The notes under the pieces were generated by a model, which had not been told where the DNA came from, searched no databases, and saw only the letters and a program-made list of their open reading frames with translations. From Terriglobia bacterium (lineage in GTDB: Bacteria > Acidobacteriota > Terriglobia > Terriglobales > Acidobacteriaceae): DNA of 64,000 nucleotides. The position numbers were made by a program, and so were the translations under genes. Location: assembly GCA_020072585.1 (NCBI GenBank), contig JAIQGL010000004.1, positions 248,001-312,000 of the forward strand, given 5' to 3'. Positions 1 to 64,000 of the stretch are shown here, one piece after another. The first letter of the stretch is position 1; each line of letters starts with the position of its first letter.

Positions 1-52
1 CGGCTATGACAACGAAATTAGCAACAATCGCGATCCAGGATTTTGCGTCCAT
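1..52 (-). CDS. Start of a membrane protein gene, cut by the window edge
   Basis: An ATG at 52-50 on the minus strand opens a frame of 17 codons without a stop before the window ends. It reads MDAKSWIAIVANFVVIA, which looks like the beginning of a transmembrane or signal-anchor segment. It is on the same strand as the PPIase gene, about 100 nt downstream of it, so it could be the next gene of that group. There is no clear Shine-Dalgarno site and only the first residues are visible, so no function can be given. Confidence 0.4.
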   Translation of the reverse strand, partial: MDAKSWIAIVANFVVIA

Positions 53-107
53 CACTGTGGTTGGACGCACTGGGGGCGATTGGGGTTGTGATCCAGGTCT
101 GAGCAAC

Positions 108-156
108 CTTAGAAATTCTGACCTTAGAAACCGACTTAGAAAACTGGCCTTAGAAA
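108..156. repeat. Four spaced copies of TTTCTAAG
   Basis: The octamer CTTAGAAA (TTTCTAAG on the minus strand) occurs at 108, 123, 135 and 149. The copy at 149-156 covers the stop codon of the PPIase gene. Spacing is irregular (15, 12, 14 nt), so this is a degenerate cluster just past the gene end; its role is unknown. Confidence 0.5.
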
Positions 157-1292
157 ACCAGGAACTTTTTCTTCTTCTTGACCGGTTTTCCGGGACGACT
201 GGCTTCTGTATTGGCCGCGGCCACGATCGTAGGCTTGTTGGCTTGATTCGGACTTGCGCCTGAATCAATAAATCCCGGCTTGATGTCAATATAGGCTTGC
301 TCGCGGAGTTTGGTGAGGAAGGCGCGGGCCGCAGGCTCCAAACGCTCAGTGTAAATCGCTTCCCGGATACGTTCAGAAATTTCCTTCAAGGGCGGCACAC
401 CGGCCGGCCGATGGCCCGTTACCTTCAGGATGATAAAGCCCTGCCGGGTACGAATGACATCTGTGGTGTCTCCCGCCTTGAGCGAGAATGTTTTTTCTTC
501 CAGGTCTTTGGCAAGCTCGCCGCGCTTAAAGTTGCCCAGCATTCCACCCTGGGAAGCAGTGGGACCGTCAGAGCTCTTCTTGGCCAGATCCTCAAATTTG
601 GCGCCTTTGCGTAACTGTTCCAGAAGCTGTTTGGCTTTGGCCTCAGCTTCAGCTACTTTGGCCGGATCTTCAGGGAGCGGCTTGTCCTGAGCGGCGCCCG
701 GTTTGTCTTTGTCCTCTACGTTCTGTTTTGAGGGTTGCGTGGCAACCATGATCTCGCTCAGGCCTACTTCTTCCGGGCCTTCCAGTTCCTTCTGGTGCTT
801 GTCATACCAGTCTTGAATGTCTTCATTGCTGATGTGGAGCTTGGCCCCCACTTCCTGGCCTATTACCTGCTGCGTGACAGCGCCAATGCGAATCTGCTCT
901 TTAAAGTCTTCATAGGAAACGCCCTGTTTCTGCGCTTCTTTTTCCAGGTCATCGATGCTGGCCAGATTCATCTGCTGCCGCAACTGGTTGAGCCTTTTCA
1001 CCACCTCAGTCTCACCGGTAATGCCCAGGTCCTTGCCGCGCTGGAGAAGCAATTGCTGATCAATCAGATCGCGGAGAATGTCATTTTGCGCTTTGGTCCA
1101 TTTTGTCTGCCAGTCAGAGGGAAACCGTTGTTTCAACTCTTCCAGGTTGGTCTGCTTGGCCTTTTCAATGTCAGCGCGAGTGATGATCTGGTCATCAACA
1201 CGGGCAATAATTTCGTCCACAATGTTGTCAGCGCGAACAGCCACAGCAACCAGAACGAATGCAGACGCAAGCAAAGACAGTCTTTTGAGCAT
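150..1292 (-). CDS. SurA/PpiC-like peptidyl-prolyl cis-trans isomerase
   Basis: The 380-residue protein starts with a signal peptide (about residues 1-21, ending VRA) and is expected to act in the periplasm as a folding chaperone for envelope proteins. Residues about 24-165 resemble the SurA N-terminal helical domain. A parvulin rotamase domain follows at about 176-315 (EIMVA strand, GGMLGNFKRGEL and a TRQGFIILKV strand), interrupted near its start by a charged Ala/Glu/Lys insertion. The C-terminal tail ends in a run of five lysines and FLVF. A single parvulin domain suggests a PrsA/PpiC-like layout rather than a two-domain SurA. The AsmA-like gene lies 95 nt upstream on the same strand and may be co-transcribed. 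Confidence 0.85.
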   Translation of the reverse strand: MLKRLSLLASAFVLVAVAVRADNIVDEIIARVDDQIITRADIEKAKQTNLEELKQRFPSDWQTKWTKAQNDILRDLIDQQLLLQRGKDLGITGETEVVKRLNQLRQQMNLASIDDLEKEAQKQGVSYEDFKEQIRIGAVTQQVIGQEVGAKLHISNEDIQDWYDKHQKELEGPEEVGLSEIMVATQPSKQNVEDKDKPGAAQDKPLPEDPAKVAEAEAKAKQLLEQLRKGAKFEDLAKKSSDGPTASQGGMLGNFKRGELAKDLEEKTFSLKAGDTTDVIRTRQGFIILKVTGHRPAGVPPLKEISERIREAIYTERLEPAARAFLTKLREQAYIDIKPGFIDSGASPNQANKPTIVAAANTEASRPGKPVKKKKKFLVF

Positions 1293-1387
1293 TTTGAAGA
1301 ACCTTCTACCGCGGAACTTGGGGCTATATGGGCTTATTTTAGCAGCGGACAGACCAATGCAGCCACTTCAAAGAACGATGCCTGCCG

Positions 1388-3064
1388 CTATTGTTGCGGT
1401 TTTTTCTTCTTGTTCAGCAGCCCGCCCAGAACGCCCTTCAGGTCAGGTTTCTGGCCCTGCTGCGCATCACTCTTGTTACCGCCCTTGTTTCCCTGGACGG
1501 CTTGCAGCAAACTCTCCTGGAGATTGCCTTTCATGGCCTCGCCCAATGCGGGGCGGAACTCAGGATTCGACGTCTTGCCCTGAATCAGGAAAGGCAGCCC
1601 GCTACTCTGCGCCCCGGCAGAGAGCCCGGTAAGGCTGCCCACCAGATTATTGGCGCCTCCGGAAAGCTTGAGCAGCATTTTGAAGTTGAGCGAGTTATCG
1701 CCGCCAATTACACCATTACCGGTGACCATTCCGAGTGATGGCACATCAAGCACGATATTGTCGGCACGAATTCCCTCAGGCGCAACGCGCAAAGCGGAGC
1801 TGAAGGTCTGGATCAGTGTGTCCGTGCTTCCCTTGCTACCGGTAAATGCGGCGATGGCGCCGAGCTTGGAACCAAGATTAAAGCCGGAGAGACGAGTACC
1901 GGTGATGTTCAGCGGACCGGTAATCACCAGGCGATCCAGCGGACCTTGCGCAGTAAGGTCCATGTTGATATTGCCACCCTGCAACGAAGCTCCTGACGGC
2001 ATGATCACACCAAACGCCGGCAGCAGACCTTGAACATCGTTCACCGCCATGTCCTTGCCCCGGATCTTCAGATTGGCGAGCATGTCAGCGCCTTTGGCAT
2101 TGAGAGTGCCGCTGGCATTGGTCAGGCTGTTTCCGGTGTGCAGGTTCGCGTCAATGGTGCCAGTTTCAGAATCGAGCCCGTAATCAGATTTGTAGTCAAG
2201 AGCAACCGGCTGTTTGGCAGGTTGTCCGCCCTTGATCACACGCAGGTTCGTGGCTTTGGCCTTGCCTTCAGAATGCAAATGATGACCGTCTGACTTCACC
2301 TGGCCGTCAAAATCCAGAGCGCCGCCCAGTCCGGAGCTGGAATCAATAAAACCAGTCGAGCCCAGGTCAACATTCTTGAGCGTGATTTTGGCATTCAGGG
2401 GGCTCTTGGCGGAATCGCCGGGATTGAGCGGGCCGGCTTGCCCTTCCAGATCAAGCGAGCCGCCGCCCGGCATCGCCACGGAAAGAGTAAAAGGCATTGC
2501 GCTCTGGGCGGAAATGTTGTGCGCCACCAGGTTTACATTCTGGTAAACACTCTCTTTCCCTGCGGCATGGCCGCTGGTGTTACCCACGCGCACCGTTCCA
2601 TCCACAATCTGAAACTTGTCCACGGACACATCCGGTGCTGATTTTCCTGAGGGTTCTGGCGCCGCCTTCTGCGTAGTGCTGCCGAGCGTTGAGTAATTCC
2701 ATTTACCTGCACTGTTCTTGAGCAGGGTGATCTCCGGCTTCTGCACCGCAATCGACGTGACTTTGAGCTGCTTGGAGAAAATCAGCGGCAGCAGCTGCAC
2801 ACCAACCTTGACCGAAGACGCGCGCAGGAACGGGCCCTTGTTAAAAGCAGGATCATCAGCAATGGAGATATCGCTGGCGGTTGCGCCTCCACTGAAGATG
2901 GAAGCATCCAGCTTGCCGATGTGGACAGAACGGTTGAGTGCTGCGGAGAGCTTTTTTTCCAGGTCAGGACGGAAACTGTCTACATTGATAAACAGCGGAA
3001 CCAGAATAACGAGGAGCAAAAGAACTCCGACAACGATCCCGGAGATGACGAGCAAACGCTTCAT
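1388..3064 (-). CDS. AsmA family protein
   Basis: The 558-residue protein has one N-terminal membrane segment (about 4-26) followed by the AsmA start signature (INVDSFRPDLEKKLSAALNRSVHIG). The rest is a long beta-rich periplasmic region typical of AsmA/TamB-like proteins, with an AsmA-type C-terminal part at about 300-500. The tail is Gln/Lys-rich (LLNKKKKPQQ). Members of this family are anchored in the inner membrane and are implicated in lipid transfer to, or assembly of, the outer membrane. It precedes the PPIase gene on the same strand, which fits a shared envelope role. The exact substrate cannot be read from the sequence. Confidence 0.8.
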   Translation of the reverse strand: MKRLLVISGIVVGVLLLLVILVPLFINVDSFRPDLEKKLSAALNRSVHIGKLDASIFSGGATASDISIADDPAFNKGPFLRASSVKVGVQLLPLIFSKQLKVTSIAVQKPEITLLKNSAGKWNYSTLGSTTQKAAPEPSGKSAPDVSVDKFQIVDGTVRVGNTSGHAAGKESVYQNVNLVAHNISAQSAMPFTLSVAMPGGGSLDLEGQAGPLNPGDSAKSPLNAKITLKNVDLGSTGFIDSSSGLGGALDFDGQVKSDGHHLHSEGKAKATNLRVIKGGQPAKQPVALDYKSDYGLDSETGTIDANLHTGNSLTNASGTLNAKGADMLANLKIRGKDMAVNDVQGLLPAFGVIMPSGASLQGGNINMDLTAQGPLDRLVITGPLNITGTRLSGFNLGSKLGAIAAFTGSKGSTDTLIQTFSSALRVAPEGIRADNIVLDVPSLGMVTGNGVIGGDNSLNFKMLLKLSGGANNLVGSLTGLSAGAQSSGLPFLIQGKTSNPEFRPALGEAMKGNLQESLLQAVQGNKGGNKSDAQQGQKPDLKGVLGGLLNKKKKPQQ

Positions 3065-3139
3065 GGAGAAATGCTATCAGAAAGCCATTTAAATAGATGT
3101 TATTGACACGGCAGTTGGTTTGCTTGAGCATACCAGCTT

Positions 3140-3510
3140 ATGGGGACAAAGCATTTTTTGATCCTGGCGGTCTGCATCGCCCTGTCGGCGGTGGCGCTGG
3201 CGCAATCAGACCAGCCAGTAAAGCAGCGCGTACGCGTATCTCCCGGTGTGTCCCAGGGGCTGAAAACTCACGATGTGACGCCCCAATATCCCCATGAAGC
3301 CAGGGAAAAAGGAATTCAGGGTGATGTGATTCTGGGAGCAACCATTGACGAAAAAGGGAACGTAGCCGCCCTTAAGTTGTTGCAAGGCGATCCCATTCTG
3401 GCTAAGGCCGCAATCGAAGCCGTAAAGCAATGGAATTCAGGCCCTACCTGCTGAACGGAGAGCCGGTGGAAGTTGAAACCACGATCAAGGTCCAGTTTCA
3501 CATGAGATGA
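3140..3510 (+). pseudogene. TonB C-terminal domain protein, broken by a one-base frameshift
   Basis: The open frame 3140-3454 encodes a signal peptide (MGTKHFLILAVCIALSAVALAQ) and most of a TonB C-terminal domain, but ends abruptly after AVKQWNSGPTC. Adding one A at the TGGAATTC site (3431-3438) gives WKFRPYLLNGEPVEVETTI and runs on to TGA at 3508-3510. That is exactly the expected end of this domain family. The gene is therefore either recently broken or carries a sequencing error. The restored stop overlaps an ATG at 3507, but the next gene more likely starts at 3528. A TTGACA box at 3103-3108 may be its -35. Confidence 0.8.
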
Positions 3511-3527
3511 TTCGGGAGCCCTACATC

Positions 3528-4223
3528 ATGAAAAGATTCTTCACAGCTACTGTGATCGCCGGATTATTGGGTTTTGCCAGCTTTGCCATCGCACTTCCGC
3601 AAACAACCGGTAGTTCCACCGGTCCAGCGATGGCTGGCATGGAAGATGGCTCAATTCTGTATGCCGAGCTATCCAAGACCGTGGATGCCAAAAAGGCCAA
3701 AGTCGGCGACCCCGTAACTGCCCAACTCCTGGCTGATGTGGTTGCCCGTGGCAAGATTGTCGTGCGTCGCGACTCGAAGCTGATTGGGCATGTCACGGAA
3801 GCGCAGCCGCGCAGCAAGGAGAATCCGGAGTCGCGCCTGGGTATTGCTTTCGACAAAATCATCGTCAAGGGCGGCCAGGAAGTATCTATCCGTTCCACAC
3901 TGCTTGCGCTACGCCCAGCCCCTCGACTAACTTTCGACGTGCCTAGCGCGCCTTCTCCGCCAGGAGTTAACCCGGCCGCAGGGCCTGGGCCGGAAAAACA
4001 TTATCCTTCGCCCAAGGGCCCCTCGCCGAAGATGAATGGCTCCTTGAACGGCGAACTACGAACACGTGATCAGGAGATGTCAGGACTTGGGGCGACTGAT
4101 ATCGACGGGTTGAGTTTGAGCTCTCATGCCGGAAACTTACCTGTAATTGTCTCAATTGAACGTACAGTAAAGCTGGAAAGCGGAGTAAGACTCGAATTGC
4201 GCGTGATTGACGCAGGCCAGTAA
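3528..4223 (+). CDS. Secreted protein of unknown function
   Basis: Starting at the ATG at 3528, which has GGGAG nine bases upstream, gives a 231-residue protein with a clean signal peptide (MKRFFTATVIAGLLGFASFA). The mature part has a beta-rich domain containing KAKVGDPVTAQLLADVV and a strand-rich stretch ending about residue 130. A Pro/Gly-rich linker (PSAPSPPGVNPAAGPGPEKHYPSPKGP) and a C-terminal beta region follow. I do not recognise a named domain. An upstream ATG at 3507 is possible but would put extra residues before the signal peptide. It directly follows the broken TonB-domain gene and may have been co-transcribed with it. Confidence 0.65.
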   Translation: MKRFFTATVIAGLLGFASFAIALPQTTGSSTGPAMAGMEDGSILYAELSKTVDAKKAKVGDPVTAQLLADVVARGKIVVRRDSKLIGHVTEAQPRSKENPESRLGIAFDKIIVKGGQEVSIRSTLLALRPAPRLTFDVPSAPSPPGVNPAAGPGPEKHYPSPKGPSPKMNGSLNGELRTRDQEMSGLGATDIDGLSLSSHAGNLPVIVSIERTVKLESGVRLELRVIDAGQ

Positions 4224-4234
4224 CAGCGCCTTAC

Positions 4235-5638
4235 TCAGGTTCCGTAATTTTTCTTGAGATAGTTCGTCATCTCCGCTTCCAGTTCGGCATAGCCGGCATG
4301 GATAGTGCTGCGCAACGCTGATTCCACGCTCTGCCCTTCTCCCAGCTTCTGCAACAATCGCGCCAGGTCGCTCATGCCATAAGTCGCGCGGATGTACTCA
4401 GCCGCAGCCAGGCTTTCTGCGTAAGCCACTGAAGCTTCCGCGGAGCTATACCCCTGAAACTCTCCTTCCAACTGATTCAGCGGGACCTGCCGGCCTGAGG
4501 CGTAGAGAGCAGCCAGCCGCGGGCCGATAGCGCCAGTCGTCATGCCCTGCTCGAGCTGCGCAATTCCTTCATTGAGCCAGCTTGGCGCGCGGTTATGCGT
4601 GATCTGCGCGACGAACGAATGAGTCAGCTCATGGCGTAATACCTGCGCCATCTCCTGCGTCACGGCCTTTACGCCGGAAATAGGAATGCGGATCTTGCCG
4701 TCGTTCAAAGCAGAGGTCCACGCAGCCGCGTGCGTCACATCAAAGAACGCCTGGTCTGTATAAAGCGAGACGTAAATATTTCTGGGCGTTATGCCCAGGT
4801 CGTTGCTTAGATCACGGTAGTCGCCTTCAAGGATTTCGAGTACCTGCGCGCGGAGCGTGTCCGCCGCCTGTGACCCTTCATAACGTAGCGTGAAATGGCT
4901 GCTCTCCTGCTGGCGGAAGTCAGCTTCAGTCCGCGATTCCCGCTCCACCTTGTCCAGCAACTGGCGCGCCCGGTCGTCAGGACGAAGCTGCAACGATTTT
5001 TTCAGCGCGGCAATCGCTTCACGGTTGTGGTCATTCTTGTAGTAGGCATAACCGAGCAGCAGAAATGCGTCTGCCGATTGCGGACTGGCCCTTGTCGCCT
5101 CTTGCGCGCGGAGCAGCGCTTCGTCCGCTCTGCCCAGCTGGAGCAATACGGCAGCGTAGTTTTCCAGCAGGACGCCATGATCGGGCAGAAAAGCCAGCGC
5201 GGCCTGCAAGTACCGTGCTGCGGCGGAATAATTGCGGCGTTTCTCCTCAAAGTTGGCGGCAATGGAGTTAGCGGAAGCAGATTGCAGAGCGTTGTTTTCG
5301 CTCTCGATCATCTTCAGAGCGCCTGTATCCACAGCGCCGTTGCGGATCACGCGCGCGGCCAGATCGCCTGAACTGGCCATCTCTTCATGCGCCGGAGGCG
5401 CTTCCGTGGCGCCCGCTGCCCGCGCCGGCGAAGGTAAAACTACAGGCCCTTTCTCTATGCGTACAACAATCGATTTTGGAATCGTCAGCGTGTTGTCGCC
5501 AATCGTGTATTCCACGCGGCCGTTGCGTTCCTGGGCAAAATCGGCCTGGATGCGGTCGCCGTTTTTCAGCACGATCGTGTCCGCGCACGCCGCGGCGCAC
5601 AAGACGATAGAGACGCAAAATGTAATAATCGATTTCAA
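4235..5638 (-). CDS. TPR protein with C-terminal HExxH peptidase domain (peptidase_MA-like)
   Basis: The 467-residue protein has a signal peptide (about 1-19, ending ACA) and a short SH3-like or beta-strand region (VLKNGDRIQADF). TPR-type helices follow at about 120-230. The C-terminal half carries HELTH at residues 336-340 with a downstream glutamate in WLNEG (E357), the zinc ligands of a gluzincin-type peptidase. It is probably an exported metallopeptidase that uses the TPRs to bind partners. Its start lies 26 bp from the divergent M1-type peptidase gene, so the two peptidases share a very short control region. The substrate is unknown. Confidence 0.75.
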   Translation of the reverse strand: MKSIITFCVSIVLCAAACADTIVLKNGDRIQADFAQERNGRVEYTIGDNTLTIPKSIVVRIEKGPVVLPSPARAAGATEAPPAHEEMASSGDLAARVIRNGAVDTGALKMIESENNALQSASANSIAANFEEKRRNYSAAARYLQAALAFLPDHGVLLENYAAVLLQLGRADEALLRAQEATRASPQSADAFLLLGYAYYKNDHNREAIAALKKSLQLRPDDRARQLLDKVERESRTEADFRQQESSHFTLRYEGSQAADTLRAQVLEILEGDYRDLSNDLGITPRNIYVSLYTDQAFFDVTHAAAWTSALNDGKIRIPISGVKAVTQEMAQVLRHELTHSFVAQITHNRAPSWLNEGIAQLEQGMTTGAIGPRLAALYASGRQVPLNQLEGEFQGYSSAEASVAYAESLAAAEYIRATYGMSDLARLLQKLGEGQSVESALRSTIHAGYAELEAEMTNYLKKNYGT

Positions 5639-5664
5639 GCGAAAAAAGTCTAAGCGATTATGGC

Positions 5665-8094
5665 ATGTCTATGAAGCGTGTCCTCATCCTGCGAGTAACG
5701 AAGGTACTATTGCTGGTCTCCCTCCTGGGTTCCGTCCTTGGGGGCATGAATGCCTTGGGCCAGTCGTCAGATCAGTCCCCAAGCCAATCGGCCGCGCCCG
5801 CCTCCGGCGCGGTGGCGCTCTATCGTGATCTCCTCAACCCTTCGTTTGACGCCAAAGATGTTTACCAGGTCCGCGATGTCTCCATCCTGCTTGAGGACCT
5901 GCACATCTCCATCAGTGACGGCACCATGGCCTTCATGCGTGAGGTCAACGGGCACGTTACTGGCGCGGTCTTTGAAGGCGTGGGTGAAGTGCTTCTTGTT
6001 CCCCCCAACCGCGCTGAGCGCACTTCCCTGGCTCTCTTTACCGGTTCCGCCGTTCTGGAGCAACGTTTTCAATCGGCCTACTTCCGCTTCTCAGATGACA
6101 AAGTGGTGGAAGAGCTGCGCTCTGGTTTCCGCGGCCATGCAGAAGATGCGCAGGAATTCGTGACTCGCTGGCAGGAACCGGCACTGCTTCTGGCCCGCGG
6201 TGACGCGCTCCCCATTCTCCAGGCCATGACGAGCACCCGTGAAGCCGCTTCGCGCTTCCTGCACCTGCGCATCGGCGGAACCTCAGCGGGAATCATTGAC
6301 GTGTTCTTTGATGCCAGCGCTCCCGAGCAGATCAGCGTGGCCCAGGCCAATATCATCGATAACGCAACCTTCCTTGATACATGGACGTCATTCCCTATGC
6401 GTTCCAGCCGCCAGGCTGCTGGTGAAGAAGACCCGGCAACTCGCGCCAGCTTTGATATGTCTGACTATCAGTTGCGCGTCAAGGTGCAACCGCCAACTGA
6501 CTTGAGCGCTGACGCCGAATTCACTCTCATCCCTCACCGCTCCGGCCAGCGGACCGTGGTCCTGGAACTGTCGCGCTACCTCAAACTCGCTGAAGTTCGC
6601 GTCAACGGCGCGCCTGCGGAGTTCATCCAGAATGAAGCTATCAGCGGCAGTGATCTCTCACGCCGCGGCGACGATCTCATCGGCGTGGTCATGCCCGCGC
6701 CGCTCGAAAAAGGCCATCCGGTAAAACTGTCTTTCAAGTACTCCGGTCCGGTGATGTTCAGCGCCGGAGGCGAGCTGATCTACGTGGGCGCTCGCGGCAC
6801 ATGGTATCCAAATCTTGGTCCCTCCTTTTCTATATTTGACCTCACGTTTGAATGCCCCAGTGACTGGTCAGTGGTTGGTACGGGCAAACAGGTTTCCAGC
6901 ACCGTGGCTGAAGGCAAACGCACCACCCGTTTCATTACGGAAAAGCCGATTGGCCGTGCCGGTTTCAACCTGGGCAAGTTCGTCGCCGCCACATCCACCG
7001 CGGGCAAAGTGGAAATCCACGCCTATGGCGCCAAAAACGTGGAGCAGGCGCTGGCTGGCGCCGAAGCGCGCATGGGCAAGAAACCTGATCCCGGCCGGGA
7101 AGCCCAGCAGATCGCCGACCAGGCAGCCAACACCGTGGAATTTCTATCCGCTGAACTCGATCCCTTCCCTTACTCCAACCTGGAAATCACCCAGCTTCCC
7201 GGTATGTTGAGCCAGTCATGGCCGGGGCTGATCTATCTTTCCAGCACCGCCTTTCTCTCGCCAGATGAGCGCCGCGCCATCGGCGTGCGCGATCCTTATG
7301 TAGAGCTACTGCTGAGCCGGCTCATGCTGTCGCATGAAACCGCGCACCAGTGGTGGGGTGACGCCGTGGACTGGGTCAGCTATCGCGACGAATGGATCGT
7401 TGAGGCCCTGGCCAACTACAGCGCGCTCGTCATGCTGGAAAAACAGCATCCCGGCGATATGAAGACCGCGCTGAACTATTACCGCGGCGAGCTGCTGCGC
7501 GAAACCAAAAACGGAATCATCGCTGACGCCGGTCCGGTCACTCTGGGCCGCCGTCTCACCTCGTCAAAATTTCCAGACGCCTATGAGCGCGTGATCTATG
7601 GCCGGGGCACATGGCTGATCCACATGCTGCGCACCATGCTGCATGAAGCCGGAGGCGGCAACAGTGACGCGGTCTTCTTTGCGGCGCTCAAAGGTCTGCT
7701 GGCCGGGGCGCCCAACCACAAGATCTCCACCTTGGACCTGCAACGCGCCTTTGAGCAGGTAATGCCCGCCTCTCTGGGCTATGAAGGCAAGAAGTCGCTC
7801 GACTGGTTTTTTGATAGCTGGGTCAACGGCGACTCCATCCCGCAGTTCTCGCTGGAGAATGTTCGTATGGTCCCGGCCGCTGGCAAGCTGAAGGTGACCG
7901 GCACAATCCAGCAGGCCAATGCCGCCCGCGATATGGTGACCGCCATTCCCCTGTATGCCCTGGACGCTACCGGTAAATCGCGCTTCCTGGCTTTTATCTT
8001 TGCTGACGACGCCAAAACTGAATTCACCCTGACCGCTCCCGCTGGTACAAAACAGGTCATCTTGGATCCGGAAGAGACGCTGTTGAGAAGGTAA
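5665..8094 (+). CDS. M1 family metallopeptidase, secreted
   Basis: The 809-residue protein has an N-terminal signal peptide (to about residue 32) and a long beta-rich N-terminal half. The gluzincin catalytic core carries HETAH at 557-561, then exactly 18 residues, then the third zinc ligand E580 (WIVEALANY). This is the HExxH-(18)-E spacing of M1 aminopeptidases. The M1 exopeptidase motif GxMEN is not obvious (LPGMLSQSWPGLIYLSS in its place), so aminopeptidase activity should not be assumed. A tyrosine in VIYGRG fits the position of the M1 transition-state residue. The start may be ATG 5665 or ATG 5671 (MKRVLIL). It is divergent from the TPR peptidase gene. Confidence 0.82.
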   Translation: MSMKRVLILRVTKVLLLVSLLGSVLGGMNALGQSSDQSPSQSAAPASGAVALYRDLLNPSFDAKDVYQVRDVSILLEDLHISISDGTMAFMREVNGHVTGAVFEGVGEVLLVPPNRAERTSLALFTGSAVLEQRFQSAYFRFSDDKVVEELRSGFRGHAEDAQEFVTRWQEPALLLARGDALPILQAMTSTREAASRFLHLRIGGTSAGIIDVFFDASAPEQISVAQANIIDNATFLDTWTSFPMRSSRQAAGEEDPATRASFDMSDYQLRVKVQPPTDLSADAEFTLIPHRSGQRTVVLELSRYLKLAEVRVNGAPAEFIQNEAISGSDLSRRGDDLIGVVMPAPLEKGHPVKLSFKYSGPVMFSAGGELIYVGARGTWYPNLGPSFSIFDLTFECPSDWSVVGTGKQVSSTVAEGKRTTRFITEKPIGRAGFNLGKFVAATSTAGKVEIHAYGAKNVEQALAGAEARMGKKPDPGREAQQIADQAANTVEFLSAELDPFPYSNLEITQLPGMLSQSWPGLIYLSSTAFLSPDERRAIGVRDPYVELLLSRLMLSHETAHQWWGDAVDWVSYRDEWIVEALANYSALVMLEKQHPGDMKTALNYYRGELLRETKNGIIADAGPVTLGRRLTSSKFPDAYERVIYGRGTWLIHMLRTMLHEAGGGNSDAVFFAALKGLLAGAPNHKISTLDLQRAFEQVMPASLGYEGKKSLDWFFDSWVNGDSIPQFSLENVRMVPAAGKLKVTGTIQQANAARDMVTAIPLYALDATGKSRFLAFIFADDAKTEFTLTAPAGTKQVILDPEETLLRR

Positions 8095-8175
8095 CGCTTC
8101 ATAGCCGCGTCCTTTGTGGTTCAAGGTTTTGCCTTTCCGATCACGTCAGTCCTCATTCAGTCCACATCCCTTTCT

Positions 8176-8204
8176 GATCCGCGTTCATCCGTGTTGATCC
8201 GCGG
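8176..8204. repeat. Dispersed GATCCGCG-type intergenic repeat
   Basis: The 154-bp gap 8095-8248 contains GATCCGCGTTCATCCG followed by TGTTGATCCGCGG, a degenerate self-similar text. Related text occurs near 11051, 43500 and 48804. The phrase AAGGTTTTGCCTTT also occurs twice in this gap (near 8125 and 8207). I see no gene here. Confidence 0.5.
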
Positions 8205-8248
8205 TAAGGTTTTGCCTTTGCGATCGCCAGATCACGGCAATCACCCAA

Positions 8249-9418
8249 TCACCATAGCTCCCATTGCTTTACCAGTTGGCTCAGTTCCAGTACCTGCAAG
8301 TGCGGTGGACAGTCTTTCCAGTTGTGCCGCCAGCACACGATCAAATCGCATTTATCCGGATCGTGGCGGTGATCTTTGAAGTTGCGGCTTTCGTATTCAA
8401 ACTCGATCCTGAAATGCTGCCAGCGTCCGGGCTCCACTTCAATCTTGGCTTCGCAGTCGGGAAAGCCCGCCTGCACCGATTCAATTACAAAACCCAGCTG
8501 CCGGCAGATCATGCTAAACAGCACCATCACTCCCATTTCGTTCACCGGCTCATAGGCCAGCCCAGGCATCCTGGTCGGCGCGCCTAGCAGCGGACGATCG
8601 TTGAGCGCGCGGCGTGGAAAACAGGCGGCACCTATCCACGGAGCAACGGCCCGCGGAGCAACGACCCACGGAAGAGCGGAGGGCGCCAGTTCAGCTACAA
8701 AAACCGCCAGCATGGTCGCCGTCACACATTTTTTGCCCAATAGCGGCTGTGGAAGCGGGCTTCCAACCCCGGCAGGCTCTCTAAGTTGTTGCGTCTCCCA
8801 ACCTGCAACGGGTTGGCGCGTCTCCCGGCCAACTCCTGGCCCGCGCATGTTCTCGTTCCCTGGCGCCAGAGCTTGGGTTGCCGCAGCCGATTCCCTGGCG
8901 CGTGCCTCGAACGCCGCTCTCGCCTCCTTGTACAATGCCAGCACCGTGGATGTACCCTGCTGCGGGATCGGGCCCCGCCGGATCTTCTCCACCACATCCG
9001 TCCAGTCGCCCACAAGTCCTCCGGCGGCAAAAAATCTGGCAAACTCCGCCGGAACGTTCGCCCATCTTTCAAAACGTGCCGAGAAGCAGTCGGGTGAATA
9101 GCTTCCAGCCTCTCTATATTGACTCCGCGATGGCACCGCGCCTATCTGGCGTACCACCTTGCCCCAGTCCTCCAGCAGCGCTGCCGCTTCCACTCTCACG
9201 CCTTGCTGGCTTGGCTTCAGCCCCGCGGCGCGTACGGCATTGCAATATGTGCCAAAGCGCCCCGTTACCTGCCAGACACTGATGCCGCTGAGCGGGCTGA
9301 ACTCACGGCTTCTGGGCACGTGGCCCAGCTGGCGCGCTGCCTCCTGAATCGCCGCGATAATCCCTTCTTTGCTTAGCCGCCTGGCTTTGCTCGTTGGTTT
9401 AGCTTGTGGCATCCGCAT
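8249..9418 (-). CDS. HNH-associated-repeat protein with a C-terminal nuclease-like domain
   Basis: The 389-residue protein has two N-terminal copies of the homing-endonuclease/HNH-associated helical repeat: about 13-68 (PRSREF ... RFGTYCNAVRAAGL) and about 76-134 (PSRSQY ... ARFERWANVPAEFARFF). Its linker (about 165-275) is Ala/Pro-rich with internal repetition (GRETRQ, GWETQQ; WVVAPRAVAPW). The C-terminal 100 residues contain FPDCEAK, then RIEFEYESRNF, then CDLIVCWRHNW. That pattern of acidic residues and strands resembles a PD-(D/E)xK nuclease fold. This suggests a DNA-binding nuclease, but the active site is inferred. It stands alone with no partner methylase next to it. The start is an ATG at 9418. 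Confidence 0.6.
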   Translation of the reverse strand: MRMPQAKPTSKARRLSKEGIIAAIQEAARQLGHVPRSREFSPLSGISVWQVTGRFGTYCNAVRAAGLKPSQQGVRVEAAALLEDWGKVVRQIGAVPSRSQYREAGSYSPDCFSARFERWANVPAEFARFFAAGGLVGDWTDVVEKIRRGPIPQQGTSTVLALYKEARAAFEARARESAAATQALAPGNENMRGPGVGRETRQPVAGWETQQLREPAGVGSPLPQPLLGKKCVTATMLAVFVAELAPSALPWVVAPRAVAPWIGAACFPRRALNDRPLLGAPTRMPGLAYEPVNEMGVMVLFSMICRQLGFVIESVQAGFPDCEAKIEVEPGRWQHFRIEFEYESRNFKDHRHDPDKCDLIVCWRHNWKDCPPHLQVLELSQLVKQWELW

Positions 9419-9454
9419 ATCCTCGCAAAAAAATTGCTAGAAAACCGCTTTAAC

Positions 9455-9571
9455 GTTGAGTCGGGAAACTTACATGCTCTCCGCTCGAGCTGTCCCTTTT
9501 CGATCTGTCATAGCGTTAAGTCAGGGAACTTGCATGCTCGCCGTTCGAGCTATCCCTCTTCGATCTGTCAT
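9455..9571. repeat. Direct repeat, 57 bp x 2 with 60-bp period
   Basis: Copies at 9455-9511 and 9515-9571 begin GTTGAGTC and GTTAAGTC and end CGATCTGTCAT. They differ at scattered positions only, mostly transitions. They sit just upstream of the HNH-repeat gene start and run into a REP-like palindromic unit. Confidence 0.75.
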
Positions 9572-9618
9572 CTTGAGTGAGGCGCGCGTGAAGGCGCGCG
9601 CGAGCCGAAAGATCCCGA
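9562..9618. repeat. REP-like element (GTCATCTTGAGTGAGG ... CCGAAAGATCCC)
   Basis: The sequence GATCTGTCATCTTGAGTG, then a GC-rich imperfect palindrome (GGCGCGCGTGAAGGCGCGCGC), then GAGCCGAAAGATCC matches the general pattern of extragenic repeats of the type GTCATCCTGAGCG...AGGATC seen in many environmental genomes. It overlaps the end of the second direct repeat. Confidence 0.5.
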
Positions 9619-10049
9619 CAACGGCTGCGGCTTCCATGCAGATTCAAGGCATTCTCTCAAGGCTCTCAAGTATCCTGCCAACGAACATAAGGTCCCTTCG
9701 CGCCAGCCACCCAATCCGCCACGCCTCAGACTACGAATAGAACAAGTGCGACTAAAAAGAGCCCGAAAAGACACACCTCTCTCCGGCATCCCAACCTAAT
9801 TTGGCTCAAAGAGGCCTTAAAGCGGCTCCTCAAGATCCAAAGACGGCTTCTGTAAAGCGGTGCAAAAAGCTAAGGGTTAATAAGCAGGACTTGGAACAAA
9901 GTCTAAGAACAGCAGGGTTACAGGTGGCCCCAAAAACTAGCCTGCTAGCCTCGCAGGCCGTTTATTTTATAGCACGAATAAACTACGAATACAAGCACTT
10001 TTTGTAGTTATCTGGTCAAGAACGCTAAAAAGCTTTGCTGTTAACTTTT

Positions 10050-10080
10050 TGGCAATTTTTGGCAATGTGGCAATATTGGC
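10050..10080. repeat. TGGCAAT (ATTGCCA) heptamer cluster
   Basis: Three perfect copies of TGGCAAT at 10050, 10060 and 10068 are followed by a degenerate TTGGCGAT. The same arrangement in the opposite orientation occurs at 45383-45417. Confidence 0.6.
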
Positions 10081-10257
10081 GATCCATCTCGGAGTCCGAT
10101 AACTAGCGGCTGATCGTGCTTTCTAAAAAAAAATCCAACGCTCCCGCGGACCACGCACGTTGTTGCTCAGGAAACCGATCCATTCCCGCCACGTCGCGGC
10201 AGGATTGTCTTGACAAATGCAGGAGCCAGAAACATGTCGTGAGCTGGTAAATTCCCA

Positions 10258-10396
10258 AGTCCCGCCAGGGGACGACCCGAGAATAGCCCGGTACGTTTCT
10301 GAGGCGCGCTTGCGCGCTGAAGAATAAGTGCCGGGTAAGCTGAAACAATTCCCTCCTCGCTGCCACAGGCCCACGCGCAGCCAAAGCGGAGTGCGC
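10258..10396 (-). repeat. 139-nt structured dispersed repeat, copy A
   Basis: Read on the minus strand, this aligns end to end with 44093-44231 without length change. Shared blocks include TTACCCGGCA, TACCGGGCTA and GTCCC...GGGAC. At offset about 80 it has the hairpin GCGCGC-AA-GCGCGC (10304-10317), where copy B has a different but equally perfect stem. It lies about 200 nt downstream of the last gene of module 1. Confidence 0.75.
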
Positions 10397-10591
10397 TAAA
10401 AAGCCGGATGATAAGGTATCTATTTCCCGCCCTTTGTACAAAACGCGAAGGAACAGGTCACCCCGCTTGTCTCTGATGATTGAATAAAAACAACGACAAG
10501 TCTGGGCACCCGGCGCACTCTCTCGCAACTGACCCACCACCCCTTCAGGGCGGAACAAGTCCGCCCTATCGGGCCAGAAACACCAATCGTT

Positions 10592-11017
10592 TCAGGTTGC
10601 GGGTTCAGCGTTCGGATTTCTCGGCTCACTGTGGATGGGCGGCCATTCTTTGATCGTGTCCGTGTCCCATCGTTTTAGCTTGAGAAGCGCGGCGCTAAGG
10701 ACCAAAGCCGGTTCAAACCGAAGTGAGAGCTGGGTGCGGTCGTGGAAGAGGATGGCAATGGTGTTTTCATCGGGTGAGGTATAGAAACGCACTCGTTGTA
10801 CCATCCGGCCTTTCATCTGCGGAAACTCCACAATCCTGCGGCCCGGCAGTCCTCGCTCCTTCAGGTCAAATTCTTTGCCGGGCTCGGGGCGTTTTGGCAG
10901 CTCGGACACGATCTCCACCTTTGGAACTCTCAGGCTTCGTCGTGACCTTTTGCTTTTGTTGCTGGGCCTTGTTTTAGATTTGGTCTTGGGTTTGGTCTTG
11001 CTCTTAGCAGGCTTCAT
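10592..11017 (-). CDS. Basic protein, third gene of duplicated module, copy 1
   Basis: The 141-residue protein has a Lys/Arg/Ser/Thr-rich N-terminal tail (residues 1-30). A conserved domain follows with PGRRIVEFPQMKGRMVQRVRF and a C-terminal IKEWPPIHS motif. The same motifs occur in the third gene of module 2 (EFPGMQGR, IKGWPPIIS), about one third identical over 70 residues by eye. The ATG overlaps the stop of the micro-ORF upstream as ATGA, implying translational coupling. I do not recognise the domain. The basic tail suggests contact with nucleic acid, but that is inference. Confidence 0.7.
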   Translation of the reverse strand: MKPAKSKTKPKTKSKTRPSNKSKRSRRSLRVPKVEIVSELPKRPEPGKEFDLKERGLPGRRIVEFPQMKGRMVQRVRFYTSPDENTIAILFHDRTQLSLRFEPALVLSAALLKLKRWDTDTIKEWPPIHSEPRNPNAEPAT

Positions 11018-11181
11018 AGGCAGCCTGCTTTCTCAGACATGAAAGAGCTTACCGCTGATTTTCGCGGATAACCGCGGATTCTGTTGAGATGGTTCAGGGG
11101 CTGAATGCCGAGTGCTGATGGCTGAGTGCTTGCAACAAGTTGCACCCAAAAGGCGGGACGTGTAGCTTCAATCACAGCCAT
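11014..11181 (-). CDS. 55-residue micro-ORF of duplicated module, copy 1
   Basis: An ATG at 11181 is preceded by GGGAGG four bases upstream. The frame reads MAVIEATRPAFWVQLVASTQ and ends at 11014, its TGA overlapping the ATG of the next gene. The first 20 residues differ from the module 2 micro-ORF only by Val/Ala exchanges at residues 3 and 16. Beyond this, the codons are made of two common intergenic repeat texts (ACTCAGC-type and CGCGGAT-type). It may be a regulatory leader peptide or a small protein in its own right. Confidence 0.65.
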   Translation of the reverse strand: MAVIEATRPAFWVQLVASTQPSALGIQPLNHLNRIRGYPRKSAVSSFMSEKAGCL

Positions 11182-11217
11182 ATTGCCTCCCTTAAGGCGA
11201 TTTGGTTAGGGCGCGTT

Positions 11218-11245
11218 CGGTGTGACTAGCACCGGGCGCTGCCCG
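11218..11245 (-). promoter_or_regulatory. Two-hairpin leader before micro-ORF, copy 1
   Basis: On the minus strand, CGGGC-AGC-GCCCG (11245-11233) is followed by CGGTG-CTAGTCA-CACCG (11234-11218), the two sharing a CG. Module 2 keeps both stems but has a different second loop (TGTAAC). The hairpins start 8 nt past the HTH gene stop and lie about 40 nt before the micro-ORF, so they could protect the downstream mRNA or control its translation. Confidence 0.6.
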
Positions 11246-11253
11246 TTATGGTT

Positions 11254-11526
11254 TTACTTCTTCTTCGTTTTGCGAGGCACGGGCGATTTCGCCTGTGCCT
11301 TTTGTTTCTCCCGGAGCTTTGAGTAACGAGTTTTCCTGCCGTTGGCGATCTTGGGTAGGAGTTCCCGGAGCCTCGCAATTTCAGGCTCGGTCCAGACGTG
11401 GACTTTCCGGCCGCCTACGTCAATAATCTGCGGCGCGGGTACCTTTTTCTCCGCAATATAGCGACTCAGAGTCTTGATCCCAATTCCGAGACGCTTAGCG
11501 ACTTGGCTTGTTGAAAATGTACTCAA
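11254..11526 (-). CDS. Small MerR/excisionase-like HTH protein, module copy 1
   Basis: The 90-residue protein has an N-terminal helix-turn-helix of the MerR/HTH_17 type (STSQVAKRLGIGIKTLSRYI) and a wing (VPAPQIIDVGGRKVHVW). A helix (EPEIARLRELLPKI), the motif NGRKTRYSKLRE and a basic tail follow. The start is a TTG at 11526; no ATG fits the alignment with the module 2 protein. More than half the aligned positions are identical between copies, including all of NGRKTRYSKLRE. It probably regulates its own operon or the divergent R-M genes; it has no effector domain. The operon continues into the hairpin leader and micro-ORF. Confidence 0.8.
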   Translation of the reverse strand: MSTFSTSQVAKRLGIGIKTLSRYIAEKKVPAPQIIDVGGRKVHVWTEPEIARLRELLPKIANGRKTRYSKLREKQKAQAKSPVPRKTKKK

Positions 11527-11534
11527 TCAGACCT

Positions 11535-11563
11535 ATCGTGTCAGATTAATGAATGGCTGTCAA
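11535..11563 (-). promoter_or_regulatory. Promoter of module 1 HTH gene
   Basis: TTGACA (11563-11558) and CACGAT (11540-11535) are separated by 17 bp on the minus strand. The -10 ends eight bases before the TTG start, so the mRNA would be leaderless or nearly so. TCAGA occurs twice on the plus strand (11527-11531 and 11541-11545), flanking the -10, and could be operator half-sites. Confidence 0.5.
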
Positions 11564-11588
11564 GGCTGAATGCGGCAAAAATAACGAA

Positions 11589-11617
11589 TTGCAGTTGCAA
11601 GCAAATGACTCTACAAT
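11589..11617 (+). promoter_or_regulatory. Promoter of R-M operon
   Basis: TTGCAG (11589-11594), 17 bp and TACAAT (11612-11617) lie seven bases before the ATG at 11625. This gives a likely leaderless transcript and argues against the upstream ATG at 11553, which sits inside the divergent HTH promoter. Confidence 0.5.
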
Positions 11618-11624
11618 CCGCAAC

Positions 11625-12497
11625 ATGGGAAAATCACCATCCCCAATCCTTCCACTTCCGTTCCCCGAAGGAAGTGCAGAGAATGCAAACGGCAACTCTC
11701 GAAAACGGAAATTGATTGCTTTTGGCTGGTACGGGGGGAAATTTAGCCACTTAACGTGGCTCTTGCCACTGCTCCCCCAATGCCATCACTATTGTGAGCC
11801 CTTTGCAGGATCAGCAGCGGTGCTGTTAAATAGGCAGCCGTCTGCGGTTGAAACGTACAATGACGTGGATGGGGAAGTCGCAAATTTCTTCCGTGTATTA
11901 CGCGAGGAGTCTGGCGAGTTGATTAAACGCATTGGGCTTACGCCGTTCTCGCGCGAGGAGTTCTCCAGAGCGTGCACGATCTCTGCAAGCATCGACCCTC
12001 TTGAGAGAGCACGGAGATTTTTCGTTCGCGCGAGACAAGTGCGTACAGGGTTGGCACAGACCGCGTCGTTGGGCCGCTGGGCAAATTGCAAAAACACGAG
12101 TCGCGCGGGAATGTCCGGCGTGGTTTCACGTTGGCTCGGCAGCGTCGATGCGCTTCCAGCAATAGCCGAAAGGCTCTTGCGAGTTCAAATCGAAAACCGT
12201 CCGGCGATAGAAGTGATCCACTTATACGACGACAAGCGCACTCTGTTCTATTGCGATCCTCCCTACCCGCACGAGGCACGCGGGGATTCAAAGGCATATG
12301 GCTTCGAGATGACCAATGAAGAGCACAGACGATTAGCGGACGTGCTCAAGACTGCAAAGGGCAAAGCGGCAATTTCAGGTTATCGTTGCCCGTTGATGGA
12401 CAAACTCTACTCCACATGGCGTCGTATTGACGCCCCGGCTAAGAAATGTCATTCCGTTAAACAGACTCGGGCTGAAGCCCTGTGGTTAAATTACTGA
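11625..12497 (+). CDS. D12-class (Dam-like) adenine-N6 DNA methyltransferase
   Basis: From ATG 11625 the protein has 290 residues. It carries the D12-class methylase signatures: an N-terminal FGWYGGK, the SAM-binding motif I EPFAGSA (58-64) and the catalytic DPPY (211-214). It methylates adenine in a specific DNA sequence and is most likely the protective partner of the restriction enzyme gene that begins four bases after its stop. The two genes are more AT-rich than their neighbours and lie beside the small HTH module, which suggests acquisition by transfer. The recognition sequence cannot be read from the gene. An in-frame ATG at 11553 would add 24 residues with no motif. Confidence 0.85.
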   Translation: MGKSPSPILPLPFPEGSAENANGNSRKRKLIAFGWYGGKFSHLTWLLPLLPQCHHYCEPFAGSAAVLLNRQPSAVETYNDVDGEVANFFRVLREESGELIKRIGLTPFSREEFSRACTISASIDPLERARRFFVRARQVRTGLAQTASLGRWANCKNTSRAGMSGVVSRWLGSVDALPAIAERLLRVQIENRPAIEVIHLYDDKRTLFYCDPPYPHEARGDSKAYGFEMTNEEHRRLADVLKTAKGKAAISGYRCPLMDKLYSTWRRIDAPAKKCHSVKQTRAEALWLNY

Positions 12498-12501
12498 ACA
12501 A

Positions 12502-13584
12502 ATGGCGGAGATAGACCACGAAACGGCACAAGATGTGCTCGATCAAGCGTTTAACGGAGTGGAAGAAGCACTGCACCGCGGGGTTCAGTTCATGCTGGAG
12601 GGTGAATTACAGCCCCACTTGCAAGCTCTTTTCACAAGCAACACGCAAGCCTACCGCGAAGTATTATTAGGCTGCCTGCTCGCCCGGCTGCAAGATAAAA
12701 CCATCGACATCCGCTTGCCATATGTTAATCAGGGGGCTGCTGCCTACAATGCCCGAGATCTGGACGAGGTCGTCGTCAACCCGTTTTTGAAGACTAAGCA
12801 GATTCCGAGTTCTAAGGGCCCCTTCCTGAACGTCTTCCGGCGCGGCGTGAAGTTTGAACCGGCTACCCGAGGAGGTTTGAGAGACAAGCGTGGTTATGAC
12901 TCTTTCTTGGTCTTGGTCAACCGCGTTGCGCAAATTTCAGATGACGCATACCTTAATGCGATGCTCAAGGCGGTTCTAGCGCGATTTCTCGAATTACGTG
13001 AACAGTCCCATATTGCAGTTGCCCGCGTGCATAAACTTAGCTTGCCACAAATTAGCTCGCTGATGAATGGTGTGCTTCGGATACAAAGTGGTGGGCGATT
13101 TCCCGTGTTTCTCGTTGTTGCCACTTTCAGGTCACTAAACGAAGCATTCAACCTCGGTTGGACGATTGACTATCAAGGAATCAATGTTGCTGATGCAGCT
13201 TCTGGCGAAGCGGGAGATATCACCGTAAGGCGCGGGAATGCAATTGTGATTGCTGCCGAGGTTACCGAACGGGTCGTCGAAAGATCGAGAGTCGTCTCGA
13301 CATTTACAACGAAGATCGCGCCTCTAGGAATTCAAGACTATCTTTTTTTTGTAAAGGAAGCTGCCCCGGACGCTTACACGCAAGCTCATCAGTACTTCTC
13401 TCAAGGGCACGACGTAAATTTTCTCAGCATAAAATTATGGATATTGGACATACTTGCAACTGTAGGTGTTCAGGGCCGAGCTCATTTTGTTCGGCATCTG
13501 GTTGACATGCTAAGCGAGCCAGATGTCCCGCGGCAAATGAAAGTCGGCTGGAATGATCTGATATTACAACTTACATCTAGCTAA
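12502..13584 (+). CDS. Probable type II restriction endonuclease (SacI-family-like)
   Basis: The 360-residue protein starts four bases after the methyltransferase stop, which points to an R-M pair. Its middle region (NARDLDEVVVNPFL, IPSSKGPFLNVFRRGVKF, GLRDKRGYD) resembles the SacI restriction endonuclease family as I remember it. A later segment, GDITVRRGNAIVIAAEVTER, has the spacing of a D...ExT/K nuclease core, with Thr where Lys is usual. Because the methylase here is an adenine enzyme, recognition specificity should not be transferred from SacI. Like its partner, it is AT-rich relative to flanking genes. The gene context is strong; the family name is moderately sure. Confidence 0.65.
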   Translation: MAEIDHETAQDVLDQAFNGVEEALHRGVQFMLEGELQPHLQALFTSNTQAYREVLLGCLLARLQDKTIDIRLPYVNQGAAAYNARDLDEVVVNPFLKTKQIPSSKGPFLNVFRRGVKFEPATRGGLRDKRGYDSFLVLVNRVAQISDDAYLNAMLKAVLARFLELREQSHIAVARVHKLSLPQISSLMNGVLRIQSGGRFPVFLVVATFRSLNEAFNLGWTIDYQGINVADAASGEAGDITVRRGNAIVIAAEVTERVVERSRVVSTFTTKIAPLGIQDYLFFVKEAAPDAYTQAHQYFSQGHDVNFLSIKLWILDILATVGVQGRAHFVRHLVDMLSEPDVPRQMKVGWNDLILQLTSS

Positions 13585-13614
13585 CAACTTTTGATCGGGT
13601 TAAAGGACGCCCTT

Positions 13615-14646
13615 ATGCGCAAGACCATACTCTCCCTGATCCTCATAGTTCCCTTGTTCGCCGCGGCCCAGGCCACCCCGGCGCCGAACACTCCGCAGAA
13701 GTTCAAGCTGCCGGCCTCACCCAAGACCGTGGCCTGGGGCTATTACGACGCAGCCGCGCCGCCGGTGCTGCGCATACACTCCGGTGACACCGTGGTGTTT
13801 GACACGCTGATCACCAACAGCCCCACCGGACTGGAAAGGGCCGGCGTCCCTCCGGAGCAGGTGGAGCAGAGCCTGCGCGATGTTTACAAGGAAGTAACCA
13901 ACAAAGGCCCCGGCGGCCACATCCTGAACGGGCCGGTCTTTGTGGAAGAAGCCGAGCCCGGAGACACTCTGGAAGTCCGCATACAGAAAATCGATCTGGC
14001 CATTCCTTACGCCTACAACGCCTTCGGTCCCACACGCGGCTTTCTGCCGGAGGATTTTCCTTATCGCAAGATGAAGATCATTCCCCTGGATAAAGACCGC
14101 ATGATCGCCAAATTCGCGCCCGGCATTGAGGTCCCTTTGCATCCATTCTTCGGCAGTATGGGTGTGGCCCCGCCGGAAGGCTTTGGCCGCATTGACAGCG
14201 CTCCGCCCAGCCTGCACGCGGGCAACATGGACAACAAGGAGCTCGTTGCCGGCGCAACGCTCTTTCTGCCCGTTCATGCAAAGGGCGCATTGTTTGAGAT
14301 CGGCGACGGACATGCCGGACAGGGCAACGGCGAAGTGGACATCACCGCGCTTGAAACTTCGTTGATCGGCACGCTTGAGTTCGTCGTGCACAAAGGGACG
14401 GGCCAGAAATATCCACGCGCGGAGACGCCCACGCATTACATCAGCATGGGCTTTCATCCAGAGCTGCATGAAGCCACCCGCATTGCCGTGCGTGAGATGA
14501 TCGACTTTCTGGTCAGCGCCAAGCACCTCAGCCGCGATGACGCTTACATGCTCACCAGCGTGGCCGGAGACGTGGACATTACGGAACTAGTCGACGGCAA
14601 CAAGGGCGTGCACGTGATGCTGCCGAAAGCTGTTTTTGTGAAGTAG
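13615..14646 (+). CDS. Acetamidase/formamidase family protein, secreted
   Basis: From the ATG at 13615 (AAGGA upstream) the protein has 343 residues and a signal peptide (MRKTILSLILIVPLFAAAQA). The body matches the FmdA/AmdA fold: HSGDTVVFDT near the N-terminus, GGHILNGPVFVEEAEPGDTLEV, HPFFGSMGVAPP and a C-terminal region with HYISMGFHPEL. Such enzymes hydrolyse short-chain amides to the acid and ammonia, but export suggests a different or unknown substrate. An in-frame TTG at 13591 is less likely because it would precede the signal peptide. It follows the R-M genes but has the base composition of the wider chromosome. Confidence 0.8.
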   Translation: MRKTILSLILIVPLFAAAQATPAPNTPQKFKLPASPKTVAWGYYDAAAPPVLRIHSGDTVVFDTLITNSPTGLERAGVPPEQVEQSLRDVYKEVTNKGPGGHILNGPVFVEEAEPGDTLEVRIQKIDLAIPYAYNAFGPTRGFLPEDFPYRKMKIIPLDKDRMIAKFAPGIEVPLHPFFGSMGVAPPEGFGRIDSAPPSLHAGNMDNKELVAGATLFLPVHAKGALFEIGDGHAGQGNGEVDITALETSLIGTLEFVVHKGTGQKYPRAETPTHYISMGFHPELHEATRIAVREMIDFLVSAKHLSRDDAYMLTSVAGDVDITELVDGNKGVHVMLPKAVFVK

Positions 14647-14676
14647 TTTTACCCCAGCAGATGTCTAGTCTTGTAC

Positions 14677-14706
14677 AGAGGTTACCTTCGTAACCTCTTG
14701 TTTTTT
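14677..14706 (+). terminator. Rho-independent terminator after formamidase-like gene
   Basis: A perfect 9-bp stem, AGAGGTTAC-CTTC-GTAACCTCT, is followed by TGTTTTTT. Confidence 0.9.
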
Positions 14707-14776
14707 CTATAGTTATTTCTATCAGCGGTATGATTCCCCATCCCCCAAAGCAGTGCCTACAAGGGAGCGGAAAATC

Positions 14777-15388
14777 ATGTCCAATACCACCCTGGGAGCA
14801 GGGACAAAGAAAGAAACGGTCTATAGCGGTCCCGGTCCACAAGCGAAGCAAGCCCCGAACAGCAGCGCGGCTTCTAACGGCATGCCGCCAGGCACCACCG
14901 GAACTATGTATACCGGTCCAACCGGCGGAACCGTTTACAACGGTCCCGGAACCAGCGGTGTCGCTTCCAATCCAGCGCAGCAGAACACGCCTGCGCGGCC
15001 CGTTCAGGCAGCGCCCAGCACGGGCGGAGCCAAAGGCGGCATGACATTTTTTCTTATCGCTGGCTTCTCCGCAATCAATACCTTGCTCATACTTGCCAGC
15101 GCGCCGTTCGTGCTTGCCATCGGTCTGGCCGCCACCAGAGTGCGCGCAGGTGGCGACCTTGGTCCCGTGTTGCTGCTGAACGCCGTGGCTATTGGCGCGT
15201 TTGTCGCCATCGGCATTTTTGCCATGAAAGGGAGCAAGGCTGCAATCCTGGTTGGCCTCCTGCTTTACAGCGGAGACACCGTGCTCTTGCTGCTCTCCGA
15301 AAATGCCGCTCTTCATCTACCGTCTATCATTGTCCATGGAATCTTTCTCTTCAGCATCTTCAAGGCTTTCAAGCAACTGGAAAGCTAA
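14777..15388 (+). CDS. Membrane protein with TVYxGP repeats and four hydrophobic segments
   Basis: ATG 14777 is preceded by GGGAGCGG. The 203-residue product has a Gly/Pro/Thr-rich N-terminal half with a loose repeat (TVYSGPGPQ, TMYTGPTGG, TVYNGPGTSG). About four hydrophobic helices follow from residue 85 on. The N-terminal part is probably disordered and may be cytoplasmic or surface-exposed. I do not recognise a family. It is followed by its own terminator, so it is likely a single-gene unit. Confidence 0.6.
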   Translation: MSNTTLGAGTKKETVYSGPGPQAKQAPNSSAASNGMPPGTTGTMYTGPTGGTVYNGPGTSGVASNPAQQNTPARPVQAAPSTGGAKGGMTFFLIAGFSAINTLLILASAPFVLAIGLAATRVRAGGDLGPVLLLNAVAIGAFVAIGIFAMKGSKAAILVGLLLYSGDTVLLLLSENAALHLPSIIVHGIFLFSIFKAFKQLES

Positions 15389-15429
15389 AGACTCGCAAGC
15401 AAAGTTTCGCAACAATCTGCTTCAGCAAG

Positions 15430-15458
15430 GGCCGCGCTACGGTGCGGCCTTCTCTTTT
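15430..15458 (+). terminator. Rho-independent terminator
   Basis: The stem GGCCGC-GCTACGGT-GCGGCC is followed by TTCTCTTTT, 40 bases past the stop of the four-helix membrane protein. Confidence 0.75.
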
Positions 15459-15530
15459 GCAACCCTTCTTTTTGTAATCTTCTTTTTGTAATAATGAAGC
15501 AAGGCAGACTACCGCCAGAGAGGAACGAAG

Positions 15531-15893
15531 ATGAAACTCCTGGTTCGCTGGCTTATTAACGCCGTATCTCTGGTGATTGTGGCCCACTTTGTTCCCGGTT
15601 TCAGGGTCGATGGGTTCGTGGCCGCGCTGATCGCCGCTCTCGTGATTGGGTTTGTGAACTCCACGCTCGGCCTGCTGCTCAAGCTCCTGACCTTCCCTTT
15701 GACAATCGTGACCTTTGGATTTTTCCTGATCGTGATCAATGCGATCATGCTCAAGATGGCGGCATCCATCACGCCCGGCTTCGCGGTGCTGAACTGGACA
15801 GCGGCCTTCATCGGCGCCATTCTTCTGAGTGTTGTCTCCTGGTTCCTGCACTGGCTGATCAAAGACGATCGCCGCATGGAGCGCAGAGGCTAA
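15531..15893 (+). CDS. Phage holin family 4 / DUF-type small membrane protein
   Basis: The 120-residue protein has four predicted membrane helices and the family's features: LLVRWLINAVSLVIVAHFVPGF at the start and TLGLLLKLLTFPLTIVTFG in the middle. It belongs to the widespread PF04020-type family, named after a holin but usually chromosomal and of unknown role. GAGAGG lies upstream of the start. Its TAA stop overlaps the stop of the convergent ThiE gene by four bases. Confidence 0.85.
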   Translation: MKLLVRWLINAVSLVIVAHFVPGFRVDGFVAALIAALVIGFVNSTLGLLLKLLTFPLTIVTFGFFLIVINAIMLKMAASITPGFAVLNWTAAFIGAILLSVVSWFLHWLIKDDRRMERRG

Positions 15894-16564
15894 CTGGTTT
15901 CGCGCAGCGTCTTCAGTACCGCGTGCACATCGTTCTGCTGAAACAGCCGGATCGCCGCAATTCCTGCCGCACCAGCTTGCAGGCACTCCCGCGCGTTCGC
16001 AAGAGTGATGCCGCCCAGCGCAAGCACCGGCATGGGAGACTGCGCTGAGTCCGCTCGATGGCATACACGGCGCAACTGCTCCAGGCCTTCGCGGTTCGCC
16101 GTTCCACTTTTTTGCCCGGGCTCAAATTTTTTCTTGAATTTTTCAAAGACTGGCGCAAACACGGCAAAGTCAGCGCCGTGCGCTTCTGCACTGGCGACGT
16201 CAGCAGCAGAATGCGCTGACACGCCAATGACCGGTTCGCTGATGCCTGCTCGCGCAAACATGGCGCGCGCCTCACTGGCATGGAGGTCATTGCCGGGCAG
16301 ATGGACTCCATGGGCGCCGCATGCCAGCGCAACATCTGTCCGCGAATTAATCAGCAGACGCGTGGACGAGCCGCCCAGAGCAGCCATCGCCTTCCATGCC
16401 AGCTTTTCTAGTTCACGCAGGTTCAGATCTTTTTCGCGCAGCTGGATCATGTCCACTCCGGCGGCCGCACACTCGGCGATTTTTTCCAGCAGCCGGCGTT
16501 CCTGCTCCCCGCCATCGCCCGGAAACTGGCTGCGGTCCGTAATGTAGTAAAGCTGCGCTGCCAT
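15890..16564 (-). CDS. thiE: Thiamine-phosphate synthase
   Basis: From ATG 16564 (MAAQLYYITDRSQF) the protein has 224 residues, the usual length. It joins the thiazole and pyrimidine moieties to make thiamine monophosphate in the cytoplasm. The TIM-barrel signatures are present: YYITDR, MIQLREKDL, RLLINSR, GVHLPGNDL, IGVSAHS, DFAVFAPVF and VLALGGIT. No other thi genes lie nearby. The same frame stays open upstream to 17044, but that part has no ThiE homology. The gene is convergent with the holin-family gene, with overlapping stops. Confidence 0.88.
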   Translation of the reverse strand: MAAQLYYITDRSQFPGDGGEQERRLLEKIAECAAAGVDMIQLREKDLNLRELEKLAWKAMAALGGSSTRLLINSRTDVALACGAHGVHLPGNDLHASEARAMFARAGISEPVIGVSAHSAADVASAEAHGADFAVFAPVFEKFKKKFEPGQKSGTANREGLEQLRRVCHRADSAQSPMPVLALGGITLANARECLQAGAAGIAAIRLFQQNDVHAVLKTLRETS

Positions 16565-16799
16565 TGGTCTGTCATTGTAAATTCTCTGTGCCGCAAGGAC
16601 CGTGCTGAGATCAAGCACGTGGAAAAGAAGATGGAAGAGATGGACGAGAAAGCCGCCTGACCTCAGCATCACTGGGCGGAGCTCGCTAACATTGCTCCTT
16701 TTCTCGCGTCGAACAACTCGAGTGTCCCATGCCCTGAGTATTCCTTTCGTATCAACGGCAAGCTGCGCACAGTTGCCAGGACAAGAGGTTACAACGCAG

Positions 16800-17723
16800 A
16801 TGATGACTCGACGAGAAGCAGTGCGCCTGTTGGGTTCGGCCTCAGCCGGAGCGTGGTTTGCGGCAGCGCAGATCGGTCTCAATTTTTCGATTGCGCCAAA
16901 AGCCCTTGCCGCGGCAGCAAAAGATAATTCCACTCCTCCACTCGCGCCCGGGACTCCTCTGTCGCCCCAGAGGACGGCTCTTATTGAAGCGTTTAAAAAA
17001 CAATCCGAGGGGCTGGAAAAGCGGTTTGAGGCGCGCACACACAAGAGTGACTGGACGATGCCCTATCGGTTATTCCGGCCGGAAGCGACCGGGAAACTGC
17101 CGTTGGTTGTATATCTGCATGGCAGCGGCGGGACGGGCGACGACAACGAAAAACAACTGGGGCTGGGCAATATTTTCGGCACGCGCGTCTGGTTGCTTTC
17201 AGAAAATCAGAAGAAATTTCCCTGCTACGTTCTGGCGCCGCAAACCGATCGGGGATGGGCCCGATACGACTTAGCACAACAAAACGAGGGGCCAGCGAAG
17301 GTGCTCCCTGGCCTGGGTGACGGGTCACGGCTGGCGCTGGAGATTATTGACGCGGTACGCCGCGAGTTCACCCAATCCATCGATGAGCGCCGCATCTACG
17401 TAACAGGTCAATCCATGGGAGGCGCGGGTGTGTGGAATATCATCGCGGGTCGTCCACGATTTTTCGCCACAGCAGTGCCCTGCTGCGGCAGCGTCTCTAC
17501 CGAGGATGGCACTGGGGCAATTGACACACCGGTGTGGGCCTTTCACGGAGACTCCGACAAGACCGTTCCCGTATCAGTGTCGCGTGACCGCATCGCGGTG
17601 AGACGGAAAGCGGGCGGACATCCGCTCTACACCGAATACGCTGGGGTGGACCACAACGTCTGGCAGTGGGCTTACACCGAGCCAGAATTGGTGAAATGGG
17701 TCTTCGCCCAACGCCGCGGCTAG
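16800..17723 (+). CDS. Tat-exported alpha/beta hydrolase (esterase/phospholipase-like)
   Basis: Starting at ATG 16800 gives 307 residues with a twin-arginine signal (MMTRREAVRLLGSASAGA). The hydrolase domain shows an oxyanion segment, LVVYLHGSGGTGDD, and a nucleophile elbow GQSMGG. An acid lies in FHGDSDKTVPV and a histidine in GVDHNVW, a complete Ser-Asp-His triad. This resembles predicted peptidases or PHB-depolymerase-like carboxylesterases. Export suggests degradation of an external ester. The open frame begins at 16602, but the sequence before the Tat signal is not protein-like. The LOG gene is convergent, ending 10 bp away. Confidence 0.78.
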   Translation: MMTRREAVRLLGSASAGAWFAAAQIGLNFSIAPKALAAAAKDNSTPPLAPGTPLSPQRTALIEAFKKQSEGLEKRFEARTHKSDWTMPYRLFRPEATGKLPLVVYLHGSGGTGDDNEKQLGLGNIFGTRVWLLSENQKKFPCYVLAPQTDRGWARYDLAQQNEGPAKVLPGLGDGSRLALEIIDAVRREFTQSIDERRIYVTGQSMGGAGVWNIIAGRPRFFATAVPCCGSVSTEDGTGAIDTPVWAFHGDSDKTVPVSVSRDRIAVRRKAGGHPLYTEYAGVDHNVWQWAYTEPELVKWVFAQRRG

Positions 17724-17733
17724 GCAAAGGAAT

Positions 17734-18696
17734 TTATGGCAACGTCTTCGCGATCTCCGGGCCCTCGTCATGCGCCGGACGCGCCGGCTGCGGCTGGAGG
17801 TGGTAGCGCGTCAAGCCGTCTTTCAAGACTTCCAGCGCCTCTTCCGGCGTATCCACCATGGTGAAGCCGTTCACGTCTTCCGGTGAGATGGTTCCGGCAT
17901 CCGCCAGCGCCTCCAGGTTGAGCACGCGCTTCCAATACTCCTTGCCGTAAACAATCACCAGAATTTTCTTGGCCAGTTTGTGTGTCTGGGCCAGAGTAAG
18001 GATTTCAAAAAATTCGTCCAGCGTGCCAAAGCCGCCGGGGAAAACGACCAGCGCTTTCGCCAGGTACGCGAACCAGTACTTACGCATGAAGAAATAGTGG
18101 AACTCAAAATTAAGTTCCGGGGTGATGTACTGGTTGGGATACTGCTCAAAAGGCAGCCGTATATTCAAGCCGATGGTTTTTCCTCCGGCTTCACGCGCGC
18201 CGCGATTTGCAGCTTCCATAATGCCGGGACCGCCGCCGGAGGTCACCACAAAACGACGGCGTTTACCGGGCAAGGTAAGGGTCCATTCGGTAAGCATGTG
18301 GGCCAGCTTGCGCGCCTCTTCGTAATAGCGCGCCATCTCTACTCCAGCGTGGGCGCGTTTGAGTGCGGCCTGCAAGGCATCTCCATCATTCGCGCCAGGC
18401 TGGTCGCTGGACTGGGCTGGTTTGGCGGAGCCCGGTTTTTCCAGGATCGTAAGCGCATTTTGCGCGTCCGGCAGGCTGGCAAAGCGCGCGGAGCCAAAGA
18501 ACACGACCGTGTCCTGTATCTTCTCGCGCCGGAAGCGGGAAAGCGGTTCCGCGTACTCAGAGAGTATGCGCAGGATACGGCCATCAGGGCTGTTGAGGAA
18601 GTCTGGGTTCAGGTAAGCCAGCGGGGCGGGAAGCAGCTCCGGCGTGCCATCATCATCGGGACCGGTATTCGTATTACTTTTATTACTTTTGGCCAT
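17734..18696 (-). CDS. LOG family protein (nucleotide 5'-monophosphate phosphoribohydrolase-like)
   Basis: The 320-residue protein has the Rossmann-type LOG domain in its middle: VTSGGGPGIMEAANRGA and PGGFGTLDEFFE (the PGGxGTxxE motif). Family members cleave cytokinin-type or other nucleoside monophosphates to base and ribose phosphate; older annotations call them lysine decarboxylases. It is longer than minimal LOG proteins (about 190 residues) because of N-terminal and C-terminal extensions with low-complexity ends. An FFGSARFASLPDA segment (about 67-79) matches the start of the family fold. The substrate is not clear. Confidence 0.85.
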   Translation of the reverse strand: MAKSNKSNTNTGPDDDGTPELLPAPLAYLNPDFLNSPDGRILRILSEYAEPLSRFRREKIQDTVVFFGSARFASLPDAQNALTILEKPGSAKPAQSSDQPGANDGDALQAALKRAHAGVEMARYYEEARKLAHMLTEWTLTLPGKRRRFVVTSGGGPGIMEAANRGAREAGGKTIGLNIRLPFEQYPNQYITPELNFEFHYFFMRKYWFAYLAKALVVFPGGFGTLDEFFEILTLAQTHKLAKKILVIVYGKEYWKRVLNLEALADAGTISPEDVNGFTMVDTPEEALEVLKDGLTRYHLQPQPARPAHDEGPEIAKTLP

Positions 18697-18729
18697 ACAA
18701 TCTTGTCAGGGAAATCCATTCTGAAATAT

Positions 18730-19050
18730 TCAGCGCCGGTCGCGGTAGCGAATTGCCTCCACTACGCCCAGCCATATATCGAGCAAGCCGAGCCCGGAGA
18801 CGGCTCCGCGAACAAAGCCCAGTTGTAAAAAGTGCCGCAGAGCGGGCCACTGTGCCAGCCAGCCTTCACTAAACCAGAACCTGGTCCAGGGCAAAATGAT
18901 CAGGATCAATCCTAATTCAATACAGAAGAGGACGTACACCACGACGAAAACCCGCTGCAGCCACACCGGCATGTCGGCGGAGTTGTCCGCGAGAGGACCA
19001 GGCGATGGTGACGGCGGGGGATTCTCGAGATTCGTTGAGGTAAGCTTCAA
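18730..19050 (-). CDS. Small two-helix membrane protein
   Basis: The 106-residue product has a Pro/Ser-rich N-terminal stretch (PPPSPSPGPL). Two hydrophobic segments follow, about 34-54 (VFVVVYVLFCIELGLILIILPW) and 75-95. The C-terminal part resembles other acidobacterial small membrane proteins (VRGAVSGLGLLDIWLGVVEA). It lies between the LOG and TPR genes on the same strand. No function can be read. Confidence 0.6.
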   Translation of the reverse strand: MKLTSTNLENPPPSPSPGPLADNSADMPVWLQRVFVVVYVLFCIELGLILIILPWTRFWFSEGWLAQWPALRHFLQLGFVRGAVSGLGLLDIWLGVVEAIRYRDRR

Positions 19051-19102
19051 TGGATTTGGATTTGATGTTTTGCTTGTAATTATTTGGACGCAATAGAAGA
19101 TA

Positions 19103-22100
19103 TTACGATTTTAGCGCCTTTATGCGGCTGGCCACGTCGCGAAAGTCGATATTCGAGCCATACACTTCCATGAAATTGGCCAGAGCGGATTTGTTGTCTC
19201 CCGAGGCCTGATAGGCCATGGCAAGATCATAATAGATGGCGCAGCGGCTGCCATCATCCAAACCGGGTAGTTGCAGGGCTTTTTGATACCACCGCAAAGA
19301 TGCCTCAGGGGCGCCTTTGTCCACCAGGCACTGTGCCAGCCAGGTCAGGGCCTGGATGGGTTGTGAGAATTCCGCGCCACGGTCCACCGCGTGGCAAACC
19401 TTCTGTAGTTCGCCGATGGCTTCATCCAATAACCCCATCTCCTTGAAAGCGATGCCCAGATTGTAATGCGTTTCCGGATCTTCCTCCGGCTCAGTCGCTT
19501 CCGTCGTCTCCTCGCGCAACTCAGAAAGAATGTCGCTTAGCACGTTGGCCGATTCCGCATCCTGCATGTCACCGTTGCTGCGCCGCTCCATGGCAGGCGC
19601 CGCAACTGCCGGAACAGGGGCAGCTGGAGCTGGCGCTGCTGGAGCTTTGACCGGCTCTTTCGGTGCAAAATCAGCCAGATCAGTCTGCTCCAGATCCAGA
19701 ACGAAATCGCCGAGAATGTCTTCTGTAGATTTCTCTTTGGCTTTGGCTGCGGGCTGGGCGGGAACAGGCCTGGATGGCTGTGCCTTTGGCGGCTCTGGAA
19801 TGTCGAGCACATCCTCCAGCTCCAGCACAGGTGCTGGTGCAGGCACTGGCGCGGGCTTCACTACTGGCGGCTGTTTTTTCTCGACTGGCGGCGGAGGCGG
19901 GGGTGGAGGAGGCTCAATGATGGCTGGCTCCACAATCTCAATGGGCGCAAACGCCGCGGGCGCTTCTTCCATCATCACCGGCGCGGCTTCGGCGGGAGCT
20001 TCAACCGGCGCCTCAGCGTGAATTCTCGATTCAGCCTGAACTCTCGATTCAGCCTGAACTCTAGGTTTCGCCTGTCCTGCGGAAACTGCGGCAATCAACT
20101 CGGTGACTTCCGGAGAGTCCGGAGCAAGTTCGGTCAGGTCAAGGATTGCCGCCTTGGCCGGCTCCCACATTTCCTGCGTTATGTAAAAGCGGATCTCCTG
20201 GACCTTGTCTGCCACCTGCGATGACAGATCCACCTCAGGGGCTTTCACCGCGACAGGCTCTGGCCTGACTTCACGCGGCATCTCCTCCGGGACAATTTCC
20301 TGATAGCTCTGGATCTCAACTTCCGGCGCAGCTTCTGCCGGCTCAACTTCAATCATGTCTTCCCACTCATTGGAGATATCAATCTCCTTCGCGGGAGATG
20401 GAGCTACAGGAGGGGCTGTTACGAGAGATGGAGCCGCGGCAGAAGGTTTCGCGGCTGCGGGAGCGGCCTTAAACGCAACCGGCTCCAGTTCGATATCTGT
20501 TACCGCAATAGGCTCAGGAAGGGGGGCGCTCGGCGCAATCACCACGGGCTCTGGCTCAACCGCCACAGTGTCAAAAGTAAATTCCTGCACAGACGGCGCT
20601 GCTTCAACGTCAATCTGCACCGGCGCTTCGGCAACCGGCTCCGGGGGTGCTATAGCGATAGGCTCCACGGGCGCAGGCGGCCAGGCCGGTTTTGGCGCGG
20701 GCGCAGGTTGTGCCACCGGTACCGCCGCAGATGCGGGAACGCGCAGTGCGTATTTCCTGGAGGCTTCCAGATACTTTGCCGCCTCGGCGGGATGGCCCAG
20801 CTCCTCGTAAATCGAACTCAGGTTCTGGTACATGCGTGAGGCATCAGCGTAACGCTCTGCCCGGGCATACAGGCTGGCCAGACGCTGATTCAGGGCCACA
20901 TCATGCGGGGCCAGAGGCAAAGCGGCTTCCAGCGGCGGAATTGCCTTGGAAGGAACGTTATAGGAAACGTACAGCTCGGCATCGGTCAGCGCCGACTCGA
21001 TTGCCCGTTCCGTGGGAGGATCGTAACTCTGGTGGACCGATGGAGCGGTTTCGTCCAGCTCTTCCACCATGAAAGCCTGCGCCGCTTCGTCGGGAGACAG
21101 GATGCGGGTGGCCGAATCTTCTCCCAGTTTGGCCAGCATCTGTTTGTAACTTTGAGCATGCAGCGCGTTCTCCGGCTCCAACTCCGTGAGCTTCTTGTAA
21201 AGGTCACGGGCTTCCGCAAAATTGCCCTTTTTCGCTGCCGCATCGGCCTGAACTTCGATCATTTCCGCGTTCTGGGCATGGCCGCCCGCCTGGTGCGTCA
21301 GGCGGTTCAGGATGGCCATTGCCGCCGGGTTGCCCTGCGCGCGGCTAGTCAGCGGGTAGAGCGTGTCTTGCAGGGCCGCTGGATTGCCGGCAAAGAGCTT
21401 CTCTGCATATCGCTCATACAGACGTAACGCGCCTTCCACGTGGTTATTCGTTACATACCACTGTGCCAGTGTGGTCACTCCGGTCACGTCATTGTGTGTG
21501 GTCAGAAGTTTTTCAGCTACGGCTTCCACTCCCTCCGCGCTGCCGGTATGCAGTTTGGCCCGCAGAAGGGCGCGCAGACCGTCCGGCCGTGAATCAAGGT
21601 CGGAAACCTGCTCCAGGTACTCGACGGCGGCATGGCTGTCTCCGGCATCTACCGCTATCAAACCGCGCAGCATCAGCGCGCCGGTATTGGTGGGATCAAT
21701 GGTAAGGACTTTTCCCAGCGCCTCTTCCGCCGCGGCATAGGAGCCGCGAGCGTAAAGCGATTCGGCGGCGCTGTAATAGATGTTGCGCGCCTCATCTTTC
21801 TTTCCCAGTTTCTGATAGAGATCGGCCAGCTTAGCCTGGGTGTGGGCGTTTTCAGGATCAAGCTCCAGAATTTTCTGGAAGACCCGCGCCGCCTGCTGGT
21901 TGTCGCCCGACTTCAGTAGCTGGTCAGCCACCTGCATGTAGTGCACGCGCGCGTCATTGAAAAGGCCCTGCTGGCCATAGAGTTCAGCCAGTTTGGTTGT
22001 GTTCTCAGCGTTGTAAGGCCCAATCTTGGTCAGCTTTTTGTAAATCGCAATGGCTTTAACGACAAAGCCGTTTTGCGCGTACATGTCGCCAACTTTTTTG

Positions 22101-22297
22101 AAGTAATACGTGGCTTCATCGTTGTTGCCCACGCGGGCGTAGAGGTCCCCGATGGTGTTCAGGACCGTCAGGTCCTTGGGGTCCTCCTTGATGACTTTCT
22201 CGTATTCTGAAATCGCGTTGGGCAGCTTCCCCTGCTGGACGAACTTCTCCGCCTGCGCGAGGACCTTTGCTTTGTTGAACCCAAACCCGAGTGCCAT
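19103..22297 (-). CDS. Large TPR protein with a long Pro/Ala-rich linker
   Basis: The 1064-residue protein begins GFGFNKAKVLAQAEKFVQQGKLPNAISEYEKVIKEDP and has about ten TPR units in residues 1-530. A low-complexity Pro/Ala/Glu/Val region (about 530-930) follows, with runs such as IIEPPPPPPPPPVEKK and an 18-bp DNA repeat. The C-terminal TPR block (about 960-1064) contains HYNLGIAFKEMGLLDEAI. There is no signal peptide, so it is probably cytoplasmic or membrane-associated through partners. Such proteins act as scaffolds; in Myxococcota and Acidobacteriota they occur near motility or secretion genes, but no such neighbour is visible here. Confidence 0.7.
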   Translation of the reverse strand: MALGFGFNKAKVLAQAEKFVQQGKLPNAISEYEKVIKEDPKDLTVLNTIGDLYARVGNNDEATYYFKKVGDMYAQNGFVVKAIAIYKKLTKIGPYNAENTTKLAELYGQQGLFNDARVHYMQVADQLLKSGDNQQAARVFQKILELDPENAHTQAKLADLYQKLGKKDEARNIYYSAAESLYARGSYAAAEEALGKVLTIDPTNTGALMLRGLIAVDAGDSHAAVEYLEQVSDLDSRPDGLRALLRAKLHTGSAEGVEAVAEKLLTTHNDVTGVTTLAQWYVTNNHVEGALRLYERYAEKLFAGNPAALQDTLYPLTSRAQGNPAAMAILNRLTHQAGGHAQNAEMIEVQADAAAKKGNFAEARDLYKKLTELEPENALHAQSYKQMLAKLGEDSATRILSPDEAAQAFMVEELDETAPSVHQSYDPPTERAIESALTDAELYVSYNVPSKAIPPLEAALPLAPHDVALNQRLASLYARAERYADASRMYQNLSSIYEELGHPAEAAKYLEASRKYALRVPASAAVPVAQPAPAPKPAWPPAPVEPIAIAPPEPVAEAPVQIDVEAAPSVQEFTFDTVAVEPEPVVIAPSAPLPEPIAVTDIELEPVAFKAAPAAAKPSAAAPSLVTAPPVAPSPAKEIDISNEWEDMIEVEPAEAAPEVEIQSYQEIVPEEMPREVRPEPVAVKAPEVDLSSQVADKVQEIRFYITQEMWEPAKAAILDLTELAPDSPEVTELIAAVSAGQAKPRVQAESRVQAESRIHAEAPVEAPAEAAPVMMEEAPAAFAPIEIVEPAIIEPPPPPPPPPVEKKQPPVVKPAPVPAPAPVLELEDVLDIPEPPKAQPSRPVPAQPAAKAKEKSTEDILGDFVLDLEQTDLADFAPKEPVKAPAAPAPAAPVPAVAAPAMERRSNGDMQDAESANVLSDILSELREETTEATEPEEDPETHYNLGIAFKEMGLLDEAIGELQKVCHAVDRGAEFSQPIQALTWLAQCLVDKGAPEASLRWYQKALQLPGLDDGSRCAIYYDLAMAYQASGDNKSALANFMEVYGSNIDFRDVASRIKALKS
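20020..20073. repeat. 18-bp tandem repeat inside the TPR gene
   Basis: Three units of 18 bp start at 20020, 20038 and 20056. The first two differ at one base. They encode QAESRV/QAESRI/QAEPRV-like hexapeptides within the disordered linker. Confidence 0.8.
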
Positions 22298-22528
22298 AAA
22301 AAAATCGCGAAACTACAGGGCAGCCTTTCCAAGTGCCGTGGGAAACTGCAAACGAGAGCAATTGGGGCTAAAGTACCATAGAAAAACGGCGAAACCCAAG
22401 CCACATGGGGCAATCGTTAGTGCATGTCGGTTATTTACCTTAAAGGTTCGCCCCAGTTCCGCGCAATATACCCTCAGATTCCCCCTGTACCGTCCGCGCG
22501 CCCCTCAGACACCCGGTAATGCCTGTTC

Positions 22529-23287
22529 CTACCGATATTGCGCCCTGCTTCTGAACTCCCTGACCGTCAACTCCAGAAAATTCTCATTGTCAGCCGGGCG
22601 TGACTCCGGAGGGATGTTCAGCCGTGCACTGATCATGTCAGCGATCCGCTGGCCGTTGAATCTTCTCACTTCAGGTGGAATCTCCAGCCGACGGGCCAGA
22701 AAGGTTTCAATCAGCTCGGCCTCCTGTAGCGTAAGACCGGCGGCCTGGTGCAAAGCGAACTCAGTCTTGGTGGGAGTGTTGAAGAAGATGGTGGACTCAC
22801 GATCAGAGCTCTCATGCACCACCAGGGTTCCGGCAATGTAATCTCCCAGTCGGCGATGTTTGAGGTTCAGGAGCATCACGATCACCCCTACTCCATAAAA
22901 CGCCGGAAGCACATCCACGGCCCGCGCCAGGTTGCGGCCGATTGCCTCAAAAGCGTTGATCGGGCGGCCCGAGTCTTTAATCACGCGGATCCCCGCCCAG
23001 CGCTTGCCCGGCGTCTGCCCCTTCCATAGTGACTCAAAGATGGCGTAGTAACCCCAGTAGATACAGAATCCGGTAAAAATCACCAGGGCATACCACCAGA
23101 CGGAGCGTCCGGAGCCAAATAAGTTAGCGCTGGCCAACGTGAGGCTGAGCAGGAAGAGAACCAGGTAGAGGACGAATTGAATCACCGAATCCAGGAAGGC
23201 AGCCATAAATCGGCTGCCAACGCCGGCAAGCACAAATTCAAGATGCACTTGCTCTGGTGTATCGATGGTAAGCTTGTCAATTGCCAC
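22529..23287 (-). CDS. RDD family membrane protein
   Basis: The 252-residue protein starts with GTG (MAIDKLTIDTPEQV) and has the RDD domain: GVGSRFMAAFLDSVIQ as the first helix, then further hydrophobic segments and the GKRWAGIRVIKDSG motif. RDD proteins are small multi-pass membrane proteins; transport roles are proposed for some. A C-terminal cytoplasmic part with FLARRLEIPPEVRRFNGQRIA follows. Its start codon is separated from the divergent SpoIIM-like start by one base. RDD/SpoIIM neighbours commonly belong to a MoxR/DUF58-type membrane cluster, though the other members are not in this window. Confidence 0.85.
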   Translation of the reverse strand: MAIDKLTIDTPEQVHLEFVLAGVGSRFMAAFLDSVIQFVLYLVLFLLSLTLASANLFGSGRSVWWYALVIFTGFCIYWGYYAIFESLWKGQTPGKRWAGIRVIKDSGRPINAFEAIGRNLARAVDVLPAFYGVGVIVMLLNLKHRRLGDYIAGTLVVHESSDRESTIFFNTPTKTEFALHQAAGLTLQEAELIETFLARRLEIPPEVRRFNGQRIADMISARLNIPPESRPADNENFLELTVREFRSRAQYR

Positions 23288-23288
23288 G

Positions 23289-24314
23289 ATGATTTCTACC
23301 TACTGGCTGGAAAAGCGTCAAAGTCATTGGAAGCGCCTGGAAGTGCTGCTGGACCAGGTACAGAAAGACAGCCTGCGGTCATTGACCCGGCTGGAGTTGC
23401 AGGAGCTTGGCTTACTGTATCGCCAGGCTGCGGCTGACCTTTCTACCCTGCGCGAAGACCCCACTGGCAAATCCTACGCCCGATCCTTGAACCTTCTCCT
23501 TTCCCGCGCTCACAATACCATCTACGCTGGGGAAAAATCGAGTGCCAGAGGTATCCTGCACTTTTATCGCTATGAGTATCCCCGGGTCTTCCGCAACAAC
23601 TTTGGGCTCATAACCACTGCATTCCTTCTCTTTGTTGCCGGTGGCCTGGCAGGGATGCTGCTCTCTCTGACCCGCCCGGACTTCATGCGTTTGTTCCTGG
23701 GCCCGCACATGCTGGAAACAATCGAAAAGCGCAAAATGTGGACGGATTCCGTCGTGGGCATCATGCCGCTGGCGTCAAGCGCCATTATGACCAACAACAT
23801 GTCCGTGGCTTTTACCACATTTGCTTTTGGCCTGACCGCCGGCATTGGCACGGTCTACATGATGGTCTTCAATGGCGTAATGATAGGCGCTGTGGGAACA
23901 GCCTGCTGGCTGGGCGACATGAGCCTGCCTCTGTGGAGCTTTGTGGCGCCACACGGCGTGCTGGAGCTTCCCGCCATCTTCATTGCCGGCGGGGCCGGCC
24001 TGCGCATCGCCCAGGGTATGCTTTTTCCCGGACTGCTCTCAAGGCAGGATTCAATGGCAAAGGCGGGCCGTGAGGCTGTCCGGCTTCTGGTGGGGACCAT
24101 TCCCATTCTGGTTATTGCCGGCTTGATTGAAGGGTTTATCTCGCCTTCCGCGCTTCCATGGCAATTCAAGTTCACTCTGGCAGGCGCGATTGCGGTGATC
24201 TTCTTCGGTTATCTGGCGTTCTGCGCGCGCGGCGGAGACGCCACGGCTGTAAAAGAGAACGAGAACGCAGTTGGTGAGAAGACGATGGCGGCCGAAGCCG
24301 CCACGCAGCACTAA
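23289..24314 (+). CDS. Stage II sporulation protein M (SpoIIM)-like membrane protein
   Basis: From ATG 23289 (MISTYWLEKRQSHWKRLEVLL) the protein has 341 residues. An N-terminal soluble helical region (about 1-90) precedes multiple membrane helices with the family signature FTTFAFGLTAGIGTVYMMVFNG and HGVLELPAIFIAGGAGLRIA. In Firmicutes SpoIIM supports engulfment, but in non-sporulating phyla the role is unknown. It abuts the divergent RDD gene, leaving no intergenic promoter; control signals must lie inside the opposite coding sequence. Confidence 0.85.
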   Translation: MISTYWLEKRQSHWKRLEVLLDQVQKDSLRSLTRLELQELGLLYRQAAADLSTLREDPTGKSYARSLNLLLSRAHNTIYAGEKSSARGILHFYRYEYPRVFRNNFGLITTAFLLFVAGGLAGMLLSLTRPDFMRLFLGPHMLETIEKRKMWTDSVVGIMPLASSAIMTNNMSVAFTTFAFGLTAGIGTVYMMVFNGVMIGAVGTACWLGDMSLPLWSFVAPHGVLELPAIFIAGGAGLRIAQGMLFPGLLSRQDSMAKAGREAVRLLVGTIPILVIAGLIEGFISPSALPWQFKFTLAGAIAVIFFGYLAFCARGGDATAVKENENAVGEKTMAAEAATQH

Positions 24315-24571
24315 TCACCACACCGGGCCTTCAACAACGAGATAATCTCCTGCTTGCCCGGATCGTCATTGCTGTTCAGTACGGCCCAGTACATTACAGT
24401 TCTTCACCTCCCGGGTCCTTCACGCAAGCATTCACGCCGAGATTCTGGATTTACCTAGATTGACATCCCAGGCAGGTGTTCTGACATCGAAGGGTTTTAG
24501 CTGTTCTCGATTCTCGAATTTTTAACATTTCGTCGCGGGAACATACTTTATTCGGATTTTGAGGACCATAA

Positions 24572-25996
24572 ATGAGAATTGCTGTAGTGGGATCAGGCTA
24601 TGTTGGCCTTGTGGCCGGCGCCTGCTTCGCGGAATTGGGCCACGATGTCCTTTTAGTCGATAACGATGAACGTAAACTCGCTGAGCTCCAGCGTGGCGAG
24701 TGCCCAATCCATGAAAAATTTCTTCCTGAATTGCTTGAGCGTCACCACGGTAAGCGTCTGGGTTTTACCGGTGATTTGGCCGAAGCTGTACGCCGCAGTG
24801 AAGTGATCTTTGTCGCCGTGGGCACGCCCCCCAAAGATGATGGTGACGCCGACCTTTCTTATGTGGAATCGGTGGCCCAGGGAATCGCCTGCGCTATTGA
24901 TGACTATAAGGTCGTGGTGGAAAAAAGCACCGTCCCGGTTTACACCAACAGCTGGGTGCGCAAGATCATGCTGTTAAATGGCGCGCCCGCCGAGCTTTTT
25001 GACGTGGTTTCCAACCCGGAATTCCTGCGTGAGGGGACCGCGGTGGCGGACTTCCTCTATCCTGACCGCATTGTGGTGGGCGCGGACACGGATCGTTGCG
25101 CCGAGGTAGTGGCCAGGGCCTACCAGCCGCTGACCGATGGCAGCTATTACAAACAGCCTGACGCGATTCCCGGTCCCGTGACAGGAGCGTTTGAAGCCAA
25201 CCTGATCCGCACCAGCGCTAAAAGCGCCGAGCTGATCAAACACGCCTCCAACGCGTTTCTGGCCATGAAGATCTCTTTCATCAATGCCGTGGCAAGCGTG
25301 TGTGAAGCCGTGGGCGCTGATGTGGAACAGGTGCGTGAAGGAATTGGATCTGACTCGCGCATCGGACGCCGTTTTCTTTCTCCGGGCATCGGATACGGCG
25401 GCTCATGCTTTCCCAAAGATCTGCTGGCGTTCCGCTCCGTGGCGCGGGAAAACGGCTGCCACTTTGGTCTGCTGGATGAAACCGTACGAGTGAATGAAGA
25501 GCAGCGTAACCGCTTTATGCGTAAAGTCCACAAAGCGCTGTGGACGCTCAAAGGTAAAAAGCTGGCCGTACTTGGCCTGGCCTTTAAGAACGGAACTGAC
25601 GATCTGCGTGAGTCTCCAGCAGTTGCCATTATCAAGTCACTGTTGAAAGAGGGCTGCTCAATTACGGCCTACGATCCCGCCGCCATGGACCGGGCCGCTG
25701 AGGAATTTGGGCCCAACAGCGCCGTTAAGTTCGCCACCAGCTCCTATGAAGCTTTAGAGGGCGCTGACGCCTGTCTGGTGCTGACGGAATGGGAAGACTT
25801 TGCCGCGCTTGACCTTGGCCGCATTAAACAGCTTTTGCGCTATCCCATTGTGGTGGATGGCCGGAACCTCTTCTGCCCGGCATTGATGGAGGCCGCTGGG
25901 CTCAACTATTACAGCGTTGGACGCCCCGATGTTGTGAGAGAACGTCCGGCAACCATCACAAGCCTGAAGGAAGCGGCAAAAAACGAAGCCGCATAA
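24572..25996 (+). CDS. UDP-glucose 6-dehydrogenase
   Basis: The 474-residue cytoplasmic enzyme oxidises UDP-glucose to UDP-glucuronate with two NAD+, feeding capsule or exopolysaccharide synthesis. The N-terminal NAD-binding motif GSGYVGLVAGACFAELGHDV, the VEKSTVPV segment, SNPEFLREGTA, and the catalytic cysteine in GYGGSCFPKDL are all present. The C-terminal domain (KLAVLGLAFKNGTDDLRESPA) is complete. GAGG lies eight bases upstream of the ATG. The glycosyltransferase gene follows in the same direction, consistent with a polysaccharide role. Confidence 0.93.
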   Translation: MRIAVVGSGYVGLVAGACFAELGHDVLLVDNDERKLAELQRGECPIHEKFLPELLERHHGKRLGFTGDLAEAVRRSEVIFVAVGTPPKDDGDADLSYVESVAQGIACAIDDYKVVVEKSTVPVYTNSWVRKIMLLNGAPAELFDVVSNPEFLREGTAVADFLYPDRIVVGADTDRCAEVVARAYQPLTDGSYYKQPDAIPGPVTGAFEANLIRTSAKSAELIKHASNAFLAMKISFINAVASVCEAVGADVEQVREGIGSDSRIGRRFLSPGIGYGGSCFPKDLLAFRSVARENGCHFGLLDETVRVNEEQRNRFMRKVHKALWTLKGKKLAVLGLAFKNGTDDLRESPAVAIIKSLLKEGCSITAYDPAAMDRAAEEFGPNSAVKFATSSYEALEGADACLVLTEWEDFAALDLGRIKQLLRYPIVVDGRNLFCPALMEAAGLNYYSVGRPDVVRERPATITSLKEAAKNEAA

Positions 25997-26043
25997 GCGC
26001 GCCGCAGAGAAACATATTTCCAGCAGCAGTAGCTGCATCAAAG

Positions 26044-26070
26044 TAAGTGGGTCATCGTAAGTGGGTCATC
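26044..26070. repeat. 13-bp direct repeat before the glycosyltransferase gene
   Basis: TAAGTGGGTCATC occurs at 26044-26056 and 26058-26070, ending just before the GGGAG that serves the ATG at 26085. Confidence 0.7.
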
Positions 26071-26084
26071 CCGGGAGTTGGGCC

Positions 26085-27083
26085 ATGCTTTCCGTCGTAG
26101 TGCCGATTTATAACGAAGAAGAAAACATCGCCGCGTTCCATGCAGCGGTGCGGGCAGTAATGGACACCCTGCAACACAGCTGGGAGGTTGTTTACGTAAA
26201 TGATGGCAGCCGGGACAGCTCACTTTCACTGCTGACGGAAATTCAACGGCGCGACCAGCGCGTGACCGTGGTGGAGTTTTCCCGCAACTTTGGCCATCAG
26301 GCGGCCCTGACCGCGGGACTGCAAGTTGCCCGGGGTGATGCCATCATGCTGATGGATGGCGACTTCCAGGACCCGCCGGAGGTGCTGCCGCGAATGGTGC
26401 AGGCATGGAAAGATGGCGCCAAGGTGGTGATCGCCGAGCGCTCCAGCCGCGCCGAAACAGGAATCCGTGGAAAGCTGTTCCCTCTGTTTTACAAGGCCAT
26501 GGGTCTTATCTCGGATTTCCCAATTCCTCTGAATGCGGGGATCTTTGGCCTGCTTGATCGCCAGGCCGCCAACGCGATTATCAACCTGCAGGAAGGCAAC
26601 CGCTACCTTCCCGGACTGCGCGCCTGGGTGGGTTTCCCAACATCCATTGTGTATTACGAGCGGGCCGGCCGGGCCGCGGGTGAGGCCAAGCAGACGCTGC
26701 CCAAGCTCTTTAAATACGCCATGGATGCAATTTTCAGCTTCAGCTATAAGCCGCTCCGGCTGGGGATGGCTCTGGGCGTAATGGTGATGGCATTCAGCCT
26801 CTTTCTCTCGATGGTGGCCGTAGGCAATACCGTGTTCCACCTCAAGTATTTCGGCGTGATACCAGGATCCGGGCACATCGGCACATTGCTGGCTATTCTG
26901 TTTCTGGGAAGCGTTCAGCTCATTTGCATGGGATTGCTGGGTGAGTACATCGGACGAATTTATGACGAGGTGCGCCGCCGGCCGCTTTATCTGATCCATA
27001 AACTCCACCGGTCGGAAGCAGAAGGCGTGCTTCGCTACAAGACGGATAAAGTACTGGCTGAAGTGGAAGATTCAGTAGCATAG
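26085..27083 (+). CDS. Family 2 glycosyltransferase (DPM1/ArnC-like), membrane-anchored
   Basis: Using ATG 26085 (GGGAG seven bases upstream) gives a 332-residue protein. The GT2 domain begins MLSVVVPIYNEEENI, with VNDGSRDSS and the metal-binding region LMDGDFQDPPEVL. Two C-terminal membrane helices (MALGVMVMAFSLFLSMVAVG and LAILFLGSVQLICMGLLGEYIGRIYDE) match polyprenyl-phosphate sugar transferases. It probably loads a sugar onto undecaprenyl phosphate for envelope glycosylation. The longer frame from GTG 26061 has no conserved residues. Confidence 0.87.
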   Translation: MLSVVVPIYNEEENIAAFHAAVRAVMDTLQHSWEVVYVNDGSRDSSLSLLTEIQRRDQRVTVVEFSRNFGHQAALTAGLQVARGDAIMLMDGDFQDPPEVLPRMVQAWKDGAKVVIAERSSRAETGIRGKLFPLFYKAMGLISDFPIPLNAGIFGLLDRQAANAIINLQEGNRYLPGLRAWVGFPTSIVYYERAGRAAGEAKQTLPKLFKYAMDAIFSFSYKPLRLGMALGVMVMAFSLFLSMVAVGNTVFHLKYFGVIPGSGHIGTLLAILFLGSVQLICMGLLGEYIGRIYDEVRRRPLYLIHKLHRSEAEGVLRYKTDKVLAEVEDSVA

Positions 27084-27341
27084 GCAAGGAACTTCTGCCG
27101 GGTTTTGCACAGGGCCCTTACTTCTTGAGAGCTGCTTTTCATCGGAAATCTACTTAATCCCTCGTGGTAAATGCCGACTTTAAGCTGGTTTTCCGCGTCT
27201 CTGGCCGCACTTTGCCATTGTAGTACCAAGCTAAGAACAAATCCTACCTAAATTAAGTACTCTCCCGATACATCCAGAGTAGATGCGCCCGTAACCTCTG
27301 CTCCTCAAGACAAGCACCTTAGATCTGAAGGAGTACGCGCA

Positions 27342-28355
27342 GTGAAAAACGCTATTCGGCTACTGATCACGACTCTGACTCTGGCCACCGCAGCCTTCGC
27401 GGGAGTCACGGTTAGCTCCCCTGCAACCGGATCCACGTCGGGATCCCCCGTTCACTTCGTCGCCTCTGCAACATCGACTCATCCAATTACCGCCATGAGA
27501 GTCTATGTGGACAACGTAAGCGTTTACCTGGTTTCTGCAAGCAAGCTCGATACATCTATGGCCATTTCGGCCGGCGGCCACAGTGTTGTTGTTCAGGCAT
27601 GGGATTCAACCGGCGCAGTCTTCAAGGCGCCTTTCAGTCTCACCGTAAGCGGCAGCACGCCCTCACCGTCGCCAACCCCAACGCCAACGAGCGGGTTGCC
27701 CGCACCCCCTTCAACCGCCGTGGTCAAAGCCAATATTGACCAGATGACAGGCTGGGCGAGCTGCACGGTCTGCGCCGGCGCGAATGCCAATGGGCCGGTG
27801 GCCACCTATTCCATGGTTGCAAACCAGGCCTCTCCCTCACTTGACGGTAACTCCGCCAAATTCAGCATCAGCGGGACCACACCGTACTCTGACGCTCTGT
27901 GGTGGAAACAGCTTGGCGCGGCCGATAGCGCCACCCACCTCAAATATGACGTGGATTTCTACATCACCAATCCCGGCGTGGCCCAGGCGCTGGAGTTCGA
28001 TAACAACCAGTCCAATGCCGTTCATAAATTCATCTACGGAACGCAGTGCAACATCAAGGCAGGCCACTGGGATGTTTGGGGGAACGCGGCGGGAAACTGG
28101 ATCTCCACGGGAATTGCCTGCTCGGCGCCAACGGCATTTAAATGGCACCACCTGACCTGGGAATTCCAACGCACGTCAACGAACGTTGTTTTTGTCGGCT
28201 TCACGTATGACGGCGTTACTCACTATGTAAATCGCAGCTATCCCGCCCGGTCCTCAAGCGTCCATGAGATGAATGTCGCCTTCCAGATGGACGGAGACTC
28301 TGCCATGCACGCCTATTCAACCTGGCTGGACAAAGTCACTCTGACTTACTGGTAG
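27342..28355 (+). CDS. Secreted Ig-like protein with a repeated unknown C-terminal domain
   Basis: The GTG start has AAGGAG eight bases upstream. The 337-residue protein has a signal peptide (about 1-20) and an Ig/bacterial cadherin-like domain (VTVSSPATGSTSGSPVHFVASA, residues 20-105). A Pro/Thr linker (PSPSPTPTPTSG) and a 200-residue C-terminal domain follow. That domain shares SDALWWKQLGA, GTQCNIKAGHWDVWGNAAGNW and KWHHLTWEF with the protein at 28628. Four cysteines (CTVC, QCN, ACS) are conserved and could form disulfides. Its DNA has its own terminator. I do not recognise the domain. Confidence 0.72.
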   Translation: MKNAIRLLITTLTLATAAFAGVTVSSPATGSTSGSPVHFVASATSTHPITAMRVYVDNVSVYLVSASKLDTSMAISAGGHSVVVQAWDSTGAVFKAPFSLTVSGSTPSPSPTPTPTSGLPAPPSTAVVKANIDQMTGWASCTVCAGANANGPVATYSMVANQASPSLDGNSAKFSISGTTPYSDALWWKQLGAADSATHLKYDVDFYITNPGVAQALEFDNNQSNAVHKFIYGTQCNIKAGHWDVWGNAAGNWISTGIACSAPTAFKWHHLTWEFQRTSTNVVFVGFTYDGVTHYVNRSYPARSSSVHEMNVAFQMDGDSAMHAYSTWLDKVTLTYW

Positions 28356-28435
28356 TACTAAGAAGCAATGGGATTTGGATCGCGATAAAAACTGCCGGAT
28401 TGCGCTGATATTGGCGTGATATTGAAAAGTGAAGG

Positions 28436-28464
28436 AGCGGCCTGCGGGCCGCTTCTTTGTTTTT
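28436..28464 (+). terminator. Rho-independent terminator
   Basis: The stem AGCGGCC-TGCG-GGCCGCT is followed by TCTTTGTTTTT, 80 bases past the stop of the Ig-like protein gene. Confidence 0.85.
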
Positions 28465-28627
28465 GGGATTAAGTAAGGGCCGTAATCACCTAGTAGTCCG
28501 CGATTTTAGTTTTCTCGCGGTGCGTGTCGAAAAGGGTTGAAGCAGAGTAGATCGCTCGTTAATCTCCAACATCGTCGCGGCAAAAATCGCGGCCGAATAA
28601 AAACCATCCCCTGGAGTAGAAGTAGTG

Positions 28628-29347
28628 ATGTTGAAACACACGACCAAAACCCTGTCCGTTCTCGTGATCTCCTTATTCGCGCTATCCGCCGCGTCCCTTC
28701 GTTCATCCGCACAAACCGTAAAGTCGCAGATCCAGAGAATGAGCGCCTGGCAAAGTTGCGTCGCCTGTGCCGGCGTCAATGCCTCCGGTCCCGGAGCGTC
28801 CATTTATACGGCCACAACCTCGTCGCCCACCATGAGCGGCGTGTCCAGAGTCTTCTCGATCGCCAGCAGTTCACCGTATGCCGATGCGCTCTGGTGGAAA
28901 CAGCTTGGCGCCGCCAACTGGGCCACGAACCTGCGTTACGATATCGATTTCTACATTCAGCTGCCCCAGAACTCTCAAGCCCTGGAGTTTGACAGCAATC
29001 AGGCCAACGGCAATCAGCGCTGGATCTTTGGAACTCAGTGCAACATTGCCGCCGGCCACTGGGACGTTTGGGGCAACGCAGCCGGCAACTGGATCTCAAC
29101 CGGAATCCCCTGCAAGATGCCCGCCGCTTACAAATGGCACCACCTGACGTGGGAATTCAAGCGCAACGGCGGCTATGTGACTTATGTGGCGTTTACCCTG
29201 GACGGCGTAAAACACTACGTCAACCGCAGCTATCCTGCCAGGCGCTCCAGTGTGAATGAATTGAACGTGGCTTTCCAGATGGACATGAGGGGCAACCATG
29301 CGGCATATAAGACTTGGCTGGACAACGTAAAGCTCACCTATTGGTAA
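28628..29347 (+). CDS. Secreted paralogue with the same unknown domain
   Basis: The 239-residue protein (ATG 28628) has a signal peptide (LSVLVISLFALSAASLRSSAQ) and then only the 200-residue domain found in the protein at 27342: SCVACAGVNASGPG, DALWWKQLGAANW, GTQCNIAAGHWDVWGNAAGNW and NRSYPARRSSVNELNVAFQMD. Both thus descend from one domain; this one lacks the Ig-like part. Conserved aromatic residues and strands suggest a beta-sandwich, perhaps carbohydrate binding, but that is a guess. It has its own terminator. Confidence 0.7.
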   Translation: MLKHTTKTLSVLVISLFALSAASLRSSAQTVKSQIQRMSAWQSCVACAGVNASGPGASIYTATTSSPTMSGVSRVFSIASSSPYADALWWKQLGAANWATNLRYDIDFYIQLPQNSQALEFDSNQANGNQRWIFGTQCNIAAGHWDVWGNAAGNWISTGIPCKMPAAYKWHHLTWEFKRNGGYVTYVAFTLDGVKHYVNRSYPARRSSVNELNVAFQMDMRGNHAAYKTWLDNVKLTYW

Positions 29348-29401
29348 ACAGTTTGGTAGCGACAGTCCCTGTTTCTGCCGGGCTTGCTCCTGCCGGCTCT
29401 G

Positions 29402-29429
29402 CTCCCGGGCTTCTGCCCGGGAGTTTTTT
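29402..29429 (+). terminator. Rho-independent terminator
   Basis: The perfect 9-bp stem CTCCCGGGC-TTCT-GCCCGGGAG is followed by TTTTTT. Confidence 0.95.
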
Positions 29430-29562
29430 CGGCTTGTAACAAATAAATTCCCCTTTTATTCGCCATGTGATAAAAATATATGTTGCACTCGTACTTCAGG
29501 ACAGCACCCACTGATTAAGGCAAAGTCTCTTTCACAATGGACATGCCGCATGGAGAGAATGA

Positions 29563-30645
29563 ATGGCTGATGAAAGACAGGAAAAAACCAGGGCGATTGA
29601 TCTTGCGCTCTCGCAGATAGAAAAACAGTTCGGCAAGGGATCCATCATGCGCCTGGGGAACAAGGAGGCGATTGTCCCTATCGCCGTGATCTCCACCGGG
29701 TCAATCTCTTTTGACGCCGCGCTGGGCGTGGGCGGCTTCCCTCGCGGACGGGTGGTTGAAATCTTTGGGCCGGAATCGAGCGGAAAGACGACTGTGGCGC
29801 TCCAGGTTGTCGCCGAGGCGCAGAAGGCCGGCGGCATGGCCGCCTTTGTGGACGCGGAACACGCTCTTGATCCTCTCTATGCCAAGAAGCTGGGCGTGGA
29901 CGTAGACAATCTGCTTGTCTCCCAGCCGGATTATGGCGAACAGGCGCTGGAAATTGCCGAGGCCCTGGTGCGCTCCAATGCGATCGACGTGCTGGTAGTG
30001 GACTCCGTGGCTGCCCTGGTTCCCAAAGCAGAACTGGAAGGCGAAATGGGCGATAGCCACATGGGGCTGCAGGCGCGGCTGATGTCCCAGGCGCTGCGGA
30101 AACTCACCGGCATTGTTTCCAAATCTCGCACCTGCCTGATCTTCATCAACCAGATCCGGGAGAAGATCGGAGTGATGTTCGGCAACCCTGAGACCACCAC
30201 CGGCGGCCGGGCACTCAAGTTTTATTCCTCGGTACGCGTAGATATCCGCCGCATCGGGGCCATCAAAGATGGTGACGCGGTAGTTGGCAACAGGACCAAA
30301 ATCAAGGTAGTGAAAAATAAGACCGCCGCCCCCTTCCGCGAAGCCGAATTCGACATCATGTATGGCGAAGGTATCTCCCGCGAAGGCGACTTGCTGGATC
30401 TGGGCGTAGCCAAGGAGATCGTGGAGAAATCCGGCGCATGGTTCAGCTACAAGGGCGAGCGCATTGGCCAGGGACGGGAAAATGTGAAAACCTTCCTGCG
30501 AGAGAACAAGGACATGACTGCCAGGCTTGAGGCTGAACTGCGGCAGGCACTGGGTTTGAAAATCCTGGTTGCCGAGCCTCCAGCACCGTCAGTGGAACAG
30601 AAGCAGGCCGCGGCGGCCCATGCCAAGATGCCGGCGAAACGATAG
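29563..30645 (+). CDS. recA: Recombinase RecA
   Basis: The 360-residue protein is full length. It catalyses ATP-dependent strand exchange and stimulates LexA-type self-cleavage during DNA repair. The Walker A motif (GPESSGKTT), the DNA-binding loops ([21 protein letters not shown] and [17 protein letters not shown]) and QIREKIGV are all present. GGAGAGAATG precedes the start. The C-terminus ends in a short Ala/Lys-rich tail. Upstream is the terminator at 29402, so it begins its own unit; I see no LexA-like operator that I can name. Confidence 0.97.
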
Positions 30646-30733
30646 TTTGCGCCTGGAGACGGGGAGAATTGCAACGCTAATGCGCTTGCCAGGACCAGTG
30701 GGCTTCTGCCATGGGCTTGAGCTATGATCTAAG

Positions 30734-31558
30734 ATGAAGAAGCTTTTGGGCCGTATGTTGCTGGTCATTGCCGCGCTTTATCTGGGATTTGCGCTGTTCG
30801 CTTATCTTCTGTCAGACAGCATGATCTTCCTGCCGCATCCCTCTTCTTACAAGGATTCAGCGGAGGTCCTGAAGATCACCACGGCCAGCGGAAAGAAGAT
30901 TTCCGCTGTCTACCTGCCTAATCCTGCCGCCAGATTCGCATTGCTGGTAAGTCATGGCAATGCGGAAGACCTTGGCGATACCCGCTACTGGCTGGAAGAT
31001 TTGCGGCACTCAGGGTTCAGCGTATTTGCCTACGACTATGAAGGATATGGCACAAGCGAAGGCAAACCCACGGAAGCGGCTGCGTACGAGGATGAGGCCG
31101 CTGCTTATGAGTATCTGGCGGTAAATCTCAGAACGGCCCCTGATCGCATCATTATTTTCGGACGTTCCGTAGGTACAGGGCCCGCGACATACATCGCGGC
31201 AAAGAGGCCTTCCGCCGGGCTGATTTTGCAGAGCCCCTTCGTCTCAGTTTTCCGCGTGCTGACGCGGATCCCGCTACTGCCGTTCGATAAATTTCCCAAC
31301 CACAACTATATCCGCCACGTGCACAGCCCGGTCTTGATCATGCACAGCCACGCGGACTCAGTCATTGCCTTCTGGCATGGGCAGAGAATGTTTGATCTGG
31401 CCAATCAGCCTAAACAGTCATTTTGGGCGCAGAAACCGGACCACGATGAAATGGGCCTGGTTCCGGGCTATTTCCGCGCTATTCAGTCGTTTGCCGCGAC
31501 TCTGGGCAAAGCGGATCCCGCGCACCCGCCGCCGCTTCCCGCGCCAAAAATACCGTGA
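30734..31558 (+). CDS. Membrane-anchored alpha/beta hydrolase
   Basis: The 274-residue protein has an N-terminal anchor (LGRMLLVIAALYLGFALFAYLL). Its hydrolase domain has LLVSHGNAEDLGDTRYWL, VFAYDYEGYGTSEGKP, a nucleophile elbow FGRSVGTGPA, SHADSVIAFWHGQ and DHDEMG, a Ser-Asp-His arrangement of the BAAT/YfhR-type family. Substrate unknown. A TATGAT hexamer (30723-30728) lies five bases before the ATG, suggesting a leaderless transcript. It is in the same direction as recA, 88 bp after it. Confidence 0.8.
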   Translation: MKKLLGRMLLVIAALYLGFALFAYLLSDSMIFLPHPSSYKDSAEVLKITTASGKKISAVYLPNPAARFALLVSHGNAEDLGDTRYWLEDLRHSGFSVFAYDYEGYGTSEGKPTEAAAYEDEAAAYEYLAVNLRTAPDRIIIFGRSVGTGPATYIAAKRPSAGLILQSPFVSVFRVLTRIPLLPFDKFPNHNYIRHVHSPVLIMHSHADSVIAFWHGQRMFDLANQPKQSFWAQKPDHDEMGLVPGYFRAIQSFAATLGKADPAHPPPLPAPKIP

Positions 31559-31578
31559 CCGTGGTTTTCCAGCTGGTG

Positions 31579-32562
31579 CTAGTTCGCGGGAAATTCATTG
31601 TTGCCGATCTGTCCGTTGAGCTGGACCATCCCAACTCCATTGGGTTGGATGCTATAGATCGTGAACCCGCCTGGAGTGCCGTAAACGAGACGATGGAAAA
31701 AAATATGAGTGCCATCGAGCGACCAGTCGGGTTTGCTGTTGACGTTGGTGTCATTGGTTACCCCAGCTAACGCGGCGCCATCAGGGGCGGCGATGCGAAT
31801 ATTCCATACCCCGACTGGAAATGAAGAGGATGGCGCTTGCGTTTCGCTGAGCCAGGCGATTTTGGAACCGTCCGGCGAATAGTACGGATCGTTGTCACGG
31901 ATAGCATCGTTGGTCACGCGGGTAGGAGTGCCGGTGCCGTCCGCCGCCGCGGTGTAGATCTCAAAGTTGGCCACCGGGCAAGGTGTGGTGACACAGCCGG
32001 CAAAGGCCAGGCGGCTCCCATTGGGCGACCATGACGGATCAACCCAAAAACCCAGCCCATCGGTGACCCGGCGCGGCTGGGTGCCGTCGGCGCGGGTAAC
32101 GTAGATCTGCGGGTTGGCAACAGCGCCTCCAAACATGGTGAGCTGGGTACCGTCCGATGACCATTCTCCGTGGCCCTGCAAGACCCAGCCGTCGGTGCCG
32201 CGGTCTCGCAAGAGAGTGACAGCGGAGCCATCAGCATTCATGGCCCACAGACTGGTCTGGCTATAGTCCGTGTCATGCACGCCCTTGGGCGTGCGGTAGA
32301 ACAGAATCCTTTTGCGGTCAGGGGAGATGCGGGGCCACCAGCTATCGAAGGTGGTGTTGGCCGTGAGCTGGCGCACGGCGCTGCCGTCGGTCTGCATTAC
32401 GAAGATTTCAAAGTTGCCAGTGCGGTCTGAGTCAAACACCATTTGCCCGGCGCTCAGCGGAGTCACGCCGTTGACGGGAGGGACAACCGGGTTATTGTTG
32501 GAGCCGCCGCAGGCAGCCAGTGACAATAGAAACCCGCACAGCAGGATCCTGACTTGGCGCAT
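31579..32562 (-). CDS. TolB-like beta-propeller lipoprotein (PD40 repeats)
   Basis: The 327-residue protein has a lipoprotein signal (LLCGFLLSLAAC, lipobox LAAC) followed by Asn/Pro spacer residues. Several WD40-like PD40 repeats follow, such as FDSDRTGNFEIFVMQTDGS, WWPRISPDRKRILFYR, DPSWSPNGSRLAFAG and DPYYSPDGSKIAW. The fold matches TolB C-terminal propellers, but the TolB N-terminal domain is missing, so it is probably a scaffold or binding protein on the outer or inner membrane. It is convergent with the hydrolase gene. Confidence 0.78.
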   Translation of the reverse strand: MRQVRILLCGFLLSLAACGGSNNNPVVPPVNGVTPLSAGQMVFDSDRTGNFEIFVMQTDGSAVRQLTANTTFDSWWPRISPDRKRILFYRTPKGVHDTDYSQTSLWAMNADGSAVTLLRDRGTDGWVLQGHGEWSSDGTQLTMFGGAVANPQIYVTRADGTQPRRVTDGLGFWVDPSWSPNGSRLAFAGCVTTPCPVANFEIYTAAADGTGTPTRVTNDAIRDNDPYYSPDGSKIAWLSETQAPSSSFPVGVWNIRIAAPDGAALAGVTNDTNVNSKPDWSLDGTHIFFHRLVYGTPGGFTIYSIQPNGVGMVQLNGQIGNNEFPAN

Positions 32563-32590
32563 TATCTCGCTCCGGACTGCCGGTCTTCAA

Positions 32591-32633
32591 TTCAAAAACC
32601 CGAAATTCAAAAACCCGAAATTCAGAAACCCAA
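32591..32633. repeat. 15-bp tandem repeat, about 2.9 units
   Basis: Units TTCAAAAACCCGAAA at 32591 and 32606 are identical; the third, from 32621, is degenerate. It lies between the beta-propeller gene start and the HAF-repeat gene stop. Confidence 0.85.
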
Positions 32634-32779
32634 TTCTCCAGCCAGAGTTGCTGTTGGCAGAATAAAAAATTCGGCCCCTCCACGCGAGGGTTGAACCAAC
32701 CGCGGGATTGACGAGACCCCGTAGGCAGAACCTTCTGGAAGTCTTGTCCGCCGTCTGTTGAGCGATACACTCAACAGTC

Positions 32780-33700
32780 TCAAAACACTGCTGTGCAGTT
32801 GGCTTGAAAGCCGAGAACGGCAAAGATATTTTCGTCGGAAAAACTGCCCACAATCCGGCTCCGGTTATTTACTCCCCGAATGTTTGTCCGAGTTCCCGGT
32901 GCTTCCGGGGGCTTATCGATGGTGGTGAACTTTCCGTGCGCCAGCACGAATCCATGTGCAGCAAAGTCGCTTTTCTCATACGAGCCCACAATTTCCCCTT
33001 GATCATTCACCTTGGCTGGAAATGTATTGACCGCTCCGGGAAAATCAAGGGTCGCAAACACGCCGTGTCTGACCATGAAGCCATGAATACGACCGCCCAC
33101 CAGCGTCTTTCGGTACGTACCCACAATCACGGAGTTGATATTGATGCCGGTCGCCTCGGTGGAGACGGAGCCCGGAAACCTGAAGAAGGTAAACTTTCCC
33201 GCATGCAGGAGAAACGAGCGCTCCCCACCCGACGCACCGAAGAACCCTCCCACGATGTCGCCGTTATTATTAATGCCGTTGGCGAATGTCCCATTAACGG
33301 CCCCGGGGACATCGATGGTCTTAAACCCTCCTGACCGAACAACGAATCCGTGGTTACGCCCGCTGCGGTCCGAATAAGCGCCCACAATCTGCGCGTGGTT
33401 GTTGATGTCAAAGGCTCCCGTGGAGACAGAGCCGGGAAATGTAAATGGAGTGAACTTGCCTTGAAAGAGCAAAAACGCCTGGCCTGGAGTGCGAAGGCCT
33501 CCGGAAAACGATCCTACCACTGCTCCCACGTCGTTGATTCCGCCAGCAGAGCTGAAGAATGCCTGAAGATTCAGGTCCTGAAAAGAGCAGGTTCCAACCG
33601 AGCTGGCGTCTTGCGCCGAAGCATTGATTGAGGAGATTGAGAAGACTACGATGCAGGATAAGAGAATGAACTTAACGATGTTCCGAGCTAAATCTTTCAT
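32780..33700 (-). CDS. Secreted HAF-repeat protein
   Basis: From the ATG at 33700, which has GGGAGGAACC directly upstream, the protein has 306 residues and a signal peptide (IVKFILLSCIVVFSISSINASA). The mature part consists of repeating units of about 45 residues, such as GAFDINNHAQIVGAY, NGINNNGDIVGGFF, GININSVIVGTY and AKVNDQGEIVGSY. This is the HAF/extracellular repeat pattern (F...D.NN.GQIVG), probably a beta-propeller. The open frame extends to 33769, but the upstream residues are not signal-like. Function unknown. Confidence 0.75.
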   Translation of the reverse strand: MKDLARNIVKFILLSCIVVFSISSINASAQDASSVGTCSFQDLNLQAFFSSAGGINDVGAVVGSFSGGLRTPGQAFLLFQGKFTPFTFPGSVSTGAFDINNHAQIVGAYSDRSGRNHGFVVRSGGFKTIDVPGAVNGTFANGINNNGDIVGGFFGASGGERSFLLHAGKFTFFRFPGSVSTEATGININSVIVGTYRKTLVGGRIHGFMVRHGVFATLDFPGAVNTFPAKVNDQGEIVGSYEKSDFAAHGFVLAHGKFTTIDKPPEAPGTRTNIRGVNNRSRIVGSFSDENIFAVLGFQANCTAVF

Positions 33701-33981
33701 GGTTCCTCCCGATAGCTCAAATCGTGGACATCCAATCGGATGCTGTACGGAAGGTGCGTGATGTCGCAAGAAAACTAATAGTGCTTTGCGAATCGCGGAA
33801 TTCTACCTAGCCTAGTTCTTAGTAACGGAACTCGCGCAAAATCAAATGTGCAGACCGGTGTACATATTGGGATTCCTGAATCTTACACATTAAGCCTTGG
33901 ATAATCTTTTTTCATCTTGCTTTTGGGCCCTAGACCGTACTACAAACCTGCTATAGTTTTATTGTTTACCGGAGCACAACC

Positions 33982-35544
33982 ATGCAACTCCTTTCAGATC
34001 GCCTTCGGGTGATTGGCGGTATCTCTCTTGCTCTGCTGGCTTCCACCCTCGGTTACCCGCAAGACGCGCAATCCGGCGCCACGCAAAAAAAAGAGACGGT
34101 GTATCAGTCGCAGACGGTCCTGCGGGCCACTACCCGGCTGGTTGTCCTGGACGTTGTAGCATTGGACGAAAAGGGACAGCCGATTCCAGACCTGAAAGCG
34201 GATGATTTCACCGTGCTGGAAGATGGCAAGCCGCAGAAGATCAGCGATTTCAGCTATCACCATCCTGCTTCAGCCAGTGCTCCGGCCCGCCCGCTGCCTC
34301 CGAATGTCATCAGCAACGCCCCTCAGTTCTCCGCAAACAGCTGCCTGAACGTGATTCTGCTGGATGCCATCAACACGGATTTTTCCAGCCATGCTTATGC
34401 GCAGGACATGCTGGTGAAGTATCTGGAGAGCGGCCCCACGATCCAGCCTACCGCGGTGTTTGCGCTGGAAGGCAAACTCACCATGCTGCACGACTTCACC
34501 ACGGACACAAAGGTCCTGCGCGATGTAGTGGCTCATTTTCAGTTTCAGGGGCCAACGCACATCCCCGATGTTTATGCCGCTGCCTCGCCCTTTCAGCGCC
34601 GAGGATCATTTCAGGTAACGGGGCATGGCCGCGCGCTTACGGCAAGCTCCATGTTGTTTCTGGCCCACTCTCTGGGAGGATATCCGGGCCGCAAAAACCT
34701 GATCTGGCTGTCAGAGGGATTTCCCATCAACCTGTTTCCTGACGTACTCGCGGGAGAACAAGTCATGGTGGTTGAGGATTATTCACCTTTGGCTGAGCGC
34801 ATTGCAGATGAACTGATGAATGCGCAGGTGGCCCTTTATCCCATTGACGCGGCAGGAGTCTCGATTAATGACCGTTTTCCGGCCCGCACAGCCATGTCAA
34901 GCATGGCGGAACGCACGGGTGGCAAAACGTTTTTCAACCGGAACGATATTGACACAGGGATCCGCACCAGCATTGATGACGGCGCAACTTATTACACGAT
35001 CGAATACTATCCGCAAAACCGCGTCTGGGACGCGAAGTTCCGGCGCATTGAGCTGAAGCTGGCGCCACGCCATTCCCAGCTCCGTTACCGGCAGGGATAC
35101 TATGCACTGGGACCGACCGGCGGCAGCCCTGCATCCGCGAATGACACATTCAGTCACGCTCTTGATCGCGACGCACCCACGTCAGCCGCGGTGCTCTTTC
35201 AAGCGAGCGTGCTGCCGCCTTCAGCCCAGACCCAGAACAAAGTGGTTGTGAACTTTGGCGTTGACCCGCATACGCTTGCCTTTGAGAAACAGAGCGACGA
35301 TCTTCAGCATGCCAGCGTAAGCTGCGTGGTTTGGGCTTATCCGGCCAAGGGAGACCCGGTGCGGGCCGAGGGCGAATCCAAGGCCGCGATTAAAGAAGAC
35401 GTATATCAGCAGATCATGCACAGCTATTTTCCGTGCCAGAGAAGTCTGGCCTTGAAGCCGGGACACTATACCCTGAGGCTGGGTGTGCTAGATGAAACTA
35501 CCAACCTGATTGGGACAACCACCACCCAGGTTAACGTACCTTAA
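33982..35544 (+). CDS. VWFA-related Acidobacterial domain protein 1
   Basis: The 520-residue protein has a signal peptide and the acidobacterial VWFA-related domain: TTRLVVLDVVALDEKGQPIPDLKADDFTVLEDGKPQKI at 45-85 and an integrin-like part with CLNVILLDAINTDFSS (about 115-130). The GGYPGRKNLIWLSEGFPINL and GGKTFFNRNDIDTGI regions follow. The MIDAS-like aspartates are partly altered (LLDAINTDFS), so metal binding is uncertain. It is paralogous to the next gene. Role unknown; such proteins are abundant in Acidobacteriota. Confidence 0.85.
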   Translation: MQLLSDRLRVIGGISLALLASTLGYPQDAQSGATQKKETVYQSQTVLRATTRLVVLDVVALDEKGQPIPDLKADDFTVLEDGKPQKISDFSYHHPASASAPARPLPPNVISNAPQFSANSCLNVILLDAINTDFSSHAYAQDMLVKYLESGPTIQPTAVFALEGKLTMLHDFTTDTKVLRDVVAHFQFQGPTHIPDVYAAASPFQRRGSFQVTGHGRALTASSMLFLAHSLGGYPGRKNLIWLSEGFPINLFPDVLAGEQVMVVEDYSPLAERIADELMNAQVALYPIDAAGVSINDRFPARTAMSSMAERTGGKTFFNRNDIDTGIRTSIDDGATYYTIEYYPQNRVWDAKFRRIELKLAPRHSQLRYRQGYYALGPTGGSPASANDTFSHALDRDAPTSAAVLFQASVLPPSAQTQNKVVVNFGVDPHTLAFEKQSDDLQHASVSCVVWAYPAKGDPVRAEGESKAAIKEDVYQQIMHSYFPCQRSLALKPGHYTLRLGVLDETTNLIGTTTTQVNVP

Positions 35545-35630
35545 CAGTCAGCTTGTTGCTTTTCGGCCCAAAGTGACTAGAATGAGGCCACTCGGGGGTA
35601 GTGCGCAATCACTCGCGCAGGAGTCTGGCT

Positions 35631-37289
35631 ATGTCTTGGTATTCGCGTTGGCGCACGATCGTCCCATCTGTTGCTCTCTTACTCACCTTAGCAGGCTATT
35701 CGCGTTTGAATGGCGCGGCAGACCAGCAGTCTTCTTCCACTTCGCCGCAGGCTTCCTCCCAGTCCACGCCGGTACTGCGTGCGAACACACGGCTGGTAGT
35801 GGTGGATGTGGTGGCCATTGACAGCAAAGGTGATCCGGTGCCGGACCTGACGGCTGACGATTTCACCCTGCTGGAAGATGGTAAGCCGCAGAAGATCAGC
35901 GGATTCTCTTTTCAGCGGGCCAGCGCGGCAACCTTGCAGCCAAGTGCCGCGCACGGCAGCAATGTATTCACCAATACGCCGCAGTATAAGGACGCCACCT
36001 GTCTGAATGTGATCCTGCTGGACACATTGAATGCTGATCTGGGCGGAAAGGTCAGCGCCAAGGAGCATTTGCTTAAATACCTGTCGACCCAGCCAGCCAT
36101 TCAGCCAACAGCGCTCTTTACCCTGGACACCAAGCTGAGCCTGCTGAGTGATTTCACTACGGACAGCAAGATGCTGCAAGCCGCCCTGGAAGAATTCAAG
36201 CCACAAGCAGCCAACAAAGTGCAGGATGTCTATACTGCAGCGAGCCCGTTTGCCATGCGCGGCGCGCCCACCAATGAGCGCAATCAGGAGACTACCGTGA
36301 ACGCGCTGGAAGTGCTGGCGCGGGCACTCTCAGGATATCCGGGGCGCAAGAACCTGATCTGGCTTTCACAGGCCTTCCCCATCAACTTCTTCCCTGAAAT
36401 TGTCCATGACGATGCCATGCCGCATTCGGGAAAAGGAGTGCCATTTCAATCACCGTTTGCCGCTGGTATAGCCGGCAATCCGAATTACAAGTCCAGCGAA
36501 GCTGGAGACTTTATGGCGGCCGTGATGAAAGTGGCCAACCAGTTGATGAACGCGCAAGTAGCGGTTTATCCCATTGACGCCGCAGGGCTGAGCAAAGAAC
36601 AGCGCTTTTCTTCGATTGGCACCATGCAGGTAATGGCGGAGCAGACCGGCGGGCGGGTTTTCTACAACAGCAACGACCTTGAACTTGGCATCCGGTCAAG
36701 CATCAATGACGGCGCAACGTACTACACAATGACCTACTATCCTGACAACAAGACCTGGGACGGGAAATTCCGCACCATCGCAGTCAAAAGCGCAAGAGCG
36801 GGAGCCACACTGCGTTATCGCCAGGGATATTACGCAATTAATCCTGATCTGGCGCCCACAAAAAAAGATACTGACAAGCTGGCCAGGGATTTCAGCCAGG
36901 CGTTGGGCCTGGAATCGCCGATGTCAACCGGCGTGATCTTCCTGGCCGGAGTGGAACGTCCGTCAGCCAGCGCACAGCCGGTAGTGGTGAACTTCGCCAT
37001 TGATCCGCACACGCTGGCGTTTTCTCACAAAGAGGACGGGTTGCAGCACATCATGGTGAGCTGCGCGGTAGCGGCATTCTCTGAAAAAGGCTCTCTGGTG
37101 AAAGAAGAGATCAGCAACGTGACGGCTGCGATGAAAGCCGACGAATTTGAGAAGATGATGAAGGGGCAGCAGTTCCCCTGCAAGCGGAGCATCGACCTTA
37201 AACCGGGAAGCTACAACCTGACGCTGGGAGTGGTGGACCGCAACTCCCGCTTGATCGGCACGACAACGGCGTGGGTAAAGGTACCTTAG
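35631..37289 (+). CDS. VWFA-related Acidobacterial domain protein 2
   Basis: Starting at ATG 35631 (AGGAG upstream) the protein has 552 residues. Its signal-like N-terminus contains VALLLTLAGYSRL. It repeats the layout of its neighbour: NTRLVVVDVVAIDSKGDPVPDLTADDFTLLEDGKPQKISGF, LNVILLDTLNAD, LSGYPGRKNLIWLSQAFPINFF, GGRVFYNSNDLELGIRSS and a C-terminal beta domain ending LGVVDRNSRLIGTTTAWVKVP. The two are clearly a tandem duplication with moderate divergence. The gap between them is 86 bp and the pair may be one transcript. Confidence 0.85.
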   Translation: MSWYSRWRTIVPSVALLLTLAGYSRLNGAADQQSSSTSPQASSQSTPVLRANTRLVVVDVVAIDSKGDPVPDLTADDFTLLEDGKPQKISGFSFQRASAATLQPSAAHGSNVFTNTPQYKDATCLNVILLDTLNADLGGKVSAKEHLLKYLSTQPAIQPTALFTLDTKLSLLSDFTTDSKMLQAALEEFKPQAANKVQDVYTAASPFAMRGAPTNERNQETTVNALEVLARALSGYPGRKNLIWLSQAFPINFFPEIVHDDAMPHSGKGVPFQSPFAAGIAGNPNYKSSEAGDFMAAVMKVANQLMNAQVAVYPIDAAGLSKEQRFSSIGTMQVMAEQTGGRVFYNSNDLELGIRSSINDGATYYTMTYYPDNKTWDGKFRTIAVKSARAGATLRYRQGYYAINPDLAPTKKDTDKLARDFSQALGLESPMSTGVIFLAGVERPSASAQPVVVNFAIDPHTLAFSHKEDGLQHIMVSCAVAAFSEKGSLVKEEISNVTAAMKADEFEKMMKGQQFPCKRSIDLKPGSYNLTLGVVDRNSRLIGTTTAWVKVP

Positions 37290-37389
37290 TGCCCTCTAAA
37301 AACTTGCCATGGAAACAGCTCGAGGGTTATGACACTGTCTCATCAGTAACGGTGCAGTAAACCAACATCCTTGGCGTAGATCAAAATCT

Positions 37390-39345
37390 TTATTCCGCGG
37401 TTTCCAACACATGCGCCAGCTCTTCCCATTCGTTCATCACGCGTTCCAGGTCTGATCTGGAATGATTCAGCAAATCAGTCTGGCGCTGCGTCTCTTCCAC
37501 ACTGATGAAGTTTTGCAACGCAGTCTCCGCCAGCCCAATCGCCGCTTCAAGCCGTGCAATCTCTTCTTCCACTTCCTGCAAGCGCTCTTTCATCTGCTTG
37601 AGCTTGATGGGATTCAGGCGTTTTTGCCGTGCATCAGGGTCAGCGGCCTTTGGCGGATCGCTGTGATTGGCAGAAACAGAATTCGTGGCGGCAACAGGTA
37701 ACGCGGAGGAAAGGAGCGAACCATCAGCGGTGGCGCCGGCTTTGCCTTCTTTGCGTAGCAGATAATCTTCATAGTTGCCGGGAAAGACTTCCACGTGGCC
37801 ATCGCCAATCTCAAAGACGCGCGTTGCCAGCTTGTCAATGAAGTAGCGGTCGTGAGAAACAAAAACGACAGTCCCGGTGAACTTTTGCAGTGAATCCAAC
37901 AAAACATCTTTGGCGCGAAGGTCGAGGTGGTTGGTGGGTTCGTCAAGCAGCAGAAAGTTTGACGGATGCAGCAGCATCCGGGCCAGGGCATAGCGGTTGC
38001 GCTCTCCGCCGGAGAGCACGCCAATGGTCTTGAAGACATCGTCTTCAGAAAAAAGAAAGCAGCCAAGCAGAGTGCGCAACTCTGTCTGCGTGGAGCGGGG
38101 CGCGGCCTGAAATAGATCGTCGAGCATGCGCGCTTGCGGGTCGAGCGCTTTGTACTGGTCCTGGGCAAAATAATCCACGTCAGCATTGTGCCCCAGGCGC
38201 AGCTCTCCCGCAGTAGGCGCCTCTGATCCGGCAAGAAGCTTGATCAGTGTGGATTTGCCGGCGCCGTTTACGCCGACCAGGGCGATGCGGTCGCCGCGTT
38301 CGATGACGAAATTGGCTTTCGAGAAAACAAGCTTCTCGCCATAGCTCTTGCCCAGGTCTTTGGCTTCAGCCACCATGCGTCCGCTGGGGCGTGGTTGCGG
38401 GAAAGAGAAATGGATGGCTTTTTCTTCCGGCGGAACTTCAATCTTCTCCATCCGCTCCAGTTCTTTGATCCGGCTCTGCACCTGCTTGGCCTTGGTGGCT
38501 TGAGCGCGGAAGCGATTGATGAAAGCCTCAAGCTGGTCTGTCTTTTCTTTCTGGTTGCGATAGGCGGCCTCAAGCTGGGCGCGGCGCTCGGCTTTCTGCG
38601 CCAGATATTTTTCGTAGTTGCCGGTATAAAAGAAAACCTGCTTGTTCCATATTTCGGCGGTCTTTTTTACGGTGACGTCAAGGAAATAGCGGTCGTGCGA
38701 AATCAACACATAGGCATAAGGATAGTTGGCGAGATACTGCTCCAGCCAGTTGCGGGTTTCAAGATCCAGATGGTTTGTCGGCTCGTCCAGCAGGAGCAGG
38801 TTGGGTTTTTGCAGTAACAGCTTGGCCAGCGCGATCCGCATCTGCCAGCCGCCGGAAAACTCTTCCGTCCGGCGCTCCCAGTCTTCTTTCCTGAAGCCCA
38901 GGCCATTGAGCACCGTGCCCACCTCGGCCTCAATGGTGTAACCGTCACGGGCCTGGATTTCAGCCTGAATCCGATGGAAACGCTCGGCAATCTGCGCGTA
39001 CTCAGGGCTTGAGTGGTCGACCTCAGCCATGCTAGCGGCAAGCTCTTCCTGCTCGCGCTGCATCTGGTGCACGCGCTCGAAAACCGAGAGACATTCGGCA
39101 AAGACGGTGCGGCCGGAGAGGGAGAGGCCGTCCTGCGGCAGATAGCCGCACTCGATGCCGCGTTGCCGCGTGATGGTTCCATAGTCAAGAGAGTCAATAC
39201 CAGCCAGGATTTTCAGCAGCGTGGTCTTGCCGGTGCCATTCGCGCCTACCAGTCCCACACGATCATGCGGCGTGATGAGCCAGTCCAGTTCCTGAAAAAG
39301 GACTTTTGGACCAAAGCGCTTGCCGGCTGCGGTGAGCTGGATCAT
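37390..39345 (-). CDS. ABC-F family ATPase
   Basis: The 651-residue protein has two nucleotide-binding domains in one chain, without membrane segments: Walker A GANGTGKTT (about 35) and GVNGAGKST (about 355), signatures FSGGWQMR and LSGGERNR, and Walker B LLLLDEPTNHLDL twice. A C-terminal coiled coil (KQMKERLQEVEEEIARLEAAIG) follows. ABC-F proteins act on the ribosome, as Uup/EttA-type translation factors or antibiotic-protection factors. The charged linker between domains fits the P-site tRNA interaction motif; which role applies is unclear. Confidence 0.88.
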   Translation of the reverse strand: MIQLTAAGKRFGPKVLFQELDWLITPHDRVGLVGANGTGKTTLLKILAGIDSLDYGTITRQRGIECGYLPQDGLSLSGRTVFAECLSVFERVHQMQREQEELAASMAEVDHSSPEYAQIAERFHRIQAEIQARDGYTIEAEVGTVLNGLGFRKEDWERRTEEFSGGWQMRIALAKLLLQKPNLLLLDEPTNHLDLETRNWLEQYLANYPYAYVLISHDRYFLDVTVKKTAEIWNKQVFFYTGNYEKYLAQKAERRAQLEAAYRNQKEKTDQLEAFINRFRAQATKAKQVQSRIKELERMEKIEVPPEEKAIHFSFPQPRPSGRMVAEAKDLGKSYGEKLVFSKANFVIERGDRIALVGVNGAGKSTLIKLLAGSEAPTAGELRLGHNADVDYFAQDQYKALDPQARMLDDLFQAAPRSTQTELRTLLGCFLFSEDDVFKTIGVLSGGERNRYALARMLLHPSNFLLLDEPTNHLDLRAKDVLLDSLQKFTGTVVFVSHDRYFIDKLATRVFEIGDGHVEVFPGNYEDYLLRKEGKAGATADGSLLSSALPVAATNSVSANHSDPPKAADPDARQKRLNPIKLKQMKERLQEVEEEIARLEAAIGLAETALQNFISVEETQRQTDLLNHSRSDLERVMNEWEELAHVLETAE

Positions 39346-39481
39346 TCACTTCTATCTAAACACAATCAGCGGAAAATCCACCACGGGGGCACGGAGACGC
39401 GGAAAAGAGCAAGCGTAGCAATCAATGTTTCTGCGCGAGCAGAGGGCCGCTCATCATCCTGGCTTTTTCATGCGAGGGTGC

Positions 39482-40312
39482 CTACGGCTTGGGCTTTGTA
39501 TACAAATTGAAAGAGACTTCAATTTGCATGCTCACGGCCACTGGCTGGCCCTGGCGCTGAGCGGGCTGGAAGCGCCAGGTTTTTACTTTGTCGACCGCCA
39601 TTTCATCAAGGTCCATGCCGAGCGGACGCTCGACCCACACCTTGCTAACATTGCCGGTGTGGTCGACGATGACACCTAAGACCACCGTGCCCCCGAATTT
39701 TGCTTTGCGTGCTTTGTCACTGAACTCCGGTTCCGGCATATAGACGGGTACCGGAGCAGTCACGCCATCATCGCCAACGCGGAAGACTCCGTTCCCAAGG
39801 AGCACACGGTTCGCTGGTTTGGCGCTGACGGAGACCCGTGCCCGTTCCCTGGCCAGCCAATACCCCAGTGCCGGGTCTGGCGCGGCAGCATCGAATGGAG
39901 CAAATACTTTTCCCAGAATCAGGGCGGCCTCCTCCGCCGAGGCAAGCGGCCTGTCCAAACGGACCTCAATGGCAACAATCTGATTGCTTTGGTTCTGTCC
40001 TACGAAGCTCCCGGTGAAATCGTTGAACCTGTAGGTAACCCGCGAAGCAGCCAGCGTAATCTTGTCCGGCGTGATCTCCAGCTTCGCGATCTTGACGCAG
40101 CCAAAGGCGTTCCAGGGGCCTTCAGTATTTGAGGAGAGCAGGCGGCCGTTCGCGTCAAAAACCTGGGTATCACTCGTCACGGCGTGGCGAAGGGCCACAA
40201 TCCGGTTTTCATATTGCTGCCTGACGATTTTGTCGATGTCTGAAGCAGAGCCTATGGCAGCATGCGCCGCCAGGCACAAAATCAGGATTGCACGCGTCGT
40301 TCTTGCGATCAT
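39482..40312 (-). CDS. TonB-family C-terminal domain protein 2
   Basis: The 276-residue protein has a signal peptide (about 1-24) and a beta-rich middle region. The TonB C-terminal domain covers about 195-276: MPEPEFSDKARKAKFGGTVVLGVIVDHTGNVSKVWVERPLGMDLDEMAVDKVKTWRF. It lacks a membrane anchor and Pro-rich linker, so it is not a classical energy transducer. It may deliver its domain in the periplasm. It is a paralogue of the protein at 42252, which lies on the other side of the DUF2157 pair. Confidence 0.8.
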   Translation of the reverse strand: MIARTTRAILILCLAAHAAIGSASDIDKIVRQQYENRIVALRHAVTSDTQVFDANGRLLSSNTEGPWNAFGCVKIAKLEITPDKITLAASRVTYRFNDFTGSFVGQNQSNQIVAIEVRLDRPLASAEEAALILGKVFAPFDAAAPDPALGYWLARERARVSVSAKPANRVLLGNGVFRVGDDGVTAPVPVYMPEPEFSDKARKAKFGGTVVLGVIVDHTGNVSKVWVERPLGMDLDEMAVDKVKTWRFQPAQRQGQPVAVSMQIEVSFNLYTKPKP

Positions 40313-40333
40313 GTCTTACCTTCCAAAGCCGTC

Positions 40334-40867
40334 TTATCGGTAGGTCAATGGTATCCATTCCTGGCCCCGTTTTATAGCTAGTTGAATGGGCCGCGGCGGC
40401 CCTTTTTGGGGCAGCGTAACCTCCGCCCAGAGTTCGGCACCGGCGCCCAGGCGAGGGGTTTCAGCGTGCTCGGGAATGAAAAATACGACCGGTGTGGACA
40501 GAAGGAAAATGTCGTTGCCGCGGCTGCGCTGGCGGCTCCAGGAGTTAATCGCTATTTCGGTGGGCCGGTCAGTTCTGTGCGCGACAAGCTGGCCGTTCTC
40601 GACCGACAGCTCGACATATCCAGGGTCGTATGTTTGCGGAGGAACAATACCCGGTCGATATGGCGTCTCGGGCTTGAAATCCGGCGAACGGACTTCAAGA
40701 TTCAACGTAAAGTAGCGTCCGCGAATAGGCAGGTCAGGATCGACTGATCCAGTCCGCACCCAGACGCGCGGGCGGGTTGCACGGTCATAGAGCAGCTTTC
40801 CGCCCAGGCTGAGAACGATGAGGATATGGATGAAGGCAACCGCGAGTCCTTTTTGAAGAGAGCTCAT
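40334..40867 (-). CDS. GDYXXLXY-type membrane-anchored protein
   Basis: The 177-residue protein has an N-terminal membrane segment (FIHILIVLSLGGKLLYD) and a periplasmic domain with RGRYFTLNLEV, corresponding to the GDYxxLxY motif that names the family (altered here to GRYFTLNL). Its ATG overlaps the stop of the DUF2157 gene by four bases (ATGA), the usual pairing for these two families. Function unknown. Confidence 0.75.
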   Translation of the reverse strand: MSSLQKGLAVAFIHILIVLSLGGKLLYDRATRPRVWVRTGSVDPDLPIRGRYFTLNLEVRSPDFKPETPYRPGIVPPQTYDPGYVELSVENGQLVAHRTDRPTEIAINSWSRQRSRGNDIFLLSTPVVFFIPEHAETPRLGAGAELWAEVTLPQKGPPRPIQLAIKRGQEWIPLTYR

Positions 40868-42006
40868 GAGTGTGCTCCTGTGGCAGCGGCGCGCGCGATC
40901 AAGTCAGTCCGCAGCCGGTTAAGGACCCATCCGCCCGCCAGGAAAATCACTCCCAGCAGGATCAGTCCCAGGGAACGGCCGAGTTTATCGAGCACGTTGG
41001 AAAAATAAAACGCAATCAGGTCCAGCGCAAAGATGACGGTGCCGTAGTTGATGAAGAGTTTGCGATTCTCCTCGACGCCCCAGTAGCAAAAAGCACAAGC
41101 GCCGAGGGCGATCCAGAGATAAAGCCATGGATTGCTCTCCATATTGTGGCGTCCGCTGGCAATGACCAGGACAAATATCCAGGCGGCCGCGACGAACATC
41201 GGAATGGACCGCTGTTTGCGGCGGAACGCAGCCACAATCAGGACAGGAAGGTAGGCGCCCGCATAGCCTATGCCTTGCAGTGAGGCAGGCAGGTTTTGTG
41301 TGTGCCGCTGCCAGAACCAGCTTTCGCGAAATTCCGCGGTCGCAATCACGTCAAGCAGGAAAGGAATCAGGGCGAGAGCCCCGACCCAAACCATGCCCTG
41401 GCGCAAGTGGCGGTTTGATTCCTTTGGAGTCGTGGTCAGGTAGAAAATGGAAAGCAGGAGCAGTCCCTGGGCGGCGATGTTCCATGCGCCGCGGTACGGT
41501 TCAGTCGCCACCTCCCACTCACCCGCAAACCACCAGGGGACAAGCACGGCAGCCAGCAAGGCTTGCGGCCACTGCTTCAGCACCAGCCATGCAAGGGCCG
41601 CGCCGAGCGCCCAGAGCAACACGCCGCCGGGCCAGTGCTCCTGGAGATTGAAGATTTGCCCGGCCATGTAAATGCCCGCGCCCAGAGAAGCTGTTCCGGC
41701 CACGTGCAGGGCAACACCGATGGAAGGAACTTTTTCACCCAACACGCTGGCCGCAACATGGAACACGGCAACCATGGAGAGCACCAGCGCGAAGCGCTGC
41801 GTGGGCGCGAGCTCGTCCCAGTGCGAGGCAACAAAGAGCAGAATGCCGGCACAGAGCATGAGCGCGCCAAAGCTGATGGCGAGTACGGCCGGCCAGCGCA
41901 AACGTTTCTTGTCTGAGCTGTTTTCAAATTCACGGATACGGTCCGCCGTGGGCGGATCGATCAGATGCGCGTCAACCCAGCGCTCAAGGTGCTTTTCCCA
42001 GGTCAT
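40864..42006 (-). CDS. DUF2157 multi-pass membrane protein
   Basis: The 380-residue protein begins with a soluble helical region (WEKHLERWVDAHLIDPPTADRI) and continues with ten or more hydrophobic segments, including LLFVASHWDELAPTQRFALVLSMVAVFHVAASVLGEKVPS, the DUF2157 signature. The C-terminal part resembles the DUF4401-like region. It is translationally coupled to the GDYXXLXY protein. Together they form a membrane pair of unknown role found in many bacteria. Confidence 0.82.
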   Translation of the reverse strand: MTWEKHLERWVDAHLIDPPTADRIREFENSSDKKRLRWPAVLAISFGALMLCAGILLFVASHWDELAPTQRFALVLSMVAVFHVAASVLGEKVPSIGVALHVAGTASLGAGIYMAGQIFNLQEHWPGGVLLWALGAALAWLVLKQWPQALLAAVLVPWWFAGEWEVATEPYRGAWNIAAQGLLLLSIFYLTTTPKESNRHLRQGMVWVGALALIPFLLDVIATAEFRESWFWQRHTQNLPASLQGIGYAGAYLPVLIVAAFRRKQRSIPMFVAAAWIFVLVIASGRHNMESNPWLYLWIALGACAFCYWGVEENRKLFINYGTVIFALDLIAFYFSNVLDKLGRSLGLILLGVIFLAGGWVLNRLRTDLIARAAATGAHS

Positions 42007-42251
42007 GAATTCTCCAGTGGGGGATTATGCGCGAAAGATCATGAGAGTTGAACCACCTGATAGAACGTGGCCTTTCGATCAGGATGCGGAATTTGTATGT
42101 GCCGGGTTTTCAAGGGGATAGGGAGACAAACTTACTTTTACCACGGAGGGCACGGAGAAACACAGAGGGGAACCCTTATGCGCGCTTCACTTTGTTCTGG
42201 GCACGACTTGGCTCTGGGCAAGACTTGCGGCGTAAGGCACGTTATGGCTGA

Positions 42252-43022
42252 TCAATAAAGATTGAACGCCACCTCAATATTCATCTCCACGGGTACGGGC
42301 TGGCCATTGTGCGTGGCTGGTTTAAAGCGCCAGACCTTGAGTCCTTCCATCGCATTCTCGTCCAGTCCCATGCCCAGCGGTCTCTCCAATCTGATTCTGC
42401 TAATTTTGCCTGCCTGGTCCACAATAATGCTGAGAATTACCACTCCCTGATACTTTGCTCTTCGCGCTTCTTCGCTGAAGGCAGGCTCCGGTGTAAATGT
42501 GGCGACGGGAGCCTTGGTGCTGTCTTTGTCGACGTGATAAACCGGTCCGGCTGAGTTGCTGTCATCAACAACGCGGACCTCGGGCTTGGCATGCTCGAGG
42601 ACATCCGGTCCCAAAAAGAAGATCCGGCCCATGAGAGCGTGGGCCTCATCGGCGGACTGAAGAGGCTGATCCAGATGTACCTCAACCTTTACCGATTTTC
42701 CGAGAGGAATGAAAATCGGTCTGCCATTTTTCTTCTGGTTGGTGGGAGCTACCCTGTGGCCTTCCAGGCTCAAGGTGTCTTTGGACACATCCAGCTTGTC
42801 AACATAGATTGCGCCATAGGTCAGCCACTGCCCTTTGGATGGCGCATTTACAGGCTGGCCGGAAGAATCAAACTTCTGTTTCCGGCCCGTTAACGGAGAG
42901 CGAAGAGCGAGAAGCTGCTTTTTATACTTTTGATCGAGCGCATCTTTTACGCTGTCAGCATGAACGGTGGCGGCGTAGGACAGAAAAAGAGCAAGTAAGA
43001 GAAAAATTGCTTTTCGATCCAT
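42252..43022 (-). CDS. TonB-family C-terminal domain protein 3
   Basis: From ATG 43022 (MDRKAIFLLLALFLSYAATVHA, a signal peptide) the protein has 256 residues. Its C-terminal TonB domain (FTPEPAFSEEARRAKYQGVVILSIIVDQAGKISRIRLERPLGMGLDENAMEGLKVWRFKPA) parallels that of the protein at 39482, and its middle part is also similar (KYKKQLLALRSPLTGRKQKFD). The frame is open back to a GTG at 43145 that overlaps the last codon of module 2. That longer start would put 41 basic residues before the signal, so I prefer 43022. Confidence 0.78.
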   Translation of the reverse strand: MDRKAIFLLLALFLSYAATVHADSVKDALDQKYKKQLLALRSPLTGRKQKFDSSGQPVNAPSKGQWLTYGAIYVDKLDVSKDTLSLEGHRVAPTNQKKNGRPIFIPLGKSVKVEVHLDQPLQSADEAHALMGRIFFLGPDVLEHAKPEVRVVDDSNSAGPVYHVDKDSTKAPVATFTPEPAFSEEARRAKYQGVVILSIIVDQAGKISRIRLERPLGMGLDENAMEGLKVWRFKPATHNGQPVPVEMNIEVAFNLY

Positions 43023-43141
43023 GACGGAGACAAGTGTAACCAGAGCTGCCGAATTTGCGGAGTGTTTTATTTGGCGGCGAGAGCCCCGCGCGGAATTGCT
43101 CTGTTTCCGCGCGGGTATCGCCTGTTTGTTTGAATGCCTTT

Positions 43142-43453
43142 TCACCTAAGCCGCAGGCCAGAGCTGATGATAGGGGGCCAGCCTTTGATGCTGTGGCCGT
43201 TGCCGTCTCTCCAGTCACGCAGATTGGCTTTGAGAGTAAAGCCCGGATCAATCACCAGATGCAGCGTTATCTTCTCCTGAAAGCGGATGCTGACGGCGTG
43301 GTAGTCGCCCGCAGTAATGAATTCGATCTTCTCCAGCCTGCGGCCCTGCATTCCGGGAAACTCCAGGGACTTTCCTCCGGGATAGGCTTTCTCGATCAGG
43401 GCGAAGCGGGGCTTTTTGGGCGGTTTGCGGCGGGTAGTGGTTGGGGGTTTCAC
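43142..43453 (-). CDS. Basic protein, third gene of duplicated module, copy 2
   Basis: The 103-residue protein starts at GTG 43453, overlapping the micro-ORF stop as GTGA. It has a short Lys/Arg/Thr-rich N-terminal tail (KPPTTTRRKPPKKP). The same motifs as in the module 1 protein follow: PGGKSLEFPGMQGRRLEKIEF and IKGWPPIIS. The open frame extends to 43600 but covers the micro-ORF in another frame. The parallel overlap (ATGA in copy 1, GTGA in copy 2) supports this start. Function unknown; the basic tail may bind nucleic acid. Confidence 0.7.
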   Translation of the reverse strand: MKPPTTTRRKPPKKPRFALIEKAYPGGKSLEFPGMQGRRLEKIEFITAGDYHAVSIRFQEKITLHLVIDPGFTLKANLRDWRDGNGHSIKGWPPIISSGLRLR

Positions 43454-43632
43454 GGGCGCCCTGCTTTCTCGTTGTGAAGGCGGGGCACGGAAAAAACCTT
43501 TGCCGCAGATGTGCGCAGATAAACGCAGATCGGATTTAAGCCGTTCAAGGGTTGAATGAGGAATACTGAGAGCTGGGTGCTTGCGGCAAGTTGCACCCAA
43601 AAGGCGGGACGTGTAGCTTCAATTGCAGCCAT
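43450..43632 (-). CDS. 60-residue micro-ORF of duplicated module, copy 2
   Basis: An ATG at 43632 has TTGGAGG upstream. The frame reads MAAIEATRPAFWVQLAASTQ, then diverges from copy 1 and ends at 43450. Of the first 20 codons only those at positions 3, 16 and 19 differ between copies, and one of these is synonymous. The rest (about residues 20-60) is formed by dispersed intergenic repeat texts in the same reading frame as in copy 1. Confidence 0.65.
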   Translation of the reverse strand: MAAIEATRPAFWVQLAASTQLSVFLIQPLNGLNPICVYLRTSAAKVFSVPRLHNEKAGRP

Positions 43633-43669
43633 GTTGCCTCCAATCAAGGCGATCTGGTTAGGGCGCGTT

Positions 43670-43696
43670 CGGTGGTTACACACCGGGCGCTGCCCG
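43670..43696 (-). promoter_or_regulatory. Two-hairpin leader before micro-ORF, copy 2
   Basis: Minus strand CGGGC-AGC-GCCCG (43696-43684) is followed by CGGTG-TGTAAC-CACCG (43685-43670). Both stems are the same as in copy 1 while the second loop differs in sequence and length. It is followed by the conserved CGCGCCCTAACCA and the GGAGG of the micro-ORF. Confidence 0.6.
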
Positions 43697-43752
43697 TTAA
43701 CAATCAGCCGTTAGCCATTGGCTTTTTAGCCGTTAGCCTCCGGGCTCGTCGG

Positions 43753-44031
43753 TCAGGGGTTACTTCTCTTTGATTTTCGTTTTTGGCGAGGCACGGCTTT
43801 TTTAGGCTGTGCCTCCCGGAGTTTTGAGTAACGGGTTTTCCTGCCATTTTTGGCCTTCGGTAGCGCGTCGCGCAACCGTTCAATGTCGCTCTCGCTCCAC
43901 AAGCGCAGTCGAATTCCTGCAACCATTGTTTCCGGCGGAGCAGGAACTTTTCCCATGAGTATGTAACGGCTCAAAGTAGCATTGCTCATACCCAGCTTCT
44001 TAGCCACTTGCATTGTGGAAAGAGGATTCAT
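43753..44031 (-). CDS. Small MerR/excisionase-like HTH protein, module copy 2
   Basis: The 92-residue protein aligns along its length with the one at 11254: STMQVAKKLGMSNATLSRYI (HTH), VPAPPETMVAGIRLRLW (wing), SDIERLRDALPKAKNGRKTRYSKLRE and a Lys/Arg tail. The start is an ATG at 44031. It is likely a DNA-binding repressor or activator without an effector domain. A near-palindrome over its -10 and start suggests autoregulation. It is followed by the hairpin leader, micro-ORF and basic protein. Confidence 0.8.
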   Translation of the reverse strand: MNPLSTMQVAKKLGMSNATLSRYILMGKVPAPPETMVAGIRLRLWSESDIERLRDALPKAKNGRKTRYSKLREAQPKKAVPRQKRKSKRSNP

Positions 44032-44033
44032 TG

Positions 44034-44069
44034 TGAGAGTATATTCTCAGTTAGGTTATACGTTGTCAA
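44034..44069 (-). promoter_or_regulatory. Promoter and operator of module 2 HTH gene
   Basis: TTGACA (44069-44064), 17 bp and GAATAT (44046-44041) lie nine bases before the ATG. The inverted repeat TGAGA-N6-TCTCA (44034-44049) covers the -10, a good place for an autoregulatory operator. Confidence 0.55.
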
Positions 44070-44092
44070 GAACTTGTTTTGCGATTTTCTAT

Positions 44093-44231
44093 GCGCGCTC
44101 CACTTCGTTGCGCGCGGGCCTGCGGCGCAAGGAAGAGACTTTTCTTCTGCTTACCCGGCATTTATTCCTCATCCCGGCCAGCCGGGACTCGGAAACATAC
44201 CGGGCTACTATCGGTCGTCCCTGACGGGACT
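44093..44231 (+). repeat. 139-nt structured dispersed repeat, copy B
   Basis: Aligned to 10258-10396 (minus strand) at equal length. The middle hairpin is CCCGGC-CA-GCCGGG (44173-44186), a different stem from that of copy A at the same offset. Other shared parts are TTACCCGGCA/TACCGGGCTA (able to pair) and GTCCC-TGAC-GGGAC. It lies between the module 2 promoter and the unknown gene at 44303. Confidence 0.75.
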
Positions 44232-44302
44232 GGATTACGATATGTCTTTCAAGGGTCGCCTGACTCGGGGGTGGGTTCGACTCGGCGCCAAAAGGAGCTG
44301 CA

Positions 44303-45061
44303 TTGGCTGTTCTGGATTGCGAATCATACGAGTCCTCAATAAGAAGCATTTGCGATATTTATAGGACCACCCCTGATCAAATAATCGGTTTTCTTTCTGC
44401 AATTGATTTGGACAAAGAAACCGCGACGTCCAAAAGCGTCGACGAATACCTGAGGTCTGTCTTTGAGATCCAGTTTGGTCAACCGGTTGAACCTTTGAAT
44501 AGTACCTCTTGGTTCCATTTTACGCGGGTACTCCCAAACGCGAGCTTTTCAGAGGGAATCCTGCCTTTGCCTTTGGCCAAGGGACGCGTTTGGGAAGCGC
44601 TTGTCACGATTCCATCCGATCCGCAAATCAAGCGCAATCTGAAGGACCTGAAAGAGAATGGTGTCCCTGATTATCAGTACAATCAAAAAGCGAGTCACTC
44701 GCTTGATGATGGGCCGTTTGGAATGCTGATCAGAGAGTTGGCTTTTCACGCCGAAGCCATCGGGAACGTGGATTACCTTAAGCTTCCTGAACTTGTCGAT
44801 GATATTTGTAAAGGCTACAAAAGCAAGTACGGCAAATCAATCCGCAACGAAATCTCGCACGGCTTGAGAAAGTGCATCGTCAAATTCAAGAGCACGGAGA
44901 GAACCGAAGATGGCCTGATAGCACCAGCACTTTACTACAGTTGGGTAAAAGCGAATGACAAGAAATTCGATGATGTAGATCGTAGTGCAGTGGCTTACAG
45001 CTTTAACGGTAGTGGAGCAACCATACCATTCGAGGCGATTCAGAGAATTGAGTTTGTCTAA
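44303..45061 (+). CDS. Unrecognised protein, AT-rich, TTG start
   Basis: The 252-residue product starts at TTG 44303, five bases after AAGGAG. It has no signal peptide or membrane segment. Visible features are WFHFTRVLPNASFSEGILPLPLAKGRVWEAL (about 70-100), HSLDDGPFGMLIRELAFHAEAIG and SKYGKSIRNEISHGLRKCIVKFKS. The codon use is more AT-rich than in neighbouring genes, and it occupies the same position relative to its HTH module as the R-M genes do to module 1. I do not recognise it; an accessory or defence role is an inference from context. A strong terminator follows at 45177. Confidence 0.65.
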   Translation: MAVLDCESYESSIRSICDIYRTTPDQIIGFLSAIDLDKETATSKSVDEYLRSVFEIQFGQPVEPLNSTSWFHFTRVLPNASFSEGILPLPLAKGRVWEALVTIPSDPQIKRNLKDLKENGVPDYQYNQKASHSLDDGPFGMLIRELAFHAEAIGNVDYLKLPELVDDICKGYKSKYGKSIRNEISHGLRKCIVKFKSTERTEDGLIAPALYYSWVKANDKKFDDVDRSAVAYSFNGSGATIPFEAIQRIEFV

Positions 45062-45176
45062 CCTTGAACCGGTTCTCTAATTCTGAAAGCTGTGCACGTG
45101 GCGTATAGCTGCTTGGCCCAAAGGACAATTGTTTCTCCCGCTCAGGGCTGCTAATGTAGGCAATGAAATTTGGCGG

Positions 45177-45204
45177 CGCAACGGAAAAGTCCGTTGCGTT
45201 TTGT
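45177..45204 (+). terminator. Rho-independent terminator
   Basis: The perfect 9-bp stem CGCAACGGA-AAAG-TCCGTTGCG is followed by TTTTGT, about 115 bases after the stop of the unknown gene. Confidence 0.9.
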
Positions 45205-45603
45205 GCTTTCAGGGCAGTGGACCCTCTGCCTGATCTCTCAGCCGATCAGAAAAATGGGGATCAAATGGGGATGTTTTTGATAAGGGCTTGTGTTTGCAAT
45301 CGCGGTGCATGGGGATCCATGGGGAGGAATCGCGTAAGTCTTTTAGAAATGGGGATCGAGAGAGGGGGGTAGGGTATCAGAAATTGCCAGAATTGCCATG
45401 ATTGCCAAAAATCGCCGAAAGAGGCTACAGAAAGAATTGCCATAGTCGGCGGCGGTGCCAAAATTGAAAGGCAAAGTTTGAATGGGTCGCACGGCATAGG
45501 TCGCGCGGAGTCAGGGGTGACGGTTCGGGCAAGTGGAATTGCCGGGTGCTGACGGCTGAGCGCTAAGTGTTGCGAGCTGATTTGCTTTCCTGGTCCCCCG
45601 GCG
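45205..45603. other. 400-bp gap with short repeats, no gene
   Basis: Contains five copies of ATGGGGA (near 45254, 45265, 45309, 45319, 45349), three ATTGCCA heptamers plus ATCGCCG (45383-45417), and a GTGCTGACGGCTGAGCGCT text (45547). The short frames here have no Shine-Dalgarno site or protein character. Confidence 0.6.
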
Positions 45604-45633
45604 TTGACATTTCCTTGCCAAATTCGGTATTCT
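45604..45633 (+). promoter_or_regulatory. Promoter of rplM-rpsI
   Basis: TTGACA (45604-45609), 18 bp and TATTCT (45628-45633) are followed by a leader of about 105 nt before rplM, long enough for ribosomal-protein autoregulation, though no known L13 structure was identified. Confidence 0.65.
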
Positions 45634-45745
45634 TAAACCTTCGCTGCTCTGCAGTTAGCCTCGCCTTGTGTCTTCCCATCAGGAAGTAGGTAAGTGGCGT
45701 CATCGAGCGGTCTTTCTTAGTGCTTTTATTCTCAGGAGTTTGGAA

Positions 45746-46192
45746 ATGGTAACCCGTTTTCCAGGCGGGCAGGAAATTGCGCGCAAATGGTTTTTGGTGG
45801 ATGCCAAAGGGCAGACGCTTGGCCGGTTGGCCTCACGTGTGGCCAGCATTCTTGCCGGCAAAGAATCTCCACTTTACACCCCGTTTATTGACGCCGGCGA
45901 TCACGTAATTGTGATCAACGCGGACAAGATCCGCGTGACCGGCATGAAGACGGAACAGAAGATGTATCGCCATTACACCGGCTTTCCCGGCGGGCTGCGT
46001 GAAGAGCAGTTCCGCAAGCTGTTTGACCGGCGGCCGGACCGCGTGGTGCAAGAGGCGATCCTGGGCATGCTGCCCAAGAACAAGCTGGGCAAGGCCATGG
46101 GCAAGAAGCTGAAGGTTTACGCCGGCGACAAGCACGAGCACCAGGCACAGAAGCCGCAGGCATTGGAACTGGCAGGCCGGAAGCAGGCATAA
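45746..46192 (+). CDS. rplM: 50S ribosomal protein L13
   Basis: From ATG 45746 (AGGAG upstream) the protein has 148 residues, the usual length. It is an early assembly protein of the large subunit. The family features [45 protein letters not shown] and [21 protein letters not shown] are complete. The C-terminus is slightly extended ([11 protein letters not shown]). The frame is open upstream to 45668, but those residues are not conserved. rpsI follows after 77 bp, the normal operon order. Confidence 0.95.
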
Positions 46193-46269
46193 GGGTTTAA
46201 GTGCGCAGGCGAGGGCGCCTGCGGTCCACAAGATTAGGTCCACAAGATTATTGGAGCGATTGAGAAAAG

Positions 46270-46665
46270 ATGGCTGAACAACTTCAGTATTACGGTACCG
46301 GACGCCGCAAGTCGAGCGTGGCCCGGGTTTTCCTGCGTCCGGGCGGCGGCAAGTTCACGGTGAACGGACGCGAGTTTGATCAATATTTCCTGACGGGCGC
46401 GCAACGGGTGGAAGTGAAGCAGCCGCTGGTAACCAGCGAGACCAGCTCCACCTTTGACATTACCGCGAACGTTTCCGGTGGCGGAATTAACGGACAGGCC
46501 GGCGCTTTAAAGATGGGCATTGCCCGCGCGCTGCTGGAGTTCAACATTGAACTGCGCAAGAAGCTCAAGGCCGAAGGCTTCCTTTCCCGCGATGCCCGCG
46601 GCAAAGAGCGCAAGAAGTATGGACAAAAGGGAGCCCGCAAGCGCTTCCAGTTCAGCAAGCGATAA
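46270..46665 (+). CDS. rpsI: 30S ribosomal protein S9
   Basis: The 131-residue protein begins [23 protein letters not shown] and ends with the typical basic tail [16 protein letters not shown], whose C-terminal Arg reaches the P-site t[24 protein letters not shown] is present. It is the second gene of the rplM-rpsI unit and is followed by a terminator. Confidence 0.96.
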
Positions 46666-46676
46666 ATTTCAGACAG

Positions 46677-46705
46677 GGACGGCATGGGCCGTCCTCTGCT
46701 TTTGT
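46677..46705 (+). terminator. Terminator after rpsI
   Basis: The stem GGACGGC-ATGG-GCCGTCC is followed by TCTGCTTTTGTTGTT. Confidence 0.75.
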
Positions 46706-46760
46706 TGTTATTCGATTTCGTCTGACCGCCTTTGGCGATGAACGTCTGCCTAAAGGCCCG

Positions 46761-46823
46761 CGATTCGCAAGCGAATCGCTAGACACTGATACCGGTAGTG
46801 GTTCAGTTTTCTGAACCACTACC
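46761..46823 (+). promoter_or_regulatory. Two strong hairpins in the rpsB leader region
   Basis: CGATTCGC-AA-GCGAATCG (46761-46778) and a perfect 13-bp stem GGTAGTGGTTCAG-TTTT-CTGAACCACTACC (46794-46823). Neither is followed by a T run, so they are not simple terminators. They lie about 100 nt before rpsB and could act in S2 autoregulation or mRNA protection. Confidence 0.6.
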
Positions 46824-46918
46824 AAATCTTCCCTCCCGCACCGACGGGAGCGGAGCAGGGAATCAATCCCGAGCGGGCAAGATGTGCCGCGAAGGATGCA
46901 ATTCAATAAGGAGGTATT

Positions 46919-47812
46919 TTGGCTAACATCACCATGAAGGAGCTGCTTGAGGCGGGTGTCCACTTTGGCCACCAGACCAAGCGGTGGAACCCCAAGATGA
47001 AGGAATACATCTTCGGGGAACGCAACGGCATATACATCATTGACCTGCAAAAGACGCTCAAGATGTTCAAGGACGCGAGCAAGTTCGTGCAGGACGCTGC
47101 CGCGGATGGACGGACTGTCCTCTTTGTCGGCACCAAACGGCAAGCCCAGGACGCAATCGCCGAAGAAGCCGGACGCTGTGGCATGTTCTATGTGAACAAC
47201 CGCTGGCTGGGCGGATTGCTGACCAACTGGGTCACCGTACAGAAATCAGTAAAACGGCTCAAAGAGCTCGACGAGATGGCCACGGATGGCCGTTACGAGC
47301 TGCTGCCGAAAAAAGAAGTCATCAAGCTGGAACGCGAACGCAAGCACCTACAGGCCAACCTGGCCGGCATCAAGAGCATGACGCGCCTGCCTGACGTGGT
47401 CTTCGTAATCGACTCCAACAAGGAAGCCATTGCAGTGAAGGAAGCCCGCAAGCTCGGCATTCCCGTGGTTGCCGTAGTGGACACGAATTGCGATCCCACG
47501 GAAGTTGACTGGGTCATCCCCGGCAATGATGACGCATTACGGGCCATCCGGCTGTTTGCCTCGAAGGTCGCTGACTCAATCGCCGAAGGCGTACAGTTCG
47601 CCACCGATAAACAGGGCGCCGACATTGCCAGCGTGGCCGCAGCGAGTGAAGCAGAAACCGCAACAGCAACCAAGTCTGCTCCCACCTCCGCTGATCTGGC
47701 TGAAGAAGAGCAGCTGAACATGGAAGAAGTCCTGGGCGGCAAGGTACGGAAAGCGCCGGAATCAGAAGCTACGGCAGAAGTACCGGCCATGGACGTGGCT
47801 AAAGCGACCTAA
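46919..47812 (+). CDS. rpsB: 30S ribosomal protein S2
   Basis: The start is a TTG at 46919, fixed by AAGGAGG four bases upstream and by the family N-terminus ([26 protein letters not shown]). The protein has 297 residues. [28 protein letters not shown] and [37 protein letters not shown] are all present. A C-terminal extension of about 60 acidic and Ala-rich residues goes beyond the usual 240. tsf follows after 260 bp in the classical order. Confidence 0.95.
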
Positions 47813-48003
47813 TATTTTTGCCGCTTCGCTCCGGACCGGCTGTAGGGCGATCTCTTTGCGGACGTCTTCAGCTCCTGTAGCATGCGGCCCGGCGCGCGAG
47901 TCGGCCTCGCCGCGAATCGGATGAGAGGCGAGATGTGGTATCACCTGCAAACCGATCCAGCGCCGTGGAGCTACCAGCGGTAGTGTGATCGAAAGATTCA
48001 TGG

Positions 48004-48030
48004 CCCGCGTCAGGCGAAGAGCCACGCGGG
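48004..48030 (+). promoter_or_regulatory. Hairpin in the tsf leader
   Basis: CCCGCGT-CA-GGC-GAAGA-GCC-ACGCGGG forms a 10-bp interrupted stem 42 nt before the tsf start. It may tune EF-Ts expression relative to S2. Confidence 0.5.
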
Positions 48031-48072
48031 TCAAATGTTATAGATCGAAGCAATTATCGAAGGAAACAACCT

Positions 48073-48732
48073 ATGAGTACAGAGACGACGACCATTTCAG
48101 CAGCACAGGTGAAAGAATTGCGCGAGCGCAGCGGCGCGCCCATGATGGACTGCAAGAACGCCCTTTCAAATTCCAAGGGCGATATTGAAGAGGCCTTGAT
48201 CTGGCTGCGCAAGAAGGGCATTGCCACGGCGGCCAAGAAAGCAACGCGCATGACGAGCGAAGGCTCGGTGGCGAGCTATATTCATGCCGGAGGCAAGATC
48301 GGCGTGCTGGTGGAGATCAATTGCGAGAGCGATTTTGTCGCCCGTACAGACGATTTCAAAGACCTGATTAAAGATATCGCCATGCATATTGCCGCGGCGG
48401 ACCCGAAGTTTGTCCGCAAGGAAGATGTCACGCCTGAGGCCTTCGAGAAAGAGAAAGAGATCTATCGCGCACAGGCCGCGGCGACCGGCAAGCCGGCCAA
48501 CGTGGTGGAGAAGATCGTGGAAGGCAAGATGTCAAAGTTCTACGAAGAGGTGTGCCTGCTGGACCAGCCCTTCGTGAAGGAGCCAGGCATCAACATCCAT
48601 CAGTTGATCGCGAGCAAGATCGGCAAGCTGGGCGAGAACATCTCAGTGCGGCGTTTTGCCCGCTTCAAGGTGGGCGACGTGGGCGAGACGATCGCCATCA
48701 CTCAGCCACAGCAGGAAGCAAAAGCGGAGTAA
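48073..48732 (+). CDS. tsf: Elongation factor Ts
   Basis: The 219-residue protein exchanges GDP for GTP on EF-Tu. The N-terminal UBA-like domain (VKELRERSGAPMMDCKNALSNSKGDIEEALIWLRKKG) and core domain (VLVEINCESDFVARTDDFKDL) are typical. It is a short-form EF-Ts with a single core subdomain, similar to those of Thermus and chloroplast-like forms. It ends FKVGDVGETIAIT plus a short tail. It is followed by a terminator, so pyrH is not part of this unit. Confidence 0.95.
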   Translation: MSTETTTISAAQVKELRERSGAPMMDCKNALSNSKGDIEEALIWLRKKGIATAAKKATRMTSEGSVASYIHAGGKIGVLVEINCESDFVARTDDFKDLIKDIAMHIAAADPKFVRKEDVTPEAFEKEKEIYRAQAAATGKPANVVEKIVEGKMSKFYEEVCLLDQPFVKEPGINIHQLIASKIGKLGENISVRRFARFKVGDVGETIAITQPQQEAKAE

Positions 48733-48765
48733 ACACCGCCCTTGAAAAGCGTTAGCTTCTTAAGC

Positions 48766-48803
48766 AAAGGCGATGACCGAAAGGTGATCGCCTTTCTTCT
48801 TTC
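48766..48803 (+). terminator. Terminator after tsf
   Basis: The stem AAAGGCGAT...ATCGCCTTT with a 12-nt loop is followed by CTTCTTTC. Confidence 0.85.
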
Positions 48804-49046
48804 GCCGCGGATTTACGTTGATGAACGCTGATAAATAATGCGAATCAAAACAAACCAGCGCGAATCAAAAGCAGGAAGCCGCAGAGTGAGTTGAGAGTTG
48901 GATTCTTCTCAGGAATAGCGTCGCTTGCCGCGCTCGGGACTTTCGGAAAAAGCTGGTCTTGTGGCTGGGAAAAGCTAACTCTGGGATTACAGAAGGCTGA
49001 CTTTCAGTAATAAGATTCAGAACACAAAACGCCGTACAATACCCAT
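48804..49046. other. Intergenic, dispersed repeat text only
   Basis: CGCCGCGGATTTACGTTGATG at the left is a variant of the CGCGGAT-type dispersed repeat. A TACAAT hexamer at the right end lies six bases before the next gene's first ATG. I see no gene. Confidence 0.5.
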
Positions 49047-50291
49047 ATGGTTGCTCGTCCGCTAGTGGAAACCGCGCGCAATACGATGCTGTTCAGTGAG
49101 ATCGTGGCGCTTGCGCTCGATTCATTTCGCACCAGCAAATGGCGGTTTGCCCTGACCGCCCTGGGAATGGTGATCGGCACGGCCTCGCTGATCGTGGTGG
49201 TCACAATCGGCCTTACGGGCAAACAGTATGTGATGAACCAGATCCAGGGAATCGGGGCCAACCTGATCTATGCTTACTATGAAGGCGGCAGCAATGCCTC
49301 AGTCAGCACCAGCGTAAGAGACGATCTGACGGTGGAAGACATGAGGGCGGTGCAACAGGAAGTGCCGGGAATTCAGGCGGCTTCGCCAATGACCGAAATC
49401 CATGACAGGATCAGCGTTGGCGGCGGCAAAGAACGAGACATTCTGGTGCTTGGCGTTTCGCCACAGTACTCGACCGTACGTAATCTGGAGATTCTTGCCG
49501 GACGCTTCTTTGACGAAGAAGACGCCATGGCGCGCGCGCACGTGGCTGTGGTCACGCAGCAGTGGGCGCAAAGGGTTTACCAGGGACAAAGCGCCGCTGT
49601 TGGGCAGAACATCAAGATCAACGGCTTGCCTTTTGTCGTGATTGGGACCTTCCGCGAGCGGGTGGAAACGTTTGGCCAGTCTGAGATCGCCGGTGACACA
49701 ATCCTTATCCCCTATAGCGTGAGCCGATACTTCATTGGCAGTGACGCGGTAAAACAGGTTTTCTTCTCCGTCTCAGACGCTGGGGACGTGCCGCGCGCAA
49801 CAGAGATGATTCAGCGGGTATTGCAGTCCCGGCACCGGCCGGCATCAGTGTACCGGGTGGAAAATCTCACGCAGCTTTTGCAGGTGGCCGCCAGCGCTGC
49901 GAATGCGCTTACGTTAATGCTTCTTGGGATTTCATTGCTGGTGCTGCTGGTGAGCGGCGTGGGCATCATGAATATCATGCTGGCCAACGTACGCACGCGC
50001 ATACGCGAGATTGGCATACGCAAGGCCATTGGGGCCACCAGCCGTGAAATTCGGTTGCAGTTTTTGACCGAAGCAATCCTGATTTCACTCGCCGGCGGAA
50101 TTGTGGGCACGGTGATCGGGTTAGCAATTCCCTTTTCCGCACGCTTTCTAACGGCATTTCGCGTCCCGATCTCCGGACTCTCCGCGATCATCGCAATTGT
50201 GGTTGCAGTGCTGGTGGGCGTGATCTTCGGCACATTGCCGGCAGCGCGCGCCGCGCAATTGGATCCGGTGGAAGCGCTGCATTACGAATAG
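49047..50291 (+). CDS. MacB/FtsX-type ABC transporter permease
   Basis: The protein (414 residues from ATG 49047, or 401 from ATG 49086, MLFSEIVALALDSF) has an N-terminal membrane helix (FALTALGMVIGTASLIVVVTIG) and a large periplasmic MacB-like domain with ILVLGVSPQYSTVRNLEILAGRFF. A C-terminal FtsX domain with three helices (LLGISLLVLLVSGVGIMNIMLANVRTRIREIGIRKAIGAT) follows. No ATPase or membrane-fusion gene is adjacent, so it is an orphan permease here. Substrate unknown. Confidence 0.87.
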   Translation: MVARPLVETARNTMLFSEIVALALDSFRTSKWRFALTALGMVIGTASLIVVVTIGLTGKQYVMNQIQGIGANLIYAYYEGGSNASVSTSVRDDLTVEDMRAVQQEVPGIQAASPMTEIHDRISVGGGKERDILVLGVSPQYSTVRNLEILAGRFFDEEDAMARAHVAVVTQQWAQRVYQGQSAAVGQNIKINGLPFVVIGTFRERVETFGQSEIAGDTILIPYSVSRYFIGSDAVKQVFFSVSDAGDVPRATEMIQRVLQSRHRPASVYRVENLTQLLQVAASAANALTLMLLGISLLVLLVSGVGIMNIMLANVRTRIREIGIRKAIGATSREIRLQFLTEAILISLAGGIVGTVIGLAIPFSARFLTAFRVPISGLSAIIAIVVAVLVGVIFGTLPAARAAQLDPVEALHYE

Positions 50292-50304
50292 GCTTCTTCA
50301 GCAA

Positions 50305-50488
50305 TCCCGAGCGCAGCGAGGGAACGCTATTGCCCGCGAAATCGTCAGATTCGACAAAAAATTAGCCGCGAATTTCTCGAATGAACACGAATCGATTCAA
50401 TGGTATGTTTTGGTTGATTTAGAAACCAAGCTTTTTCAATAAAGAACATTTCTTTCGTGACTAAAGGGTTCCCTCGCTCCGCTCGGGA
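50305..50488. repeat. Inverted pair of REP-like units
   Basis: TCCCGAGCGCAGCGAGGGAA (50305-50324) and its inverse TTCCCTCGCTCCGCTCGGGA (50469-50488) differ at one position. They lie between two convergent genes, a common place for such paired elements. Confidence 0.75.
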
Positions 50489-50541
50489 CAAGAAAATGCC
50501 GGGCTTGCTTGGCCCGGCTCTTTCAGCGTTGAATGATGCGG

Positions 50542-50769
50542 TTACATCACTAATGCCAAACTCTCAAGTTCTTTGTGCAGGGATTCCACATTGCAATTTG
50601 CACTCTCAATTCGGCCTGCCGCGTCCAGTGCTGACTCCGGTGATACGCCATATCCGCGCCCGGCAAGAAACATTTTTAAAAGTTCTGCTGTCTGGAATGA
50701 ATCAAGCCCTCCCTGCAGGAGCTCATTCCGAAGCGCTGCTACTTCAGACACTGAGAATTTCTCTCCCAT
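50542..50769 (-). CDS. 75-residue protein of unknown function
   Basis: An ATG at 50769 is preceded by GGAGGTGACCT, a very strong Shine-Dalgarno site. The product begins MGEKFSVSEVAALRNELLQGG and is mostly alpha-helical with an acidic balance. I do not recognise it. It is convergent with the MacB-like gene, with the REP pair between them. Confidence 0.65.
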   Translation of the reverse strand: MGEKFSVSEVAALRNELLQGGLDSFQTAELLKMFLAGRGYGVSPESALDAAGRIESANCNVESLHKELESLALVM

Positions 50770-50966
50770 AGGTCACCTCCGACCCTTATACCTTCTTGCT
50801 TACCATATTAGACACGTATACCAGCGGCTTTGTTGCAAGAAAATTTACGTGCCTTCAATCGTAAGTAACAGGACGAAAGTAATTCGGGCCTGCGTGCATT
50901 GCAGACCCAAAAAGACACTCATCTTGACGTTTCCTAACGAAACTTTCCCGCCGTCCTGTATAAACC

Positions 50967-52124
50967 TTAATCCGCCATTTTGCTCAAATGCACGTCAAAC
51001 GCCTCTTTCGCCAGCAGTGACGTCAGCTGAAACGCCCTGAATTTGTCGCCAATTAACTCGCGCTGGCGATACAAACCCGGCTCACTGTCCACCACTTCAT
51101 GCCTGGCCTGCCAGTTTTCCAGAAATGCCCCTGCTTCTTTGATGCCTATTTCGGTCCGCGCGCCCGGCATCGTCAGTGACTCCGTGGCATAGGACTCCAG
51201 CAATTTCGGCCAGTATTTTCCCAATAGGGCACTGCTGGCAAACATGTCCGCCCACACAATGTGTCCCTTGACTGCTACTACGACGCCAATGGCGTTCTGG
51301 TTCCGCAACTGTTTAATTACACTCTCATACGATTTCTGCATCGGCTCTGTGATCGACTCAACCTGCGCGTGAACGGCCTTGTTCTCGCGCGCCTTGGCAT
51401 ACGAACTTGTGCTATTGAGCTCGACGACCTCAGCAGAGGAAGCAACATGAACCGAATCGTAGGTTTGACCCGGTGCCGGCGTGGCAGAAGGATTCGGCGC
51501 CGCGGCGATCGCCCCGGCCATCGCTGTTCTGCTGCGTCCAACTTCATCCCAGACTTTCTGCTGGTCCTGATCGAACATCGCTTTCATACGTACGCTCGGT
51601 TGCAGCATGACGGATGCATGCGTATCGAATTTTGTCGATGTTTCCATCCAGCGCCCGTGTTCCACGCAAAAGACAGAAAGGTCCACGGGATCGCTTTCAG
51701 CGGGAACGATTCGGTCTTTTCCAACCACGCGGTCCTGCTTGCCTCCTGTAACAACTTCACCAGCCAGCAGGATCAGCGGATGTTTGGAGTTGTTGACCAG
51801 AACCAGGCGGTTCACTTCCGCGCCACGCACAGGACGCACCTGGTACGGTTGACGGCGGTACATACTGGAATGGAGGTTCCCGACCTCAGTGACAACAACC
51901 TCGCCGGAGCGGATGCCCTCGTCAAGGGTAATGAAATCGCTGGTATCGTGGACCATGGTGGAAACCACGGGAAAGATCGTCAAATCCCCGTGGGAAATAG
52001 GCGCCAAGATCTTGTAATCACTCGCGGATGCCGGCAAACCACCCTGGTCTCCGGCGCTGGCTGAGGCCATCAGTATCAGGCCGAAGGCAAGGACCGCAAA
52101 AATGGCCAGAAAAGACTGCTTCAT
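50967..52124 (-). CDS. ARPP-1-like secreted protein
   Basis: From ATG 52124 (AGGGAG upstream) the protein has 385 residues and a signal peptide (MKQSFLAIFAVLAFGLILMASASA). The mature part contains PISHGDLTIFPVV, DFITLDEGIRSGEVVVTEVG, NRLVLVNNSKHPLILLAGEVVTGGKQDRVVGKDRIVPAES and a C-terminal helical half, matching the ARPP-1 domain family as I know it. The role of this family is not established. It is divergent from the ECF sigma gene, sharing a 94-bp control region. Confidence 0.72.
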   Translation of the reverse strand: MKQSFLAIFAVLAFGLILMASASAGDQGGLPASASDYKILAPISHGDLTIFPVVSTMVHDTSDFITLDEGIRSGEVVVTEVGNLHSSMYRRQPYQVRPVRGAEVNRLVLVNNSKHPLILLAGEVVTGGKQDRVVGKDRIVPAESDPVDLSVFCVEHGRWMETSTKFDTHASVMLQPSVRMKAMFDQDQQKVWDEVGRSRTAMAGAIAAAPNPSATPAPGQTYDSVHVASSAEVVELNSTSSYAKARENKAVHAQVESITEPMQKSYESVIKQLRNQNAIGVVVAVKGHIVWADMFASSALLGKYWPKLLESYATESLTMPGARTEIGIKEAGAFLENWQARHEVVDSEPGLYRQRELIGDKFRAFQLTSLLAKEAFDVHLSKMAD

Positions 52125-52218
52125 ATCAAACTCCCTTTCACAACCCAGCCCCTTGTTTTCACTAATAAGAATGTAAAATGACAGTATTCTTGCGGTTAAA
52201 ATTGGTACTATCCGAACC

Positions 52219-53106
52219 ATGAGTTCTGGGCCCAGGCCGGCGGAAGGAACCGTTCTCTCTCTCCTTGTTCTCTTTGAGAAAAGCGGAGGTGAGCGCTATG
52301 GCCTAACCTTGCAAACTTTTGAGGTGGTCCTGGAACAGGTGGCGGTCAAATACGTACCCGAAGCCACGCCCCGGCAGAAGCTGGAATTCTGGCGCGACCT
52401 CAAGCTGGAAGAGCTGGCCCTGGCGCGCGCCTGCGCCGCTGGACACGAAGCTGCCTGGCAGGCCTTTCTCACTCGTTTTCGCGAGAAGCTGTATGACATT
52501 GCCCGCGGCATCACCAAAGAAGATTCCAGCGCCCGCGATCTGGCGGACTCTCTCTATGCCGATCTCTATGGGACTTCGGAGCGGGAAGGGCGTCGCGTTT
52601 CCCGGCTGAATTTTTATATGGGACGGGGTTCGCTGGAGGGCTGGCTGCGGACGGTCCTGGCCCAGGAATTTGTGAATCGGTACCGCAAGACGAAGCGTCT
52701 AGTTAGTCTTGAAGAGCAGACTGAGGACGGAGTACAGTTCTCCGCAGCGCCTGCCGGGCCCACCAGCCCGCTGGATAGCCGCCTGGGAGCAGCCCTGGAT
52801 GAAGCGCTGGGCCAGCTTACTGGCGAAGACCGGCTGGTTTTGGCCTCCTATTACCTGGATAACCGTACCCTGACCGAGATTGGCCGGATGGTGGGAGTAC
52901 ATGAGTCAACCATCAGCCGGCGGCTGGAAAAAATGCTTAAAGCCTTGAGAAAACAGGTGATGGCCGGCCTGGTTTCAAGAGGTATGAACCGGGGACAGGC
53001 GGAAGAGGCCCTGGAAGCGGATGTGCGTTATTTACAAGTGGATGTGACCAGAAAACTGCAAGAAAATCGTCCTGCTGCGTTCCAACAGGATAAGGGATCT
53101 GATTAG
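52219..53106 (+). CDS. ECF-type RNA polymerase sigma factor
   Basis: The 295-residue protein has an unusually long N-terminal extension (about 70 residues). Region 2 follows (AGHEAAWQAFLTRFREKLYDIARGI and GSLEGWLRTVLAQEFVNRYRK), then region 4 with a helix-turn-helix (LTEIGRMVGVHESTISRRLEKMLKAL). It probably directs transcription of a small regulon and is held by the product of the next gene, which starts after two bases. A TACTAT hexamer lies seven bases before the ATG. Confidence 0.85.
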   Translation: MSSGPRPAEGTVLSLLVLFEKSGGERYGLTLQTFEVVLEQVAVKYVPEATPRQKLEFWRDLKLEELALARACAAGHEAAWQAFLTRFREKLYDIARGITKEDSSARDLADSLYADLYGTSEREGRRVSRLNFYMGRGSLEGWLRTVLAQEFVNRYRKTKRLVSLEEQTEDGVQFSAAPAGPTSPLDSRLGAALDEALGQLTGEDRLVLASYYLDNRTLTEIGRMVGVHESTISRRLEKMLKALRKQVMAGLVSRGMNRGQAEEALEADVRYLQVDVTRKLQENRPAAFQQDKGSD

Positions 53107-53108
53107 CA

Positions 53109-54593
53109 ATGCCTGAACTACCTGACTTGTTGCGGCAGAGACTCGCCGCAGCCGAAAACGACACCCGGATGCACCCCGATGCCGATACCATTACGGCGTT
53201 TGTGGAGCAGTCCCTGCCCGCAGCCGAACGCCAGACGGTGGTCGCGCATCTCTCTGTGTGCGAACCCTGCCGCGAAGTAGTATCGCTGAGCCAGACGTCG
53301 CTCGCCGAACTGGAAACCCAGACCGTCCTGAAGCCTGCCCCGGTTTCAAGGTGGCGAAGGCTGCTTACTCCCGGCTTTAGCGTGGCAGCCGCCGTTGCGG
53401 CCATGGCAGTGATTGCAGTCTTGGTGCTTCAGCTGCCACAGAAAAGTACGCCACCCTCTGCGCAGGGAACTCAGCAAGCAAAGGTTACAACTCCGGCAGA
53501 CCAGAACATCTCTGCTGATAAGAAGACCTCTACGGAGGCAAAAACATCGGTACCGGTACAGCAACCCACGGAAACCAGATCAGCACAATCGGCGCCATTG
53601 CTGGATCGGGATGAGCCGGCCAGAGAAACCCAAGCGAAAGAAACCCAAGCCAAAGAAGGCCAATTCAAAGAAGCCCAGGCTCATGCAAGGCGTGACCAGC
53701 CTGCTGACGTAAAGGCGCTTGCTGGATTGGCTGCTTCCGCCCCGGCGGCAAAAGCGCCAGTGCTTACCGCCAGCCTGAAGAAAGACTACGTCAATACGAA
53801 CTTCTTTGCGGCGAATAGCAATGAGTTTGCCAGCGTCGATGGCCAGGCCGACAAGGACGTTCCTTCGGCTCCGCAACCGCAGCCATCTTCCGCGAACAGC
53901 AGTTTTATTTCCGCCAAAAACAAGTTGCCCGCTTTTGCTGACATACCTTCAAACACCGCTGCCAAGCCGGATATACGGCTCCTGACGCCGACTCCGCCCC
54001 ACCAGCGTTTCGACTGTCCGGTCTGCAAAATCGTGACAGCGGGTGCGCACTCGTTGCGTCTGCGTAGCATCACGCCAGCCATCCGTTCCGGCGCCGTAAG
54101 CGATAGTGCCATGGGAGCGCCCGGGATGTTCAGCTCCGCTCTGCAGAAAAACCAGCCGTCTGAAGTAGCGGCTGCGCCGGAAAAAGCGGAAGGCGGAAGC
54201 CTGGCCAGCTCTGACGCTCTTAGCCATGGTGCGCTCGCAACATCGAACTTTAAAGCACGCGAATCCTCGGCTACCCTGTGGAAGGTCGCTGGCGGCAAGT
54301 TGATCAAGTCCTCCATTCCCTCGCAATGGGAAGACGCTTACCCGGTTGCCGGCTTTCAATTCTCCTTTGTGAACGCGCGCGGGAATGATGTTTGGGCAGG
54401 AGGAAGCAGCGCTTTCCTCATCCATTCACGTGACGGCGGCTCCTCCTGGGAGATCGTCAAGCTGGGGGATGCGGCCACGGGAACAATCGTGAATATCCTT
54501 GCTGGCGCTTTGAACATACAGGTCAAGACCTCTGACAATCAGCTCTGGTCAAGCACAGACGGCGGCAAGACCTGGACCATGCAGAGCGAGTAG
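53109..54593 (+). CDS. Anti-sigma factor: zinc-finger N-terminus, one TM helix, YCF48-like C-terminus
   Basis: The 494-residue protein has an N-terminal zf-HC2 motif (HLSVCEPC), the usual sigma-binding module. A membrane helix (VAAAVAAMAVIAVLVLQL, about 82-99), a long low-complexity linker with KETQAKE-type repeats, a CPVCK motif (about 302) and a C-terminal BNR/YCF48-like repeat (HSRDGGSSWEIV, SSTDGGKTWTMQ) follow. The extracytoplasmic part may sense a signal and free the sigma factor. The sigma gene lies two bases upstream. Confidence 0.82.
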   Translation: MPELPDLLRQRLAAAENDTRMHPDADTITAFVEQSLPAAERQTVVAHLSVCEPCREVVSLSQTSLAELETQTVLKPAPVSRWRRLLTPGFSVAAAVAAMAVIAVLVLQLPQKSTPPSAQGTQQAKVTTPADQNISADKKTSTEAKTSVPVQQPTETRSAQSAPLLDRDEPARETQAKETQAKEGQFKEAQAHARRDQPADVKALAGLAASAPAAKAPVLTASLKKDYVNTNFFAANSNEFASVDGQADKDVPSAPQPQPSSANSSFISAKNKLPAFADIPSNTAAKPDIRLLTPTPPHQRFDCPVCKIVTAGAHSLRLRSITPAIRSGAVSDSAMGAPGMFSSALQKNQPSEVAAAPEKAEGGSLASSDALSHGALATSNFKARESSATLWKVAGGKLIKSSIPSQWEDAYPVAGFQFSFVNARGNDVWAGGSSAFLIHSRDGGSSWEIVKLGDAATGTIVNILAGALNIQVKTSDNQLWSSTDGGKTWTMQSE

Positions 54594-54670
54594 AAAACTC
54601 CAGTCAAATAGCGGCGTGTTCCCACTGATTCTGCTTCCCTCTCAAGCCGGATTGGCCGGCCTGTTGGTTG

Positions 54671-54676
54671 TATAAT
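54671..54676 (+). promoter_or_regulatory. TATAAT before a small membrane protein gene
   Basis: Perfect -10 eight bases before the GTG at 54685; no convincing -35 at 17 bp. Confidence 0.4.
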
Positions 54677-54684
54677 CCGCGTCA

Positions 54685-54843
54685 GTGATTCTCAAACTTG
54701 CTTTATTCATGTGGTTTATCGCCCTGCTGCTTTCGCTGGTCGCCAAAGGCAACGGCAGACCGTGGATGGGGCGGCTCTTCGTTGGCGGCTTTATCCTGTT
54801 GCTGCTGGCAGCCTTCCTGAAAATTGTTTCCCGGATCCTTTGA
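54685..54843 (+). CDS. 52-residue membrane microprotein
   Basis: A GTG at 54685 opens a 52-codon frame ending at TGA 54843. It reads as two hydrophobic segments (LALFMWFIALLLSLVAKG and FVGGFILLLLAAFLKIVSRIL) joined by a basic loop (NGRPWMGRL), a typical small membrane protein. A TATAAT lies eight bases upstream, so it may be leaderless. It is too short for common gene callers. Confidence 0.5.
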   Translation: MILKLALFMWFIALLLSLVAKGNGRPWMGRLFVGGFILLLLAAFLKIVSRIL

Positions 54844-54905
54844 GATCCTCAACGCCAACCAATAGCCATCGAAGAGCTTCTTCGATCGCGGAAAATAGCA
54901 GCAAC

Positions 54906-55655
54906 CTAGGATTCCCCTAGCTCCTCCAGGTATTCCGTAGCCTTGGCCATGAGGGTTGCCTGCTGGCGAGACCGAGGCGCAGTGGCCAGGAAGTTTCTCA
55001 GCAAATCTCTCGCTTTATCAACTCGTCCTGCAATTCTGTGACTGCAACCTTCCCAAAACATGCCTTCTACGGCATTCGAGTCGATGCGGTGCGCTTTTCG
55101 TGCAGCGGTGATGGCTTCCTCGATTTTGCCGTGTCCGGTTTTCATGTGGCAAAGAACGATCGCTTCCGCAAGGCTCAAGAGCAACATCGGATCCTGCGGG
55201 CTCTTTTTCAAGTTGAACTTGGCCACTGCGATTTGCTGGTTTAAGCTCGTCTCATTTCTCTTTTTTCGCCGGCATTCCGGACAACGAATCGCCACGGAAG
55301 TACCGTAGAAACCGAGCGTTTCATACCAGTACTTTTGCTCAGCCGCACCAAACACAAAATCTCTTCCACACTGGATACAGGTCTGATGCCGATCCAGATA
55401 GAAAAACATCGGTGCATGACATGAGAAGCAGAGGTTCTGCTTTCGTACGTCTCCCCGCACGGCGTGGCGAGGCATTGGCGGCTCGTAATCAAGATCCCAT
55501 TGATAGAAATTGTGGATATTCCCAGCCGGGTCCTGATACGTTCTCAATACCAGCGGAATTTCACCATACAACGGATGCGTTTCGAATTTGCGAGGGGGTT
55601 GTGCCTTCTTGCACTTTTCACGTCGCGCCGCTTTTGGTTGTGGCCGCAAACGCAT
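54906..55655 (-). CDS. Zinc-ribbon protein with helical C-terminus
   Basis: The 249-residue protein has a zinc-ribbon region at about 75-135 (CFSCHAP, CIQCGRDFVFGAAEQKYWYETLGF, CPECRRKKR) that resembles the zf-trcl family. A TPR-like helical part follows (LSLAEAIVLCHMKTGHGKIEEAITAARKAHRID). It starts five bases after the pyrH stop on the same strand, so the two may form an operon. Function unknown. Confidence 0.7.
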   Translation of the reverse strand: MRLRPQPKAARREKCKKAQPPRKFETHPLYGEIPLVLRTYQDPAGNIHNFYQWDLDYEPPMPRHAVRGDVRKQNLCFSCHAPMFFYLDRHQTCIQCGRDFVFGAAEQKYWYETLGFYGTSVAIRCPECRRKKRNETSLNQQIAVAKFNLKKSPQDPMLLLSLAEAIVLCHMKTGHGKIEEAITAARKAHRIDSNAVEGMFWEGCSHRIAGRVDKARDLLRNFLATAPRSRQQATLMAKATEYLEELGES

Positions 55656-55660
55656 AACTC

Positions 55661-56371
55661 TTACGCCGAAACCAGCGATCCTATCTTCTCGCCGGTCACC
55701 ACGCGTTTAATATTGCCGTGCACATTCAAATTGAAGATCACGATCGGCAGGCTGTTTTCCTGGCAGAGCGAGATGGCAGTGGCGTCCATCACGCGTAGCC
55801 CGCGCTTAAGAACGTCAAGATAGGTAATAGACTCGATCATCGTGGCAGTGGTTACAATCTTTGGGTCAGCGTCATAAATGCCATCGACCTTGGTGGCTTT
55901 CATGATCACGTCAGCTTTGATCTCCATGGCGCGCAGGGATGCGGCGGTGTCCGTGGAGAAATAAGGATTGCCGGTGCCGCCGGCAAAGATCACCACGCGG
56001 CCTTTTTCCAGGTGGCGCAACGCGCGCCTGCGGATAAACGGCTCGGCCACCTGGTTCATCTCCAGTGCGGACATCACACGGGTGTGGACGTTTTGTTTTT
56101 CCAGCGCGTCCTGCAAGGCCAGTGAGTTGATCACGGTGGCCAGCATGCCCATATGGTCGGCGGAGACGCGGTCCATGTCGCGCGCCTGCTCCGCCACTCC
56201 ACGGAAAAAATTCCCGCCTCCAACAACCAGCGCAATCTCCACGCCAAGATCATGCACTTCTTTGATCTCCGCGGCGATTGAATGGATGCGTTTGGTCTCG
56301 ACTCCGAAACCTTTGTCCCCGGCCAGCGCTTCACCGGAGAGCTTGAGAAGGATGCGTTTAAATGCAAGCAT
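55661..56371 (-). CDS. pyrH: UMP kinase
   Basis: The 236-residue enzyme phosphorylates UMP to UDP. The amino-acid-kinase fold features [64 protein letters not shown] and [11 protein letters not shown] are complete. In many bacteria pyrH follows tsf; here it is separated by several genes and on the other strand. Confidence 0.95.
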
Positions 56372-56634
56372 GCTGATTCAGTATAGAGCAATCAGCGCTC
56401 TTTCCGCAGTCCCGAACCCGCGCAACGGGAGAGGGAACCTATGGCTCGATATGCTCTGGGCGCGAGCAGGAACTCGCAGCATCCAGCAGTCAGCAGCAAT
56501 GGCAATTGGCGCGGGCCATGGCTCTTGGCTCCCAGTTCTTGGTTCTTGGCTCTTGGTCATAGTCATTCGCCTCAGCCTACTCTGCATCGATCGGCTTTAG
56601 CTGGCTAATTGCCAATTGCTGGTTGCTAATTGCT

Positions 56635-59160
56635 TTACTCGCACCTCAGCGCCTCCATCGGATCCACTTTCAACGCTCGCCTTGCCGGTAACAGCGCGGC
56701 CAGGCCGCCAATGCCCGCCAGCAAGACCGCCGCAGAAAAATAGCTCAGCGGGTCAAAATTGCTCAGCCCGTAGAGTTCAGTACGCAGCACAAGCGATGCG
56801 GCTCCGGCCAGACCGAGTCCGGCTGCCAGCGCCAGGCTCAATGGAACGGCAAAGCGCGATAGGACGCTGTGCACCACGTCAAACCGCGTAGCACCCAGGG
56901 CCATGCGGATGCCGATCTCCCTGGTTTTCTGGGAGACGTTGTAGCTCACCACCCCATAAAGGCCGATGACCGCCAGCAGCAACGCCAGCGTACCCATTCC
57001 GCTGATCACGGCGGCGATCTTTCCGGAAAAGCCCACCTTCTCCTGGAAAGCTTCTTTCACCGTCCGGGCCTGTGGACTCAACAATGGGTCCAGCGAGCGG
57101 GCAACATCGGCCACATTTCCAATTATGTCTTCCGGCCGGCCCGTAGCGCGTAACAGCACTAAAGCTTCCTTGATGTACTGGTCCGTGATCGGCGTGTACA
57201 TCTCCGCAGATTGACCATTGCGCATGCCCACCGAGCGAGCGTTGCCGGCGATGCCTATCACTGGCAGCTTTTGTTTGCCCAATTCGTACATTTGCTGCAA
57301 TGGGTCCTTGCCGGGCCAAACCCGGCGCGCATACGATTCGCTGACTATCACCACATCGTGATCGTCTTTAGTAAAATCTCTTCCCCGCACGAGCGGAACG
57401 CCCAGAGTGCGGAAGAAGTCCGGCCGCACCTGGTTGATATAAACATCAAACCGCACCGCCCCGTTCAAGCGCTGGACGGACGCGCGGTTCCCCATGGGAG
57501 GATTCAAGACGAGCGTCACTGACTCCACTCCCGGGACCTGGCTGATGCGTTGTTCCAGTTTGTCTAGGTATTCTCTGGCCGCAGGCGGCTCGAATGCGTG
57601 AGCATAGAGCGCTGGATCCACGGTGATGGTGTGCGCGTAGTCAAAACCGGGATCGGTATTCAGCGCGATCTGCATCGCCCTGACCAGCAGAGCAGATACA
57701 ACCAGCAATACACAGCTCGCCGCCACCTGCAATGACATAAAGATGGTGCGGGCGCGCGATGAATGGTGCTTCTGTCGCGCCAGTTGCCGAGCCGGAGGCA
57801 GCCCTGCCAGCAGACAGGCAAGCGTTCCCGCACCGAATGCAAATAGAATCGTCCGCCAGTCAGGCGCGTAGTCAAAATTGCCTGGACCGCCCAATCCAAC
57901 AACAAGGGCCCGAGACGCAAGCCAGCTCAACAGCAACCCAATCGTGGAGCCAATGGCCGCCAGTAGCAGGCTCTCAGTAAGCAGCTGCCGGATGATTCGC
58001 CCCCGCGTCGCGCCCAGGGCCAGCCGGGTTGCGATCTCCCGCTCGCGCGTAATCGCGCGGCCCAGAAGAAGATTGCCCAGATTGCCGCATGCTGTTGCCA
58101 GAATCAGCAGCACAAGCACGCTCAACAATCCGAACAAGGGCAGGTCATCCGCTCCCAGATTGGCCGCATAAGCGCCTGGAGCTGCCTTCAGGTGCTCATC
58201 CTTCTGGATTACGCCAGGATGTTCGTGCGCCAGTTCCTGGGCCAACGGCAGCAAGGCCTGCTCGGCCATCTTCATGCTCACGCCAGGCTTGAGCCGGCCC
58301 CACATGTGTATGTGCGAGTCAGCGTCATTAAAGCTTGAAAGGACGCGCGTTTGCGGGACGAAATATGGCTCCTGCTCTACCAAGAGCCACAGGTCGGTGT
58401 GCTCGCCTTCATCGGGATCCAATCCCGCAAACTCGTACGCGGTAATTCCCACCACGGTGGCCACGTGCTGATTCAGGGTGATGGTCCTGCCCACCACGGA
58501 AGCATCGCCTCCAAAATGGCGTTGCCAAAAACCGTATCCCAGCACTGCCGCCGGCGCCGCATCAGGACCGGCATCGACGGGAGCGGCCAACAGCCGCCCA
58601 TATGCCGCAGAAGCGCCTATTTCAGAGAAGTAGTTGGCTGACACCAGGCCGGCACGCACACTCTCTGTCTTGCCCTGGCCGAATGTCATATTCAACCATC
58701 GTTGCACAATCACACTTGCCAGCACCTGGTTGTGCTGCTGATAAAACATTGCGGCTGGATACGAGACTTCAGTAGACGCGCCTTCTGGAGACTGCGAGGT
58801 GAAACGGACCAGTGAATTGGGATCGCGCACCGGCAGCGGCCGAAAGTAAAACACGTCAATGATGTTAAAGGCGGTAACGTTCACGCCAATCCCAAGCGCC
58901 AGCACCATGATCGCGGTAAAAGCCAGGCCGGGCGACTTCTTCAATAGACGAGCACCAAAACTCAGGTCCTGCCCCAGCCGGTCCAGCCATCCCCAGCCCC
59001 AGGCTTCCCGCGAGCGCTCGCGCATCAAAGCTGCATTGCCGAAATTCCGGCGCGACTCCGCAGAGAGCATCTCCCGATGGAAGTCGATGTCATTTTGCAG
59101 TTCGCTCTCCAGCTTGCGCCGGTTCAGCAGGTAGTAAATCCGACGAAGAAATTCGCCCAT
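56635..59160 (-). CDS. ADOP-type ABC transporter permease
   Basis: The 841-residue protein has the layout of the acidobacterial duplicated orphan permease family. An N-terminal cytoplasmic segment (LLNRRKLESELQNDIDFHREML) is followed by a MacB-type half (SFGARLLKKSPGLAFTAIMVLALGIGVNVTAFNIID). Two FtsX domains follow (LLGRAITREREIATRLALGATRGRIIRQLLTESLLLA and KTREIGIRMALGATRFDVVHSVL). It starts 11 bases after the PadR stop with AAGGAGG, so PadR and permease form an operon. No ATPase gene is nearby, as expected for the family. Confidence 0.92.
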   Translation of the reverse strand: MGEFLRRIYYLLNRRKLESELQNDIDFHREMLSAESRRNFGNAALMRERSREAWGWGWLDRLGQDLSFGARLLKKSPGLAFTAIMVLALGIGVNVTAFNIIDVFYFRPLPVRDPNSLVRFTSQSPEGASTEVSYPAAMFYQQHNQVLASVIVQRWLNMTFGQGKTESVRAGLVSANYFSEIGASAAYGRLLAAPVDAGPDAAPAAVLGYGFWQRHFGGDASVVGRTITLNQHVATVVGITAYEFAGLDPDEGEHTDLWLLVEQEPYFVPQTRVLSSFNDADSHIHMWGRLKPGVSMKMAEQALLPLAQELAHEHPGVIQKDEHLKAAPGAYAANLGADDLPLFGLLSVLVLLILATACGNLGNLLLGRAITREREIATRLALGATRGRIIRQLLTESLLLAAIGSTIGLLLSWLASRALVVGLGGPGNFDYAPDWRTILFAFGAGTLACLLAGLPPARQLARQKHHSSRARTIFMSLQVAASCVLLVVSALLVRAMQIALNTDPGFDYAHTITVDPALYAHAFEPPAAREYLDKLEQRISQVPGVESVTLVLNPPMGNRASVQRLNGAVRFDVYINQVRPDFFRTLGVPLVRGRDFTKDDHDVVIVSESYARRVWPGKDPLQQMYELGKQKLPVIGIAGNARSVGMRNGQSAEMYTPITDQYIKEALVLLRATGRPEDIIGNVADVARSLDPLLSPQARTVKEAFQEKVGFSGKIAAVISGMGTLALLLAVIGLYGVVSYNVSQKTREIGIRMALGATRFDVVHSVLSRFAVPLSLALAAGLGLAGAASLVLRTELYGLSNFDPLSYFSAAVLLAGIGGLAALLPARRALKVDPMEALRCE

Positions 59161-59171
59161 AAGACCCTCCT

Positions 59172-59498
59172 TCAGGCCTTGGACATTACGGACTGAATGC
59201 CCTGCAACACGCGGTCAAAGTCTTCGATTTCCGATTGCAACTGCCTCCGCCCCTCGGCAGTGAGCTTGTAGAAGCGGACCTTGCGGTTGGTTTCAGAGAT
59301 GCCCCATTCCGCCTTGACCCAGCCTTTCAGCAACATCCGCTGGAGCGCCGGATAGAGAGAGCCCTCTTCCACCTGGAGCAATTCTTTTGAGAGCGTGTGG
59401 ATGCGCTGGGCAATAGCGTATCCGTGGATGGGCCCAGGCTGAAGCACACGCAGAATCAGCATGCCTAACGTGCCGGGAAGCATTTCGTTTTTGGCCAT
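59172..59498 (-). CDS. PadR family transcriptional regulator
   Basis: The 108-residue protein has the winged-helix PadR domain (LPGTLGMLILRVLQPGPIHGYAIAQRI and LQVEEGSLYPALQRMLLKGWVKAEWGISETNRKVRFYKLTAEGRRQL). It controls the downstream permease and probably itself: a 19-bp palindrome overlaps its -10. The pairing of PadR with ADOP is standard. Confidence 0.93.
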   Translation of the reverse strand: MAKNEMLPGTLGMLILRVLQPGPIHGYAIAQRIHTLSKELLQVEEGSLYPALQRMLLKGWVKAEWGISETNRKVRFYKLTAEGRRQLQSEIEDFDRVLQGIQSVMSKA

Positions 59499-59520
59499 AG
59501 AGACAAACCTAGCGCTTCAA

Positions 59521-59554
59521 GGCATAGATTATCTATGCCTATGATCTATGTCAA
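59521..59554 (-). promoter_or_regulatory. PadR-ADOP promoter with palindromic operator
   Basis: TTGACA (59554-59549), 17 bp and TAATCT (59531-59526) form a strong promoter. The palindrome GGCATAGAT-A-ATCTATGCC covers the -10 (59521-59539), and a second half-site, CATAGATCATAG, lies in the spacer. Confidence 0.8.
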
Positions 59555-59611
59555 TAGATAAAGATGGGGTGCGGAGAAATGCATACGATTACGGGCAACT
59601 TGGGACTGCGC

Positions 59612-60754
59612 TCACTCAAACCTGATCAGCACGATCTCAGGATAGGTGGCTACGCGCAACGGCGGCCCCCAGGTCCCTGTGCCGTACGTTGTATAGATCT
59701 GCAAATTGCCGACTCGTTGCAAACCGTGGTTGAGCTTGCCCCAGACTCGTTTAGCTATCAGAGTCCAGGGGAAGAACTGTCCGCCATGGGTGTGTCCGGA
59801 GAGTTGCAGAGAGATCCCTTCTTCTTCAGTGATGGGCAGCCGGACCGGCGCATGCAGCAGCAGAATGCTGGCGCGCCCGCGGTTCAGCTTTACGCCGCGA
59901 AGGATCGAGCGATAGCGCTCAGCAATGACGGCATCGCGGTAGTGCACTCCCACAAGTTGCAATCCGTCTACTTCTACTTTTTCATTGTCCAGAACTCGTA
60001 TTCCAGCCCGCAGCAGAGGCGGCAGATATTCGGAGTTGCGGTAAAACTCTTCATGGTTACCGGCAATGTAATAGACGCCCAAAGCTGCCGGCTTATGCGG
60101 CAGGGCCGCTTCCGTCTGCTCTGGCGATGTCAACCGCTTCCATGGTTCTGCCAGCTTCTCAAAATCAGCAGCCACACCGTCGTAGAGATCGCCCGTGACA
60201 AATGCGATGTCCGGCTGGAGCGCTATGATCTTATCCACTACGCGGCGCACAAAGCGGACATTGCGTACGTGGCCCAGGTGAAGATCACTGACGATCGCAG
60301 CCATTCGTCCGCGCCACTGCGAAGGCAGATTGGGCAGCGCTACGGTAATCCGCGTCACGCGAGGCCGAGCAGCGTTGAGCACTCCATAGAAACCAACCGC
60401 AGCAGCAATGCCGAATGCCACATCCGCGATCAACGCCGCCTGCCAACTCAAACCTGCAGCGTGACTCAGTATGTAAATGATCCAGCAGGCAACCGAGGCA
60501 AGCAGAAAATAGCTGGCAAATCCCAGCCAGATGGCGGAGACTGCGTAAAAGACCCGCACCAGCGGATGATGCGAATACCAGCCCCGCAATGACGCAGCCA
60601 CAAAGCTGATAGACAACAGGCCGAATGCCAGCTTGACGGCCCAAGACGTGGCCACTCCGCCCCAGAAATAGGCCACCGTGGCATAGACGAACCAATGCGC
60701 CAGAAAAAGAATTGTCTGAACAATGCTGACAAAGATAGAGAGCCTGGTCCGCAA
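59612..60754 (-). CDS. Membrane metallophosphoesterase
   Basis: The 380-residue protein has four hydrophobic segments in the N-terminal 150 residues. A calcineurin-like phosphoesterase domain follows with SDLHLGH, GDLYDG, GNHEEF, LLHAPVRLP and GHTHGGQ, all five metal-binding motifs. The domain faces the cytoplasm or periplasm depending on topology. It resembles YaeI/YkuE-type enzymes, which act on phospholipids or lipid A precursors, but the substrate is not shown. Confidence 0.87.
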   Translation of the reverse strand: MRTRLSIFVSIVQTILFLAHWFVYATVAYFWGGVATSWAVKLAFGLLSISFVAASLRGWYSHHPLVRVFYAVSAIWLGFASYFLLASVACWIIYILSHAAGLSWQAALIADVAFGIAAAVGFYGVLNAARPRVTRITVALPNLPSQWRGRMAAIVSDLHLGHVRNVRFVRRVVDKIIALQPDIAFVTGDLYDGVAADFEKLAEPWKRLTSPEQTEAALPHKPAALGVYYIAGNHEEFYRNSEYLPPLLRAGIRVLDNEKVEVDGLQLVGVHYRDAVIAERYRSILRGVKLNRGRASILLLHAPVRLPITEEEGISLQLSGHTHGGQFFPWTLIAKRVWGKLNHGLQRVGNLQIYTTYGTGTWGPPLRVATYPEIVLIRFE

Positions 60755-61073
60755 ACGGTTGTGTCCTTATGAAAATGGAAGCAACACTTGAGTTTACAGA
60801 ACCCGGATCGACCCGCGCGCGTTGAAGCCTGGTTCAAAAGCTAATGTTTACCGCCGGGTGCGGTTTAGCAGCGGGCAGCACGTTCAGAACGGCGTCAGAT
60901 CAGTGGAGATGATCCCATTTCTAATCGGAGGAGTTTGTGAGTAAGCGGTTTGTGGCTGTGAAATGACTGATAACAAGAGGAACAGCAACAAGAAACGCTT
61001 ATAGTTCATTGGTCGTTTCTTTCTTGTAAGCGGGTAAGGCTATTCAGTTGTCACAACGGGGGAATCTGCGATC
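60755..61073. other. 319-bp gap, no convincing gene
   Basis: The only noticeable element is a GGAGGAG (60928-60934) before a 9-codon GTG frame (VSKRFVAVK) whose stop overlaps a 13-codon ATG frame (MTDNKRNSNKKRL). These are too short to call genes. Confidence 0.4.
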
Positions 61074-61766
61074 TTACGGGCCTGACTTTACTGCCAGAGG
61101 CAGCGTCGCTTCCGTGGAATGGCCGTCAGCATCTTCCACCACCACGCGCACCAGAGCAGACCGGTCAGCGGTAACTTTTGGCGCGGCCAGGGTCTTGGTG
61201 ATCCAGCCGTTCGGGTCCACCGGCAGCTCAGCTTTAATTTCGTCTTTATCGAAGCCAACTCCGTATTTGTACGGAGCTTTGCCGCCGGAGACATACGTCG
61301 TCAGCGTGAAGTCCGCGCCGGAAGCTACCGATCCCGTGTTCAGCCGCAACGGGGCAATTTTTACGATTGCCTCTCCCGGCTGACCTTTGGCTGCTACTTC
61401 AGAGCCAAAGTAGAATCCAACAATTGTCCCGAAGACGCCCAGAAGCAGGGAAAGAATTTCCTTGCCGCGCTCAAATCGCCTCTCATTCGCGGGTGATTCA
61501 TCAGATGTGAGCGCGGACACCACCAGCACCACTGCCGTTCCAATCGTGACCACGGCAAAAAGATATGTGATCAAGCCGCGCGCAAACTCTACCTGGCCCA
61601 TCTTGGTCAGCACCAGGCCTTTGTCCAGCCCCAGCGTGGTAGCGCCGATCAGCAAAACGATCGCCAGCAGCATGCCGAACGCAATGGTAACAATAGGATT
61701 CAAATAAGCCTTGATGGTCGTGATTGCCTCTGAGATTTTCACTGGCGGATCGTTCTCGTTGGGCAT
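61074..61766 (-). CDS. Membrane protein with a periplasmic-like beta domain
   Basis: The ATG at 61766 (GAGAGG upstream) gives 230 residues. Three hydrophobic helices lie at about 24-45, 60-85 and 104-122. A C-terminal beta domain of about 90 residues contains GSVASGADFTLTTYVSGGKAPYKYGVGFD and RVVVEDADGHSTEATLPL, Ig/PKD-like strands. I do not recognise a named family. It lies between the phosphoesterase and QueA on the same strand. Confidence 0.6.
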   Translation of the reverse strand: MPNENDPPVKISEAITTIKAYLNPIVTIAFGMLLAIVLLIGATTLGLDKGLVLTKMGQVEFARGLITYLFAVVTIGTAVVLVVSALTSDESPANERRFERGKEILSLLLGVFGTIVGFYFGSEVAAKGQPGEAIVKIAPLRLNTGSVASGADFTLTTYVSGGKAPYKYGVGFDKDEIKAELPVDPNGWITKTLAAPKVTADRSALVRVVVEDADGHSTEATLPLAVKSGP

Positions 61767-61990
61767 AGGGAGGTCCTCTCTTTCGAGTTCAACGGCATCA
61801 CCGCTTGCTGAGCCGTGAATCATTGCACTGCGGCAAATTGAAGTCCACAAGAATTTTGAACACGAAAAACATTCTGCGCTCAGAAAGCAGCGTGGCTCTT
61901 CCTAATTAGGAGTGACGATACCGAAGAATACGTTTCAAACAATCGAGCGCACAACGCCGCCGTCCACGCGCCGACCAACAACATTACCTC

Positions 61991-63175
61991 TCACTCCACA
62001 AACATGCAGTCTCCATAGGAGAAGAACCTGTATTTTTCTTTGACTGCGTGCTCGTAGGCCTTCAACACATTTTCCCGCCCGGCAAAGGCCGAAACCAGCA
62101 TCAGCAGAGTGGATTTAGGTAGATGGAAATTAGTCAGCAATGCGCCCACCACGCGGAACTTGAAACCAGGGTAGATAAAGATGTCAGCCTCGCCGGAGCC
62201 GGCCTGTATGCGCGCGATTCCACTCGGCCCCGGCTGGCTCTGGCTGGCCGCAAACTCCAGAGTCCTGACAGTTGTGGTACCCACAGCTACCACCCGCCGC
62301 TTTTCTTCCAGCGCCTGGTTAATCTGCGCAGCGGCAGCTTCGGAGATTGAAAAACGTTCACGATGCAGCTTGTGCTCTTCCACATTCTCCACATGCACCG
62401 GCTGAAAAGTCCCTAGCCCCACATGCAGAGTTAGCTCGGCAATCTCAATGCCACGCTCACGTAGCTCTGAGAGAACTTGCGGCGTAAAGTGCAAACCTGC
62501 TGTGGGGGCGGCAACGCTGCCAATAGCTTCAGGGCGAGCATAAACCGTCTGGTAGCGCTCGCGGTCATCCTGCCGGTCTTCGCGGGCGATATACGGCGGC
62601 AAAGGCACATGGCCCAGCTTTTCCACCAGGGCAAAAAAATCAGGCACGGGTTCAAAGCGCAGAGTACGTTCGCCAAACTCGCCGCGTGCAATCACCTGGG
62701 CTATTAGTTCGGTGCTTTGCTTTTTAGCGGGCTCGCCGGGAGCGCCTGCTTCAGAAAAAGACCGAGCTGAAGAAACCGAGCCCGAATCCGCAGCTGAGAA
62801 AAAGATCTTTTCTCCCACCCCAATCTTTCTGCCTGGACGCACCAGCGCCTGCCACTCCAGTGGCCCAAGTTGGCGTGTGAGCATGACCTCAACGCGACCA
62901 TGAAGAAAGTCACGCGCGGCGGGATTCCTGGGGCTGACAGGCTGGGCGTGCAGTCCGGCGCGGCGTCCGTAAAGGCGTGCGGGAAAAACACGGCTGTTGT
63001 TCACCACCAGCAGGTCGCCCTGGCGCAGCAGGCCCGGAAAATCAATGAACTTTCGATCTTCAAAGTTGCCGCTTGATCGCGAGAGATGCAGCAACCGGGA
63101 GCCGCTGCGGTCGGCAAGCGCTTCCTGGGCGATCAGCTCTTCCGGGAGGTAGAAATCAAAGTCAGAAACCAGCAC
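61991..63175 (-). CDS. queA: S-adenosylmethionine:tRNA ribosyltransferase-isomerase
   Basis: The 394-residue enzyme transfers and isomerises the ribosyl moiety of AdoMet to 7-aminomethyl-7-deazaguanine in tRNA, a late queuosine step. The start is a GTG at 63175 ([16 protein letters not shown]), with TATAAT eight bases upstream. Motifs [42 protein letters not shown] and [19 protein letters not shown] are typical. An insertion at about 130-160 ([20 protein letters not shown]) is unusual. Confidence 0.92.
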
Positions 63176-63271
63176 TAGCTGGGATTATAAGAGCACAACA
63201 CATTTGAGGCCTTGTGTTGGTTCTGACCCTTTCCCGGATCGGATGAATAAATACTTGATATTTGATTTTTA

Positions 63272-63302
63272 TTGTATTAACATTATTACAAGGTTATGTA
63301 AC
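63272..63302. promoter_or_regulatory. Candidate operator of the toxin-antitoxin pair
   Basis: The inverted repeat TTGTA-N10-TACAA (63272-63291) is followed by the palindrome GTTATGTAAC (63293-63302), just before AGGAGG and the ATG at 63315. The region is AT-rich. Confidence 0.5.
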
Positions 63303-63314
63303 TAATAGGAGGCT

Positions 63315-63827
63315 ATGGCAAAGACATCGACCGGCTCCGTTATTGAAAAAAAGTTAAAGGTTGCCGATGAAGTCTGGATCGCAACCGCCTTGCTCCATCG
63401 TGAGCACCCAGAACAACCGGATTTCGCGATCGAGCAAATCGTTGAGCGAGCACAAAAAGAAGCGCTGCACCAGCCGCTGCGGCCCGGAGTTTACGTTCAT
63501 GTCGTTCAACATTGCGTGGCCAATCGACCTCCCAATCCAGGCCGCTATCGCATGATCTTTGAAACGTCTGATGGGAAGCGCAGGCTTTTCCGTAAGGGAG
63601 ATTCATTTCACCCAGAACGTGCGGAAGGGAAAATTACACCGAATCGAGATGACCTTCCCACCGGATATTCGGGTTTGTTGAATTGGTATGACGAATGGTC
63701 ATCTGCAGGCGGCGCCAATCCTAAAAAAGAAGATCCCTTACTGTCGTTGCGAGGTTCCGGCAAACATCTTTGGGCAAGCGAGCATGCTGATGATTACGTC
63801 CGTCGTTTGCGCGAGGGCTGGGAATGA
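63315..63827 (+). CDS. Probable antitoxin partner of a PIN toxin
   Basis: The 170-residue protein begins MAKTSTGSVIEKKLKVADEVWIATALLHREHP and is mixed helical, with a C-terminal motif GSGKHLWASEHADDYVRRLREGW. Its stop overlaps the ATG of the PIN-domain gene (ATGA), the usual toxin-antitoxin coupling. It is larger than classical VapB antitoxins and lacks an obvious ribbon-helix-helix or AbrB fold. AGGAGG lies only two bases before the ATG. The role is inferred from context. Confidence 0.65.
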   Translation: MAKTSTGSVIEKKLKVADEVWIATALLHREHPEQPDFAIEQIVERAQKEALHQPLRPGVYVHVVQHCVANRPPNPGRYRMIFETSDGKRRLFRKGDSFHPERAEGKITPNRDDLPTGYSGLLNWYDEWSSAGGANPKKEDPLLSLRGSGKHLWASEHADDYVRRLREGWE

Positions 63828-64000
63828 GCCGGGTCTTTTGGGACACGAATCTTTATATTTACCTGTTTGAAGACTATGGACAGTTTTCAAAATCGGTAAC
63901 CGCGCTTCGCTCGAGAATGATTGAGCGCGGTGATCAACTGCTAACCTCCACACTCTCGCTTGGAGAAATACTTGTAAAACCGGTTGAAGCAAATAACCGA
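63824..64000 (+). CDS. PIN-domain toxin (VapC-like), partial
   Basis: The first 59 codons are visible: MSRVFWDTNLYIYLFEDYG with the first PIN aspartate, then RSRMIERGDQLLTSTLSLGEIL with the PIN glutamate. These are the N-terminal catalytic residues of PIN ribonucleases such as VapC. The rest lies beyond the window. Confidence 0.75.
   Translation, partial: MSRVFWDTNLYIYLFEDYGQFSKSVTALRSRMIERGDQLLTSTLSLGEILVKPVEANNR

Follow-up and report, generated by a model that had tools for sequence, protein, structure and literature searches.

We found that a conserved block, present twice in a 64,000-nucleotide stretch of the Terriglobia bacterium contig JAIQGL010000004.1 (hereafter the window), is most probably the gene of an antisense RNA of about 75 nt which covers the next gene's ribosome-binding site and start codon. 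The RNA would be of the SymR type, acting in cis to silence that gene, and we put the probability of this reading as a whole at roughly 0.84.

A preliminary description of this DNA had noted two nearly identical leader and micro-ORF segments, at 43584-43698 and 11133-11247, and had suggested an RNA function, a leader peptide or gene conversion. The strings it quoted are found at both places, on the - strand. The blocks are indeed near-identical, with 89% mean column identity over 155 columns (43560-43710 vs 11110-11262; 88% over 134 bases by BLASTN), while the HTH proteins are just over half identical (56%, 50/89) and the third proteins about one-third identical (35%, 32/91), as it had reported. 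In the alignment the CGGTG/CACCG stem is retained and the loop differs between the two blocks, also as described. The conservation goes far beyond chance: in the genome of the window (6.9 Mb) the block was found at 40 places by BLASTN, compared with 62 copies by covariance models. Covariation and conservation in other genomes had been set as the test, and we found both, with 17 of 18 pairs covarying and the element present in many other genomes. The proposed RNA function was therefore right in kind and wrong in strand, as the RNA gene lies on the opposite strand.

Layout of the two islands

The predicted antisense RNA of one copy lies at 43627..43700 on the + strand. Its 5' end, AGCCAT, is inferred from the spacing to the -10 element and from SymR, and its 3' end is approximate. 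Upstream, inside the micro-ORF, we observe a -35 element TTGCAC (43591..43596, +) and, 17 nt after it and 7 nt before the RNA, a -10 element TAGCTT (43614..43619, +). Hairpin 1 (43636..43650, +; GCCT..AGGC) contains the complement of the Shine-Dalgarno sequence GGAGGC. It is followed by a terminator-like hairpin 2 of 14 bp (43661..43695, +), the "second hairpin" of the preliminary description, whose G.U pairs are mismatches on the - strand and whose sense version is mismatched in nearly all copies. On the - strand, a 60-aa micro-ORF (43450..43632) has its ATGGCT start beneath the antisense RNA. The 103-aa payload A (43142..43453, -) begins with GTG and overlaps the micro-ORF stop by 4 nt. Upstream and in the same direction lies a 92-aa HTH_17/excisionase-like protein (43753..44031, -), which matches Pfam HTH_17 at E 2e-5, below the cut-off, and phrog_66 at E 1.3e-7.

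The other island is built in the same way. Its antisense RNA lies at 11176..11249 (+, 3' end approximate), with the promoter TTGCAC, 17 nt, TAGCTT at 11140..11168 (+) and hairpin 2 at 11209..11244 (+). The 55-aa micro-ORF (11014..11181, -) is followed by a 141-aa payload A (10592..11017, -) which starts with ATG in a 4-nt overlap with the micro-ORF stop, and the 90-aa HTH protein has a TTG start (11254..11526, -). Head to head with this HTH gene is a gene for a D12-class adenine DNA methyltransferase (11553-12497, Pfam E 3e-21).

Two covariance models were used: R1, made from 38 copies of this genome (own copies), and R2, a later model from 84 sequences. R2 matches 43627-43707 with 77.6 bits (E 8e-18) and 11176-11256 with 81.3 bits (E 8.8e-19), both copies being among its own input sequences. 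Of the 40 BLASTN places 39 were examined as copies, and L006, whose match covers query 60-139 only, was excluded. L038, in which hairpin 2 has no 5' arm, was excluded from the structure alignments, leaving 38.

Structure and covariation on the antisense strand

A structure on the sense strand was rejected, as RNAalifold on the sense alignment gave 14 pairs with a covariation term of -0.04. Because of this poor result the two strands were compared directly. In the 38 own copies, standard pairs fill 530 of 531 cells on the antisense strand and 429 on the sense strand. For alignment A6, with 95 matches of which three places are counted twice, the figures are 1642 and 1401 of 1690. Hairpin 2 has A.C and C.A mismatches on the sense strand, and these are G.U pairs on the other strand.

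Covariation was measured in two alignments. In A3, a MAFFT alignment of the 38 copies, 6 of 18 pairs show changes on both sides, though individual copies (L013 and L039, for example) account for most of this in five of them. On each of five measures, the observed value was higher than in all 500 shuffles. A3 was made without model fitting, with the structure derived from its first row. In A5 we found changes on both sides in 17 of 18 pairs (176 cells), with 98.9% of cells paired; here again 0 of 500 shuffles are as high on any measure, and slid structures reach at most 45.1% paired. A5 and A6 were aligned to a covariance model (A5 to R1), which favours the model's own pairs.

The antisense strands of five copies fold at -38.8 to -45.2 kcal/mol (z -3.5 to -7.9), compared with z -1.6 to -5.0 for the sense strands of the same five. 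The 5' AGCCA is also able to pair with the linker UGGUU, in 31 to 38 of the 38 copies depending on the pair.

A predicted promoter within the start of the micro-ORF

The predicted promoter of the antisense RNA has the form TTGCRY, 17 nt, TANNNT, and is contained in codons 1-15 of the micro-ORF. TANNNT stands at a fixed place in all 39 own copies, with TTGC 17 nt before it in 36 of 39, and at the expected place in 22 of 22 divergent own copies. Since the covariance model begins after TANNNT, this check is independent of the model. TANNNT is placed 6-7 nt ahead of the RNA in 109 of the 120 distinct matches outside the own genome, 7 of them in virus contigs; 1.1 would be expected. The -10 is missing in the other 11, some of which are probably chance matches; this is likely for L090, L091 and L092, which score weakly and have no -10 and are still included in the 120. 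The complement of a start codon is found at RNA positions 4-6 in 112 of the 120, and an ORF of at least 60 aa is opened at that start in 98.

Identity between copies with different payloads follows these elements. When 13 payload A copies were compared with 17 payload B copies (221 pairs), identity was high at codons 1-2 and 7-8, 0.23-0.39 at codons 10-12 and again 0.58-0.84 at codons 13-15, after which it was near random (~0.3). This profile traces the -10, a variable spacer and the -35. By codon position, identity is highest at the third (0.64), then the second (0.59) and the first (0.55), and the invariant bases include the third positions of codons 2 and 6, though the amino acid of codon 6 varies. 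The suggested leader-peptide role found no support: between payload classes the ORF is near random after codon 15, and 26 of 39 copies have it joined to the payload. The micro-ORF start appears to be conserved because it carries the promoter and 5' end of the antisense RNA. The conserved peptide start MAVxExKRSxxxAQP would thus be a shadow of the opposite-strand promoter, and a trap for annotation.

Generic promoter and terminator scans did not detect the antisense promoter or the terminator of the window copies. The promoter is missed because both its hexamers, TTGCAC and TAGCTT, agree with the consensus in just 3 of 6 positions. Both window copies are without a U-tract after hairpin 2; a U-run at the end is present in some copies, for example CCCGTCTTTTTTTGT in a divergent own copy (L117) and CCGTTTTTTATTTT in L204.

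HTH gene, micro-ORF and payloads across the own copies

An HTH_17-like gene lies upstream in 37 of the 39 own copies, and its product ends in LPKIANGRKTRY, with small variations, and a lysine-rich tail. Among the 36 HTH copies compared, LPKIANGRKTRY is nearly invariant after variable HTH domains. The gene is followed by the hairpin region, the Shine-Dalgarno sequence and ATGGCT (TTGGCT in one copy). In 26 of the 39 copies, and in L039, the ORF opened there is fused in frame to payload A, with the core ...DWKTG...KKWPLI..., or to payload B (...LNRGFG...ANRDLL...). A separate micro-ORF is found in both window copies and in L003, L004, L005, L011, L012 and L032, and in all 8 its stop overlaps the payload A start by exactly 4 nt (ATGA or GTGA); for L005 and L011 the overlapping start was read from the sequence by eye, the script having given an earlier in-frame start. 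L018 is a micro-ORF copy too, with the payload start 42 nt downstream. L016, L024, L035, L036 and L038 appear shortened or frame-broken.

The AlphaFold2 model of the payload A core has five beta strands (pLDDT 87), and a search of this fold against the PDB gave no match better than E 0.45. Payload B is predicted to form two long helices, a helical hairpin. Given these predicted folds it is likely that payloads A and B are unrelated, and since the two share the block, the block has probably been exchanged between unrelated genes. No convincing Pfam family was found for the 34 members of payload A, six payload proteins gave nothing in PHROGs at E up to 0.01, and there was no toxin family among the Pfam matches of the payloads. 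It is possible that the candidate payloads are of type I toxin-antitoxin nature.

Copies in other genomes and mobility

Within the genus, R2 finds copies in 7 of 9 genomes (62, 22, 22, 18, 7, 5, 1, 0 and 0). In a sample of the phylum, relatives are present in 37 of 396 genomes, own genome included; copy numbers are undercounted there, because only 11 candidates were scored per genome. A few of the weakest matches in this sample are probably chance, and two entries of the tally (G073 and G165) are based on likely chance matches. One R2 match was found in the genome of Occallatibacter savannae, a culturable acidobacterium. A strict pattern scan of the collection of named genomes gave 12 matches, all acidobacterial judging from title or taxonomy. 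The same kind of scan of virus contigs gave 8 matches, of which 6 look real, L145 weakly so (E 4.7e-4). The remaining two, L147 and L151, are likely chance matches, and the outside count of 120 is without both.

Comparison within the genus shows the island to be accessory at its syntenic site. The window has rplM and a tonB-like gene separated by the HTH-RNA-payload island and a 252-aa ORF. In the genus member G397 no more than about 330 bases separate rplM from the tonB-like gene (40% identical in the matched part), and in G398 the interval contains a different ORF of 292 aa. R2 gave no match on either of these stretches. Shared sequence extends, in the own copies, from about the HTH gene to about the end of the payload, and no sharp common element ends were found among the 45 closest copy pairs. 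A repeat at both ends of the whole window islands was looked for and not found; a weak direct repeat (23 nt, 74%; 43537 and 44241) flanks no more than the RNA and the HTH gene. An HTH gene lies within about 260 nt in 3 of 21 divergent own copies.

The target genes of the relatives are varied. By Pfam they include a serine recombinase (L148), a tyrosine recombinase (L138), Cas1 (L139), HNH_3 (L150 and L204), RadC (L135), the relaxase-like Replic_Relax (L203) and ArdC (L078), and the targets of L077, L143 and L091 have no Pfam match. By eye, further serine recombinases follow L073, L074, L094, L152, L215, L223, L226 and L229, and the targets of L142 and L166 are Cas1-like from similar sequence. 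A search of the plasmid database with a serine-recombinase leader gave six records, none of which matched more than 19% of the query; the best had E 2. Many other targets are small orphan proteins, and none of the small target proteins scanned has a convincing family. A Cas1-like protein of about 500-520 aa, with its start codon under the same RNA family, is seen in L139, L142 and L166 (2482-4050); in these three TANNNT is missing at the usual place, and the Pfam support is for L139 only.

Relation to SymR, the R1162 RNA and other antisense RNAs

R2 was built solely from these genomes, and outside the phylum it was run on 100 kb of E. coli K-12 and one IncQ plasmid. In E. coli we found symR at its exact annotated start (E 3e-8, the sole match in 7 kb), the next match in the 100 kb having E 4. 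On the IncQ1 plasmid R2 found the R1162-type RNA over the repA start codon, behind urfF (E 1.9e-12). Judged from these matches, SymR, the R1162 RNA and the acidobacterial RNAs probably belong to one superfamily.

The reverse search points the same way. The Rfam SymR model (RF01809) matches the antisense strand of L072 over its full length (1-77, 48.0 bits, E 5e-6), the best score among 20 loci, none of which reached the gathering score of 61. At E up to 0.5, SymR matches the same strand as the antisense RNA in 10 of the 20 and gives no match in the other 10. The window copy gave no match to the SymR model at E up to 5, and at the gathering threshold no Rfam family matched the window. The R1162 RNA model (RF00043) scored at best 39.1 bits among the 20 loci (L125, gathering 55 not reached), on the complementary strand.

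SymR, a type I antitoxin acting on E. coli symE, and the RNA described here share their length, two hairpins, an AGYCAU 5' end and UUAGSG between the hairpins. In both, the target ORF contains the promoter, whose -10 (TAGAAT in E. coli, inside symE) precedes the RNA by 7 nt, and the Shine-Dalgarno sequence and start codon are covered. In the published work, the SymR promoter is placed within the symE ORF, silent changes in its -10 abolish SymR, and SymR represses symE translation, in trans as well (PMC1891008). The systems differ in that the targets scanned here are not SymE, which has an AbrB fold, with no SymE Pfam match among them, and in that here the HTH gene precedes 37 of 39 own copies and a genome may hold up to 62 of them.

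The R1162 RNA acts in plasmid copy control. It shares with the present RNA the order of small regulator gene, antisense RNA and target, and the position over the target start codon. In contrast, its Rfam model reads the complementary strand, its upstream protein F (68 aa) has no HTH_17 pattern by eye, and its target is the plasmid replication helicase RepA, whereas here the payloads are chromosomal and payload A is without a convincing Pfam family. PtaRNA1 (RF01811), which Rfam describes as 'plasmid transferred anti-sense RNA', matches L169 weakly (29.1 bits, E 0.02), far under its gathering score of 47.

In mok/hok/Sok, too, an antisense RNA covers the ribosome-binding site of a leader ORF coupled to the payload; mok and hok are translationally coupled, and the 4-nt overlap of leader ORF and payload start in our 8 separate copies is comparable. 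However, the RNA is unlike ours, SokC was not found by R2 in the E. coli K-12 stretch containing it, and the payload here is a soluble-looking beta protein by prediction. RNA-OUT of IS10 is an antisense RNA which limits a recombinase from its start codon, and by analogy the acidobacterial RNA would work likewise on recombinases, although no Rfam match to RNA-OUT is among the matches listed.

Type I antitoxin-like RNAs are usually regarded as narrow, host-specific pairs. In a 2025 abstract (PMC12390103) type I antitoxins are listed for Proteobacteria, Firmicutes and Tenericutes only, with Cyanobacteria as an addition. In the literature collection searched, no paper mentions more than one of SymR, R1162, ptaRNA1 and their Rfam numbers, and the titles and abstract openings of the papers listed for antisense RNA with Acidobacteria or serine recombinases, and for related topics, show nothing on the present RNA. 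The present RNAs would carry one RNA design through another phylum, over recombinases, Cas1, HNH nucleases, ArdC and plasmid functions. They would also link three separate Rfam families, the third (PtaRNA1) weakly, and help in the search for mobile genes under silencing and for new payload proteins.

Proposed mechanism and alternative explanations

We propose that the promoter in the 5' end of the micro-ORF drives synthesis of an RNA of about 75 nt, antisense to the HTH-payload operon. This RNA would start opposite the start codon (AGCCAU), mask the Shine-Dalgarno sequence and end at the hairpin rich in G.U pairs, which forms a good fold on the antisense strand only. Its pairing with the mRNA would block ribosome entry at ATGGCT, and silencing of this kind is suggested by analogy with SymR. 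A payload fused in frame would be repressed directly; in the window copies the micro-ORF would be blocked, and the payload start may be coupled to it through the 4-nt overlap. The HTH protein may have a regulatory role.

The same RNA could instead act mainly on transcription, by interference or by termination in the 3' region of the HTH gene, and not on ribosome entry. Its 3' end points at the HTH gene and carries a terminator-like hairpin; however, the most constant feature is the position over the start codon and Shine-Dalgarno sequence (112 of the 120 outside matches), and SymR works on translation and also in trans (PMC1891008), so we consider this version unlikely. A leader RNA on the sense strand (an attenuator, riboswitch or thermosensor) controlling the downstream ORF would fit a block that lies between HTH gene and payload and includes the Shine-Dalgarno sequence. 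Hairpin 1 is possible on both strands, and the sense strand of the five folded copies also beats its shuffles. Yet the antisense strand of those copies folds better, sequence changes in hairpin 2 preserve pairing on the antisense strand but disrupt it on the sense strand, and fixed promoter elements within the ORF would be unexplained, which makes a sense leader quite improbable.

We regard as very improbable an element acting at the DNA level, such as a folded single-strand site for recombination or transposition of the attC or REP kind. DNA tolerates G.T pairs as well, the block is common to unrelated genes, and many targets are recombinases or nucleases. Such a site would leave unexplained the position of TANNNT, the anti-Shine-Dalgarno hairpin, the start codon and the matches to symR, an annotated transcript, and to the R1162 antisense RNA, and no whole island was seen to be bounded by repeats on both sides. 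In attC sites RYYYAAC and GTTRRRY boxes are paired at the foot of the hairpin; here both flanks read TAAC on the same strand, and because these are direct and not inverted they cannot pair, so an attC-like site was rejected. Least credible is that the block has no function of its own and reflects gene conversion homogenising recent paralogues. In favour of this, the module is similar throughout in some copy pairs, and the block is common to A and B payloads. Homogenisation, however, yields no compensatory changes, and A5 shows them; the element is also kept in diverged genomes and viruses with different flanking genes. The earlier suggestion of gene conversion does not by itself account for covariation and phylum-wide presence, while the data do support an exchange of the block among unrelated genes.

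Beyond the antisense silencing that we favour, we see an even chance that SymR, the R1162 copy-control RNA and the acidobacterial RNAs represent one ancient superfamily of portable start-codon silencers, in which the block moves as a unit onto unrelated genes and the loops keep copies apart. If so, the block would consist of the terminator hairpin, the Shine-Dalgarno sequence, ATGGCT and a promoter within about 15 codons; the targets would be above all recombinases, nucleases and plasmid genes, with dozens of distinct self-silenced modules per genome; and loop changes and inversions would separate the copies, as in plasmid incompatibility RNAs.

Variation in the hairpin 2 loop

The loop of hairpin 2 is highly variable, with 32 distinct loops in 38 copies. 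Among the 703 loop pairs 7 are identical, compared with a shuffled mean of 0.15, and 3 are exact reverse complements, compared with a shuffled mean of 0.11 and a maximum of 2 (500 letter shuffles). In 144 readable loops of 176 rows we found TT..AG 33 times and CT..AA 15 times, and the mixed forms TT..AA and CT..AG were not seen. Two classes without mixed forms, together with the loop-pair counts, suggest inversion of the loop within the hairpin and selection for distinct loops. The two loop classes (43675-43680 and matching loops in L001-L040) are reverse complements of each other.

Repeats were also seen by eye near the islands. A GC-rich repeat (CCGGGCTA...CCCTGACGGGACT-like) is present near both, at 44108-44270 and 10240-10330. 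The stretch from HTH gene to RNA at 43699-43752 is, as in many copies, made up of AT-rich degenerate repeats (TTAGCCATTAGCTTTTGGC-like, about 10 bases each), and such repeats also occupy parts of the micro-ORFs at 11014-11181 and 43450-43632.
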